A stretch of 54,210 nt of DNA from Syntrophorhabdaceae bacterium (GTDB lineage Bacteria > Desulfobacterota > Deferrimicrobia > Deferrimicrobiales > Deferrimicrobiaceae). Position 1 is the first letter of the stretch. Each line of letters opens with the position of its first letter. The notes under the pieces were generated by a model. The model made no database searches and was not told the DNA's origin. It worked only from the letters and a program-made list of their open reading frames with translations. The stretch covers positions 1 through 54,210 of the forward strand of contig WRHP01000006.1 of assembly GCA_009783195.1 (NCBI GenBank), read 5' to 3'. A program made the position numbers and the translations under genes. This document shows positions 1-54,210 of the stretch, piece after piece.

Positions 1-33
1 TTCCGGTTTTAATGCCGGAGGCCCCTTTTTTGC
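1..33. terminator. Right part of an intrinsic terminator cut by the window edge
   Basis: ttccggttttaatgccggaggccccttttttgcg: ttccgg/ccgga(g) stem plus a T run; left arm probably lies outside the window. Confidence 0.45.
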
Positions 34-54
34 GTTCTTGGTCTTTTAGACACC

Positions 55-312
55 ATGCTCTCAAATGGTGGAGTTTCCGGCAAACTCAGGGGGATTCAGT
101 TGTTCGCAGTTTGTTTCGTTATAACGCTTCAGGCGCGCGATTGTAATTTATCCGCGTACAAGAAAATTACCGTGCTTAAAAACTCGGCGGAAGCGGGGGA
201 TACGGAAGCCCGCTTTCTTCTCGGCTGGATGTACTACTCCGGGAAACACATGAATCAGAACTATACGGAGGCTGCAAAGTGGTCCCACATAGCTGCGGAA
301 CAAGGACATTGA
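55..312 (+). CDS. Sel1-repeat protein fragment (truncated)
   Basis: AEAGDTEARFLLGWMYYSGKHMNQNYTEAAKWSHIAAEQGH matches the Sel1 repeat pattern; only about one repeat before the stop. Confidence 0.55.
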   Translation: MLSNGGVSGKLRGIQLFAVCFVITLQARDCNLSAYKKITVLKNSAEAGDTEARFLLGWMYYSGKHMNQNYTEAAKWSHIAAEQGH

Positions 313-336
313 AGTTGCCCCCATTTCGATATAAAA

Positions 337-630
337 ATGGGTGATACACTTCAAGCCGAACTGTATAGCCAAGCTATAGCCGCTTTTGACGGAAACGTGC
401 CGTCTTTTCATATAGAGTTGTTTGAAAAGTCTGTTATGGTGTGGGATTTTAGTTCGCTTATGGCGGTGATTCATCTTGTACTGGGCGTATTGATTACAGA
501 TGAAGCACAGCCACATAGAGTGTGTTAATATTGTAATCGTGCGTTTATCGCCAAACATCCAAAGGTAGAATACTGTAAGCTTTCTTGTAAAAATAAGCAC
601 AATGTTTATAAAAGCCGGGGTAAGGAATAA
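337..630 (+). pseudogene. Zinc-finger (CxxC...C...C) protein interrupted by an in-frame TAA
   Basis: ORF 337-528 ends ...HRVC-stop; the same frame continues YCNRAFIAKHPKVEYCKLSCKNKHNVYKSRGKE-stop (630), completing a Cys4 finger. Confidence 0.5.
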
Positions 631-715
631 ATTAACGACATATGATGAAATAGAAGATTTATATAATAAGAATTTGTAAACGCAAAAAACATCAAAAAAT
701 AGGATAGAAGCAAGA

Positions 716-1327
716 GTGATATTAAATTCTCGGCTGATAAACTTTAAGGAAGTAAATGATGATTTGAACGTACCTCGTGTTGGCGGAAAATGCCTATTGC
801 CTGATAATGTTGAGTGGGCAGTAAACCCAAGCGGGGAAAAAATGATATTGCTTCTCAGCCTACCTACAAATTTTTTGAACGAACATTTCCAATTCAACTA
901 TCCAAGCGACAATGTAGTTTCTGTGTTTTCTACCTACAATAAGGAAGATTACTTTTTGGAACTAATCAGCTATCAAGGTGGTACGAATGGTTTGAAGAAT
1001 ATTAAAGACGGTTTTACAAAAGTGATTTTACACCCTATCGGCACACCAAGAAATGAATCTGATTTCTTAGTGCCTGCAATGGAAGTAATTGTTGGTGACG
1101 AGTTTGATGTCCCTGAATTGTTCTGCGGAAATATGTTGGGAGGAACCCCTTCATTTTTACAAAACGAAATCACGGAACTTAACTCATATAAATTTTGTAT
1201 GCAACTATACGGTGGTGATCTCCCCGAAAAATTTGAAGATGTTTTTTGTTTGAGCGATGCAGTGGGTTACTTGTTTTTGCGCGGCAACGAAAAAGACCCC
1301 GGATTGTTTTTTGTCCAATTCACTTGA
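716..1327 (+). CDS. DUF1963 (YwqG-like) family protein
   Basis: N-terminal VPRVGGKCLLPDNVEWAVNPSGEKMILLLSLP and C-terminal MLGGTPSFLQNE...LYGGDLPEKF...GYLFLRGNEKDPGLFFVQ resemble DUF1963; GTG start. Confidence 0.5.
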   Translation: MILNSRLINFKEVNDDLNVPRVGGKCLLPDNVEWAVNPSGEKMILLLSLPTNFLNEHFQFNYPSDNVVSVFSTYNKEDYFLELISYQGGTNGLKNIKDGFTKVILHPIGTPRNESDFLVPAMEVIVGDEFDVPELFCGNMLGGTPSFLQNEITELNSYKFCMQLYGGDLPEKFEDVFCLSDAVGYLFLRGNEKDPGLFFVQFT

Positions 1328-1404
1328 TAAAATCAAACTTCGACTAATAAGCATTATCTGAATAATGAATTCCCTCGTGTTTTACAGAGACTCCATCACT
1401 TGAT

Positions 1405-1800
1405 AGAATTGGATCCAAGGAAGTTAGAGGACGGACAGCTCGGATGGTTTTCGAGCACACACATGAGCATGGTAGCCAATGGGCGGCAATCGAGTCGATA
1501 TCTGGCAAGCTTGGCATGATGCCAAAGACATTACGACGTTGGGTTCGTCAAGCCAAGCGCAACGAAGGTTTACGCCAAGGGCCGACCACGGACGAGCGCT
1601 TGCGAATGAAGGAACTTGAGCGTGAAAACTGTGAGCTTAGGCGCGCCAACGAGATATTGAAGAGTACTGCGGCTTTCTTCGGGGCACATCTCGACCGCCG
1701 CAGCAGGAGATGATCGCCTAAATTGACGCTCACAGGGAGCGTTTCGGGGTTTGAGCCGGTCTGCAGACAGTTGCTGGTCGGCCCAGTCTGCCTGCTACGC
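1405..1800 (+). mobile_element. IS3-family insertion sequence remnant (OrfA plus start of a frameshifted OrfB)
   Basis: OrfA frame ...KEVRGRTARMVFEHTHEHGSQWAAIESISGKLGMMPKTLRRWVRQAKRNEGLR...ELERENCELRRANEILKSTAAFF; then IDAHRERFG..VEPVCRQLLVGP-like OrfB start in broken frames. Confidence 0.8.
1444..1713 (+). pseudogene. IS3-family transposase OrfA remnant
   Basis: Helix-turn-helix/leucine zipper of IS3 OrfA; homology extends upstream of the called ATG. Confidence 0.8.
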
Positions 1801-1802
1801 GT

Positions 1803-1846
1803 CAAAAAAAGGGGATTCCGGCCAAAAACCGGAATCCCCTTTTTAA
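1803..1846. terminator. Bidirectional intrinsic terminator
   Basis: Perfect 11-bp stem ggggattccgg (1811-1821)/ccggaatcccc (1829-1839) flanked by A and T runs. Confidence 0.85.
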
Positions 1847-1932
1847 TTTGGCCTTGTATTCTTGCTTGACATAGATTCGTTTTTTGGCCATATAAATATA
1901 AGGTATTTAATTAGCCAAAAGGTTATTTTTGC

Positions 1933-3156
1933 ATGTATATTGAGCGACATTTGGAAAAAACGCTGACCAAAGCCGAAAAGATGTTCGGCGCTATCATGGT
2001 GACTGGTTCCCGTCAGGTGGGAAAAACCACGCTGTTAAGAAAAGCCAAGGCTGTACTGCCGTACATCACTTTTGATGATCCTGTCCTGCTGGCCTCGGCT
2101 GTGTCCGAGCCGGATACATTTTTCAAAGCCTCGCCTCCTCCTCTATTGCTGGATGAAATACAGTATGCCCCGCAGCTTTTTTCGCATATCAAAATGCTTC
2201 TGGATATTCATGGGCAAAAAGGGCAATTCTTCCTCAGTGGTTCACAACAGTACCAGATGATGCGCAACGTCAGCGAATCTATGGCCGGGCGCATTGGCAT
2301 CTTGAACCTGTTTGGCCTCTCGCTTAGGGAACGCTATGGTATTGACAGCCATCTACCGTTTGTTCCCGCCGGCGAATACCTTGAGACACGTAAAAACTGC
2401 CCGGTTCCTTTGGACTACAATTCGGCTTGGGCGATTATCCATCGCGGTTCTTTGCCTGCCTTGGCGGCGGATGCGACTATAGATTGGCAGCTCTTTTACG
2501 CTTCTTATGTCAGAACATATCTTGAGCGGGATGTGCGCGACCTGGTTCAGGTGGGAGATGAGGTCAAATTTCTGCGATTCATGACTGCATCTGCCGCTAT
2601 GACCGGGCAGTTGCTGAACCATGCTTCGCTTGCCAGGGACGCGGAAGTTAGCCAACCCACTGCTGAACGCTGGCTGTCGGTTTTGCGCGCCTCCAATCTT
2701 GTTTACCTGCTCCAACCGTTCCATAACAATGTCCTCAAGCGCGCTGTAAAAACTCCCAAGCTTTATTTTCTCGATACAGGATTAGCCGCTTTTCTCACGC
2801 GCTGGAGTACGCCTGACGTTCTTAAATTCGGGGCAATGGCCGGAGCCTTTTTTGAGAGCTTTGTCGTATCTGAAATACTAAAAAGTTACGCCAACGATGG
2901 TGTTCTCGATCCTCCCTTGTATTTTTTTCGAGACAAAGAGCAAAACGAAATTGATCTGCTCATTCAGCGGGGTCAGACTCTCTACCCAATTGAAATCAAG
3001 AAGACTGCCGATCCTCGACCGGCAGACGTAAAGGCGTTTGGCGTGCTGGATAAAATTCCCGGTGTCAAACGCGGCTCCGGCGGGCTTGTATGCCTGTACG
3101 ATCGCCACGTGCCTCTTTTGGGTGAAGATATGGTGATACCGCTGGCTTACTTGTAG
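1933..3156 (+). CDS. AAA family ATPase with DUF4143 C-terminal domain
   Basis: Walker A GSRQVGKTTLL, PPLLLDEIQYAP Walker B, C-terminal LYFLDTGLAAFLTRW...FFESFVVSEILKSY...YFFRDKEQNEIDLLIQ. Confidence 0.92.
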   Translation: MYIERHLEKTLTKAEKMFGAIMVTGSRQVGKTTLLRKAKAVLPYITFDDPVLLASAVSEPDTFFKASPPPLLLDEIQYAPQLFSHIKMLLDIHGQKGQFFLSGSQQYQMMRNVSESMAGRIGILNLFGLSLRERYGIDSHLPFVPAGEYLETRKNCPVPLDYNSAWAIIHRGSLPALAADATIDWQLFYASYVRTYLERDVRDLVQVGDEVKFLRFMTASAAMTGQLLNHASLARDAEVSQPTAERWLSVLRASNLVYLLQPFHNNVLKRAVKTPKLYFLDTGLAAFLTRWSTPDVLKFGAMAGAFFESFVVSEILKSYANDGVLDPPLYFFRDKEQNEIDLLIQRGQTLYPIEIKKTADPRPADVKAFGVLDKIPGVKRGSGGLVCLYDRHVPLLGEDMVIPLAYL

Positions 3157-3379
3157 AACATTACAACGCGGATTGCGGCTGTATTTCGCGCGAAAAATAT
3201 ACCCGGCAAAGCGGCGCTTATTGTCTTCGTGCCGGACAAAAACTTCCGCCAAGCTTTATTTTTCGGCGCCATCGCAATGCTTAAAGAAATTTCGGTTTTG
3301 CCTGGAATCCCTTTTTTTGTTAACAGAAATTCGGATACTATCGGCTCAAACGAACACATACAAGGAGAACTCAAAAAGA

Positions 3380-4009
3380 ATGTTGGCCAGGCATGCATGC
3401 CAAGAGGTTAATTTTTCCGACTGGAAGAGGGCGCGGCACTACAAATTGTTCGCCGGACGGGATTACCCATTTGTGGGTTTGACGACCGAGTTGGACATCA
3501 GCGAGTGGGACGCGGCGCGGCGGCGCTCCGGCCGCAAATTCTTTCCCGCCTTTCTCCACTCCGTCATGCTGGCCATGAACGCCATTGAAAATTTTCGTTA
3601 TCGCATTGCCGGGGACAAAGTGCTTCTCTACGAAAAAGTGGACCCGGCTTTCGTGGTTTTTGACGCGCGGGAAGAACTCTTTTATTTCGCTTCAATGGAA
3701 ATGACGGATCATGCGGACGAGTTCGACCGGAAGGTTGAGGAAGCCAAAAGGCTGGCTCTGGCAAAGCGTAATTTGGGGGAGGATCGCCACGATGTTATTT
3801 ACGCGACCAGCACTCCATGGATCAGCTTCACAAGTACTATTCAGCCAATGGTTTTGGCCTGGCCCGATTCAATCCCTCGCGTGGTTTGGGGAAAGATAAA
3901 ACGTGAAGGCGACGCCGTTTCAATTCCGTTCTCTATTACCGGGCATCACGGCCTGATTGACGGTTTTCATATGAGCAGGCTTTTTGAAATGATAAGGATG
4001 GCCTGTTAA
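3380..4009 (+). CDS. Chloramphenicol acetyltransferase-like (CAT/trimeric acyltransferase) protein
   Basis: Catalytic motif ITGHHGLIDGFHMSRLFEM; internal ATG at 3380 preceded by aaggag chosen over the 3173 ORF start. Confidence 0.85.
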   Translation: MLARHACQEVNFSDWKRARHYKLFAGRDYPFVGLTTELDISEWDAARRRSGRKFFPAFLHSVMLAMNAIENFRYRIAGDKVLLYEKVDPAFVVFDAREELFYFASMEMTDHADEFDRKVEEAKRLALAKRNLGEDRHDVIYATSTPWISFTSTIQPMVLAWPDSIPRVVWGKIKREGDAVSIPFSITGHHGLIDGFHMSRLFEMIRMAC

Positions 4010-4090
4010 CTGGCAGGCGAGCATCCTTTCGAAGAAATGATCAAGAACTTGTATATTGTTTGAGAAAGGCTTTACGCTTCCAGTCATAAA

Positions 4091-5128
4091 GTGAAAACTA
4101 AAGGTATTATCGCTATGGGCGCTTTTATAAGTAAGGTACGTGAAGCGGTATTGGGGCTACCCCTGGTTACTCGCATCGCGCGTTGTGTCCTGTCGATAAG
4201 CCCATCGGTTATTCAGTTCATTGCGCGTTATGTCCTGCCGATAAATCCATGTTTTCGCTATGAGCAGGGTAAAAATGTTAGCGAGAAAACCTCTTTTTTT
4301 AATAATTACCCTGTAAGCAAGCTGAAAGCTCCGTATGTATGTTCATCTCAATTGTGCAATATGGAATTTTTTGGCCTCCCGCTTTTCCAATACTGGATGG
4401 GTCTTCTCAAAATATCTCCCTCTATCAACAGAAAATATTGGGAATATGCGTATATCGCCCAAGCGCTTTATGAAAACGGGATGCTGAAACAAGGCAAAAG
4501 AGGTTTGGGATTTGCGTGCGGCAAAGAACCGCTGCCCGCTTTGTTTGCCGGTATGGGGTGCGAAATACTCGCCACGGATCTTGATGTAAACGATATTAGA
4601 TCCACCAAATGGGCTGAAACTGATCAAAACACCATGAATGCGGTTGAAAACTTGAATGAACAAGGCATATGTTCGCCGGAGCAATTTGCCGAACGCGTGA
4701 CGTTTCAGGCAATGGATATGAATGAAATTCCGGAGGAGCTTTGCGGAAAATTTGATTTCAACTGGTCAACTTGTGCCGCGGAGCATATCGGCGGAATGGA
4801 AAAGAGCATCAATTTCTTGACAGAAAACATAAAAACTCTTAAAAGCGGCGGGATAGCGGTGCATACGTTTGAGTTCAACCTGTCGTCAAATGACGATACA
4901 TGCCTTGAGCCTGATTGCTTCATATTCCGCAAATGTGATGTGGAAAGCGCCGCACAGGCTTTGCAAGCGGCCGGCCATGAGGTTTTCCCCTTGAATTTCA
5001 AATCGGGAGCCTATTTTGCCGACAGTTTTGTCGATACTCCTCCATATATGAGGCACAATGCGCATCTGCGGCTTTTGATTAGAAAGTTCGTCGCCACCTC
5101 ATTTGGTCTTATTGTGCGTAAAGGGTAG
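4091..5128 (+). CDS. Class I SAM-dependent methyltransferase-like protein
   Basis: RGLGFACGKEPLPALFAGMGCEILATDLDVND; FDFNWSTCAAEHIGGMEKSINFLTENIKTLKSGGIAVHTFEF. Confidence 0.75.
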   Translation: MKTKGIIAMGAFISKVREAVLGLPLVTRIARCVLSISPSVIQFIARYVLPINPCFRYEQGKNVSEKTSFFNNYPVSKLKAPYVCSSQLCNMEFFGLPLFQYWMGLLKISPSINRKYWEYAYIAQALYENGMLKQGKRGLGFACGKEPLPALFAGMGCEILATDLDVNDIRSTKWAETDQNTMNAVENLNEQGICSPEQFAERVTFQAMDMNEIPEELCGKFDFNWSTCAAEHIGGMEKSINFLTENIKTLKSGGIAVHTFEFNLSSNDDTCLEPDCFIFRKCDVESAAQALQAAGHEVFPLNFKSGAYFADSFVDTPPYMRHNAHLRLLIRKFVATSFGLIVRKG

Positions 5129-5188
5129 TGTCTCCTTAAATCCTGAAATTACGGTTGCCGCGGCTTTAGTTTGCCGCGATTAACGCTT

Positions 5189-5330
5189 ACATCCGGATTT
5201 GTTATTAAGCATTAATTTCTAATTAGAACAACCTGTTGGTTTATAATGGTTTCAAGTCCATTTGCACGGCATTTCTGTTCGCTGTGAGTATAGACAATGC
5301 CACTTCAAATGAAGGATATGGATTAAAGCG
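5189..5330. repeat. Dispersed repeat family 1, copy A
   Basis: Shares ttaatttctaat..., ataatggtttcaag..., gcatttctgttcgctgtgagta.agacaatg with copies B-D. Confidence 0.65.
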
Positions 5331-5350
5331 CTTATAAATGGAGGCTTGTC

Positions 5351-6733
5351 ATGTATTTTGAGCAAATCAGCACGCCCGGTCTTGGTTGTTATTCGTATGT
5401 CATCGGTTGTCCGTTAGCAGGCGTCATGGCTGTGGTTGACCCGCGTCGCGATATCGGCGTGTATCTTCGTATTACGGAAGAAAGCGGTATGCGCATCACG
5501 CATATCTTCGATACCCATGTGCATGCCGACCATATAAGCGGCGCTCAGGAGTTGCGCGCGTCAACCGGCGCGGATATTTACATCCACGAAAGCGCGCCTG
5601 TGAAGTATGAAGCTAAAAAACTCAAGCATGGGGATGAATTCAAGTTTGGCTACGCTGTCGTTCGCGCGCTTCATACTCCCGGCCATACGCCCAATTCCGT
5701 GTCGTTTCTGGTTACCGATCTGGCCCGTAGCCCGGAGCCTGAGATGATCCTGACCGGTGATTTGCTCTTTGTGGGGGATGTAGGCAGGCCGGATTTGCCA
5801 GGGAAAGAAATATTGGACGAGCAGGTGGAGAACCTCTATAAAGGCTTGTACAAAACATTAGGCTCATTGCCGGACTACCTTGAAGTTTACCCTGGCCACG
5901 GTCAGGGATCATTGTGCGGCCAGGGCATGAGCGCCAAGCCAGTTACAACTCTTGGCTATGAGCGGCTGGCCAACCCCATGCTCAAGTATCCTGATTTCGA
6001 GGAGTTCAAACACGCCATACTTTCAAAAGTGACCATGCGGCCACGGAGTTTTTCCAGCATTATCGCCACCAACATGAATGGCGCCGCTCTTTTGCCCAAG
6101 CTCGATACCGCGGAATACGCTCTCTCCGCTGACAAAGCAGACGAATTCCGTAAGGCCGGCGCGACCATACTGGATTTGCGTGATATGTTTTCCTATGGCG
6201 CGGCTCACATTCCCGGCAGCGTTAATGTTGATTTCTTTGGCGGCCTCGGCCTTAATTGGATCGGCGTAGCGGTGCCTCCCGGTGTGCCAATTGTGCTTGT
6301 CCTTCCACCCGGCAGCAGCTTTGAAGAAATGTGCGTCGAATTGCAGCGCATCGGCTACGACATGATAAAAGGTTGGCTTAAAGGCGGAATTAATGCCTGG
6401 GTTGACAGCGGCCGGCAGACCCAGAGCCTGTCGTATATTTCCTCTTCAGATTTGCGGGCGCGCCTTGCCGGACCAAAGCCTCCCGCTATACTTGATGTGC
6501 GTAGTCCGGATGAATTCAAAACCATGAAAATAGAAGGAGCTGTCAATCATACATTTGACCGCGTACTGGAAGGCATCTGCCCTGTGGGTCCAGATGTTGA
6601 GGCCGTCGTGGTTTGCCAAGGCGGTTTTCGCGCCAATATTGCTGCAAGTCTTATCCAGGCGCAAGGCCGCGCCAATATCAGTGTTCTTTCCGGCGGCATG
6701 AACGCGTGGCTTGCCGCCCAGCAAGCGCGTTGA
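5351..6733 (+). CDS. MBL-fold hydrolase fused to two rhodanese domains (persulfide dioxygenase/CstB-like)
   Basis: THVHADHISG metal motif; second rhodanese loop VVCQGGFRANIAASLI; first rhodanese lacks the active-site Cys. Confidence 0.9.
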   Translation: MYFEQISTPGLGCYSYVIGCPLAGVMAVVDPRRDIGVYLRITEESGMRITHIFDTHVHADHISGAQELRASTGADIYIHESAPVKYEAKKLKHGDEFKFGYAVVRALHTPGHTPNSVSFLVTDLARSPEPEMILTGDLLFVGDVGRPDLPGKEILDEQVENLYKGLYKTLGSLPDYLEVYPGHGQGSLCGQGMSAKPVTTLGYERLANPMLKYPDFEEFKHAILSKVTMRPRSFSSIIATNMNGAALLPKLDTAEYALSADKADEFRKAGATILDLRDMFSYGAAHIPGSVNVDFFGGLGLNWIGVAVPPGVPIVLVLPPGSSFEEMCVELQRIGYDMIKGWLKGGINAWVDSGRQTQSLSYISSSDLRARLAGPKPPAILDVRSPDEFKTMKIEGAVNHTFDRVLEGICPVGPDVEAVVVCQGGFRANIAASLIQAQGRANISVLSGGMNAWLAAQQAR

Positions 6734-6766
6734 GGGTCAAAAAGCCAAACGGGGTAAAAGGATAAA

Positions 6767-6998
6767 CCCAGATCCGTCATTAGATGTGACATGCCCGGTA
6801 CTCACATCGGACATCGCGGAGGGGCTTCTCCGCCGAGGCCGTCTCCGTTCGCCGTCCCTGGCTCACTGCGACTGCAGGCTTCCTTCGCTCTCGCCGTCCA
6901 TGGCTTTGCTCGGAAGCCTATGCCCTCGTCGGAGAACCCCTCCGCGATTTCTGTCCGCTGTGAGTACAGACAATGTCACATCTAATGACGGATCTGGG
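6767..6998. repeat. Dispersed repeat family 1, copy B: 232-bp long palindrome
   Basis: Perfect 26-bp arms cccagatccgtcattagatgtgacat (6767-6792) and atgtcacatctaatgacggatctggg (6973-6998), plus inner imperfect arms (cgcggaggggcttctccg / cggagaacccctccgcg). Confidence 0.9.
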
Positions 6999-7096
6999 AT
7001 AAAACAATACGTTGATTATTATTGGTAACGCATGTACATTAAGACGTAGTGCCGGGTTTGACACCGCATTTGTCGCGAAGGCTGACGGAGGATGCC

Positions 7097-7294
7097 ATGA
7101 ATGTTACCAACGCCGCGCAGGTACAAATACTCTTCGGAATAGCGGCAGAAAAAGGAGTTCTCGAAATTCAGGCGAATGCGGTAAACAAGCTTTTGGAAAA
7201 CGTCTCGGTTGAGTCGCCGCAAGCGGGAACTGATCTGTGCGCGGAGGCCTTGGCTGATTGCGGTGTCGGCACACAGGTGAATATTGTTGTTTGA
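7097..7294 (+). CDS. Small YjfB-like (putative motility) protein
   Basis: 65 aa MNVTNAAQVQILFGIAAEKGVLEIQANAVNKLLENV...GVGTQVNIVV; RBS ggagg upstream. Confidence 0.45.
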   Translation: MNVTNAAQVQILFGIAAEKGVLEIQANAVNKLLENVSVESPQAGTDLCAEALADCGVGTQVNIVV

Positions 7295-7424
7295 TTTATA
7301 GTCCGCGAGGGATAAGCCTTTAACAAAGTTTTTCCTGTCCGCAATTTCATCAACATCCATACGTTTGTTGACGATATGTTACAATGCCCATTCGGGTGAT
7401 GGTTTAAATTTCACAGGAATTACA

Positions 7425-8393
7425 ATGAATTACACACACATTCCTTTTTATAGATGGCGCCTGCTCATTGAGAGAATAAAAGGGTTAATGGTCAATATTG
7501 TCTGCGGCTTCATACCCTCTAAAAAATACCGAATACTTGTCAGAGAATATTTCCTGCTCTACCGTATCTGCCCCGGCCATCCCCCGCTGCCCGTCAAAAA
7601 ACGTCTCCAGCCGATCAATCTGGCTTTTGGTTTTAACCTCGGATTTGCCCGCCAGACCGGGGTGGCCATAGCCTCGCTTCTGGCAAATTCCAAAAACAGA
7701 TGCGCTTACAATATTTATTGCGTGGTGGATAATTCCGTAACTCCGGAACTCCGGGATTCTCTGGCGGGTCTGGTCAAAACACTGGATCATGATTCATCTA
7801 TAACGTTTCTGGAAGCTAACCGGGATTTTGACCAATCGCTGCGCGGTTCCTGGTCTTTGGGCGTATATTACCGCCTGATGCTGCCTGCTTTGCTGCCTGA
7901 GCTGGACAATATAATTTATGCCGATGGCGATGTGATTTTCTGCCGCGACCTGCTTGAGTTGGCCGACCTTGATATGGGGGAACATCTTGTTGCCGGCGTC
8001 CAGGAAAAGCCCGGTGGCTATATCAATTCCGGTTTCCTGGTTTTGAATCTGGCCCAAATCAGACAAGAGAAAACCTATGAAGTCTGGCTGGAAACTTCCC
8101 GGCGGAAACAGTATGCCTATCCGGACCAGGATCTGTTGAATGTAACCTGCCAGGACCGAATTTTATATCTGCCGATAAAATATAATTTTCTCCGTACATA
8201 TTACATGATTTACCGTAGAGGTCTTATCCATCCTTACGACCATCATGACTTAAAGTATAATACGGTAATGTTGCATTACTTTGGCGGGCTGAAACCATGG
8301 CACTCAACAAGGTATTATCTGCATGATCTGTGGTGGAAATATGCGCGGCTAACGCCGTTTTATGAAGATATGCTGGCGAAGTTAAAGACTTGA
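7425..8393 (+). CDS. Glycosyltransferase family 8
   Basis: INLAFGFNLGFARQTGVAIASLLANS, YADGDVIFCRDL (DxD), GGYINSGFLVLNL, MLHYFGGLKPWH. Confidence 0.9.
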   Translation: MNYTHIPFYRWRLLIERIKGLMVNIVCGFIPSKKYRILVREYFLLYRICPGHPPLPVKKRLQPINLAFGFNLGFARQTGVAIASLLANSKNRCAYNIYCVVDNSVTPELRDSLAGLVKTLDHDSSITFLEANRDFDQSLRGSWSLGVYYRLMLPALLPELDNIIYADGDVIFCRDLLELADLDMGEHLVAGVQEKPGGYINSGFLVLNLAQIRQEKTYEVWLETSRRKQYAYPDQDLLNVTCQDRILYLPIKYNFLRTYYMIYRRGLIHPYDHHDLKYNTVMLHYFGGLKPWHSTRYYLHDLWWKYARLTPFYEDMLAKLKT

Positions 8394-8545
8394 TTTGAAA
8401 TTGATATGAGTAATTTAGGTTAAGCCATGAATAAACAGAAATAGTGTGGTTTTGGGCTGTTATTTAATCCGTAAATCGGAATTGCTTAAGTCGAGTTCGA
8501 AAAAATCTGTAAATTCATAAAGCTTTCGCGGTTCTTTTGGCGGTC

Positions 8546-9346
8546 TTAGTCGCGAGCTGTTTCACTCTGTTCTTTGATGTTGAACCGGATCGAAATGAGC
8601 CTGGTTGACGCTATCGGCATGCCGAGTATTTTGGCCGGAGTGAAAGATGCTTTTTTAAGCGCATCGAGCGCTGCGTTGTCTAAATGCCTGTATCCGCTGG
8701 AACGGACGATCCTGGTTCCGGCCGGTTTGCCGTCAGCCGCCACTTCTGTTTCAAGTACGACGGTTCCCTCATGGCCGTGGAGCCTCGAATGCCGGGGATA
8801 TGTCGGCTTGGGCAGATTGGCGATGGCGGCGGGGCTTGAAGTTCCCGCTGCTCCGTCTCCGGTGCCGCCGCCGATTCCGCCTCCGTTTCCTCCGGGATTT
8901 TCGTGTAGCTCGTAGGCGCTGTGCTCAACACTGTTTTCTCCATAGCCGTCCCGCGTCCATATTTCTTGGTAGCCGGTTTCCTCCCGGCCGGACTCTTGCC
9001 GCGCAGTTTTCTCGGTTAGCCCAGACTCCTTCGCTGGTTCCAGCCGGGCGGATTCCTGGTCTGGCCGCGGATCGGGTTCTGGCCTTACGGATTTGGGCTT
9101 CGGGCGCTCCGGGGGGTGTGCTGTCACGCGGTGCCTCCCCGGAGCCCCTGAAGTCATGGGTTTAACGTGATTTCCCGAAGCTTCGGACCCCCCGGCGTTT
9201 CCCGGCGATTCGATGCTCATGAAAATGACCGATGCCTGCCTGCCAAGGGCGGCTATTCCGGCGTTGGCCGACAAGATTCCCGACAAAACGGCGGCATGTA
9301 TGGCCACCGAAAAGACGAGCGGGTATCTGAGAGCGCGTGAATTCAT
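8546..9346 (-). CDS. TonB family energy transducer
   Basis: Pro/Glu-rich linker and C-terminal PRHSRLHGHEGTVVLETEVAADGKPAGTRIVRSSGYRHLDNAALDALKKASFTPA. Confidence 0.9.
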   Translation of the reverse strand: MNSRALRYPLVFSVAIHAAVLSGILSANAGIAALGRQASVIFMSIESPGNAGGSEASGNHVKPMTSGAPGRHRVTAHPPERPKPKSVRPEPDPRPDQESARLEPAKESGLTEKTARQESGREETGYQEIWTRDGYGENSVEHSAYELHENPGGNGGGIGGGTGDGAAGTSSPAAIANLPKPTYPRHSRLHGHEGTVVLETEVAADGKPAGTRIVRSSGYRHLDNAALDALKKASFTPAKILGMPIASTRLISIRFNIKEQSETARD

Positions 9347-11283
9347 CAGAACGAGAGCCGTATTCCTCCATAAATAGAAAACCTTTGAGTTCCGTATCCG
9401 AACACCTCTTCATAGTTTTTGTCGAAGAGATTTTTTATGCGGCCAAGGAGTGTGATGTTTTTCGTGATGCCGTAGGAAGCGGCCAGGTTGACAAGCGTGT
9501 AACTGTTCAGTTTTACCCGGCTGGACGGGTACGAGGAGTAATCAAAATCGTCGCGGTTGTCCATCCAGATGACTTCCAGGTCGACATTGCCTTTTGCGAG
9601 GAAACGGTAGTTTGTGCCAAACGCCACTTTGTTTCTGGGCCTTCGCAGCAGTCTTTCATCTGTGGTTTTATCTTTCGCGTCGGTGTAGGTGTACCCGGCC
9701 CGTAACGACAGATCTTCTGTCAGCTTGCCGTGCAGGGTTGCTTCGACGCCCTCGGACTTCGCTTTCCCCACGTTCACATATTTAGACGTTGCGCTGTCAA
9801 AATCGACCAGGTTTTTGAAGTTATTGCTGAAATAGGTTATGCCGAATGTCAGGCGCTCCTGGAGAAACGACTGTTCTATTCCGGCATCCCATCCCGCGCT
9901 TTTTTCGGGGGCCAGGTTTATGTCGCCATATGAGGAATAGAGCTGGTAGAGCGACGGCGCCTTGAATCCTGTCCCGTAGCTTCCCTTTATCCGGGTCGAG
10001 GTTTCACGGAACAGGTAAGAGGATGCCGCGCGGAAGGTGGATTTTGTCCCGAATCTGTTGTGGTCATCCACACGCGCTCCAAGGGTTGTGAACCAGGAGT
10101 CCCATAGCCGGATCTGGTCCTGGATATAGAAGCTGGTGGTCCGGGCGTACTGCTTTGCGAAGTCGTCGGAATAGGGGCCCCACATGCTTTCCGAATAATA
10201 CGTGGAGTTTGCCGTCTCCCTTTTCGTTTCAACTCCCAACGTAAGCGTGTTGGTTTCGTGGAGATAGAGGTTGTGCTGCCAGTCGAACTTGACGATCTGC
10301 CCGTCGTATGTGCTCCGGTCGAGATCGAAAGGATGGGCCGCGTCGGTATCGTTTCTGAATTTCTGGTTATGGTCGCTTAAAGAGAAGCCGAATTTCTGTT
10401 CCCATAGATCATTGAACAGGGAAAGCCGCGATTGCGCCCGCAGGAAAAGTTTTTTCGTCCTCCCCGTGCTGTTCGGGTCGTCGCCGCCCGCGCCTCCGAA
10501 GTTGTCGAGATCGAAAGCGCTGTTGATGTATCGCAGGACAAGATCCGCGTCGAAGTTCCTGGAGGGCGTTACTCCTACCCGCGTGGAGAGTGTTGTGCTT
10601 GCGTAGCCGTCTCTTTCCGTGTTTCCTCTTTTTTCATTGGCGGCGGAGAATCCGCTTGTATCCGTGCGGGAGATATCCAGGGAATAGTTGAAGATGCTCG
10701 CGCTTCCGCCAAGCCATGCGTGTTCGTTGAAAGTGCGATAAGATCCGCCCTCCGCCGACAGGAAGCCGGACAATTTTCCGGAGCCTTTTTTCGTGATGAT
10801 ATTGATGACGCCCCCCATGGCGTCTGAGCCGTAGAGGGTGCTTTGCGGCCCCTGGACGATCTCGATGCGCTCGATGTTGCCGGCGTCCATTTTGCCAAAA
10901 TCAAATCCTCGTGCCGTAGAAGAGGGGTCGTTCATCTCCACTCCGTCGATAAGGACAAGGGTGTGCTCCGATTTTGCCCCTCGCATGAACACGGAAGCGA
11001 CCTGGCCTTGACCTCCGGATTGCGCGACGTTTAGCGAAGGCACGCTACGCAGCACATCGGCAACGGTGGTCTTGCCCTGCTCCTGTATCTGTTCGGCTGT
11101 TATGACGGTGACGGAGCTTCCAACTTCGCGCCCAGGTGTTTCAAGCCGGGTTGCGGTTACCACGATTTCATCCATGCCTTGCTGTTGTCCGACCGGGTCT
11201 GTTTCTCCGGCGGCCGGAAAAGGCGGCGCGGCGAGCAAAAACGCCAATACAGTGACAATTGTGACAATTCCGGTTCTTTTCAA
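9346..11283 (-). CDS. TonB-dependent receptor, probably cobalamin (BtuB-like)
   Basis: TonB box EIVVTATRLETP, plug domain, 22-strand-like barrel ending RFSIYGGIRLSF; upstream cobalamin riboswitches. Confidence 0.92.
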   Translation of the reverse strand: MKRTGIVTIVTVLAFLLAAPPFPAAGETDPVGQQQGMDEIVVTATRLETPGREVGSSVTVITAEQIQEQGKTTVADVLRSVPSLNVAQSGGQGQVASVFMRGAKSEHTLVLIDGVEMNDPSSTARGFDFGKMDAGNIERIEIVQGPQSTLYGSDAMGGVINIITKKGSGKLSGFLSAEGGSYRTFNEHAWLGGSASIFNYSLDISRTDTSGFSAANEKRGNTERDGYASTTLSTRVGVTPSRNFDADLVLRYINSAFDLDNFGGAGGDDPNSTGRTKKLFLRAQSRLSLFNDLWEQKFGFSLSDHNQKFRNDTDAAHPFDLDRSTYDGQIVKFDWQHNLYLHETNTLTLGVETKRETANSTYYSESMWGPYSDDFAKQYARTTSFYIQDQIRLWDSWFTTLGARVDDHNRFGTKSTFRAASSYLFRETSTRIKGSYGTGFKAPSLYQLYSSYGDINLAPEKSAGWDAGIEQSFLQERLTFGITYFSNNFKNLVDFDSATSKYVNVGKAKSEGVEATLHGKLTEDLSLRAGYTYTDAKDKTTDERLLRRPRNKVAFGTNYRFLAKGNVDLEVIWMDNRDDFDYSSYPSSRVKLNSYTLVNLAASYGITKNITLLGRIKNLFDKNYEEVFGYGTQRFSIYGGIRLSF

Positions 11284-11324
11284 GTTTTTCTCCTTCTTCC
11301 CGCGAAGAATTGGTGGAGTTTATG

Positions 11325-11490
11325 CCGCCGGAACAGGTCTCCTGGCTCTCGTTCGTCCTACTTGCCGACAGCCTTCCCGCCCGTTTTTTAGGGCAGTGGC
11401 TTGCCTTGCGGCGTTCGTCACGATTACAGTCGCGGGGCGGCGGAGGTTTTGCACCTCCTTCCCTTTGATCCTGCGGCATCCTCTTTATAC
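11325..11490 (-). promoter_or_regulatory. Cobalamin riboswitch (proximal)
   Basis: Minus strand: gggaaggaggtgcaaaacctccgccgccccgcgactgtaa...gccactgccc...gggaaggctgtcggcaagtaggacgaacgagagccaggagacctg (B12 box). Confidence 0.93.
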
Positions 11491-11551
11491 TGTCCGATTT
11501 CTTGTCCTGGCCAGAGTAGCGCGCGGCCGCGCATCACCTCACTTTCTTCGC

Positions 11552-11591
11552 AAAATAAAAAATCCCCGGGCGTATCACCTGACGCCCGAGG
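11552..11591 (-). terminator. Intrinsic terminator between the two riboswitches
   Basis: Minus strand cctcgggcgt-caggtgat-acgcccgggg followed by atttttta. Confidence 0.85.
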
Positions 11592-11654
11592 ATGCCGTTT
11601 TTCATCCTTTTTAAGCGCCGCCTCCAGTCCGCGTGGGGCGAAGCTGTAACTTTG

Positions 11655-11850
11655 TCGTTTCCAAGAGCAGGTCTTCCGGCTTCCGGATCATCCTACCTGC
11701 CGCGCCTTCCCGTCCGTCTTTTAAGGGCAGTGGCGTTTCTTGCGGCATTCGTCCCCGGTTACGGCGGCGGGACCGCGACGGATTCGCACCGTCTTCCCTT
11801 TTATGGCCATACGGCCACTCTTCAAGCGGATTAATACCACAAGCTTTAGG
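11655..11850 (-). promoter_or_regulatory. Cobalamin riboswitch (distal)
   Basis: Minus strand: gggaagacggtgcgaatccgtcgcggtcccgccgccgtaa...gccactgccc...gggaaggcgcggcaggtaggatgatccggaagccggaagacctgctc (B12 box). Confidence 0.93.
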
Positions 11851-11961
11851 CGCAACTCAAGTTTGTATACAAGCAAGCGTCTTTGGCACGTCGTGGACCG
11901 CGTAAAGTCCTCTGCGATGGCCGCCGCAAGTGATGCGGTTTCCGCGCGGGAAACGTATGGC

Positions 11962-12150
11962 TCAACTATGGTTATTATGGGCGGCTGTATTGAGCGCGAG
12001 ACCTCTCCCGCAGGGGGCCTCTGTTTCGCAGTGCAGCCAAGGATGGCGGAACAAGAAACAGGGCAGTGCAGCGTGCCAGGGATGGCACGCAAACGTGCCC
12101 GAGGGAGAGGGTCTCAAGCGAAATAAGCCGCCCATAATAACCAGTAAAGA
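11962..12150. repeat. Dispersed repeat family 2, copy E (long palindrome)
   Basis: Perfect 17-bp arms ggttattatgggcggct (11970-11986)/agccgcccataataacc (12126-12142); interior matches copy F over about 100 bp. Confidence 0.85.
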
Positions 12151-12250
12151 TTACGGTATCGCTTTGCTCTACCTTTACAACGTTCCTGAATAGGGATAAG
12201 TTGTTTTTAGTTTAATGAGCGGAAATGCGTTCCTCCGGAGGCAAAGCGTG

Positions 12251-12607
12251 ATGGATCGCGACCTCATCGAAAAGTGCCGTTTGGAGCTGATGCGGCAGCT
12301 CAACGAGGCGGCAACGGAAGCGGAACGGACGGTTGCCGACATGACGACCGTCGAAGAGGAAAATTTTCCAGACCCCACCGATCGGGCTCTTCTCGAATCT
12401 AACCGGAACTTCACCTTGCGTCTGCGTGATCGTGAACGCAAACTTGTGGCGAAAATCAAACAGGCCATCAAGCGGATCGAGAGCGGTACGTTCGGAGTTT
12501 GCGAAGGTTGCGGCGGCGAGATCGAGGAAAAGCGGTTGGTTGCCCGGCCGGTCACCTCTCTTTGCTTCGACTGCAAAACAGAAGAGGAGGAAGAAGAGGT
12601 TCGATAG
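12251..12607 (+). CDS. dksA: DksA/TraR family C4 zinc-finger transcription factor
   Basis: RIESGTFGVCEGCGGEIEEKRLVARPVTSLCFDCKTEEE; ggagg RBS before ATG 12251. Confidence 0.92.
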   Translation: MDRDLIEKCRLELMRQLNEAATEAERTVADMTTVEEENFPDPTDRALLESNRNFTLRLRDRERKLVAKIKQAIKRIESGTFGVCEGCGGEIEEKRLVARPVTSLCFDCKTEEEEEEVR

Positions 12608-12655
12608 CCCTCCTCCCGTAATGTATTCTCAAGCCCCACTACATCCGGAGGCGAT

Positions 12656-13654
12656 ATGACGGATTTGCGCAAAGATCCGATTACGGGTCGATGGGTCATT
12701 ATTTCTAAAGAGCGCGCAAAACGTCCGCATGGGTTTGCGCGGGAGCCGTTGGACCGCGGAGACAGCGAACTGTGTCCTCTTTGCCCAGGCAACGAGCGAA
12801 TGACCCCGCCTGAAATACTTGCCTACCGGGACAGCGGCGGTCCGAACGACTCTAACTGGACGCTCAGGGTGGTGTCCAACAGGTTTCCAGCTTTGCGCAT
12901 CGAAGGGGAACTGGGGAAAACAGCCGACGGGATCTATGACCGGATGAACGGCATCGGCGCGCACGAAGTTGTCATCGAGAATCCCAGCCACGATGTTGAT
13001 CTGTTTGATCTTCCTGAAAAGCAGTTCCAGAATGTGCTTTGGGCATACAGAGAGCGTTTTCTCGACCTTAAGAGGGATCATCGCTTCAAGTCGGCTATCG
13101 TTTTCAAAAATCACGGTTTGGCCGCGGGCGCGGCGCTTGCCCACAGCCACTCGCAGATTATCGCGCTTCCTATCGTTCCGAAGCGGGTGATGGAAGAGTT
13201 GCTGGGAGCCAGGGAGTATTACCGGTTCCGAGACCGGTGCGTGTTGTGCGATATCGTTATGCAGGAGATGGAGCAGAAAATTCGCATTGTCGAGGAGACC
13301 GCTGAATTCCTGGTTTACGCGCCATACGCTCCCCGTTTTCCGTTCGAGACCTGGATAGTGCCGAAGCGGCACCAGTGTGCGTACGAGATGATCAATGAAA
13401 ACCAGGCGTACGCGCTGGCGGCGGTTTTTCGTCGGACGCTGCGGAGGCTGAACATCGCTCTTGAGAATCCTTCGTTCAACTTCATAATCCACAGCGCCCC
13501 GTTTGAGGAAGGGGCGTCTGATTTTTATCACTGGCATGTGGAGATCATGCCGAAGATGACCAATGTGGCGGGGTTTGAGTGGGGGTCGGGATTCTATATA
13601 AATCCTACGTCGCCAGAGGAGTCCGCCAAATTTCTCCGGGAGCTGCCTGAATGA
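12656..13654 (+). CDS. galT: Galactose-1-phosphate uridylyltransferase
   Basis: LRKDPITGRWVIISKERAKRP, GAALAHSHSQIIALP (HxH), FYHWHVEIMPK. Confidence 0.93.
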   Translation: MTDLRKDPITGRWVIISKERAKRPHGFAREPLDRGDSELCPLCPGNERMTPPEILAYRDSGGPNDSNWTLRVVSNRFPALRIEGELGKTADGIYDRMNGIGAHEVVIENPSHDVDLFDLPEKQFQNVLWAYRERFLDLKRDHRFKSAIVFKNHGLAAGAALAHSHSQIIALPIVPKRVMEELLGAREYYRFRDRCVLCDIVMQEMEQKIRIVEETAEFLVYAPYAPRFPFETWIVPKRHQCAYEMINENQAYALAAVFRRTLRRLNIALENPSFNFIIHSAPFEEGASDFYHWHVEIMPKMTNVAGFEWGSGFYINPTSPEESAKFLRELPE

Positions 13655-13664
13655 TGGCAGCGCT

Positions 13665-15122
13665 ATGAAAGTTCTTCAGGTCGCGGCCGAGGCGGTTCCG
13701 TACGCCAAAACGGGCGGGCTTGCCGATGTTGCCGGCGCTTTGCCGAAAGCGTTGCGCGGGCTTGGGGTGGAGACAGACCTTATTCTGCCGTTTTACCGGG
13801 ATGTCAGAGGCTGCCGGTTATATTTTCGAGGATCACCGGAAGAAATTAGCGTTCGGGTTGGAGACAAGGAAGAGCCGGGCGCGGTGGAGGAAGTTCGGGA
13901 GGCAAGCGGCGCCCGCGTTTTTTTAGTTCGCAACGACAGGTATTTTGATCGCGAGTTTCTTTATGGAACCCGCGATGGCGATTATGGCGACAATTGCGAA
14001 CGGTTTACTTTTTTTTGCCGCGGCGTCATAGAGTGGATCATGCAAACAGGCCGCCGGTACGATGTCATTCATTGCCACGACTGGCAAACCGCGCTGATTC
14101 CCGTATATATGAAGACGCTGTATGCGGACGCGGAATCGCTTGCCGACGCCGCTTCCGTCTTTACCGTACACAATCTCGGCTACCAGGGACTCTTTTATGA
14201 CAATGACCTGCCGACGACGGGGCTTGGGTGGGATCTGTTTACACACAAGGGGCTTGAATTTTACGGCAGGGTCAACTTGATGAAGGGGGGGCTGGTGTTC
14301 GGGGATATCCTGTCCACAGTTTCCGAAACATACAGCCGCGAGATTCAGAAAGAGGAGTTCGGGTACGGACTCGAAGGCGTGCTGTACGAGAGGCGGAAAG
14401 AATTGTTCGGAATCGTCAACGGCGCCGACTACGAAGAATGGAACCCCGCGACCGACCGGTGGATCACGGCGAACTACAGCGCCGGGGATCTTTCCGGCAA
14501 GGCGGCATGCCGCCGGGATCTGCTGGCCGAGTTCGGGTTTCCCGACGGGGACGACTTTATTATTGGGATCATTGGCCGTTTTACTTCGCAAAAAGGGTTT
14601 GACCTGATTGAGCGGGCGGGGGACTGGCTGGCCGGGCAACCGTTGCGCCTGGTAATTATCGGGAGCGGGGAGCGCCGTTACGAGGAGTCGATCATCGGAC
14701 TTGGGCGGAAATACCCGGAGCGGATAGCCGTCCGCGTGGCGTACGACACCGCGCTTGCGCGAAAGATCGAAGCCGGGATGGATGCCTGCCTCATGCCGTC
14801 CCGTTACGAGCCGTGCGGACTGAACCAGATATACAGCCTCAAATACGGAGCCGTTCCCATCGTTCGGAATACCGGAGGGCTGGCCGACACGGTGGTGGAT
14901 GCGGATCTGTACCCAAAAGACGGGGATGGTTTTATCTTTAACGAGTATAGCCCGGAGGCGCTGAAGGGCGCCGTCTCCAGGGCGCTTGCCGCTTTTGCCG
15001 ACCGTTCGCGCTGGAAGGCCATCATCCTGCGCGGCATGAAAAAAGATTTTTCGTGGGACGCGTCGGCCCGTAAATATATCGGCCTGTACGAAAAAGCCAT
15101 TGGGAGGAGAAGAAAAAGATAA
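13665..15122 (+). CDS. glgA: Glycogen synthase
   Basis: MKVLQVAAEAVPYAKTGGLADVAGALPKAL; FTVHNLGYQGLF; MPSRYEPCGLNQIYSLKYGAVPIVRNTGGLADTV. Confidence 0.95.
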   Translation: MKVLQVAAEAVPYAKTGGLADVAGALPKALRGLGVETDLILPFYRDVRGCRLYFRGSPEEISVRVGDKEEPGAVEEVREASGARVFLVRNDRYFDREFLYGTRDGDYGDNCERFTFFCRGVIEWIMQTGRRYDVIHCHDWQTALIPVYMKTLYADAESLADAASVFTVHNLGYQGLFYDNDLPTTGLGWDLFTHKGLEFYGRVNLMKGGLVFGDILSTVSETYSREIQKEEFGYGLEGVLYERRKELFGIVNGADYEEWNPATDRWITANYSAGDLSGKAACRRDLLAEFGFPDGDDFIIGIIGRFTSQKGFDLIERAGDWLAGQPLRLVIIGSGERRYEESIIGLGRKYPERIAVRVAYDTALARKIEAGMDACLMPSRYEPCGLNQIYSLKYGAVPIVRNTGGLADTVVDADLYPKDGDGFIFNEYSPEALKGAVSRALAAFADRSRWKAIILRGMKKDFSWDASARKYIGLYEKAIGRRRKR

Positions 15123-15323
15123 GAAGGTCAAACCCGTTAGCCAAAAAGGATATAAAGAACCGCCACATAGGGCGTAAAACGTATGTTTGTTCTTACTCAG
15201 ATCAAAAAAGCTACCATAAACAGCTTTGCGCGACTTTCCCGATTTGGGAGTCAACGGGTTCCGGATTGGGTTGAGCACACCACCAGATTTTTGAATTTAA
15301 ACATTTTAACCGGAGCAAGAAAA

Positions 15324-16154
15324 ATGAATCGCTTGGCGCAAGCATCTTTTATGGCCGCCCTGTTTTTTGTTGTGTTGTCTTCAGGCTGTCAAACACTCAA
15401 TACGCTAGTGGATCCGACACAACCGATAGTATACGACTCGTCCGTACCGGCGGAGCAAACCAGTATATTGTCGCAATGCACGACGATTAAAATAAAGAAA
15501 ATTAACGGAAAATCCATGTTCCGGTACAGCCGCATGATTATTCCAGCGGGTACGCATGAGTTTGTGGTTGACTATAGTTGGGATACTCCCGTTACCCCTG
15601 TTACTCCCGCTGGCGGCAAAAGAGAACGTCATTTCAGAAACAATATTGCCGTAAGCTACAAACTCATCGCAGGGCATGAATATTTTATGTGCGCGAAAGA
15701 GGATTCCTTCAAGCGGACAGTGGGAATTGTGCTCACGGATCTTACCGAGAAGGAAGCTGAGTCCAAGAGAGAAAAGGCACAGGTTGAGGAGAAATTTAAA
15801 GCAAGGCTACCGGTTGAGTCATCCAAGCCGACCCGGTTTGAGGGCACATGGGTTGGTGCTTCTTGGCCCGTTAAGAACACCTCGGTTACGGTTACCGGAA
15901 ATACCTGGCAGTGTGTCAGAAACAACAACGAGCTTGGCGAAAAGGGACTATTTATTATAAAGGGTGAAACTATTACATTTTTTCAGCTTTATAGTTGGAA
16001 TAGCCAGCTTGGCGAATGGCGTCCGTTTGAGGATTATAGGAATGCTGTTTTCGAATATCGGTTCACATTTGAAAAAGACGGCGGTTTGTGCCTGACAGGG
16101 ATAAAAGGTATCTCTTATATGGGTGGTACATTCTTCAAGAATCAGACACGATGA
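15324..16154 (+). CDS. Hypothetical lipoprotein
   Basis: Signal MNRLAQASFMAALFFVVLSSGCQTLN with lipobox; ggagcaag RBS. Confidence 0.6.
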   Translation: MNRLAQASFMAALFFVVLSSGCQTLNTLVDPTQPIVYDSSVPAEQTSILSQCTTIKIKKINGKSMFRYSRMIIPAGTHEFVVDYSWDTPVTPVTPAGGKRERHFRNNIAVSYKLIAGHEYFMCAKEDSFKRTVGIVLTDLTEKEAESKREKAQVEEKFKARLPVESSKPTRFEGTWVGASWPVKNTSVTVTGNTWQCVRNNNELGEKGLFIIKGETITFFQLYSWNSQLGEWRPFEDYRNAVFEYRFTFEKDGGLCLTGIKGISYMGGTFFKNQTR

Positions 16155-16306
16155 TGCATCTATAAAAATAACTGTTGGAATAACTATTTTTGAACTTTTG
16201 GATGCCACCTCAAAGATGAATAAGGGAAACGAGCGCTGTTATTAGAACTTCAAAATCGGGTTGTTATAGAGCAGTGACGTAATTGGATTGATTTTCGGGA
16301 AAAACA

Positions 16307-17395
16307 ATGGCTGTGAAACATGAGCTTGGCGACATACGCGGGAAGGTGGAGGAAGGGATACGCCTGTCCGACGAGGATGCGCTCGCGTTATACCTTTCGC
16401 GGGATCTTCTTTCCATCGGGGAGATGGCGCAGATCGCCAACCGCAGGGCGAACGGCGACCGGGTGCATTTTATCGTCAACCGTCACATCAACCCCACAAA
16501 CATCTGCGTGAACCGCTGCCGGTTTTGCGCTTTCAGCAAGAAAAAGGAAGATCAGTCCGCCTACACGTTGACCATGGAAGAGATCTTGCGCCGGGCGCAT
16601 GAGGCGTGGGAGCAAAACGCCACTGAAATACATATCGTCGGAGGGCTGCACCCTGACCTGCCGTTTGACTTTTACCTCGACATGCTGCGGTCTTTGAGGG
16701 AGCGGTATCCCGCTATCCATATACAGGCGTTTACCGCCGTCGAGATCGACTATTTCGCGCGGATTGCCGGGCTGTCTCTGGCCGAGGTGATATTGCAACT
16801 TAAAGAGGCGGGGTTGGGAAGCTTGCCCGGCGGCGGCGCCGAGATCTTCGCGCCGCGGGTGCGTGAAAAGATATGCCCGGAGAAGATCTCCGGCGACCGA
16901 TGGCTTGAGGTGATGGAGGCGGTTCACGCGGCGGGCCTGAAAAGCAACGCGACCATGCTGTACGGACATGTGGAGACGCCCGAGTCGCGGGTGGACCACA
17001 TGCGGCGTCTGCGGGAGCTGCAAGACCGCACCGGCGGTTTTCAGTCGTTCATACCGCTGGCGTTCCAGCCAGGGAACACGGACATCGTAAAATCGCCCAC
17101 GACGGGGGTGGAGGATCTGATGGCGCTGGCTGTCGGGCGTCTCTATCTGGATAACTTCCGGCACATCAAAGCGTTCTGGATCAATATCGGATCAAAGCTG
17201 TCACAGCTCTCGCTATTTTTCGGTGTTGATGATATTGACGGCACCGTGGTTGAAGAAAAGATCTCCCACGCCGCCGGCGCGATGACCGGCCAGGAGATGA
17301 TGGTGGACGACCTGGTTGCCATGATCCGGCAGGCGGGAAAAACTCCGGTCGAGCGGGATACGCTCTACAATATTGTCCGCGAGTGGCCTTCGTAG
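16307..17395 (+). CDS. mqnE: Aminofutalosine synthase MqnE (radical SAM)
   Basis: CVNRCRFCAFSKKK; HIVGGLHPDLPFDFYLDMLRSL; LPGGGAEIFAPRVREKICPEK. Confidence 0.92.
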   Translation: MAVKHELGDIRGKVEEGIRLSDEDALALYLSRDLLSIGEMAQIANRRANGDRVHFIVNRHINPTNICVNRCRFCAFSKKKEDQSAYTLTMEEILRRAHEAWEQNATEIHIVGGLHPDLPFDFYLDMLRSLRERYPAIHIQAFTAVEIDYFARIAGLSLAEVILQLKEAGLGSLPGGGAEIFAPRVREKICPEKISGDRWLEVMEAVHAAGLKSNATMLYGHVETPESRVDHMRRLRELQDRTGGFQSFIPLAFQPGNTDIVKSPTTGVEDLMALAVGRLYLDNFRHIKAFWINIGSKLSQLSLFFGVDDIDGTVVEEKISHAAGAMTGQEMMVDDLVAMIRQAGKTPVERDTLYNIVREWPS

Positions 17396-17501
17396 GGAAA
17401 GGCCGAGACCGCTTTGACAACTTCTCATTGCCGGTCAGGTGAAACAGGTTTTTAACGAGATGATAATCGCGGATAGATAACGCGCCGGACATTAACGAAG
17501 C

Positions 17502-18533
17502 ATGCGAATTTCAGTAAATGAAGGAACGCGGCTGCTGTGTAAAACCCCGCTTTTTGATCTGGGGCGGGCGGCGGACGACACGCGCCGGAAACTGCATCCG
17601 GAGAACGTCGTCACCTACATCGTCGATCGAAACATCAACTATACGAATGTCTGCGCGTGCGGATGCAGCTTCTGCGCGTTCTACCGGAAAAAGGACGCTG
17701 CGGACGCTTATGTTCTTTCAGAAGAAGAGCTGTCCGCCAAGATCGAGGAAACGATTGCCGCCGGCGGCGTCCGTATCCTGCTTCAGGGCGGGCTGCACCC
17801 CGACTGGAAAATTGAAGACGCGGTCCGGCTGGTTAGCGCGGTAAAGCGCCACCCGATCCGGCTTCATGGGTTTTCTCCTCCGGAGATATGGCACTTCGCG
17901 GAGCAATCGGGAAAAACGATTGCGGAGGTTATCGCCGCGCTGAGAGAGGCCGGGCTGGATTCAATCCCCGGAGGCGGCGCGGAGATCCTCGACGACGAGG
18001 TGCGGCGGCGGGTTAGTCCGAGCAAGATCGGCTGGGAACGGTGGGCCGGGGTGATGCGGGAAGCGCACCGGCAGGGGCTTCGGACCACGGCTACGATGAT
18101 GTTCGGGAGCGTGGAAACGCCGGAGGCGATTGTCAGGCATATCCTGCGGGTCCGGGAGTTGCAGGACGAGACAGGCGGCTTTACAAATTTTATCCCCTGG
18201 ACATTCCAGCCGGCGAATACGGAGCTGGCAAAAGATCCGGCTTTCAGTGAGAGCTTGCCGTCGGGCTTTGGCAATACGGTCGGATACCTGAAGGTTCTGG
18301 CGCTGTCGCGGATTCTGCTCCCCGACATCCCAACCGTACAGGTGTCGTGGGTGACCATGGGAGCCAAGGTTGCGCAGATGGGGCTGTTCTTTGGCGCGGA
18401 TGATTTCGGCAGCACGATGATGGAGGAAAATGTCGTCGCCTCCGCGGGCGTATCATTCCGGATGTCGGAAGAGGAGATCGTTTCCGTCATACGGGATTCC
18501 GGATTCACCCCGGCGAAAAGACCGGCGGAGTGA
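17502..18533 (+). CDS. mqnC: Cyclic dehypoxanthinyl futalosine synthase MqnC (radical SAM)
   Basis: NINYTNVCACGCSFCAFYRKK; LLQGGLHPDWKIE; DSIPGGGAEILDDEVRRRVSP. Confidence 0.93.
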   Translation: MRISVNEGTRLLCKTPLFDLGRAADDTRRKLHPENVVTYIVDRNINYTNVCACGCSFCAFYRKKDAADAYVLSEEELSAKIEETIAAGGVRILLQGGLHPDWKIEDAVRLVSAVKRHPIRLHGFSPPEIWHFAEQSGKTIAEVIAALREAGLDSIPGGGAEILDDEVRRRVSPSKIGWERWAGVMREAHRQGLRTTATMMFGSVETPEAIVRHILRVRELQDETGGFTNFIPWTFQPANTELAKDPAFSESLPSGFGNTVGYLKVLALSRILLPDIPTVQVSWVTMGAKVAQMGLFFGADDFGSTMMEENVVASAGVSFRMSEEEIVSVIRDSGFTPAKRPAE

Positions 18534-18574
18534 CCGGGGCGAAGAAACGCCGCTCTGAAGCTGCCCGAAACGCC

Positions 18575-18845
18575 TCGGCATGCGCGGCTTCTTCGCTCGA
18601 AACTCTCTCCTCCATGTACGTTTGCAAACCATCTTTACTGTCCGCCTCAATACAGCGGACATCGCATGGGAGCTTCTCCTTTGGGTACGCTCGCTCGTCC
18701 TCCATGACTCGCGTCGCTGTCCTGTTTCTTGGCGAAGCCCTCCTTGGCTGCACTGCGAAACAGAGACACCCTACGGGAGAGGTTTCTCGCTCGGCGCCGC
18801 CCATGCTTGTAATTGAGCCTGTTAAGTCGGCATTTCTCGCGCAAA
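18575..18845. repeat. Dispersed repeat family 2, copy F (inverted relative to E)
   Basis: Reverse complement gggcggcgccgagcgagaaacctctcccgtagggtgtctctgtttcgcagtgcagccaagga... closely matches copy E; far end ggagagagtttcgagcgaagaagccgcgc. Confidence 0.8.
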
Positions 18846-18973
18846 ACCGCATCCATTACGGAGGACGATATCCGCCATAGTATGTCAGACGGAACCAGTT
18901 CGGCCTCCATGCCTGCCCCATTTCCGCCGCTGAACTTATCTATGTTTCAGGTTTTGCGGGTCTCGCGCTGAGA

Positions 18974-19015
18974 AAAAAATGGCGCGGAGGGCTCCACCTC
19001 CGCGCCTTGTTTCTT
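18974..19015 (-). terminator. Intrinsic terminator of the GLUG lipoprotein gene
   Basis: 10-bp arms ggcgcggagg (18981-18990)/cctccgcgcc (18997-19006); on the minus strand followed by a T run. Confidence 0.8.
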
Positions 19016-19078
19016 ATAGAAGCGCCTTACCCCCTGATCTTTTTATGCCGGGGCGGGCTTGAAACTCCTTTTGAAAAG

Positions 19079-20230
19079 TTATGGCTGCAAATGCGTAGGT
19101 ATGGCCGCCGGTATTTGCGCCGCCGTCTGCCAATATAAGACCGGCAACTGGTAGCCGGGCTTGATATCTCCGCCCCACTTCCAGGGGTTGCCGTTGTTAG
19201 GGAAGGCGGCGATCCAAGATAATGGAGAGGACCCGTAGTAGGTTTTGGATGTGGCGGTTGCCTTGATGATGCTGGCGCCGTTGGGGCTTGTTTCATCGGC
19301 GCTGATTATGAGCGTGCTGTCTCCTCCGACCGTCATGCGGTCGAAGGCCACGTTACGGGTCATGTCGCCGCCGAAGGAACTACCCACCACGCGCCCAAAG
19401 GTTGTATCTACGCCGAACTCACGTATGATCTTCGGATTCAAAGCGGCGCACTGCGTAACGAGGCCGGAGCCAAGGAATCCCACTATGCCGCCTGTTAGAC
19501 TATTCATGCCGCTGATCTCGCCCGTGGCGTAGCAGTTGCTAACTACGCCGCTTTCTCCGGGGGTTTCATCGACCCCTCCCACTATGCCGCCGACACGGGA
19601 ATAGCCTCTGACATTGCTCGTGGTGTAGCAGTTGCTTATGCCGCAGTTGGCGCCAAAGGCCTGAACCATTCCCGCTATGCCGCCGACACTGGAAGAGCCT
19701 CTGATATTGCCCGTGACATAGCAGTTGTTTACGCTGCCGTCTCTAAGAAATCCCACGATGCCGCCGACATAGTTGAAGTTGCTATTAACCTCCGCGCCTT
19801 CCACTCCAAGGTTTTCAACGGTTCCGCCTGCTATAACGCCAAAGAGGCCGGCGTACGGTGGGTCGTAATTGTCGATAAATAGATTGTAAACGGTTTTGCC
19901 GGCGCCCTCAAAGTGTCCGGTGAACGCGTGGCTCCAGTCCCCTATGGGCGTCCAGCCTGTGCCTGTTCTGTACGCCGACAGATCAATATTATTGGCAAGC
20001 TTGTAGTGCTGGCCGTCAGGCTCCGTGCCGCTATTTACCCGGTCGGCTAATGCCGCCAGATCTTGCGCCGTACTGATAAGGTACGGGTCCCAGGGTGTTC
20101 CGGAGCCGGCCGATGTGCCGCCGCCACCGCCGTCACCGCCACCGCAGGCCGCAAACCCAAGGAGCAGTACCGCCATTGCGGCAAGCGCGATCCTTCGGAA
20201 TGATTTTGCTCTTGAAAAGTCCGTCACCAT
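19079..20230 (-). CDS. Lipoprotein with GLUG-type repeats
   Basis: Lipobox LLLGFAACGGG; repeats VGGIVGFLRDGSVNNCYVTGNIRGSSSVGGIAGM, ISNCYTTSNVRGYSRVGGIVGG. Confidence 0.8.
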   Translation of the reverse strand: MVTDFSRAKSFRRIALAAMAVLLLGFAACGGGDGGGGGTSAGSGTPWDPYLISTAQDLAALADRVNSGTEPDGQHYKLANNIDLSAYRTGTGWTPIGDWSHAFTGHFEGAGKTVYNLFIDNYDPPYAGLFGVIAGGTVENLGVEGAEVNSNFNYVGGIVGFLRDGSVNNCYVTGNIRGSSSVGGIAGMVQAFGANCGISNCYTTSNVRGYSRVGGIVGGVDETPGESGVVSNCYATGEISGMNSLTGGIVGFLGSGLVTQCAALNPKIIREFGVDTTFGRVVGSSFGGDMTRNVAFDRMTVGGDSTLIISADETSPNGASIIKATATSKTYYGSSPLSWIAAFPNNGNPWKWGGDIKPGYQLPVLYWQTAAQIPAAIPTHLQP

Positions 20231-20269
20231 TGGTAACTCCTTTGTATTTGTCCGGTCGTGGTGTGGATG

Positions 20270-20313
20270 AAAAAAAACCGGCGCATCCCTTTTTTGGAAA
20301 CGCCGGTTTTTTT
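20270..20313. terminator. Bidirectional terminator-like hairpin
   Basis: aaccggcg (20276-20283)/cgccggtt (20301-20308) with flanking A and T runs. Confidence 0.7.
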
Positions 20314-20772
20314 CAGGTAATTGAGATCTGGAAGCTGTTTTGAATCAGTTACAGCGCATGCGCTATAGGTCAAAACCCGCGCTAAATTTATGTGCGGAGG
20401 GGAGGATTCAAGAACATTTTTTATATTAAATAGTTGGTTTTGCATGTGAAGGCAGTTTTTCACGAGTTTTGCCGGGCGTCAACGTGGAAGCCGCGAAAAC
20501 CCAAACCGCGGAACCAAAGACATTCATGAGTCCAAACTGTGGTTTAGGGACAAACATATGGTTTGCGGCGGAGCGGTTTGCGCCATATGGGACAATACAA
20601 CCGGGTGGCGCGTCAATGGCGTATAATTAGCAGTTCGCGGATGTTTTAGTCGTGAGCTCTTAAGGTGTCTTGGGCTTTTTTGCCTTAAGCAGCGCGGGGG
20701 TCGGAATTTCCGCGCTACGGATATTGCCTGTGTGAAGCGTTGGGCCAAAATGTGAAAAGAGGTGTTTAGCTG

Positions 20773-22050
20773 ATGCTCGACCTGAAATTCGTTCGGGATA
20801 ATATTCCAGCGGTCGAAGAAATGCTCAAAAAACGGCGCTCCTCCGTGTCGCTCGAAGGATTTGTCGATATGGACAAGAAGCGGCGGACACTGCTTGTCGA
20901 AGTCGAAAGCATGCGGGCGGAGCGCAATTCGGCTTCGGAGGAGATAGGGCGGCTTCGGCGCGAAAAGAAGGATGCCGCGGAACTGATGGGGCGCATGAAG
21001 GAGCTTTCTGAACACCTCAAAGGATTGGAGGCGAATCTGCCGGAGATCGAGCATCGGATGGAGGAGTTCCTGCTTGCCATCCCGAACGTGCCCGACCCGT
21101 CTGTTCCCGATGGGGCCGGAGAAGAGGATAACCCGGTCGTCCGGACATGGGGGCAGCCTCGCGTTTTCGATTTTCCGGTAAAGGATCATGTGGATCTGGG
21201 TCTGGAGCTTGGCATTCTTGATTTCGACCGGGCGGCAAAGATTGCGGGCGGGCGGTTTTGTCTGTCAAAGGGAGCGGCGGCGTTGATGGAGCGGGCGTTG
21301 GTCAATTTTATGTTGGACATCCATACCCGCGAGCATGGCTACCTTGAAGTGCTGCCTCCTTTTATGGCGAACAGCGCTTCGTTTATCGGGACCGGGCAGC
21401 TTCCCAAATTCGAAGAGGATCTGTTCCGGGTGGAGGGGACCGACTATTACCTTGTGCCGACGGCGGAGGTGCCGGTGACCAATATTGTCCGGGACGAGAT
21501 CCTTCCGGGAGAGACGTTTCCCCTGAAGATGGCCGCGTACACTCCGTGTTTTCGCGCGGAGGCCGGCACCCACGGAAAAGATACCCGCGGGATGATACGG
21601 CAGCATCAATTCAGCAAGGTGGAACTGGTCAAAGTGTGCCACCCGGAGCAGTCCGCAGCCGAGCTGGAATTGCTGACGGCTAACGCCGAGGAGATTCTGA
21701 AGCGGCTTGGTTTGCCGTACCGCGTGGTCATTCTGTGTACGGGCGACATGGGGTTTGCCGCCGCCAAGACATATGACATCGAAGTCTGGCTCCCTTCACA
21801 GGGAAAGTACCGGGAGATATCTTCCTGTAGCGACTTCTCCGATTTCCAGGCGCGCCGGGCAAAGATCCGCTTCCGCGACGGCGCCGGCGGCAAGACCCGT
21901 CTTGCGCATACGTTGAACGGGTCCGGGCTTGCGGTGGGACGCGCTATAGTGGCGATTCTCGAAAATTATCAAAGAGACGACGGCACGGTTGATATACCGG
22001 AGGCGTTGCGGTCTTACATGGGCGGGATGGAGCGGATTACAAGGAAATGA
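20773..22050 (+). CDS. serS: Seryl-tRNA synthetase
   Basis: [89 protein letters not shown]. Confidence 0.97.
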
Positions 22051-22291
22051 TAGAATTGCCTATGGCCCCGAAATATCAGGGAATGGTTGTAATCCACGCG
22101 GCAATGATCCGGAAAAAATGCCGGGTGGCTGGTTATCGGCCGGCCGATTGATTTATTTCAGGGAGATAAAACTTTTATCCGTTACCGGCGAATGAATCAG
22201 GGGAATGCGCGAGAATTCTGTGCGCCGGGGCAAGTTCTGTCGGCAAGAGCTTTGTTTTGGTTCGTGAATTCATGATGGAGCGGCGACCGGC

Positions 22292-22774
22292 ATGGAATTG
22301 ATACGGACGGCAAGGCAAAAGCTTGAGGAAGAGGCGCAAAAGATAGAGTACGAGCTGCGCGTCACCCTGCCAAAAGAGATTCAGGAGGCGATGGGGCAGG
22401 GCGACTTATCCGAAAACGCCGAATATGAAGCGGCCAAGGAGCGGCAGGCAACGCTTCATGGACGCCTTGTGCAGATTCAGAAGCGGCTTTCAGATCTATC
22501 CCGCATCGAGGTTGGCAACATCCCGAAAGACCGGGTGGGGCTTGGCAGCAAAGTGACCGTCGAGAATCTGGAAGAAGGCGGGGAGATCACTTATACCCTG
22601 GTGGTTCCCGAACTTGCCGACGGAAACAAGTTTTACGTGTCCATCGCTTCTCCGGTGGGGCAGGGGTTGATGAATCGCAAAGTAGGCGATACAACGACCA
22701 TCACGATTCCTCGCGGGATGCTGGAATACGAGGTCCGCCGGGTTGTAACCGTGTTCGGAGACGTTCTGGAGTAA
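22292..22774 (+). CDS. greA: Transcription elongation factor GreA
   Basis: EIQEAMGQGDLSENAEYEAAKERQATLHGRL; VASPVGQGLMNRKVGD-type C-terminus. Confidence 0.95.
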   Translation: MELIRTARQKLEEEAQKIEYELRVTLPKEIQEAMGQGDLSENAEYEAAKERQATLHGRLVQIQKRLSDLSRIEVGNIPKDRVGLGSKVTVENLEEGGEITYTLVVPELADGNKFYVSIASPVGQGLMNRKVGDTTTITIPRGMLEYEVRRVVTVFGDVLE

Positions 22775-22789
22775 CCCGGAAAGAGCGGA

Positions 22790-23857
22790 TCAGGCCAGAG
22801 CGGGGAAATGTTTTCGGACTTCCTCCGCCATCTTTTTCACGTCTTCCGAGCGCGAGCGCGGGCAGACCAGCACCGCGTTTCCGCACCGTATAATTACCGT
22901 GTCTTCCATCCCTATAGCCGCGACCAGGCCGCTGTCGGTCCGCGCCAGCGTGTTTTTGCAGTCGGTCAGGATTGCGTTCCCGAATGTGACGTTTCCGCCT
23001 CCCTGGCTTAGAAATTCGTGGAGGGAGCGCCAGGTGCCCAGATCGTTCCAACCCATATTGGCCGGGAGAACCAGAATCTCTGTTTCTTTTTCAAGCAGGC
23101 CGTAGTCGATGGAGATCGACGGTATCCGGCGGTAAGCCGCTGAAAGCCGCTGCGTGAATCCGTTTTTTGCGCCCGACACGGCTTTTCCGATTGCTTCGCT
23201 TACATCCGGGAGATATTTCGCAAAGCTTTTGGCAAGCGTGTCGTTGCGGAAGAGGAAAACTCCGCTGTTCCAGTCGAAGCGGCCCGAGCGCAGGAACCGC
23301 CTGGCGGTTGAAAGGTCCGGTTTCTCCGCGAAGCGGGCCACGCGGAAGGCTCCCTTGATCTTTCCGGGAAACGACGCCCCTCGCTCTATATACCCGTAGC
23401 CGGTGGACGGATGGGTCGGCGGAATGCCGAGGGTAACGAACCGTCCGGTTTCACGGGCCAGCCTAAGACCTTTACGAATGACAGCCAGGAAGGCCTGGAC
23501 ATTCGCGATGGCGTGGTCGGCGGGGGTGATAAGTAGTACCGCGTCGGGATCGTTTCTGGCGATTACCGTGGAAGCCAATGAGATGGCGGGGGCGGTGTTT
23601 TTTCCTTCCGGCTCCAGGAGAATGTTTTCCTTGTTGATTCCAAGAGCGCGGTGGGAAAGGTGCCGGGCGTCCTTGCGTCCCGCGACAACCCAGATCCGTT
23701 CTTGCGGAAAGACTGGGCGCAGCCGGTCAAGCGTTTCCCGGATCATGGCCCCGCCGCCTGTGAGATTCAGAAACTGCTTTGAGCGGTTCGAGCGGCTTTC
23801 CGGCCAAAACCTAAGCCCGGAACCGCCGGCCAGCACTATTGCGTGATCCATCGACAT
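22790..23857 (-). CDS. manC: Mannose-1-phosphate guanylyltransferase
   Basis: MDHAIVLAGGSGLRFWPESRSNRSKQFLNL; PADHAI; GFIERG-like GYGYIERG; ISIDYGLLEKE; start between 23851 and 23875 uncertain. Confidence 0.9.
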   Translation of the reverse strand: MSMDHAIVLAGGSGLRFWPESRSNRSKQFLNLTGGGAMIRETLDRLRPVFPQERIWVVAGRKDARHLSHRALGINKENILLEPEGKNTAPAISLASTVIARNDPDAVLLITPADHAIANVQAFLAVIRKGLRLARETGRFVTLGIPPTHPSTGYGYIERGASFPGKIKGAFRVARFAEKPDLSTARRFLRSGRFDWNSGVFLFRNDTLAKSFAKYLPDVSEAIGKAVSGAKNGFTQRLSAAYRRIPSISIDYGLLEKETEILVLPANMGWNDLGTWRSLHEFLSQGGGNVTFGNAILTDCKNTLARTDSGLVAAIGMEDTVIIRCGNAVLVCPRSRSEDVKKMAEEVRKHFPALA

Positions 23858-23893
23858 CCCCCCGGAAGGCCGCATTTGGAGTAGAATACTCCT

Positions 23894-24532
23894 ATGGTAG
23901 AGAAGCTTAAGAAAAGTTTTATAACCGGGCTTTTCGTCCTGCTCCCCCTGTGGTTGTCCATAGCCATCATCACCTGGTTATTCGGAGTAATCGACAACCT
24001 GTTTGTGCCGCTTCTCGAAGCTTCCCTGCGCCGGGCGGTTCCCTGGATGCCGCATATTCCTGGCATGGGTATCCTCACGGGCCTGATTATCATACTCATC
24101 CTGGGCTTATTTGCGCGAAACGTGGTGGGGAAGCGGATTGTTGACGCAATAGAGCGGCTCATTGATCGTATTCCCGGATACCGCCAGATATATTCCACAG
24201 TTAAACAGCTAACGAATGCCTTCTCATCGGAGAACAAAGGATCTTTCAAAACAGTGGTGCTTGTTGAGCATCCAAGGGAAGGGGTTTACATCATCGGGTT
24301 TCACACGGCGACCGTTGAACACAATGGGCGTAATTTTGCGATTGTGTACTTTGCTACGAACCACCTGTATCTGGGGGACGTGTTCCTGTTTCCCGAGGAG
24401 AAGGTGGTACGGCTGGATATGCCGGCTGATCAGGCTATCCGGCTGCTGATGTCCGGAGGGATCGTGTGTCCGCAGCGGTTGAACAGCTACCTCTGCTTGG
24501 AGAAAGAACCGCCCGCTTCGCCTCAAGCTTGA
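23894..24532 (+). CDS. DUF502 family membrane protein
   Basis: FITGLFVLLPLWLSIAIITWLF; IPGYRQIYSTVKQLTNAF; DVFLFPEEKVVRLDMPADQAIRLLMSGG. Confidence 0.9.
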   Translation: MVEKLKKSFITGLFVLLPLWLSIAIITWLFGVIDNLFVPLLEASLRRAVPWMPHIPGMGILTGLIIILILGLFARNVVGKRIVDAIERLIDRIPGYRQIYSTVKQLTNAFSSENKGSFKTVVLVEHPREGVYIIGFHTATVEHNGRNFAIVYFATNHLYLGDVFLFPEEKVVRLDMPADQAIRLLMSGGIVCPQRLNSYLCLEKEPPASPQA

Positions 24533-24684
24533 CATCGAAGTTTGCGTGCCGGTAAGATTGCAAAATCATGAAAACGGCGAAGATCAATATGCGTTTGCGG
24601 AGAATGCCGGTGCTCACCCTACCTTGCTCACATAGGAGCCGGACCGCCGCCTGAGCGAATATATAAACGCATGCGCAAATTGGG

Positions 24685-24770
24685 CCGCGGGGCCGTCAGG
24701 TTTCCGCGGTTTTTGTTTTTTATCGACACCCCCGTGAAGCCGTATTCGGGGGTTTTCATTTTTTTAAGAC
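24685..24770 (+). promoter_or_regulatory. Two tandem terminator-like hairpins in the leuA leader
   Basis: ccgcgg (24685-24690)/ccgcgg (24704-24709)+tttttg; acccccg (24728-24734)/cgggggt (24747-24753)+T-rich. Confidence 0.6.
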
Positions 24771-24791
24771 CGAAAGAAAAGGAGAAAGCGG

Positions 24792-26345
24792 ATGGCGGAA
24801 AAAGTATTTATTTTCGACACGACTTTGAGAGACGGAGAGCAGGTTCCCGGAGCAAAGCTTGCCATAGATCAAAAGATAGAGATTGCCAGACAGCTGGAAA
24901 CGCTCAATGTTGACATCATAGAAGCGGGGTTTCCCGCGTCATCTCCCGGCGATTTTGAGTCGGTGCGGGCGGTTGCGAAGGCGGTGCGCGGGCCGATAGT
25001 CACGGGTCTTGCGCGGGCGGTGAAGAAAGATATCGATGTGTTATGGGAGGCTGTGAAGGCGGCGAAGCGCCCCCGTATCCACACATTCCTAGGGACATCG
25101 GACATCCACATACAAAAGAAGTTCCGCGCCGACCGGGAGAAGATCCTCCAGTGGTGTGTCGATACGGTGAAGTATGCCAGGTCGCTGTGCCGCGACGTGG
25201 AGTTTTCCACGGAGGACGCTTCCAGGACCGACTTCGAGTACCTTTGCCGCACCATAGAGGCGGTCGTCAAGGCCGGGGCTACGACGATCAATATCCCGGA
25301 CACTGTGGGTTACGCCATGCCGATGGAGATGGCGGACCGTGTGCGACGCCTGAAAGAAGCGGTTCCCGCGCTGGACAAGGCTATCCTTTCGATGCATTGC
25401 CACGACGACCTCGGGTTGTCCACTGCCAACACACTGGCCGGGGTTCTCGCCGGGGCGCGTCAGGTCGAGGTGACGGTCAACGGAATCGGCGAGCGGGCCG
25501 GCAACGCGTCGCTTGAAGAGGTGGCGATGGCGATCAAAACCCGCAAAGACATCTACAAGGGGCTGCATGTCGGCTTGAATATGAAGGAAATAGCCAGGAC
25601 CAGCCGGATGGTGTCCAAACTCATGGGGCTTCCGGTCCAGAGAAACAAAGCCATCGTGGGCGCCAACGCTTTCGCGCACTCATCGGGCATCCACCAGGAC
25701 GGCATAATCAAGGACAGGTCAACTTACGAGATTGTCCGGCCGGAGGATGTCGGCGTAACGGCGCACACATTCGCGCTTACGGCGCGCTCCGGGCGGGCCG
25801 CGCTCAAGCATCACATCGCTTTGCTTGGGCATTCTCCAGGCGATGCGCAGGTGGACGCGATATACGAGAAGTTCCTTGTTCTTGCGGACAAGAAAAAAGA
25901 AGTGATGGTCGAAGATCTCGATATTCTCGTGCAGGACGAGATGTTCAAGGTGCCGGAGACATACAAGCTGGTGCATGTGCAGATTCTCTCGGGAACAAAA
26001 GCCACGCCGATGGCGGCGCTGAAAATCCAGCGGGGCAAGGAAATTATCGAAGAGGCGGCGACAGGGAACGGTCCTATCGACGCGGCGTACAAGTGCATAG
26101 AACGGATCGTGGGACGCAAGTTCCAGTTGATCGAGTTTGGTATGAATGCCGTTACTTCCGGCCAGGATGCCGTTGGGGAGGCAAGGGTTCGCGTCCGCTC
26201 CAACGGCACGATCTTCTCCGGCGGCGCAAGTTCGACCGACATCATTGAAGCGGCGATCAAGGCATATCTCTCCGCGATCAACCGTTGGGTGGACGCGGAG
26301 AAAAAAACCGGCAAATCCGCCGGGAAAGGAAAAAAGAGCAAGTAG
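24792..26345 (+). CDS. leuA: 2-isopropylmalate synthase
   Basis: FDTTLRDGEQVPGAKL; HCHDDLGLSTANTLAGVLAGARQVEVTVNGIGERAGNASLEEV; SGIHQDGIIKDRSTYEIV. Confidence 0.95.
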   Translation: MAEKVFIFDTTLRDGEQVPGAKLAIDQKIEIARQLETLNVDIIEAGFPASSPGDFESVRAVAKAVRGPIVTGLARAVKKDIDVLWEAVKAAKRPRIHTFLGTSDIHIQKKFRADREKILQWCVDTVKYARSLCRDVEFSTEDASRTDFEYLCRTIEAVVKAGATTINIPDTVGYAMPMEMADRVRRLKEAVPALDKAILSMHCHDDLGLSTANTLAGVLAGARQVEVTVNGIGERAGNASLEEVAMAIKTRKDIYKGLHVGLNMKEIARTSRMVSKLMGLPVQRNKAIVGANAFAHSSGIHQDGIIKDRSTYEIVRPEDVGVTAHTFALTARSGRAALKHHIALLGHSPGDAQVDAIYEKFLVLADKKKEVMVEDLDILVQDEMFKVPETYKLVHVQILSGTKATPMAALKIQRGKEIIEEAATGNGPIDAAYKCIERIVGRKFQLIEFGMNAVTSGQDAVGEARVRVRSNGTIFSGGASSTDIIEAAIKAYLSAINRWVDAEKKTGKSAGKGKKSK

Positions 26346-26443
26346 GCGCGGGCTACGTCGTTGCCTTGGTTCGATGTTTTGGCGCGGCGCCTCTATTGCG
26401 CATGACGAATATTTGATTGTGTTAACCGGATCGGTGTCTCAAA

Positions 26444-26541
26444 GGGCGGCTCAAGCGAACGAAGCCGCCGGATGACAAGCCGTCCTCGAAATAGAAGCTC
26501 CGCTATGATGTCCGCCGTATTGCGGTGGTAGTCGGGGACTA
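26444..26541. repeat. Dispersed repeat family 2, short/deleted copy H
   Basis: gggcggctcaagcgaacgaagccgcc joins the two termini; gaagctcc..atgatgtccgccgtattgcgg matches copy F gaagctcccatgcgatgtccgctgtattgagg. Confidence 0.6.
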
Positions 26542-26556
26542 TGCGTGGCCGCGCCA

Positions 26557-26904
26557 TTAGTCCCTGGTGGTGGTTTTGTACTCCTCCCTCGGCGGAGAAA
26601 AGGCTTCCACCAGGGTGGCGCCTTCCGGGCCCGCTATAAACGCATGAAAGGTCATGCCGGGAATCATGAACATTGCGTTTCCGGACAGCGGCAGGATCTC
26701 TTCGGCTATGGCGAGCTCTACTTTTCCAGAGATCATAACCCCCATCTGTTCGTGAGGATGGGAGTGCGTCGGAATTACAGCGTGCGGCTCCAGAGTTACA
26801 AGAGACAGCATCAGCTTGTCGCCCCAGGCAAGTTTATGGATAACGCCGGGAGCGATCTTTCTGGAAGCAAGGTTTTCCGGATTCCAGCATCCGTGCATGG
26901 GCAA
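26557..26904 (-). CDS. Cupin domain protein
   Basis: PHAVIPTHSHPHEQMGVMISGKVELAI...PGMTFHAFIAGPEGATLVEAFSPPREEY. Confidence 0.88.
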   Translation of the reverse strand: MPMHGCWNPENLASRKIAPGVIHKLAWGDKLMLSLVTLEPHAVIPTHSHPHEQMGVMISGKVELAIAEEILPLSGNAMFMIPGMTFHAFIAGPEGATLVEAFSPPREEYKTTTRD

Positions 26905-27367
26905 CCTCCTTTAAGCCGTGGATGTTCCTATTTTCTTATTATATGGCATTTCGCGTGGCAGCCGGAGGAAGGCGGTTTCGTCGGGTCTTGTTCGCTTCCG
27001 GACATGTTTTCTGACGGATTCACATCATGCTGTCCTCGCGGTGTCAGAGGAAGTTCAGATTGTTTCCCTCCGGCGCCGCCGCATCTGAAAGGATGGATGC
27101 TATGGAGCCGTCTGCGACTATCGCGCTGTCCCGGATTACGATGCGGCATTCGCGAACATCGAGGATCAGGTCGAGATCGCGCGAGGCGACGATCTTTGAA
27201 TAAGTGAAAAAGTTAAGCGGCTCGATGACGGTACGGCGCGACTTGGGGTCGAGGTTGGCCACAGGTTTTCGCCCAGAATGTTGTGCCGACAGCGGGAGAT
27301 AGCGGCGCGTCCGCCATATGCTCGATGTTGTCTCCTTAAAGCTTTCAGCCGGCCGCTTCGTTCTGTT

Positions 27368-27526
27368 TTATTTTCCCAATTTCTCCGGAAGAATATGTTC
27401 ACGTCCGCAATGAGGGCAGATTATGACGTCTCCCTGGTTCCAGCTTTTTGCGATTTTTTTCGAGGAGCACGACGAAAATGCAGGCAAGAGTATAAGAAGC
27501 AGCAAAAGGATAAGGCGCTTTTTCAT
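27368..27526 (-). CDS. Small lipoprotein with CxxC...H motif
   Basis: MKKRLILLLLLILLPAFSSCSSKKIAKSWNQGDVIICPHCGREHILPEKLGK. Confidence 0.6.
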   Translation of the reverse strand: MKKRLILLLLLILLPAFSSCSSKKIAKSWNQGDVIICPHCGREHILPEKLGK

Positions 27527-27660
27527 TGTGGCCTCCGGGATATTTATTTCATTTTTAAATCGAAACCGGCCTGCCCGCGCCGGACGGTTTCCCGCGTTGC
27601 GCAAGTTCCAAGCATTATAATCACTTCATAAACGGATTGGTAAAAGACCCCGGAGGGAGA

Positions 27661-28452
27661 ATGGAAAATCAGCGGTTACTGGCGTTTGCCGAGGATGTGG
27701 CTCGTAATGCCGGCGACATCTTGCGCAGGAATTTCGGTCGCCGGCAAAAGATACATTTCAAAGGGGAGATAGACCTGGTAACGGAAATAGACAAGGAGTC
27801 GGAGAATTATATCATTGGGCGGATTCGGGAAGTTTTTCCGGACCACGGCATTCTTTCCGAGGAGAGTCCGGAGCAGTCTTCATCTTCTTTATACAAGTGG
27901 ATTGTTGATCCTTTGGACGGTACCACCAACTACGCGCACGGCTATCCATGCTTTTGCGTTTCCATCTGCGTGGAGCGGGACGGGGAGTCGGTTGCCGGAG
28001 CGGTATATGACCCGATGCTCGACGAGATGTACACGGCGGCGGCGGGCGCGGGAGCTTTCCGCAACGGGCGAAGCATTTGCGTCTCGGAGGTGGATAAGCT
28101 GCGGAGCGCGCTTTTGGCCACCGGTTTTGCCTATGACGTGAATGTATCGACCGATAGCAACTTCGATTATTTCAAGGCGTTTGTTTTCACCGGGCAGGCG
28201 ATACGCAGGGACGGTTCCGCCGCGCTTGATCTTTGCTATGTCGCCTCGGGGCGGTTCGACGGTTTCTGGGAACTGAAGCTTAAAGCATGGGATACGGCGG
28301 CGGGCTGCCTGATCGTCCGTGAGGCAGGCGGCGTCGTCACCCGGCTTGACGGCGGCGCGTACGACCTTCGGCAGCCGGACATCCTGGCGTCAAACGGAAA
28401 GATCCACGCCCATATGGTGGAAGTCCTGCGGGGCGCGAAGAAACAGCGTTAG
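27661..28452 (+). CDS. suhB: Inositol monophosphatase family protein
   Basis: DLVTEIDKESE; WIVDPLDGTTNYAHGYPCFCVSI; LKAWDTAAGCLIVREAGG. Confidence 0.93.
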   Translation: MENQRLLAFAEDVARNAGDILRRNFGRRQKIHFKGEIDLVTEIDKESENYIIGRIREVFPDHGILSEESPEQSSSSLYKWIVDPLDGTTNYAHGYPCFCVSICVERDGESVAGAVYDPMLDEMYTAAAGAGAFRNGRSICVSEVDKLRSALLATGFAYDVNVSTDSNFDYFKAFVFTGQAIRRDGSAALDLCYVASGRFDGFWELKLKAWDTAAGCLIVREAGGVVTRLDGGAYDLRQPDILASNGKIHAHMVEVLRGAKKQR

Positions 28453-28459
28453 ACAAGCT

Positions 28460-28972
28460 TTACTTCGGGATGCCTTCGATCAGCGTCACGCCGTATTTGT
28501 CGTGCGTAAAGGAATGGATGTCGGGGTGCTTTGCGAAAAGCCATCCGCTGAAGATTTTGTGCCCCTCCTCGAACACTTCCGCGCGGACGACAGGATTTTG
28601 CGGTTTATTGGACGCGGAGGTGATCTGTTCCGGGCCCATTTGAAAATCCGGTAGAAACGGCCCGGCTTTCAAGGTAAGGCCGGTGCCGGGAATCTGAAAA
28701 TCGGCATTCAGAGAAACGTCGAACCGCTTTTTCTCCATAGTTTCCTTGTAAAGAACTTCAATCCGCGCGGCCTTCCAGCTGTTTTGGACATCGTCGGGAA
28801 CCACGATTTTTCTTTCCACTCCCGCTTCCGGGTGTCCATGAGGCATCCATTGCGCTACGGATTCCTGGGTATTTTGTGGAGGCGCTGATTGCGGAGGCTG
28901 CTTTCTTTTACAGCCTGGCGCGGCAAGCAGTGCCGCCACGAGGAAAACTGTCAGCGGGAGGGATTTTTTCAC
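28460..28972 (-). CDS. DUF2155-like lipoprotein
   Basis: Lipobox LLAAPGC; VPDDVQNSWKAARIEV...IFSGWLFAKHPDIHSFTHDKYGVTLIEG. Confidence 0.7.
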   Translation of the reverse strand: MKKSLPLTVFLVAALLAAPGCKRKQPPQSAPPQNTQESVAQWMPHGHPEAGVERKIVVPDDVQNSWKAARIEVLYKETMEKKRFDVSLNADFQIPGTGLTLKAGPFLPDFQMGPEQITSASNKPQNPVVRAEVFEEGHKIFSGWLFAKHPDIHSFTHDKYGVTLIEGIPK

Positions 28973-29164
28973 CGTAATGTCTCCGTTTTTTGTTTTCTAT
29001 AAGAGCAAAAAAAGAATACCTTATCGGGGCTGTGAATTTGATTGCAACTTTATATAAACCGGGGCGGCTATCCGGTAGCCGAATGATCAAAAGCCCCCTC
29101 CGGCAAGCGCAAGTTTTTCCGCCGCGAAGGCATGGAGACCGGAAGTATGTACATACGGAATCAT

Positions 29165-29455
29165 CCGGGCGGTTGAATTTGAGCGAGAGACCTCTTTTGG
29201 TCGGCGGCGGCGGTAAAGCATCACGGTTTCGTAGCCTGAATTCGCATACACGCGGGCAAGCGTTGCCGCGCGGTGCCGATGCTTTCCGGGGGCATAGAAA
29301 AGAGGATGCTTAAGAGCTTAAGGAGTTTGAGGTCGCAGGGAACTATGGATGGCGACCAAGACGGCCCTGGAAGGAGATGGCGCGAAGCGATAGCGAGCCC
29401 GCGTGGCAGCGCGCCTGAAAGAGAGAGTCTGGAGCGAATGAAGCCGCCCTTGTCG
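29165..29455. repeat. Dispersed repeat family 2, copy G (about 290 bp)
   Basis: Left gggcggttgaatttgagcgagagacctct; right gagagagtctggagcgaatgaagccgccc; matches both ends of copies E and F. Confidence 0.65.
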
Positions 29456-29653
29456 CGTATTTGATTGCGGCTTGGTATTGCGTCTGAAGTGTTGCTTTTG
29501 CCGGCGCGGACGCTATGAATCTTTGTGTTTTTTGTTTCTGTTTTTTTCGGGTTCAGAATAGCTTTAGACGACGACTGGGATAATAATGATTACTGCAAGA
29601 CGCCCACGCGGATGTGGATGAAACAGTGACGGCTCCAGGTGGAGGGTTTCTTT

Positions 29654-31021
29654 ATGCTTGAGAATCTGGCGGAGTTCATCGACGCCAAAAAACACAGAGA
29701 ACTCAAGAAGTTCATCGCGGAAACAAACATCATAGACCTTGCGGGGGAGCTGGAGAAGCTGGGCAAGGAATCTCGCGTCATCTTTTTCCGAATGCTCCCC
29801 AAAGACGCGGCCGCGAACGTATTCTCGTACCTGTCTCTCGACACGCAGGAGGATCTTGTTGGATCGCTGACCGATCCGGAGATCGGCCATATCGTAAACG
29901 ACCTCTTCCTCGACGACGCCGTCGACTTTATCGAGGAGATGCCCTCAAGTGTGGTAAAGCGTGTTCTGCGCAACGCCAGCAACGAGACCCGCAAACAGAT
30001 CAACTATCTGCTGCAATATAAGGACGACTCCGCCGGCAGCATCATGACCACGGAGTATGTCGACCTCAAAGAGCAGATGACCGTGGAGAAGGCATTCAAG
30101 CGTATTCGCGAAGTCGGTATGGACAAGGAGACCATTTACACCTGCTATGTGACAGATGCTTCCAGTATCCTCGACGGGGTCGTCACTGTCAGAGCATTGC
30201 TTCTGGCCAAGGATACGGACAAGATCGGCGACATCATGAACACGAACTTCATCGCCGCGCGTACCGATGACGACCGCGAGCATGTGGCGGATCTTTTTCA
30301 GAAGTACGACCTCATCGCGTTGCCTGTGACGGACATGAATGGATATCTGGTTGGCATCGTTACGGTCGACGACGCCATGGAAGTTCTTGAAGAAGAGAGC
30401 ACCGAAGACTTCCACAAGTTCGGAGGCACGGAAGAACTGGATGTGTCCTATACCAGGACACCTCTCCTGGAAATGATAAAAAAGCGCGCCGGCTGGCTGA
30501 TCATTCTGTTCCTGGGTGAAATGATGACGGCTTCCGCCATGGGACATTTTAACGATGCGATCGCCAAGGCCGTGGTTCTTGCCTTGTTTGTGCCGCTGAT
30601 CATTTCCAGCGGCGGTAATTCGGGTTCGCAGGCCGCCAGTCTGATCATCCGCTCCCTGGCTCTGGACGAGCTGAGGGTGAAAAACTGGGTGGATGTTTTA
30701 CGCAAGGAATTGTTATCCGGCTTTTTGCTTGGCGCCGTTCTCGGGGTGATCGGGTTTGTGCGCATTGTGGTCTGGCAGAAATTCGGTTTGTACGATTACG
30801 GTGAATACTGGCCCTGGATTGGCCTGAGTATCACGATTTCGCTGATTTGCGTCGTCATGTGGGGGACGCTTTCGGGGTCCATGGTTCCTATTCTGCTGAA
30901 ACGGATCGGTTTGGACCCGGCTACCGCTTCGGCGCCGTTTGTGGCCACGTTGGTGGATGTAACGGGCATCGTCATTTACTTCTCTGTTGCCGCGTTGCTT
31001 TTGAGCGGAAAGCTGCTTTGA
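29654..31021 (+). CDS. mgtE: Magnesium transporter MgtE
   Basis: N-domain plus CBS pair; LVGIVTVDDAMEVLEEESTEDFHKFGG; FVPLIISSGGNSGSQAASLIIRSLAL. Confidence 0.95.
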   Translation: MLENLAEFIDAKKHRELKKFIAETNIIDLAGELEKLGKESRVIFFRMLPKDAAANVFSYLSLDTQEDLVGSLTDPEIGHIVNDLFLDDAVDFIEEMPSSVVKRVLRNASNETRKQINYLLQYKDDSAGSIMTTEYVDLKEQMTVEKAFKRIREVGMDKETIYTCYVTDASSILDGVVTVRALLLAKDTDKIGDIMNTNFIAARTDDDREHVADLFQKYDLIALPVTDMNGYLVGIVTVDDAMEVLEEESTEDFHKFGGTEELDVSYTRTPLLEMIKKRAGWLIILFLGEMMTASAMGHFNDAIAKAVVLALFVPLIISSGGNSGSQAASLIIRSLALDELRVKNWVDVLRKELLSGFLLGAVLGVIGFVRIVVWQKFGLYDYGEYWPWIGLSITISLICVVMWGTLSGSMVPILLKRIGLDPATASAPFVATLVDVTGIVIYFSVAALLLSGKLL

Positions 31022-31205
31022 GGTAAATGTATTCGGGAACTGCTTTTGTGGCCAAAGCCGGTTGCTCGCTCCGGTGATGTTTTCCGGGGTCGGGTTGGAG
31101 TGGCCGTGTATGTTGTCGCGCCGTAACGCGCGAAATCTGCAGGATGCCTCTTCGGTAATTGCCTTTGTTCATGCCAAGAGATAAGAAATAGTACGGGCGG
31201 CGGGT

Positions 31206-32267
31206 TTACGCCGTCGTGTTTGCCGGTTCGCTCAACTCTTCTTCGATTGACTCTTCTTCATCACGCATGACGAATATGCGGTTGCGGCCGGTTTTTTTGG
31301 CCATATAGAGAGCCTTGTCCGCTTTGTTGATAATGTCTTCCAGCGTCAAGTCCTTTTGGCTGGGAAAAAAGGCGGCCAGCCCGATGCTGATTGCATACGG
31401 GGTTTCTTTGCAGGAAGAGCGACTGCTTGCTATCGATTTGTTAAGTCGCTCCATGGCGCTGAAGGCGTTCTCCATTGTTGTGGAAGGGAAAAGAATAATG
31501 AATTCGTCGCCGCCATAACGGGCGACTATGTCGTACGAACGCGAATTTTGCGTAATGGTCGCTGCCAGATGCCGCAAGACCTTGTCGCCGACTTGATGCC
31601 CTAATGTGTCGTTGATGGTTTTAAAATGATCCACATCCATCATGGATACGCAAAGCATTGTATTGTTGCGGCGACAACGGTTTATCTCGAGGTTTGCCTG
31701 CGCCAAGAAGGATCTGCGGTTGGCTATTCCGGTCAGAGCGTCGGTAGAGGCAAGTTCCTGCTGGTGTTCCAGCTCATGCTTCAGCGCCTCTTGAGCTTTG
31801 ATTTTGGCTTCAACTTCTATCTTGAGCTCGTCGGCCAGCTTGGCGTATAGCTCTTTTTGGTACTCGATCGCGGCTTTGGCTGTTTGAATAGCGTTGGTCA
31901 TGGTGTTGAAGCTTTTTGCGAAATCGCCCATGTAGTCAATGTGATTGACAAGCTTGCCATCGGCTACCTGGTTGATCATCCATAGCATATGACGCACATT
32001 TCCCTGGAACGATTTCAGCAACCCTCCCATGTGGCCATGGAGGGTGACGGGAATACTCAAGTTTCCTTGCGACAAACCTGCGAGTACCGAGCGCACCTCC
32101 GCAATCTGTTCTAAGAGTCCGGCAAGCTTTGCGTTGTTCTGTAAATCGGGAGGAACGGGCGGCACTTTATTCTTTGTAAGGTAGTCGCCAAGAATGTCCA
32201 GCGCCGTGTCGAAAAATGTATCGGCGTTATCCGGGCCGGAATCTGAAGGCGGCTTGTTTTGCAACAC
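31206..32267 (-). CDS. Diguanylate cyclase (HAMP-like region + GGDEF), soluble
   Basis: ALTGIANRRSFLAQANLEINRCRR; RSYDIVARYGGDEFIILFP (I-site RxxD and GGDEF intact); no transmembrane segment. Confidence 0.92.
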   Translation of the reverse strand: MLQNKPPSDSGPDNADTFFDTALDILGDYLTKNKVPPVPPDLQNNAKLAGLLEQIAEVRSVLAGLSQGNLSIPVTLHGHMGGLLKSFQGNVRHMLWMINQVADGKLVNHIDYMGDFAKSFNTMTNAIQTAKAAIEYQKELYAKLADELKIEVEAKIKAQEALKHELEHQQELASTDALTGIANRRSFLAQANLEINRCRRNNTMLCVSMMDVDHFKTINDTLGHQVGDKVLRHLAATITQNSRSYDIVARYGGDEFIILFPSTTMENAFSAMERLNKSIASSRSSCKETPYAISIGLAAFFPSQKDLTLEDIINKADKALYMAKKTGRNRIFVMRDEEESIEEELSEPANTTA

Positions 32268-32286
32268 CTGCCCCTGATGTTATGTC

Positions 32287-32799
32287 TTAAACAATGTCTG
32301 CGCTGAAGCGACAGGTCCGCGCCCCGGTGCACCAGCAGTCGATTTCCCGCACAAGAAATTCGCGCTTTACATAACTGCCGAGTATGCCCGCGATAAAGCC
32401 TTCGTCATAGGCGCAAAATTCATGATCTATTTCGGGCAGCCCCGAGCAGTCCAGATCTTCGCCCACGGTCAGAACCAGTTTGCCTTCCTCAAGATTCGCG
32501 CTTTCTATCCGCAGGATTCCGACGCCAAGATCGCGCAATATAGTTTGGGTTTTTTCGACAAAGGTGTTGAAATCCATTTCTCCTGGTAGAAACTGCTTGT
32601 AGAAATGCTCTCCGGCAAGCTTTCCTGTTTCGCGAAACAGGTTATCCGCCTGTTCCGCTCCGTAGTGTTTCTCAAGAATATCGCGGAAGCAGAACTGCAT
32701 TAGGCGATACACTTCCACACGCACAAGCGGTCCAAGGCTTTCGCGCGCGCCGATATCTCCGATTAGGTCCCAGCTAAACTTGTAAAGTTTTTCAGACAT
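32287..32799 (-). CDS. V4R (4-vinyl reductase) domain protein
   Basis: C-terminal REIDCWCTGARTCRFSADIV and overall V4R-like layout; adjacent to GGDEF gene. Confidence 0.75.
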   Translation of the reverse strand: MSEKLYKFSWDLIGDIGARESLGPLVRVEVYRLMQFCFRDILEKHYGAEQADNLFRETGKLAGEHFYKQFLPGEMDFNTFVEKTQTILRDLGVGILRIESANLEEGKLVLTVGEDLDCSGLPEIDHEFCAYDEGFIAGILGSYVKREFLVREIDCWCTGARTCRFSADIV

Positions 32800-33015
32800 A
32801 AGCTAATAGCCCCCGTAAATATTTTTTATGCCTGTAAAGAGAATTATCGGCACACCATGCTTTATGTACCGATAATTGAGTATGTTACTAAACGCTATCA
32901 TGTTGGCCATTTTAAAGGAATAGCCCAAAGATTACAATAACCGGGATGTTTGTCGCAAAGCTTGCTTTTGGCGATAACGGCGTTTGATTTGTCTGAAAAC
33001 TTGCCTCAAAGAAAA

Positions 33016-33107
33016 TGGCGGAGAGGCAGGGATTTGAACCCTGGAGGCACTTTAGGCACCTACGCGATTTCCAGTCGCGTTCCTTCGGCCAGCTCGGACA
33101 CCTCTCC
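33016..33107 (-). tRNA. tRNA-Ser(GGA)
   Basis: Minus: GGAGAGG...cgactGGAaatcg...long variable arm...GGTTCAAATCC...CCTCTCCG-CCA. Confidence 0.95.
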
Positions 33108-33225
33108 ACATTTCAACCGACAGCAACGTACTATATTGCGCCGTGATCCGCTTGGCTACAACAACAATGTCTTTTGGCCGTCCGCGCAATACGAAAGTTT
33201 GAATCCGCGGTCCCCGCGTGCGGGG

Positions 33226-33322
<97 letters not shown>

Positions 33323-33351
33323 GGTTTTTCCGCCGATCCGCGAATACCTCA

Positions 33352-33439
33352 TGGCGGAGGGAGTAGGATTTGAACCTACGGAAGCTTGCGCTTCAGCGGT
33401 TTTCAAGACCGCCGCCTTAAGCCGCTCGGCCATCCCTCC
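33352..33439 (-). tRNA. tRNA-Ser(TGA)
   Basis: Minus: GGAGGGA...cggtctTGAaaaccg...GGTTCAAATCC...TCCCTCCG-CCA. Confidence 0.95.
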
Positions 33440-33465
33440 GTAAAAAAAATAAATGTACCAGATTC

Positions 33466-34605
33466 TTGCCACAGCGTGGGAAAAATCGGTCGATGGAAAT
33501 CCCGTCTGCCTCAATGCTATTATGCCGAGACGTGAACCCAAAGATTCTTTATTCCCGCAAGGTTCTCATCGTGAAGCTGTCGGCCCTGGGGGACATCCTC
33601 CATGCTTTGCCGGCGCTCAAGTATCTTCGCCGTACCGCCCCGTCTCTGGAAATCCACTGGGCGTCGGACGCCTCCTTTGCGGAGCTGCTGGCCGGATGCC
33701 CGGAAGTCGTAAAGGCGGTTCCCTTTCCGTTCAGAGAGTGGAAAAAGCAAAGCTTCTCTCCAAAAACATGGAAAGAGGTACTGGGCGCTGTTCGCGCTTT
33801 GCGTCGTGAGCGGTACGATATCGCCATAGACATTCAGGGAAACTTGAAGAGCGGCCTGGTGACCCGCCTGTCAGGCGCTCCGTTGCGCATCGGTTTTGAC
33901 CGGGACGGCGTTCGCGAAGCTCCCAACCTTCTGCTTACGAACCGCAAGGCGCGTCTGCTTCCGGAGGATCGGCATGTATCCCGAAAATATCTGCGCGTGG
34001 CGAGTTGTCTCTTCGGGGAACCGTTTGAGCCGTCCGACCTGTCGCCTGATCTTTCGGTTTCCGCCGAAGACCGTGATGCCGCCGCCTCGCTGGTGAAGGA
34101 GTTGCTGGGGGACGCTGTTTTCCGGGTGGCGGTGCATTCCGGAAGCACATGGCCGACCAAGAGAATGTCGAAGGTATTCTGGGCGGGAGTGATCCTCTCG
34201 CTGCGGGAGAGATGTCCGGCGGTCGGAGTGCTGCTTTCCTGGGGAAGCGAGGAGGAGCGGCGGGAGGCGCTCGAAATCCGGGAGATGGCCGGAGGGTCCG
34301 TAGAGTTGCTTCCTCGTCTTTCCATTATGCGGCTTGCCGCTGTTTACCGTGAGTGCGGGTTCGTCATGGCTCCTGATACGGGGCCACTACATCTGGCGGC
34401 TGCTGTCGGCGCCGCCACCGTAAGCGTTTTTAGAGCCACCGATGGCTTGCGCAACGCGCCGGATGGCGCTTCTCACCGGTTTCTGCAGGCGCCGATGGAA
34501 TGTACGGCGTGCCTGCGAAAAGAGTGTGATCGCAATCAAATGTGCCTGGATAGCGTTTCTTCCCTGGAAGCCGCGGAGCTTATGGCCGGGTTGATGGGCG
34601 CTTGA
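33466..34605 (+). CDS. Glycosyltransferase family 9 (heptosyltransferase I-like)
   Basis: VLIVKLSALGDILHALPALKYLRR; DIQGNLKSGLVTRLSG; MAPDTGPLHLAAAVGAATVSVF; true start probably downstream of 33466. Confidence 0.9.
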   Translation: MPQRGKNRSMEIPSASMLLCRDVNPKILYSRKVLIVKLSALGDILHALPALKYLRRTAPSLEIHWASDASFAELLAGCPEVVKAVPFPFREWKKQSFSPKTWKEVLGAVRALRRERYDIAIDIQGNLKSGLVTRLSGAPLRIGFDRDGVREAPNLLLTNRKARLLPEDRHVSRKYLRVASCLFGEPFEPSDLSPDLSVSAEDRDAAASLVKELLGDAVFRVAVHSGSTWPTKRMSKVFWAGVILSLRERCPAVGVLLSWGSEEERREALEIREMAGGSVELLPRLSIMRLAAVYRECGFVMAPDTGPLHLAAAVGAATVSVFRATDGLRNAPDGASHRFLQAPMECTACLRKECDRNQMCLDSVSSLEAAELMAGLMGA

Positions 34606-34606
34606 G

Positions 34607-35704
34607 ATGCGGGATTTGACGCGACTGATCGTCATAGAGCCAAACCTTCGCGGACCGGCCGGACACTATGCCGAGTTTGTCAGGGCTGTCGGGACTGTTG
34701 CGGGAGAAGATCCGATAGACGTGTATGCCCATCCCGACGCGGACGGCATGCTGGCCGCAATGGCCGGCGCGCGGCCATGGACGGCGCAGCCTCGAGTTGG
34801 CCGTCCTCTCGCGGAGTGGAAGATGATCTTCCGCGCTGTGCGTGAAGAGGTTCCGTTCCTGGTGCTGACCGCTGATGGCCGCCACGCGGCCGCTGTTTCC
34901 GCTGCCGGTATCTGCTATAAACGCGCGCCGCGCAACGCATGCCTGTTCTTCCACAGGCCGCCTGATACCGGAAGGGATCGGCTTCTCCTTCCGTTTGCGG
35001 ATCTTGCCCGAAAACACGCGCTTGCGGTCGCCGCCACAGAAGAAATCGCGCGTTCGTTGTCGGATGGGGGATGGAAGCGCGTGGAGCTTGTTGCGTATCC
35101 GGCGCTTGCCGCTGAATCTCTTCCCGCTCCCGCACCTTTTTCCCGCTTGCTGATGGCCGGGGCGGCGCGTTTGAACAAGGGTCTTGACCTTGTCGCGGAG
35201 CTGGCTTTGCTTTGGGCGGATCAGGGAAGGTCGATTCCGTTACTTGTGCAGGTCTCGAAGAAACATATAAATCGGCACGGCAGCCGGGAAAAGGCATTCG
35301 TGGAGGCGCTTTTTGCCTCCGGATACCAGGGGTTGCGGGTCAGCGAGACGGCTCCGGATCGCCTGGAATACATTGAGCGGTTTCGCGGCGCGCTCGTGCT
35401 TGCGCCGTACGCCCGGCAGCAGTTTGCTTCACAGGTCAGCGGGGTTGTTCTCGACGCGCTGTTAAGCGGCGCGCCTGTCATCGCGACATCCGACACCTGG
35501 CCGGGGAGGCAGGTGGAGCGTTTTGGCGCCGGGGTCACGATTCGCGAGCGGACAGCGGCGGCTTTGGCCGAGGCGATCGACCGAATCCTTTCGGAATGGA
35601 CGATTTATTCGGAACGCGCTTGTGAAGCGGCCGGGGTTTTAAGAAGGGAGCACGATCCCATCCGTTTGCTGAAGGTTCTCGAAGAAGGAACAACGCGCTC
35701 CTGA
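34607..35704 (+). CDS. GT-B glycosyltransferase
   Basis: GAARLNKGLDLVAELA; LVLAPYARQQFASQVSGVVLDALLSGAPVIATSDTWPGRQVERFGAG. Confidence 0.7.
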   Translation: MRDLTRLIVIEPNLRGPAGHYAEFVRAVGTVAGEDPIDVYAHPDADGMLAAMAGARPWTAQPRVGRPLAEWKMIFRAVREEVPFLVLTADGRHAAAVSAAGICYKRAPRNACLFFHRPPDTGRDRLLLPFADLARKHALAVAATEEIARSLSDGGWKRVELVAYPALAAESLPAPAPFSRLLMAGAARLNKGLDLVAELALLWADQGRSIPLLVQVSKKHINRHGSREKAFVEALFASGYQGLRVSETAPDRLEYIERFRGALVLAPYARQQFASQVSGVVLDALLSGAPVIATSDTWPGRQVERFGAGVTIRERTAAALAEAIDRILSEWTIYSERACEAAGVLRREHDPIRLLKVLEEGTTRS

Positions 35705-35747
35705 TCCGGCGCGCGTCAGGCTCTGTTCGTAAAGGCGTGACGGGATG

Positions 35748-36806
35748 TCAAAGCGTCAGGTTCTCTTTCAGGAGGCCGCCCGCCGCCGCCAGCACTTCCT
35801 CCTCCGTTATGCTCTCCATGCAGCATGGATTTCCGCTTGGGGAAGGTTTGCATTCCGTGAAAAATTTTTGTTTGCACGGGCTGCAATGAAACCTTTTGGT
35901 TACTACCGCGCACCGCTTTCCCCACGGCCCGAACAGGTCGGGTGTTTGCGGTCCGAAAAGCGCCGCCAGCGGCACATTGAGCGCGGCAGCCAGATGCATT
36001 ATTCCGCTGTCGTTGCATACCAGCAGGGAGCATTTCGAGAGAAGCGCCATGGTCTGCCGCAGATCCGCGCGTCCGGCCGCCACGACAGGTTTGGGCCGGA
36101 TCCGTTTTTCCATGCCCGAGGCTGCCTCGACATCCCTGCGGCCGCCAAGCAGCAGAATCCGCGCGCCGTACTTTTCCTGCAGCGCGTTTGCCACTCCGAT
36201 GAAGCGGTCCATATGCCATGCCCGTTGCGGGACGGCGGAAAAAGGGTGGATGCCGATCAATGGCGCTCCGGCCGGACATCCTTCTTGAGAGAGAAACTCT
36301 GAAGCGAAGGAAATTTCATCCTCGGAGAGCCATGCTTCCAGGTGGTCGGAGATTACAGGCAAACCGTCCGCTCTCAATACTTCAAGAAAGTTTTGGACCT
36401 CGTGCCTGTCCTTGCGGTACGGGATGCGTTTTGTCAGCAGGAATCCACGATGTTCGGTGTCAAACCCTATTCGCTCCCTTGAGCCGGACAAAAAAGCGAT
36501 AAGGGCGCTGGAGAAAGATCGTTTCAGAATGTATGCCTTGTCGTACCGCGTCGCCCGCAGTTCCTTTAGAAACCGGATTTTTGAGCCAAGCGTCCGGTGC
36601 AGACCGCCGCTGTCCTGGTGGATCGTCGGCGGGTCATAAACAATCAGGTTATCAACGTATGGGATGCCGCGAAGCGCGTCGGAGGAGTATGGAGCTACGA
36701 CGAGGTCTATCCGGGCGTCCGGATGCGCGCGACGCAGGTTTCTCAAAAAAGGAACAGTCAGGATCGTGTCGCCGATGAAACGGTATCTCAGGACAAGAAT
36801 GTTCAT
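35748..36806 (-). CDS. Glycosyltransferase family 9 (heptosyltransferase II-like)
   Basis: MNILVLRYRFIGDTILTVPFLRNLRRAHPDARIDLVV; VCNDSGIMHLAAALNVPLAALFGPQTPDLFGPWG. Confidence 0.9.
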   Translation of the reverse strand: MNILVLRYRFIGDTILTVPFLRNLRRAHPDARIDLVVAPYSSDALRGIPYVDNLIVYDPPTIHQDSGGLHRTLGSKIRFLKELRATRYDKAYILKRSFSSALIAFLSGSRERIGFDTEHRGFLLTKRIPYRKDRHEVQNFLEVLRADGLPVISDHLEAWLSEDEISFASEFLSQEGCPAGAPLIGIHPFSAVPQRAWHMDRFIGVANALQEKYGARILLLGGRRDVEAASGMEKRIRPKPVVAAGRADLRQTMALLSKCSLLVCNDSGIMHLAAALNVPLAALFGPQTPDLFGPWGKRCAVVTKRFHCSPCKQKFFTECKPSPSGNPCCMESITEEEVLAAAGGLLKENLTL

Positions 36807-36843
36807 GCGTCGCTTTCCGGTTGTATAGCGGTTGTTTGCGCTT

Positions 36844-37806
36844 TCAATACTGCGCCCGGATCTCCGGGAGCGCCTTCCATTTTTTATGGAACCAGAAATA
36901 TTGCTCCGGGCATTTCCGAACCTTTTGCTCCAATTGCCGCGAATACTCGTCCAGTATTATGCTTACCGCCTCTTCCGTAGAGGTTGCCTGCGAATAATCT
37001 ATGGGCGAATTGACTTCAATCCGGATGCGACCGTCTTCACGGGTGACAAAGCCTGTCGTCACCGGTATGCCGCCGCGGCATGCCAGCGCAACCGGGCCTC
37101 CCGGCAAGTATGTGGGCAGGCCGAAAAAGGTGGTCTGTGTTCCTCTCGGGCCGGCGTCCTGGTCAACAAGGGCTATCACGATATTGCCCTGTTTCAGAGC
37201 GCGGAAGAGTTTGGCTCCTCCTTCCGGATCGTTTCGCGCGCTTTTGACGCTAATAACCTTGTTTCCGTTCCGGCCGTATGTCGCCTCGATATCGCGGTTT
37301 AAGTATTCGTTTGCGATCCGTTTGGCTATAAACGTCAAATTGATCCCTAATGACGGCAGGTAATGGGCCACGGCCACAAAGTTTCCAATGTGTCCGGTGA
37401 GAGTCAGCAGCCCCTTGCCGTTTTGCATGGCCTCGTCAACGATTTGCCTTCCGGTGAGTTCAAACCGATCTTCTTTCTTCCGCAGGAGACGGCTGGAGGC
37501 AAAAATCTCCGCGAGAATCCGGCCGTACTCCGCGTAACAGTCACGCTCGATCCGCGCAAGCTCTTGCTTTGTGAGTTCTTTCCCCAATGCGGCGCGCAGG
37601 TTTGTTCTCACGGTACGCCGACGCACCCCGAAGACGCGGAAAGCGGCCGCCAACCCATGGAAAGCGGGAAAAAGGATGCAAAGCGGAAGAAAGGAGACCA
37701 GGACGATGATTCCCTTGACGATGAGCCAGGAGACAAATTGCCCCACGTTTTTGAGCGTTTTCTTTTCCTTCATGTCTTTGCGGTCCGCCTGAACTTGTTT
37801 GCCCAT
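36844..37806 (-). CDS. LpxL/HtrB-like lipid A acyltransferase
   Basis: GLLTLTGHIGNFVAVAHYLPSLG; ALVDQDAGPRGTQTTFFGLPTYLPGGPVALACRGGIPVTTGFVTR; YFWFHKKWK. Confidence 0.88.
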   Translation of the reverse strand: MGKQVQADRKDMKEKKTLKNVGQFVSWLIVKGIIVLVSFLPLCILFPAFHGLAAAFRVFGVRRRTVRTNLRAALGKELTKQELARIERDCYAEYGRILAEIFASSRLLRKKEDRFELTGRQIVDEAMQNGKGLLTLTGHIGNFVAVAHYLPSLGINLTFIAKRIANEYLNRDIEATYGRNGNKVISVKSARNDPEGGAKLFRALKQGNIVIALVDQDAGPRGTQTTFFGLPTYLPGGPVALACRGGIPVTTGFVTREDGRIRIEVNSPIDYSQATSTEEAVSIILDEYSRQLEQKVRKCPEQYFWFHKKWKALPEIRAQY

Positions 37807-37832
37807 TCGGGTGATGATAGCATGCGAATTTT

Positions 37833-38660
37833 ATGAGGATATCCGTTATTGTTCCGACATATAACCGCCCCGACGCCCTGCGGCTGTGCATCCGGAGCCT
37901 GTCGGTCCAGTCGATGCCTCCGTCGGAAATCATCGTGGCGGACGACGGCAGCGGCCCCCAAACACGCGATGTTGTTCTGGAAATGACGCGGGAGCTAAAA
38001 GAATCAATCCCGGTGCTGCATGTCTGGCAAGAAGACAACGGGTTCAGAAAGCCAATGATCATCAACGAAGCGGTTCGCAATGCCTCCGGGGAATATCTTG
38101 TGTTTATAGATGGCGACTGCATGGCTCACCCTGATTTCATCCGGGCGCATGTTGAAAAAAGCGATCCCCGCGCTATTTTGGGGGGAAAGCGTGTAGATAT
38201 TGGCGGTGATCTCACCAAACGGCTGTTAAAAGAAGGAAGGGTGATAAATCGGTTAGGGCTTGAATTGCTCATTGATTCCCTGGCGGGAAGGTCGCGCAAG
38301 GTGGAAGAATCGATCCCGATCCGGAGCCGGTGGCTCCGGCGTATCTCGCGCCGGGATCGGATCAGTAACGACGGCATCTGGGGATGTAATTTCAGCATTC
38401 ACAGGAAGCTGTTTTTCGATATCAACGGGTGCGACGAGGATTTTCTTGACGGTTCGGTGGAGGACAACGATCTGGGCATCCGGGTGTTGAATCTGGGCGG
38501 CGAAGTGCGATCTGTCCGGGCGATCGCGATCATCTTTCACTTGCATCATCTGTCCACATGGAGTTTCGCGAACGAAAAGTACCTTCATAATTGCGAAATT
38601 ATGTGCAGGAGAATCGAAAACCGTGAAACCCGTTGTGTAAACGGGATAGTAAAACCTTAA
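37833..38660 (+). CDS. Glycosyltransferase family 2
   Basis: RISVIVPTYNRPDALRLCIRSLSVQSMPPSEIIVADDGSG; FIDGDCMAHPDFI. Confidence 0.92.
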   Translation: MRISVIVPTYNRPDALRLCIRSLSVQSMPPSEIIVADDGSGPQTRDVVLEMTRELKESIPVLHVWQEDNGFRKPMIINEAVRNASGEYLVFIDGDCMAHPDFIRAHVEKSDPRAILGGKRVDIGGDLTKRLLKEGRVINRLGLELLIDSLAGRSRKVEESIPIRSRWLRRISRRDRISNDGIWGCNFSIHRKLFFDINGCDEDFLDGSVEDNDLGIRVLNLGGEVRSVRAIAIIFHLHHLSTWSFANEKYLHNCEIMCRRIENRETRCVNGIVKP

Positions 38661-39680
38661 TTGAAAATTCTACTTTTCAAACCTGGCGCTATTGGCGATC
38701 TTTTGCAGCTTTCCCCGGTGATCCGGGCGATCCGGGCTTACGTTCCGGGCGCGAAGGTTTCTCTTATGGTGGGAAACGCGGCCACTGCGGAGTTGTTTGC
38801 GCGCGACCCTCTTGTGGAAGAGGTGCTGGTGTTCGACCGAAAAGGAGAGCATTGCTCGTGGCGGGCTTTCCGTGAATTGCGCAAGCGTTTGCGAAACCGA
38901 AAGTTTGACCTCGTCGTCAACTACCAGCGAAGCAATCTGAAAGGCTGGCTTCTCCTGTCTGCGTCAATGCCGTGTCGTGTGCTTGTTTACCATAAAGCCA
39001 GGGGGCGTACTGTCCACGCGGTGGAGAACCATCTGGAAGCTGTGGCGCCGCTGGGGATCGATCCGCGCGCCGCGGACCATAGCCTGAAATTGCATCTGGA
39101 CGCGGAAGACATCCGTTGGGCTGGAGAATTGCTGGAGCGGGAAAAGTTTGACGGGCGTCCGGTGGCGGCGCTGGTTCCGGGGGTATCCCACCCGTTGAGG
39201 CGATGGTCTCCGGAGCGGTTCGCAGAATTGGCCCGAAGGCTGGATTCCGAGCTTGGGATAGCCTCGATCCTTGTGGGTGGTCCGCCTGACCGGGCGCTTG
39301 CGGACGCCATACTTGCCGAAGTCGCGGGGGCGCGGGTTGTTGACCTGGTCGGCCGCGCGTCGCTGCGACAGACGGGGGCTGTGCTTGCGCGCTGTGCGGT
39401 GGCGGTTAGCGGCGACACGGGCCCAATGCACATGGCGACGTCGGTCGGCACGAGGGTGATCGCGCTGTCCGGCTCCACCGACCCACTGCGGACCGGCCCG
39501 GTGGGGAAAGGGCATATAGTGCTTCAGGCTGGCGAGGTTTCCTGTGTTCCATGCCGTAGCCTGAAGTGTCACCACGCGCCGTACATGGAATGTATGGAGC
39601 GGATTACGGTGGATGTTGTTTTGGAGGCGGTGAAACAGGTTTTGTCGGACAGGCGGGATACGGATTCGTCTCCGCGCTAA
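38661..39680 (+). CDS. Glycosyltransferase family 9 (heptosyltransferase)
   Basis: KILLFKPGAIGDLLQLSPVIRAIRA; AVSGDTGPMHMATSVGTRVIALSGSTDPLRTGPVG. Confidence 0.92.
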   Translation: MKILLFKPGAIGDLLQLSPVIRAIRAYVPGAKVSLMVGNAATAELFARDPLVEEVLVFDRKGEHCSWRAFRELRKRLRNRKFDLVVNYQRSNLKGWLLLSASMPCRVLVYHKARGRTVHAVENHLEAVAPLGIDPRAADHSLKLHLDAEDIRWAGELLEREKFDGRPVAALVPGVSHPLRRWSPERFAELARRLDSELGIASILVGGPPDRALADAILAEVAGARVVDLVGRASLRQTGAVLARCAVAVSGDTGPMHMATSVGTRVIALSGSTDPLRTGPVGKGHIVLQAGEVSCVPCRSLKCHHAPYMECMERITVDVVLEAVKQVLSDRRDTDSSPR

Positions 39681-39685
39681 AAGTT

Positions 39686-40777
39686 TTACGGTTTTCCCGC
39701 AAGAATTTTTTCGTAAAAGCGCAGATGGTTTTTCCCCATTGCGTCTATGGAGAAATATTCTTCCGCGACCTTTCTTCCTTCGATTCCCAGATGAAAGCGT
39801 TTTTCGTCATCGGATAGCAGATCCACGACGGCTTGCGCGAACTCACGGACGCCGCCGTTGACCAGCACGCCTCCTCCCTTCCGGATGATTTCAACGAGGC
39901 CGCCGCTGTTGTAGGCCACAACCGGCGTGAGTGACGCAATGGATTCGATGTGTACGATTCCAAATCCCTCGTTTCGGTGGGTGGAAACCGAGAGATCCAG
40001 ATCGTGAAACACATCCGGGATAAGGTTACGGGGAAGGCGTCCTGTCAGCACAAAATGCTTCTGTAGCCCCAGTCGCGCTATCCGCTCTTTAAGTGCGGCG
40101 GGTTCATTGTATCCTCCGACAAGCGCCAAGGTCATGTCGGGGAACGCTTCCAGCATTGCGGGAGCGGCGTCCACCAGTTCTTCCTGGTTTTTCCATAGCT
40201 CGCCGACCATGGCGATGATGGGAAACCCGCGGTCCCGGAAATATCTTCGCGTCCGGTTCCGGTTTTTTTTCGCGGTTTCGTCAACCGCCGGAAGCCGGAC
40301 TCCATAGTGGATGATCTCCGTCATGCGTTCGATTTCCGGGTTTTTGCGGACAAAAGACGCGCCGGTATATTCGGATGTGGCTATGACTCCGTCGAAATTT
40401 TTAAGGCCGGGGTAGTATCGGCCTGTGGGAGTGTGAAACACCGCAACCATCTTCGGTTTTTTCTTGAGCCAGGGAGAGACAAACCGGGTGGCCCAAAGTG
40501 TGGGGATAATGTTGTGCTCCCGATTGATCGATATGATATCGGGTTGTTCCGAAAGGACAGCCTTGCCTATCCTGTACGGTAAAGACAGCCGCCGTTTCCT
40601 GTCGAACACTTCATGAAAAGGAACCCCGATGTTGCTCATCTGTCTGGAAAGGGCGCTTTTTGCGGAGACAAGGAAAGCCGGGTCGTGCCCGTGCGTTTTC
40701 ATCCAGGCGGCAATGTCTTCGAGATGATCCTCGGCCCCGCTGGAAACCAAAGCGTTGGTTACGTAAAGAATCTTCAA
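39686..40777 (-). CDS. Glycosyltransferase family 4
   Basis: MKILYVTNALVSSGAEDHLEDIAAWMKTHGHDPAFLVS; STHRNEGFGIVHIESIASLTPVVAYNSGGLVEIIRKGGGVLV. Confidence 0.92.
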   Translation of the reverse strand: MKILYVTNALVSSGAEDHLEDIAAWMKTHGHDPAFLVSAKSALSRQMSNIGVPFHEVFDRKRRLSLPYRIGKAVLSEQPDIISINREHNIIPTLWATRFVSPWLKKKPKMVAVFHTPTGRYYPGLKNFDGVIATSEYTGASFVRKNPEIERMTEIIHYGVRLPAVDETAKKNRNRTRRYFRDRGFPIIAMVGELWKNQEELVDAAPAMLEAFPDMTLALVGGYNEPAALKERIARLGLQKHFVLTGRLPRNLIPDVFHDLDLSVSTHRNEGFGIVHIESIASLTPVVAYNSGGLVEIIRKGGGVLVNGGVREFAQAVVDLLSDDEKRFHLGIEGRKVAEEYFSIDAMGKNHLRFYEKILAGKP

Positions 40778-41066
40778 CCGGCATCCTCTTTTAAAAATCA
40801 GAGAATAGCATAACTATAGAAATCATTCGCGACGGGCGGCGCGACAAGGCGTGAAACCGCTTTGGCGGCGGATTGTGGCTGATCGGCAAAGCGGATAGCG
40901 CCATTTCCGCCCGCGGTTGACTGCGCGGCAGGCGTTTGACAGAATGCCAAATACTTGGAACTGCCTTTAAAGATTTGTCAAGCAAGGGTATTTATATATC
41001 AGTTTTGCGCCGCCAAAGACGCGGCTTGCGTTATCCATCAGCGGACAGAATCAACAAGGATGTAAA

Positions 41067-41855
41067 GTGGATCGAATTCCGTCCCTTTCCGTTGTCATCA
41101 TCGCGAAAAACGAGGAAGCGTGTATCGGCAGGTGCGTTGAATCCGTTGCTTTTGCGGGAGAAGTGGTGGTTGTGGATTCGGGCAGCGCCGACCGGACCAT
41201 GGAAATTGCCGAAGCGGCGGGAGCCCGTGTTGTGCATGCCCTCTGGCCTGGCGATTATTCCGTCCAGAGAAACCGCGCGGACGAACATGCCCGCGGGGAG
41301 TGGGTCTTTCAGATAGACGCGGATGAGACAGCCTCTATGGAGTTGGCCGAGGAGATCGCCGGGTTTTTTGCTTCGGGTCTGGACCGCTCAAACGCCGCCG
41401 CGCGAATACCCAGGAAGGAAATCATTTTCGGTAAATGGCTGCGCTACGGCAACTTTAGCGCCAACCTGCTGCGGTTGTACCGGAAAGGAGCCGGGGCGTG
41501 GCACGGGAAAGTCCACGAGCATTATGTAACGGATAGAGCGGTTTATGCCTTTGCGAACCACATAGTTCACGATTCGTATGAATCCATTCACGCGTTTGTC
41601 GAGAAGTACAACCGGTACAGCTCTATTGACGCGGAGCAGGAGTTTGCCAAAGGGAAACCTTTCCGGCTCTATAAGCTTTTCTTTGCTCCTCTTGAGCGAT
41701 TCTTTGGGCGATTTGTTATACACGCGGGGTTTAGAGACGGTTTCCACGGGTTTGTCGCCGCGGCCATGATCGGCCTGAATTACTTCCTCAGATATTTGAA
41801 GTTATGGGAGAAGCAATATAAGGCTGCCGCGAGGAAGGCCAAAGATTTTCCTTAA
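41067..41855 (+). CDS. Glycosyltransferase family 2 (WaaE/KdtX-like)
   Basis: SLSVVIIAKNEEACIGRCVESVAFAGEVVVVDSGSADRTMEIAE; WVFQIDADE; KVHEHYVTD. Confidence 0.92.
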   Translation: MDRIPSLSVVIIAKNEEACIGRCVESVAFAGEVVVVDSGSADRTMEIAEAAGARVVHALWPGDYSVQRNRADEHARGEWVFQIDADETASMELAEEIAGFFASGLDRSNAAARIPRKEIIFGKWLRYGNFSANLLRLYRKGAGAWHGKVHEHYVTDRAVYAFANHIVHDSYESIHAFVEKYNRYSSIDAEQEFAKGKPFRLYKLFFAPLERFFGRFVIHAGFRDGFHGFVAAAMIGLNYFLRYLKLWEKQYKAAARKAKDFP

Positions 41856-42130
41856 AAGGCATTTCGCCGCGTGCGGCGCGGCCATGCGCGAGACCGGCTC
41901 CTTGGCGGTTGCTTCGCGGTTGTCCCTTCCATGTTGCATGAATCTGTCAGAAACCTTGATGGCACTGTTTGCCGCCATGAGAGGCGCCTGTTCGAAAGAA
42001 ATTGTCCGGCTAATCAAGCCATCGACGCAAAGTGTTTGGCCGATATGTATGCCGGTCAATCGGTTGAGGGTTTGATAGAATATATAAATATCGTGACTGT
42101 CCGTATGATGAACCGAGGGAGGAAACCCGG

Positions 42131-42529
42131 ATGACGTATTTGCGTAAAGCAGGTTGGTTTGTAGCGCTGGCGATGGTTCTTGCCGGATGGATGGGGATTC
42201 TTGGAACCATGCGAGGTGTCGCGGAGGCCAGTGTAATAGGCTCCATAGTTCCCGAGGCAACGACAAGCGCGGAAGATCTCGCGACCATCCAGAAATTTCT
42301 TGAGAACAAGGTGGTTGTCCAAAAGCTTGTCGATTACGGCGTCTCGCCGGAAGAAGCAATGGCTAAGGTGCGCGGCATGAGCCCGCAGGAGCTTCACCAG
42401 TTGGCGACGCTGACCGACCGGGCGGCCGAAGGAACAAGCGCGGTCGGGTTTTTGATAGGGGTGGCGATTCTCATTATTCTCGTCGTCGTTATCATAAAGC
42501 TGCTGGATAAAGAGATCATCATTCGCTGA
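42131..42529 (+). CDS. PA2779-like small membrane protein
   Basis: N-terminal TM, IVPEATTSAEDLATIQKFLENKVVVQKLVDYGVSPEEAMAKVRGMSPQELHQLA, C-terminal TM FLIGVAILIILVVVIIKLLDKEIIIR. Confidence 0.75.
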   Translation: MTYLRKAGWFVALAMVLAGWMGILGTMRGVAEASVIGSIVPEATTSAEDLATIQKFLENKVVVQKLVDYGVSPEEAMAKVRGMSPQELHQLATLTDRAAEGTSAVGFLIGVAILIILVVVIIKLLDKEIIIR

Positions 42530-43104
42530 TGCCCCCGGTTTTTCGGTTTATAGGCGCCGCCTTGCTGTTGGTCGGCGCCTTTTTCCTTATCGGGGGATGC
42601 GCGTCGCTGCCTGCGGGCGGGACTCCGGTGGGTGTTTCCTCCAGAGAAACACGGATCATACCTGGAGTTTTGTTTTTGCCGCAGGAAGAGGAAACATGCG
42701 GCCCCACTTCTCTTGCCATGTTTCTGCGGTTTCACGGGAAGGATGTATCGGTGCGGGAGCTTCAGGAGGAGACGCGCACCCAAGGTTTGCGGGGAAGTCT
42801 CATTACCGACCTGGCCGCGTCGGCGCGCCGTCGCGGAATTTCCGCAGAAGTAGCTTCGCTTGGTCTGCCGGAGCTTTGCCGGCGGGTTATCGCGGGAGAA
42901 CCTGTAATCTTGCTGGTGGATCTGGGGATGCTGTTATGGAGCCGCCCTCATTATATGGTCGTTTATGGCGTGATGCCGGAAGGCGTGGTGGCGCATTCCG
43001 GATTGACGGAGGGAGCTGTGATTCCGTACGGTCAGTTGGAAAACCAGTGGGAAAAAATGGGGCGGCTTGCGATTGTGGCGCCCGCTCGGGAGCGGTCCGA
43101 ATGA
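42529..43104 (+). CDS. PA2778-like C39-type cysteine peptidase (lipoprotein)
   Basis: Lipobox LIGGCASL; LPQEEETCGPTSLAMFLRFHG (Q..C); RPHYMVVYGVMPEGVVAHSG (H). Confidence 0.8.
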   Translation: MPPVFRFIGAALLLVGAFFLIGGCASLPAGGTPVGVSSRETRIIPGVLFLPQEEETCGPTSLAMFLRFHGKDVSVRELQEETRTQGLRGSLITDLAASARRRGISAEVASLGLPELCRRVIAGEPVILLVDLGMLLWSRPHYMVVYGVMPEGVVAHSGLTEGAVIPYGQLENQWEKMGRLAIVAPARERSE

Positions 43105-43790
43105 TCGCGCAAGCGTCCTGTGCCGTAATCCTCCGGCTCCGGAAGAGAAAGGTTGTCGATGCGGGGCAAAGTTTTTCCGTCGCGGTTTGCGCGCAAAAAC
43201 TCTTCGTTGCCTTTCTTTTTTTGTTGTCGGTTGTCGCTGCGACCGGATGCGGGCGCATGCCGAAGATCATTGTGCTCAATGATCCGCTCTCCTCGGACGA
43301 GCGTGTTGCCCTGGGCGTGTCATACGAGATGAAGGGCGAGATCGAATCGGCTTCCCGTGAATACGAACGCGCGCTTAAAAAAGACAAGAATTCATTCAAC
43401 GCGCGTTTTAACCTGGGCAATATCAGGCTTTCCCAGAAGCGGTACGACGCGGCGAAAGAGCTGTATCTTGAGGCGCTGGAACTGCGCCCCGAAGACCCGC
43501 GCGCCGCAAATAATCTTGCCTGGGCGGCTATTCTTTCCGGCGCCGGCACGGAGTCCGCGCTTTACCGGCTGGAGTCCGCGCTGTCCGATTCGTCACGACG
43601 ATTGCCTCCCTATCTGGATACGCTCGGTGTCCTGCTGATGGAGATGTCTTGTATTTCCGGGGCGGAGAAAATTTTTGACGAAGCGCTGGCGCGTTGCGCC
43701 GCCGCGGACCCTTCCTGCACTGAAGCGGTCCTGGCCGAGATCCACGAGCACAGAGAAACACTTGCGAAGCGCGGCCATGCCAAGCCATAG
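43101..43790 (+). CDS. TPR-containing lipoprotein
   Basis: ATGA overlap with upstream stop; VVAATGCG lipobox; YEMKGEIESASREYERALKKDKNSFNARFNLGNIRLSQKRYDAAKELYLEALELRPEDPRAANNLAWA. Confidence 0.8.
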   Translation: MIAQASCAVILRLRKRKVVDAGQSFSVAVCAQKLFVAFLFLLSVVAATGCGRMPKIIVLNDPLSSDERVALGVSYEMKGEIESASREYERALKKDKNSFNARFNLGNIRLSQKRYDAAKELYLEALELRPEDPRAANNLAWAAILSGAGTESALYRLESALSDSSRRLPPYLDTLGVLLMEMSCISGAEKIFDEALARCAAADPSCTEAVLAEIHEHRETLAKRGHAKP

Positions 43791-43840
43791 TCCGACGGGC
43801 CGGTTTGAGCCAAAAATGGAACAGGTAAAGAGAGGCGCGT

Positions 43841-44338
43841 ATGGGGAATGATGACAGGGAATATCTTCCGAACTCTCCCGGATGCTTTCTATGCGGCGAG
43901 GATAATCCGTCCGGACTTCGAACCCGCTTCTTTGTCGTGGAGAATGAAGTGCGCGGGTCGGTTGCGATTCCAGGGCACATGAATGGCTACAAGGATGTTG
44001 TACACGGAGGAATCCTGGCCGCGTTGCTGGATGAGACTATGGGTTGGGCGGCCACTGTGTTTGGAAAGGCGCGCCTCATGTTTGTTACGGCGGAGCTTAC
44101 CGTGAGATACATGCGGCCTGTGCCGATAGAAAAAGAAATAACTGTGCGCAGCCGTTTGGTCAGGGATGCCGGACGCCTGTCTTACTGCGAGGGAGAATTA
44201 TTACTCGATAATGAGGTATGCGCGCGGGGGAAAGGGATATTCTCGCCGCTTGACCGCGAAGGCACGGCCGAAGTGTTGTCGTATCTAAGGTTTTATGACT
44301 GCAACAAGTTCAAAAATCTCTTTGGCGGCTGCCAATAG
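43841..44338 (+). CDS. Hotdog-fold (PaaI family) thioesterase
   Basis: CFLCGEDNPSGL; DVVHGGILAALLDETMGWAATVFG. Confidence 0.88.
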   Translation: MGNDDREYLPNSPGCFLCGEDNPSGLRTRFFVVENEVRGSVAIPGHMNGYKDVVHGGILAALLDETMGWAATVFGKARLMFVTAELTVRYMRPVPIEKEITVRSRLVRDAGRLSYCEGELLLDNEVCARGKGIFSPLDREGTAEVLSYLRFYDCNKFKNLFGGCQ

Positions 44339-44374
44339 GCCGGACAAAAAGACGCTTGCCGCGCGATGTCCCCT

Positions 44375-44496
44375 GTGATTGATGTAACCTGGATCTTCAT
44401 CCAAAAATGCTACGGAACTGGGCTTGAAACCATAATGAATCATCTAATGGCCGTCATTAAGAATTAGCGACTGATGATGGATCTAGGCTAAAGAAA
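44375..44496. repeat. Dispersed repeat family 1, copy C (inverted)
   Basis: Reverse complement gcctagatccatcatcag..gctaattcttaatgacggccattag...attatggtttcaagcccagttccgtagcattt aligns with copies A and D. Confidence 0.65.
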
Positions 44497-44649
44497 CCGC
44501 CCGGATAATGATTGTTGATGGAGGAGCAGTCGGGCGAAAGAAGCTACCCTGTTTTTTCTTTGCCGTGTTTTGGCAGTCCCAAAAAGGGACGCCAGGAACG
44601 GCGTCCCCCGCAAAGACCGGAATAGCGGATTTGGCGTTTCGTATATGTT

Positions 44650-45837
44650 TTAATGCGAGTGCAGATAAACGGTGTAAGCGATTATTCCCGGTTTAGGGCC
44701 GACGGGGAGAATGCTCCTGGACGGCATTCCTTCGGGCGACAGCCTTCCGTTTTGCCACAGATCTTCGATAAACGCCTGCGCGGTACGCTCCGGCAGGAGT
44801 ACGCGAACCGTAACGATTCCTTCGGGAACGGCGGCGCGGTCCATTTTTTCTACTGTTCCTCCAAGCCGCTTTGCTGTTTTGGCAATACGCTCGGCTGTCT
44901 CTTGCCGCTCTTCTAGTGTTGTCTCTACCGAGATCTCCAGTCCGTATGGGACGGGCGGACGAATCGTCAGGAGTTCCGCGTCGGGAGCTTCGGATTCCGG
45001 CGCTGCTTTAGCTTCGGAGCGGGCGGGTTTCGTCTCGGCGGTGTTTGCAGGTATGTAAGGCCGGACCCTGGCGAATCGGGTGCTGGCGCGAAGTATGGGA
45101 ACAGCGGGAAGATCGGCCAGGGAATAAACGCGAACTTTGGGGTCTGAAATGTCTTCGGGCAGAGTGGCGATTGAACGTTCGGCGCTTTGATTTGCGCGTG
45201 TCGCTGGTGAACGTTCGGCGCTTTGATTTGCGCGTACCGCTGGTTGAGCGGAAGGCGAAGGTTCGTCGGCTACCTGGGAATATACCCTGGCGGTCTGGGC
45301 CGACGCCTGGTTTATGGGAACCGCGGGCATTTGGATTTCGGAAGTATTTTCGGCGCTGTCTGGCGCTGCTTCCGCGAGCATAGGCTCGGACATGGGAAGC
45401 GAATCTTCGGTTTCGGCTGTTGCCGGAGCATGCGATTGCGCGGAGAGCTTTGCCTGGCGTGTGTCTTTTCCGGAGGGAGTCCCAGCCATGTACCACCCGA
45501 TGGAAGCAAACAGAAGGATAGCGGCGGCAGCCTCAAGAGGAAATTTCCAGCGGGAGCCGGCGGAGCGGGGTTTAACGTCTGCGTTGTCTTTTGGGGCGGT
45601 CGCATCGGGGAGCCGCGTTTCTCTGGAGATTGCTTCCTGTATTTTTTCGAGCAGCTCCGGAGGGGCGACCATGGGAGGCAGCTGGCGCAGCCCTTCTCGT
45701 ACGGCTTCGAGCGAGCTTGCAACAGCCGAACATTCGGCGCATCCGGAAAGATGGCTGCGGATTTCGTCTTTGGAGGTTTTCGACAAGGAATCGTCTTTAA
45801 AGTCTGACAGGCGGTTCCTTACTTCTATGCAGTCCAT
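44650..45837 (-). CDS. Anti-sigma factor (zinc-finger HX3CX2C) with DUF4349-like C-terminus
   Basis: SHLSGCAECSAVASSLE; TM region LEAAAAILLFASIGWYMAG; YGLEISVETTLEERQETAERIAKTAKRLGGTVEKM. Confidence 0.82.
   Translation of the reverse strand: MDCIEVRNRLSDFKDDSLSKTSKDEIRSHLSGCAECSAVASSLEAVREGLRQLPPMVAPPELLEKIQEAISRETRLPDATAPKDNADVKPRSAGSRWKFPLEAAAAILLFASIGWYMAGTPSGKDTRQAKLSAQSHAPATAETEDSLPMSEPMLAEAAPDSAENTSEIQMPAVPINQASAQTARVYSQVADEPSPSAQPAVRANQSAERSPATRANQSAERSIATLPEDISDPKVRVYSLADLPAVPILRASTRFARVRPYIPANTAETKPARSEAKAAPESEAPDAELLTIRPPVPYGLEISVETTLEERQETAERIAKTAKRLGGTVEKMDRAAVPEGIVTVRVLLPERTAQAFIEDLWQNGRLSPEGMPSRSILPVGPKPGIIAYTVYLHSH
45164..45240. repeat. Short in-frame tandem repeat in the anti-sigma linker
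   Basis: gaacgttcggcgctttgatttgcgcgt repeated, encoding RANQSAERSPAT RANQSAERSIAT. Confidence 0.85.
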
Positions 45838-45849
45838 ACCGTATCTCCT

Positions 45850-46467
45850 TCAGATTACAGGGGCCAGCGCGCGTCGCAGCGTCATCCTGGCCCGGTGCAG
45901 CCGGGATTTTACCGTTCCGACCGGGACTTCCGCGAGTTTGGCGATTTCTTCGTGAGAAAAACCCTCCACATCGGAAAGCAGAACCATCCAGCGGATGGAA
46001 GGGTTGAGTTTGCCAAGGGTTTCAGCGAGAATCGCTCCCATTTCTGTGTTCTCCGTTATACGGTCCGGGCAATGTTCTTCTGAAGCGGCTGCCTGAAACT
46101 CCATTTCATTTTCGTCGTCACCCATGATCGGCAACTGCGTCTCCCGGGCGGCGATGGCTTTTTTCTGGCGGATACGATTTAGGCACCGATTCGCGGCAAT
46201 TCGGACAAGCCATGTTGATAAAGAGGAATCTCCCCGGAAAGTATCAAGTTTTCTGTATGCCGCAAGAAATACATCTTGCGATATGTCGAGGGCTTCCTCC
46301 CGGTCCGAAAGCATGCGGGCACAAAATGCGTACACCCGGTTTTGGTGGGCGCGTACGATCGCCTCGAAGGCATTTGGCTTTCCTTGCCGGAACGCCTCTA
46401 CAAGCAGGTCAGCCGGCACACCTTCGTCTTGCGGCGTTTTCACAGCGCCTCCTTTTTGGTCGGACAC
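45850..46467 (-). CDS. ECF RNA polymerase sigma factor (RpoE-like)
   Basis: RVYAFCARMLSDREEALDISQDVFLAAYRKLDTFRGDSSLSTWLVRIAANRCLNRIR; LSDVEGFSHEEIAKLAEVPVGTVKSRLHRARMTLRR. Confidence 0.95.
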   Translation of the reverse strand: MSDQKGGAVKTPQDEGVPADLLVEAFRQGKPNAFEAIVRAHQNRVYAFCARMLSDREEALDISQDVFLAAYRKLDTFRGDSSLSTWLVRIAANRCLNRIRQKKAIAARETQLPIMGDDENEMEFQAAASEEHCPDRITENTEMGAILAETLGKLNPSIRWMVLLSDVEGFSHEEIAKLAEVPVGTVKSRLHRARMTLRRALAPVI

Positions 46468-46604
46468 GGATCCCCCTCTTTGGGTTCCATAATATATCGT
46501 AGTTTACAGAAGATTGCGGCAGCTTCCCAATTGATGTATTTTAGTAAATGCATAATGCTTGTTTTTATATTCAGCTCCTCGTAACTGTTTAAAGGAGGTG
46601 AAAC

Positions 46605-47009
46605 TTGGACGCGTTGTCTATTTTGTGTATTGTTTTGGCCTTTTCAGTTATTGCGGTAACAGTTGCTGTTGTTTTAGCTCTTAAGGAAGTTATAAAGAGC
46701 GCGAGACGTCTGACAAACCGGCTCGATGAAACCCTCCGGCAGGTTGAAGTTACCACGGAAGATTTGAGAAAAACGAACTCCTCTATCAGGAGTGTTATAT
46801 CTAACGTGGATTATGCGGCGGCCAATTTTGCGCACCTTACCGATGGGGTAAAACATTTTCGCGGGGCTGTCGATGTGGCGACGAAGGTGATCGACCGGTC
46901 CGTTTCTCCGGCGTTGATCGGGTTTGCGGGCGGTCTTGCGGGGCTTAAAACGGCTTTTTCTCACATAGCCCAAAGGATATCCGGAAACTCGGGAAAGGAG
47001 ACAAGGTAA
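46605..47009 (+). CDS. DUF948 domain protein
   Basis: TTG start after aaaggaggtg; VVLALKEVIKSARRLTNRLDETLRQVEVTTEDLRKTNSSI. Confidence 0.8.
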   Translation: MDALSILCIVLAFSVIAVTVAVVLALKEVIKSARRLTNRLDETLRQVEVTTEDLRKTNSSIRSVISNVDYAAANFAHLTDGVKHFRGAVDVATKVIDRSVSPALIGFAGGLAGLKTAFSHIAQRISGNSGKETR

Positions 47010-47311
47010 TGAGTGAAGAAAAGTGTGGGTCGGGCGGAATCTTCCTGGCGGTTCTTGCCGGAGGGCTGATCGGCGCCGGCATAGCTCTTCTGTATGCGCC
47101 GGCTGCGGGCATTGATACCCGCAGGAAAATACGCGATATGGCCGATGACGTGAAGGAAAAGTCCGAGAAGTGGACCAGCGAAATCAAGCAAAAGATGGAA
47201 GGGTTTGTCGAAGAGGAACGCGCCATACTTAAGGCTGCCTATGATGCCGGGCGCGAAGCGATGGTGCGCGAGAAATCCAAATACGAAGAAGCGCAATCCT
47301 CCGAGGAGTAA
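47009..47311 (+). CDS. YtxH domain protein
   Basis: GGIFLAVLAGGLIGAGIALLYAPAAGIDTRRKIRDMADDVKEKSEKWTSEIKQK. Confidence 0.88.
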   Translation: MSEEKCGSGGIFLAVLAGGLIGAGIALLYAPAAGIDTRRKIRDMADDVKEKSEKWTSEIKQKMEGFVEEERAILKAAYDAGREAMVREKSKYEEAQSSEE

Positions 47312-47396
47312 TGCTTTCAGTTTTGATGTATCTGCCGGCGGGCGCGCCATGTCCGTCGGCATTTTTTTTAAGATTTCCGTCTTCTTTAAATCCACA

Positions 47397-47460
47397 TAAA
47401 CCCAGATCCGTCATCAGGCGTTAATTTCTAATGACGGCCATTAGAGCAACCTATTGCTTG
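47397..47460. repeat. Dispersed repeat family 1, partial copy D
   Basis: taaacccagatccgtcatcaggcgttaatttctaatgacggccattagagcaacctatt shares the terminus with copy B and interior with A and C. Confidence 0.65.
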
Positions 47461-47555
47461 TTCCGCTCATTTTTTGTGTTGGCCGCGCCAAGGTTGGTAT
47501 CTGGTCAAGGATGCTTTGCTGTGGGAGTGTTTCCTTAAAGCATTGCGATAAAAAG

Positions 47556-48500
47556 TTACTCGTTTGATCGTGCCGTCCGCATTGCCGCCGTCAGGATGAA
47601 GCAGGCCGAGGATGCCAGCACTATAGTCGCGCCGGTGGCCGTGTCCAAGTAGTAAGAGGCAATTAGCCCGCAAACACCTGAAAAAAGAGAGATTCCTATC
47701 GACAAAAGAAATGCGGGCGCGGCTGCGCGCGCAATATTTCTGGCCGCGGCGGCGGGAATGATAAGCAGCGCGGTGACAAGAAGTATTCCCACGGTCCGGA
47801 TCGCCGCCGTCACTACAAGCGATGTTATAAGGGCAAAAGACACCTCGACAGCTTTTACCCGGACTCCTTTCGAGCGGGCGAAGCCTTCATGGATTCCGAG
47901 AAGCAGCAGACGGTTGTACGTGACGATCAGGAAAAAGCCTACAAGAAGCAGCAAAAACAAAAGCCAGACGATCTCCGCGTCGGAAATTGCCAAAGGGTCC
48001 CCGTACAGAAACATTTGCAGGTTCCGGGTCAATCCTTTCGCGCGGCTGATAATGGCGATTCCAAGGGCGATAGCGGTGGAGAAAAAAACGCCGATGACGG
48101 TGTCGGCGGAAAGATCGGTGCGCCCCTTGACCAATACGATGCCGACGGCTACAAGAGCGCCAAAGACCACCATGGTCCAGGTGGGGGAGACGCCAAGCAG
48201 AATACCCAGAGCCACGCCGGTGAACGCGGAATGGCCGATGGCGTCCGAGAAAAACGCCATGCGGAACTGGACCAGCGGCACGCCGATAGCCGCTGTTGCC
48301 GGGGCGACAAGCAGCATTGCCAGCAGCGCCCGCTTCATGAATTCGGGCTCAAGAAATGAAAATGGCAAAAGCGCATCTATCAGGAAGAAGATGGCGTTGA
48401 AAATTGTTTCCAGAGCTTTACCCTTTTGCCGCGCGAGGCTCGCGCGGAGATTGGTCTTTGCCGGCGAAATAGTGGAGAAATAGAGGGATGTCGTCGCCAT
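47556..48500 (-). CDS. znuB: Zinc/manganese ABC transporter permease
   Basis: ABC-3 family: MAFFSDAIGHSAFTGVALGILLG; GILLVTALLIIPAAAARNIAR; start probably near 48413. Confidence 0.9.
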   Translation of the reverse strand: MATTSLYFSTISPAKTNLRASLARQKGKALETIFNAIFFLIDALLPFSFLEPEFMKRALLAMLLVAPATAAIGVPLVQFRMAFFSDAIGHSAFTGVALGILLGVSPTWTMVVFGALVAVGIVLVKGRTDLSADTVIGVFFSTAIALGIAIISRAKGLTRNLQMFLYGDPLAISDAEIVWLLFLLLLVGFFLIVTYNRLLLLGIHEGFARSKGVRVKAVEVSFALITSLVVTAAIRTVGILLVTALLIIPAAAARNIARAAAPAFLLSIGISLFSGVCGLIASYYLDTATGATIVLASSACFILTAAMRTARSNE

Positions 48501-49212
48501 AGATCTCCGCGAGGTTTTCGGCTGTCAACACCTCTTTGGCCATACCCTGGCGGATGATTCGGCGGTTTAGGCAGATCACCTCGTCGGCTTGCCGCGCCAC
48601 AAGTGACAAGTCGTGGCTGACGAGGAGAAGGCTGAAACGGGCGTCGTTGTGGATCTGCGACAGGAACCGGCTGAACTGCTCTCCGCCCGCAAGGTCAACG
48701 CCTGAAACCGGCTCGTCAAGCAGGAGGATATCGGGGGAATCATGCAGGATCAGCGCGAAAAGAACCCTTTGCAACTCTCCGCCGGAGAGCCTTCCCAACC
48801 GCCGGTCGGCCAGATGAGCCACTTCCGCGCGCTCAAGGCTTTCCAGCGCCATGCGGCGCACCGCTCTGGATATGCCGAGGAACACGGGGCGCTTTTGCGC
48901 CGATAGAGCGAAAAAATCAAGCACTGTGAGCGGAGTTTCGCGGTCAAACGCGAAGTGCTGAGGAATGTAGCCGATACGCGGCGATCCTCCTCCGTGTTCT
49001 TTGTGCCGGCAGAACCGGATTTCGCCCGTATATGGCACTTGGCCCAAGATTGCATGGAGCAGCATCGTTTTCCCCGCGCCGTTTGGTCCGATAAGAGCCG
49101 TTACCCTGCCGCATCGGATGTCCGCGTTGATTCCGGACAGGACCTCGATGCCTCCCTTCCGCGCGCTAAGGTTGCGGATTTCGAGAGTATGCCGGCAGAT
49201 TTCCGGATTCAT
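48418..49212 (-). CDS. znuC: Zinc ABC transporter ATP-binding protein
   Basis: Walker A ALIGPNGAGKTMLL; signature RLSGGELQRVLFA; ILLLDEPVSGVD. Confidence 0.93.
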   Translation of the reverse strand: MNPEICRHTLEIRNLSARKGGIEVLSGINADIRCGRVTALIGPNGAGKTMLLHAILGQVPYTGEIRFCRHKEHGGGSPRIGYIPQHFAFDRETPLTVLDFFALSAQKRPVFLGISRAVRRMALESLERAEVAHLADRRLGRLSGGELQRVLFALILHDSPDILLLDEPVSGVDLAGGEQFSRFLSQIHNDARFSLLLVSHDLSLVARQADEVICLNRRIIRQGMAKEVLTAENLAEIYGDDIPLFLHYFAGKDQSPREPRAAKG

Positions 49213-50117
49213 GGATAGGAAAGCGACTCCGTCAGCGTTTTCAGGTTAAGCAACATTGCGTCTTCATAAGATGTCGGCGCCGCCTGGCCGGTGACGACCG
49301 GATCAAGCGGAAAAACGGGAATTCCAGCTTCGCGCGCGATTATGTCGATGATCCGCTTTGTATTCTGAGGCTCCGCAAAGATGGCGGGAACTTTCTTTTC
49401 CCGGATTGTTTGCAAGAGCGCCCGGATCTCCCCGGCGGAAGGCTCCTGCCCCGGCACGTCTTCGATTCGCCCCGCTATCGTCAGCCCGTATTCTTGCGCC
49501 AGGTAATCAAACGCGTTGTGGGAGGTGACAATGTTGCGGTTGCGGAATCTGGCGGACGCCTCCCGGTATTTCCGGTCAAGCGATTCGAGCCGCTTTATGT
49601 AAGCGTTCGCGTTGGCGTGTAGTTTCCCTCTGTTTTCAGGCGAGGCGTCTCCAAGCGCCTTTTCTATTGCTCGCACTTGTATGATCGCGTTTTTGGGACT
49701 GACCCATGTGTGCGGATTTTTGTCTTCGTGCGCGTGTGCCTTATGATTTTCTTTTTCCGTTGTAAGCAGCGGAGAGACGGAAGAGGTTGTTTCGATTACG
49801 AGAAGCTGCGGGTTTGCTTTGCGCGCGACGGTGTCGAGGAAATTTTCCATACCCATTCCGTTAGCGATCAAGATGTCCGCTCCGGCGATCTTTCGCATAT
49901 CCGACGCGGTCAGAGCGTAATCGTGCGGGCACCCAAGCGACGAAGGCAGCATCATGTCCACGGAGATGCCGGTTATACCGGCGGTTACATTCATGGTGAA
50001 AACATGCATGGGCAGGAAGGTGGTCAGGACGCGCAAAGGGGCATCAGCCGCGGCGGCGGCCGGGGCCAGCGTCAGGATGGCGGCGGCCAGAAGCGGAATA
50101 CATCGCTTCGTTCTCAT
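49209..50117 (-). CDS. znuA: Zinc ABC transporter substrate-binding protein
   Basis: SSLGCPHDYALTASDMRKIAGADILIANGMGMENF; His-rich ENHKAHAHEDKNPHTWVSPKNAI. Confidence 0.93.
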   Translation of the reverse strand: MRTKRCIPLLAAAILTLAPAAAAADAPLRVLTTFLPMHVFTMNVTAGITGISVDMMLPSSLGCPHDYALTASDMRKIAGADILIANGMGMENFLDTVARKANPQLLVIETTSSVSPLLTTEKENHKAHAHEDKNPHTWVSPKNAIIQVRAIEKALGDASPENRGKLHANANAYIKRLESLDRKYREASARFRNRNIVTSHNAFDYLAQEYGLTIAGRIEDVPGQEPSAGEIRALLQTIREKKVPAIFAEPQNTKRIIDIIAREAGIPVFPLDPVVTGQAAPTSYEDAMLLNLKTLTESLSYP

Positions 50118-50545
50118 TCCGTCTGTTCCTTCGCCTGGCAGTCAGGGCAGCTTCCGAAGAATTCGAGGGAATGGTCGGCCACTTTGAATCCAAGGCGCCG
50201 GCGGATTTCCTCTTCGATTTTGGAAAGATCGCATGTTGCCGCCTGGAACGCCTCGATCCGTCCGCAGTCGCGGCATACGACCCGGTGGCGATGAACGCCT
50301 GCGGAGGCGGCTTCGTATCTGCGGCTTCTTTCATGGAGCGCTACGCTGCGCACAAGGCCAAGCGATAACAGGAGCGAAAGGTTTCTGTAAACGGTGGCCG
50401 CGTCCGGCTTTGGCTCCGGGAATCGGTCGTGTATGTCGCGTGGCGACAAAGGAATGGGAGCTTCCTCGAGGATTCGCAGTATTTCTTTGCGCCCCCGCGT
50501 TGCTGTTTGTCCTACCCGGCGAAGCGTTTCGGAATGTTTTCTCAT
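50114..50545 (-). CDS. zur: Fur-family regulator, probably Zur
   Basis: PLSPRDIHDRFPEPKPDAATVYRNLSLLLSLGLV; HRHRVVCRDCGRIEAF; FGSCPDCQAKEQ; start at MRKHSETL chosen over 50623. Confidence 0.88.
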   Translation of the reverse strand: MRKHSETLRRVGQTATRGRKEILRILEEAPIPLSPRDIHDRFPEPKPDAATVYRNLSLLLSLGLVRSVALHERSRRYEAASAGVHRHRVVCRDCGRIEAFQAATCDLSKIEEEIRRRLGFKVADHSLEFFGSCPDCQAKEQTE

Positions 50546-50560
50546 TTGCAAGCCCGTGGG

Positions 50561-50592
50561 TGCAAATTTATTGCAAATGCAAAATTTTTGCA
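50561..50592. promoter_or_regulatory. Two adjacent 15-bp palindromes, candidate Zur operators
   Basis: tgcaaatttattgca (50561-50575, near-palindrome) and tgcaaaatttttgca (50578-50592, perfect) just upstream of zur-znuACB and of the divergent gene at 50665. Confidence 0.7.
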
Positions 50593-50664
50593 ATGTAAGC
50601 TGTAAACAACTATTTTTCCGCAAGGCGAATATGTAATAAATAAATTATTCAAGGAGGTGCGCTC

Positions 50665-51183
50665 ATGCGAATCCATAAAAACACAGTTGCGACACTTGGA
50701 GTTTTTATCCTGTTATCAGCCGTTGCGCTGTTTTTACCGGCGGATGTTGTGGCCGACGAAGGCGGAGGGGGCGGAGGTAGTGTAGTAAATCTTACGGTTG
50801 AGCGGGTAACAGTTAGCCCAATCCGAGCCTATATAGGTACCCCGGTTTACGTGGATGTAGTGATAGACAATCGCGAAGAAGGAAGCGACACGAGCGTGGT
50901 CGAAGTCTATGCCAACAAAAAGGTAGTTGCAAAGCATCTGTTTCGTTGGGGAACCCCAGGCGTTGATAAAAAAAACAGAATGAGTATGAAGTGGGATACA
51001 AGCGGCATGGCTCCCGGAGAGTACAAAGTCAAGGTTGAGGTTTTCGTGTTTGACGATGTCTCTCCTTTTGATAACGAACTCACGCTTGGTGAGCCTGTTA
51101 TTCTTGTTGCTCCCGGCGAGATGTTTCCCGAGGGAGCGTCGGCGGGCGGAAGCGCTACGGAAATCGATCCGAGATACAAATAA
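50665..51183 (+). CDS. Secreted protein with CARDB-like Ig fold
   Basis: Signal peptide, Gly-rich GGGGGG, VTVSPIRAYIGTPVYVDVVIDNREEGSDTSVVEVYANKKVVAKHLFRW...SGMAPGEYKVKVEV. Confidence 0.6.
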   Translation: MRIHKNTVATLGVFILLSAVALFLPADVVADEGGGGGGSVVNLTVERVTVSPIRAYIGTPVYVDVVIDNREEGSDTSVVEVYANKKVVAKHLFRWGTPGVDKKNRMSMKWDTSGMAPGEYKVKVEVFVFDDVSPFDNELTLGEPVILVAPGEMFPEGASAGGSATEIDPRYK

Positions 51184-51199
51184 TTACATTTTGGAAACG

Positions 51200-51246
51200 A
51201 CGGGCGGCGCGAAACCGTTTCGTACCGCCCGTTTTGTAATTTTTTG
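51200..51246 (+). terminator. Intrinsic terminator
   Basis: acgggcgg (51200-51207)/ccgcccgt (51225-51232) followed by tttgtaattttttg. Confidence 0.75.
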
Positions 51247-51398
51247 TTGAACGACAAATGTTTTTGGTCTTATCTGAATTTCTCCTGATATAATAAAGAC
51301 TTTGAGCTTATATGCTAATGCAAACGCGGTGCGCGGCAGCCTGTTCCCGGTGTCCGCGGCACAGCTTTTTTTTGCTGAATAAATTTTATGAGGAAAAC

Positions 51399-52748
51399 AT
51401 GAGCGGTTTTTTACGAAAAAAGATCTTTCGGTACGCGATCGCCGCTGTTTTTCTCATGGTCTTTAGCTGGTCCGTAGCAAATGCTATGGATGCCGACAAT
51501 AACGTCCTGAACTCAGTTGATCCGCTATCCGACGAAAATGCGCCGCAATCCGGGCATGGCCTGACGCCGCAGGAGCTTGGCGGTCTTATCGCGTCGGGGA
51601 AAACGGAAAAAGCGTTTTCAGATGGGTCCGTCTTGACGCTGTCGATAGATAAGGATTTACAGTCGGAGGTGTTCAATCTGTTCCGGCGGTATGACCCTCC
51701 CTACGGCGCTTTTGTGGCGATGGAACCATCCACAGGGCGCGTGCTTGCCATGGTCGGCTATCAGCAAGGAGGAAAATCTGACCCGTGGCTGGCGTTGAAA
51801 GCCATATATCCAGCCGCTTCCCTTATAAAGATAGTAACCGCCGCCGCCGCCGTCGAACTCGGAAATGTTTCTCCATATGACGAGATCCGGTATCGGGGCG
51901 GTATATACAAGATTAACCGTAGCGGGATTCATTCCGATGAGGGCGGCTCAAGCATGACGTTCGAGGAAGCGATCGCGCGCTCCGCCAACAGCGTGTTCGG
52001 CAAGGTCACCGTCAGGGATGTGGGCGCGCCGGCTCTTGGGGTATATCTCGAAAAGTTTGGTTTCGGCATGCCCATCCCGTTCGATATGACAGTGGAGCCA
52101 AGCAGCGCTGAAGTGCCAAGCGACGAGTACGAGCTTGCCCGCACCGGCGCGGGTTTTGGCGATGTGTATGTATCTCCCCTGCATATGGCTATGGTGATGT
52201 CCGCGCTTGCTTCCGACGGCCCGATGCCCCGGCCGCTTCTCGTCGACCGGATTGTGGACGGCAACGGCTATGTTGACTATGAGTCCGTCCCATCGAAACT
52301 TAAGGACACCGTTTTGCCGGATACGGCGCAGGCGGTTGTGCGGATGATGGTCAAGACCATAGAGATGGGCACCTCGCGCCGCGCTTTCGGAACGCCGGAC
52401 CGGACACCGCTTTTGCAAGACATGGAGGTGGCGGGAAAGACGGGGTCTCTTTCCGGCTGGACTCCGCCGATGCATTTCGAATGGTTTGCCGGTCTTGCTC
52501 CGGTGGATGCTCCCAGGCTTGCGCTGGCGGCCCTCGTGGTAAACGATCACCATGGAAAAATCAAGGGAAGCTATGTGGGGAAAGAGGCGTTTTCCGCCTA
52601 CTTTGGGTATCCATCTTCCGATCCGCCGTCGTATTACGCGAGAAGCAAAAGAAAAGGTGTCCGGAATATCAGCAAGGCCAGCAATAAAAAGATTGCGAAA
52701 CAGGGGAAGGCGAAGAAGCGGCGTTTGCGGAAAGATAACACGCAGTAG
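51399..52748 (+). CDS. Penicillin-binding transpeptidase domain protein, single domain
   Basis: AASLIKIVTAAAAVELG (SxxK), ARSANSVFG (SxN), VAGKTGSLSG (KTG); basic C-terminal tail. Confidence 0.88.
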   Translation: MSGFLRKKIFRYAIAAVFLMVFSWSVANAMDADNNVLNSVDPLSDENAPQSGHGLTPQELGGLIASGKTEKAFSDGSVLTLSIDKDLQSEVFNLFRRYDPPYGAFVAMEPSTGRVLAMVGYQQGGKSDPWLALKAIYPAASLIKIVTAAAAVELGNVSPYDEIRYRGGIYKINRSGIHSDEGGSSMTFEEAIARSANSVFGKVTVRDVGAPALGVYLEKFGFGMPIPFDMTVEPSSAEVPSDEYELARTGAGFGDVYVSPLHMAMVMSALASDGPMPRPLLVDRIVDGNGYVDYESVPSKLKDTVLPDTAQAVVRMMVKTIEMGTSRRAFGTPDRTPLLQDMEVAGKTGSLSGWTPPMHFEWFAGLAPVDAPRLALAALVVNDHHGKIKGSYVGKEAFSAYFGYPSSDPPSYYARSKRKGVRNISKASNKKIAKQGKAKKRRLRKDNTQ

Positions 52749-52847
52749 CTTTGCGTGTCTTGTTGAAAGCTTGTTTTTCGGCAGGATGGCGTGTGTGTCA
52801 TGTCACAGGTTTGCTGGTATGACGGTGTCGCGTAACCTGGAGGCTAT

Positions 52848-53834
52848 GTGGATTTTAAACGCCTGATCGATGTTCGGCGCAGTTTGAGGGCATATTCATC
52901 CCGTCCGGTCGAGCGGGATAAGGTTGAGCGGATGCTGGATGCCGCCCGCTGGTCGCCTTCAAGCGCCAATCGCCAGCCTTGGCGTTTTGTGGTGGTGGAG
53001 CACGACGCTCCAGAGCGGCTCGCGCTGGAAGAAGCGCTTGATGCCGGAAACTCCTGGGCGAATCGGGCTCCGGTGCTGATCGTTGCGGGAGCTGTTCCGT
53101 CTGAAGGGCTGGTGGTCGAGTCGCGGGAATATGTTCTTTTTGACGCCGGGCTTGCTTTGATGTCCCTGTTATATCGCGGAGCCGACCAGGGGTTGCTGGT
53201 GCACCCGATGGCGGGATGGAAAGAGGCGCCGCTTCGTGACGCGCTTGGGCTTCCGGATTCCTTCGCGCCCCTGGTGGTTGTTGCCGTGGGATACCATGGC
53301 AAACCTGAAGAACTCGACGAGGCTACGCGCAAAAAGGACGAAAGGCCAAGCACCCGCAAGCCGCTTCCGGAAATAGCATTCGAGAACCGGTGGGGCGTGC
53401 CGTATTCCACGAAGATTCCCTCCTGCCCCGCGAAGGTTTTCGAGACCGATATTCAGCTTCGCTTCCGCGATACCGACGCTATGGGGCATGTTAACAACGC
53501 CACCGTGGTGTCGTATCTCGAGGTCGGGCGCCTCCGTTTTCTTGTTGAACTGTTTGGGGGTGAGCAGGTAAGGAATATTCCTTTCATCATAGCGGATGTT
53601 TCCTGCAGCTACCGCGCGCCGATCTTCCTGCATGACCAGGTGCGCGTCCGGATATGGATAACGGATATCTCCCGCAGCTCGTACCGTTTCCGGTACGAGA
53701 TCTTCAATCCCGCCGACGGACGGATTTTCGTCGAAGCTGAGACGGTGCAGGTGATGTACGACTACAAAGCGAAACAGACCATCCCCCTGCCTCCCGCTTT
53801 CCTGGATGTTGTGCGGGAGTATGTGGCGGTGTAA
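52848..53834 (+). CDS. Nitroreductase domain fused to 4HBT-type acyl-CoA thioesterase domain
   Basis: N-terminal LIDVRRSLRAYSSRPVERDKVERMLDAARWSPSSANRQPWRFVVV; C-terminal ETDIQLRFRDTDAMGHVNNATVVSYLEVGRLRFL; GTG start. Confidence 0.85.
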   Translation: MDFKRLIDVRRSLRAYSSRPVERDKVERMLDAARWSPSSANRQPWRFVVVEHDAPERLALEEALDAGNSWANRAPVLIVAGAVPSEGLVVESREYVLFDAGLALMSLLYRGADQGLLVHPMAGWKEAPLRDALGLPDSFAPLVVVAVGYHGKPEELDEATRKKDERPSTRKPLPEIAFENRWGVPYSTKIPSCPAKVFETDIQLRFRDTDAMGHVNNATVVSYLEVGRLRFLVELFGGEQVRNIPFIIADVSCSYRAPIFLHDQVRVRIWITDISRSSYRFRYEIFNPADGRIFVEAETVQVMYDYKAKQTIPLPPAFLDVVREYVAV

Positions 53835-54053
53835 TTTTTCGATGGTGCGCATGAGATGCGGACCTTAAGACGGGACGCCGCACCCGGATATTTGTAATAT
53901 CCGGTGTTTATACAGTGTTAGCTTAAGATTGCCATCTGGTTAATTTTTAATAATAAAGTTTATAGCAGGCTAGTACATGTAAAAAATATATATAAAATAA
54001 GAGTTTCAAGATACGGGTTTATTGATGGAAATTGCATATGTAACGAGGAAGTA

Positions 54054-54210
54054 ATGAAAACACCAAGAATTTCAGTTTTAATGCCGGCGTATAATGCGGA
54101 AAAATATATAGCAGAAGCAATTCAATCCATTCTTGATCAAACGTTTACAGACTTTGAGTTTATTATTATAAACGATGGTTCGACAGACAAAACATCCGAA
54201 ATCATAAAAT
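54054..54210 (+). CDS. Glycosyltransferase family 2, truncated by window edge
   Basis: My translation: [52 protein letters not shown]; not in the supplied ORF track. Confidence 0.88.

Follow-up and report, generated by a model that had tools for sequence, protein, structure and literature searches.

A putative two-step tandem of cobalamin riboswitches upstream of a BtuB-like receptor gene

Two cobalamin riboswitches in one leader

A gene for a vitamin B12 receptor in a Syntrophorhabdaceae bacterium is preceded by what appear to be two riboswitches for the same ligand. This raises the questions of whether both are complete, whether they act separately, and what a second switch could add to the first. 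The locus lies within a 54,210-nt stretch of DNA (the window), and the leader and the genes it precedes are on the minus strand. The initial annotation proposed that the distal riboswitch ends transcription and that the proximal one then controls the same receptor, probably at the level of translation.

That annotation placed two complete B12 aptamers in series on the minus strand, and this is borne out by a cmscan of the whole window against Rfam, in which two intervals, not one, scored as a riboswitch. Both are full-length matches to the Cobalamin family (RF00174; gathering score 31.5) that span model positions 1–189. The distal aptamer is found at 11649–11836 (107.7 bits, E 4.3e-26) and the proximal aptamer at 11313–11489 (89.9 bits, E 5.5e-21); the coordinates first assigned were correct to within about 15 nt. 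No other regulatory RNA was found by cmscan in the window, the remaining Rfam matches being three tRNAs, and there was no further RF00174 match in the genome assembly (1.74 Mb, 88% complete).

The gene downstream does start at 11283 as annotated, with a TTG codon, and encodes a TonB-dependent receptor of 645 aa (9346–11283; PF07715 and PF00593). The family that matches it best is TIGR01779, in agreement with its description as BtuB-like, but the score of 365.1 bits is under the equivalog cut-off of 599.7, so the receptor is filed only as BtuB-like. A tonB-family gene (8546–9346, minus strand; TIGR01352, 64 bits; PF03544) overlaps the receptor's stop codon, and the two genes presumably form one operon. 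On the upstream side are dksA, galT and a gene like that of glycogen synthase (glgA by name only), all in the opposite orientation, which places the start of the leader in a divergent intergenic region. What is found is a tandem: two aptamers in a single intergenic leader, each with an expression platform of its own and with a terminator after the first.

In cobalamin riboswitches the kissing contact is made by the C-rich loop, L5 (PMC2258182), which is GGUCCC in the distal aptamer (11774–11769) and CGCCCC in the proximal aptamer (11439–11434). By inspection, each L5 is complementary to the L13 loop of its own unit, GUCC to GGAC in the distal unit and CCC to GGG in the proximal unit. Covariation of L5 with L13 among related loci is partial – where L5 is GGACCC, most L13 loops retain GGA – and this was counted against the two-step reading. 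Minimum free energies of the full leaders were uninformative (z of -1.4 and -1.6). Another candidate contact, between the T-loop hairpin UGCGAAU and UUCGC in the linker, was dropped because it is the C-rich loop that takes part in the kissing contact and because the pairing is not kept in relatives.

A terminator after the distal aptamer

The linker that follows the distal aptamer is predicted to have two mutually exclusive folds. In the first, the P13 hairpin (CGCCCCA paired with UGGAGGCG, extended outwards to 11645–11614) presents the L13 loop CGCGGAC (11633–11627), and the terminator is intact. The L13 motif is present in nearly all members of the distal platform family. In the second, GGCGCUU (11619–11613), most of which is within the extended P13, pairs with GGGCGUC (11587–11581) of the 5' arm of the terminator, around an inner hairpin of AGGAUG (11608–11603) and CAUCCU (11594–11589). 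This predicted antiterminator, at 11581–11619 on the minus strand, overlaps both P13 and the terminator's 5' arm.

An intrinsic terminator between the aptamers had been part of the original description, and comparison with homologues supports it. It is located at 11557–11593 (minus strand), with the arms AUCCUCGGGCGU and ACGCCCGGGGAU forming a hairpin (11593–11562) of 12 pairs, 8 of them G-C, with a loop of 8, followed by the U-tract, TTTTTATTTT. This was the strongest of 10 terminator-like sites between 8000 and 14000, most of the other nine being at chance level (shuffled sequences had a mean of 7.8). Across eight loci the terminator has compensatory changes: five pairs are altered on both sides, 99% of cells are paired, and none of 500 shuffles was as high.

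At single loci, the window included, the stability of the antiterminator was no better than that of shuffled linkers. Over 33 loci, the loci's own combinations of linker and arm were more stable than permuted ones, with 23 of 5000 permutations as low; these sequences are related and not independent, so the result is support and not proof. The inner hairpin varies among related loci yet still pairs, as GGAUG/CAUCC, GGAUA/UAUCC, GACUUU/AAAGUC or GCUUC/GAAGC. Eight loci were used to build a covariance model, R1, for the distal platform, and of 395 genomes in the phylum 106 contain a match to it. Of the matched loci, 23 were newly scanned with Rfam, and at 21 of these the R1 site coincides with an RF00174 aptamer.

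The two riboswitches would be separate units, with the distal one yielding a short RNA only, if a promoter lay in the gap that separates the terminator from the proximal aptamer. The ~70 nt of this gap in the window speak for this, as does the scope of the promoter search, which covered sigma-70-like sites only. However, no such site and no gene was found between the window's aptamers, and three related leaders (L032, L046, L074) have no room for a separate promoter, as their second aptamer begins at or within the terminator. That the two are independent units is considered very unlikely. An open frame of 36 codons (11534–11424, minus strand), preceded by GAGG, starts downstream of the terminator, ahead of the proximal aptamer, and ends within the latter at the conserved CUGUAA; it is probably a chance occurrence.

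A putative translational platform after the proximal aptamer

The scan for terminators between 8000 and 14000 found none downstream of the proximal aptamer. The flank of this aptamer fits a translational type found directly before the start codon at 25 loci, including the window, with a consensus of about CCUUUCGAGGGAAAGGAG. In this type the L13 loop (mostly CGNGG) is immediately 5' of the Shine-Dalgarno sequence and start codon, and the Shine-Dalgarno sequence is within P13 or next to it. The leader of the window ends in CUCC-ACCAA-UUCUUC-GCGG-GAAGAA-GGAG-AAAAAC-UUG. Within the predicted platform (11290–11318, minus strand; same arrangement in 24 other loci), CUCC (11318–11315) pairs with the Shine-Dalgarno GGAG (11293–11290) around the hairpin UUCUUC-GCGG-GAAGAA, and the proximal L13, CGCGGGA, is at 11304–11298. 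The window's Shine-Dalgarno hairpin is predicted to fold without help from the aptamer, and the predicted folds give no route by which the Shine-Dalgarno sequence is freed at low B12; this too was counted against the two-step reading.

The pair might also be pseudo-cooperative, with both units acting on transcription, the second via Rho or coupled mRNA decay, and with a steeper, less leaky response as the only gain. Reported AdoCbl doublets are filed in this way (PMC9481103), and cobalamin riboswitches of Gram-negative bacteria that have no terminator can alter transcription, as in E. coli btuB (PMC12121620). However, the proximal aptamer has no terminator after it, and its P13 holds the Shine-Dalgarno sequence, as in the 24 other loci, so that action on transcription by both units is considered unlikely.

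Proposed two-step control

The preferred reading is that the leader probably combines two complete cobalamin OFF riboswitches that act separately, as a tandem of the bi-mechanism kind, in control of a btuB-tonB uptake operon. The order of the platforms, the first transcriptional and the second translational, is that of a bi-mechanism tandem at the level of sequence. Distal termination followed by proximal translational control, as the initial annotation had it, is still the best reading and is backed by related loci.

By homology, binding of B12 to the distal aptamer would stabilise the L5-L13 kissing loop and P13. The stabilised P13 would withhold its 3' strand from the antiterminator, the terminator at 11593–11557 would form, and transcription would stop. 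Without B12, the 3' strand of P13 would pair with the 5' arm of the terminator and the polymerase would read through. In the proximal unit, the second L5-L13 contact and the P13 hairpin would hold the Shine-Dalgarno sequence when B12 is bound, blocking translation of btuB. The proximal gate would act on those transcripts that escape the distal gate, and could still work on finished mRNA. With two gates the leak would multiply, and if their affinities were equal the 90–10% range would shrink from 81-fold to about 40-fold (by arithmetic from (1+x)^-2).

Tandem leaders elsewhere in the phylum

Tandems of this kind had been called uncommon. This is true in general, with fewer than 1% of AdoCbl leaders containing several aptamers (PMC2258182), but within this phylum the layout is seen repeatedly. 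In a search of the first 59 relatives, at least two genomes (that of the window and G027) have two matches within 500 nt on the same strand. In total, at least 12 leaders have two aptamers: the window, L032 (Geobacter sp. UBA5730, Thermodesulfobacteriota), L055, L062, L058, L074, L046 and L122–L126, the last five found via R1 matches. Second aptamers in related leaders were counted only above the RF00174 gathering score, and, given strict filters and fragmented contigs, the numbers of tandems are minimum values.

At least eight leaders (the window, L032, L055, L074, L046, L123, L125 and L126) have the composite layout, in which the first aptamer is followed by a terminator and the second by a Shine-Dalgarno platform with no further terminator. 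This layout spans families f1, f33, f51, f4 and f44 as well as Geobacteraceae. Each module also occurs alone upstream of btuB, the terminator in L047 and L048 and the translational platform in, for example, L034, L037 and L042, so the composite can be described as the sum of two modules. L062 retains the hairpin but lacks the U-tract, and a search of the tandem leader of L058 found no terminator; both were counted against the two-step reading.

By eye, the distal and proximal aptamers of locus L125 (3239–2741, minus strand) have an identical stretch of ~50 nt in common, suggestive of gene conversion within the pair. Two further tandems with a terminator between the riboswitches, L122 (G191:C46, 3353–2832) and L124 (G296:C13, 1163–1656), precede a gene for methylmalonyl-CoA mutase, identified by Pfam in L122 and by a similar N-terminal sequence in L124. 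Methylmalonyl-CoA mutase is a B12-dependent enzyme. In both loci the second platform differs, and downstream of the second aptamer of L124 there is a further terminator-like hairpin. It would be odd for B12 to repress a B12-dependent enzyme; the second unit of these leaders could be an ON switch.

In L056, two cobalamin riboswitches (4429–3440, minus strand) flank a gene for a CbiZ-like protein (160 aa) and are followed by btuB. This locus was dropped as a true tandem on account of the CbiZ gene, and may represent a step between the tandem arrangement and the split one.

Ancestry of the tandem leader

In the BtuB tree, 13 receptors from the family of the window fall into a single clade (100/100). 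The window's receptor itself is outside this clade and groups with those of L055, L062, L032, L056 and L065 (87/98). Within this group, L055, L062 and L032 have tandem leaders, L056 has its two riboswitches and L065 has a single one. The nearest named btuB relative belongs to Geobacteraceae, a relationship that does not establish the identity of the host. The simplest reading is that btuB and its tandem leader may have been acquired by horizontal transfer.

Aptamers resemble their counterparts at other loci more than their partners. Identity is 84% for distal aptamers (to those of L055 and L062) and 81% between proximal aptamers, versus 77% between the distal and proximal aptamers of the window (the rows L055_d and L042_A of the identity matrix contain extra upstream sequence). 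A recent duplication in place is rejected by this matrix, and the like-with-like identity indicates that the pair is not a fresh duplication and that the tandem is older than these loci.

There is some evidence for a different history, in which genes between two riboswitches were lost and only one of the window's units still works, the other being a relic. Members of family f1 keep the order riboswitch-btuFCD-riboswitch-btuB near dksA-galT, with the riboswitches ~3 kb apart around btuFCD; a CbiZ gene is present between the riboswitches of L056; and the U-tract has been lost in L062. However, both aptamers of the window score highly and their L5 and L13 loops still match, both the distal and the proximal unit show conservation from locus to locus, and the aptamers of L125 share their long identical stretch as if homogenised. 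The window's receptor is also foreign to its family, which makes it unlikely that the arrangement arose when btuFCD was lost from the operon native to that family. That only one unit works and the other is a relic is considered very unlikely.

Both units are, on the preferred reading, functional. A broader proposal, offered tentatively and at slightly less than even chances, is that homotypic cobalamin bi-mechanism tandems are a recurrent cassette of the phylum, in which a terminator-type and a Shine-Dalgarno-type unit with differently matched kissing loops are maintained in series and carried between families with btuB. If true, this cassette would be a low-leak gate on uptake that can be closed after the mRNA is made.

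Comparison with reported riboswitches

Tandem AdoCbl pairs are already known in outline. Sherlock et al. 2022 give 26 AdoCbl doublets as pseudo-cooperative, and name bi-mechanism tandems for SAM, though not all tandems are sorted there by mechanism (PMC9481103). A 2025 survey found tandem riboswitches to be marginally enriched in Thermodesulfobacteriota (PMC12452182). Like the window, the AdoCbl doublets have two complete cobalamin riboswitches for the same ligand per leader, with their own expression platforms; they are unsorted by mechanism, while the second platform of the window is of the translational type. A similar arrangement is found in the SAM-II/SAM-V tandems and SAM-II doublets (PMC9481103), in which, as predicted for the window, a terminator follows the first unit, the second controls the ribosome-binding site, and both respond to one ligand. 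The ligand is different, however, and SAM-II/SAM-V uses two riboswitch classes while the aptamers of the window are of one class.

The individual units also have counterparts. In Priestia megaterium metE, as proposed for the distal unit, a kissing loop stabilises P13 and the 3' side of P13 is the alternative antiterminator, and the logic of P13, antiterminator and terminator was shown by mutation (PMC10653944); the partner of that cobalamin unit is a SAM riboswitch, not a second cobalamin unit. The btuB gene of E. coli (PMC2258182) also has a cobalamin riboswitch on a B12 receptor gene with translational control, but with a single aptamer, whereas in the window a terminator-type unit stands upstream.

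No report of a bi-mechanism AdoCbl pair was found in the open literature, which was the scope of the search. Judged from its sequence, a cobalamin bi-mechanism tandem would add to a kind already known, and would extend bi-mechanism tandems, so far described for SAM in the open literature, to the widespread cobalamin class. Related natural examples exist, and single-unit leaders of the same gene offer natural controls, so the question of why a leader should have two switches for one ligand becomes directly testable with composite and single-unit btuB leaders. Otherwise the locus is a well-made but ordinary variation of known parts.

Genomic context

The genome of the window encodes btuFCD on another contig (G000:C66, L084), after a polyprenyl-synthetase-like gene. 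Unlike the riboswitch-headed btuFCD of family members, this locus has no riboswitch match. MetH and the class II ribonucleotide reductase NrdJ are encoded. In the 88%-complete genome there was no CobB/CobQ match above the cut-off, and neither a CobA- or PduO-type adenosyltransferase nor a second TonB-dependent receptor was found. The host looks like a B12 importer, a lifestyle that makes tight control of uptake plausible.

Elsewhere in the window, three tRNA-Ser genes (anticodons GGA, GCT and TGA) are found within 424 bp (33016–33439, minus strand). An operon at 47556–50117 (minus strand) encodes a ZnuA-type binding protein, an ABC ATPase and an ABC-3 permease, the last of which is the source of a weak FecCD match; this operon is probably for zinc or manganese uptake.
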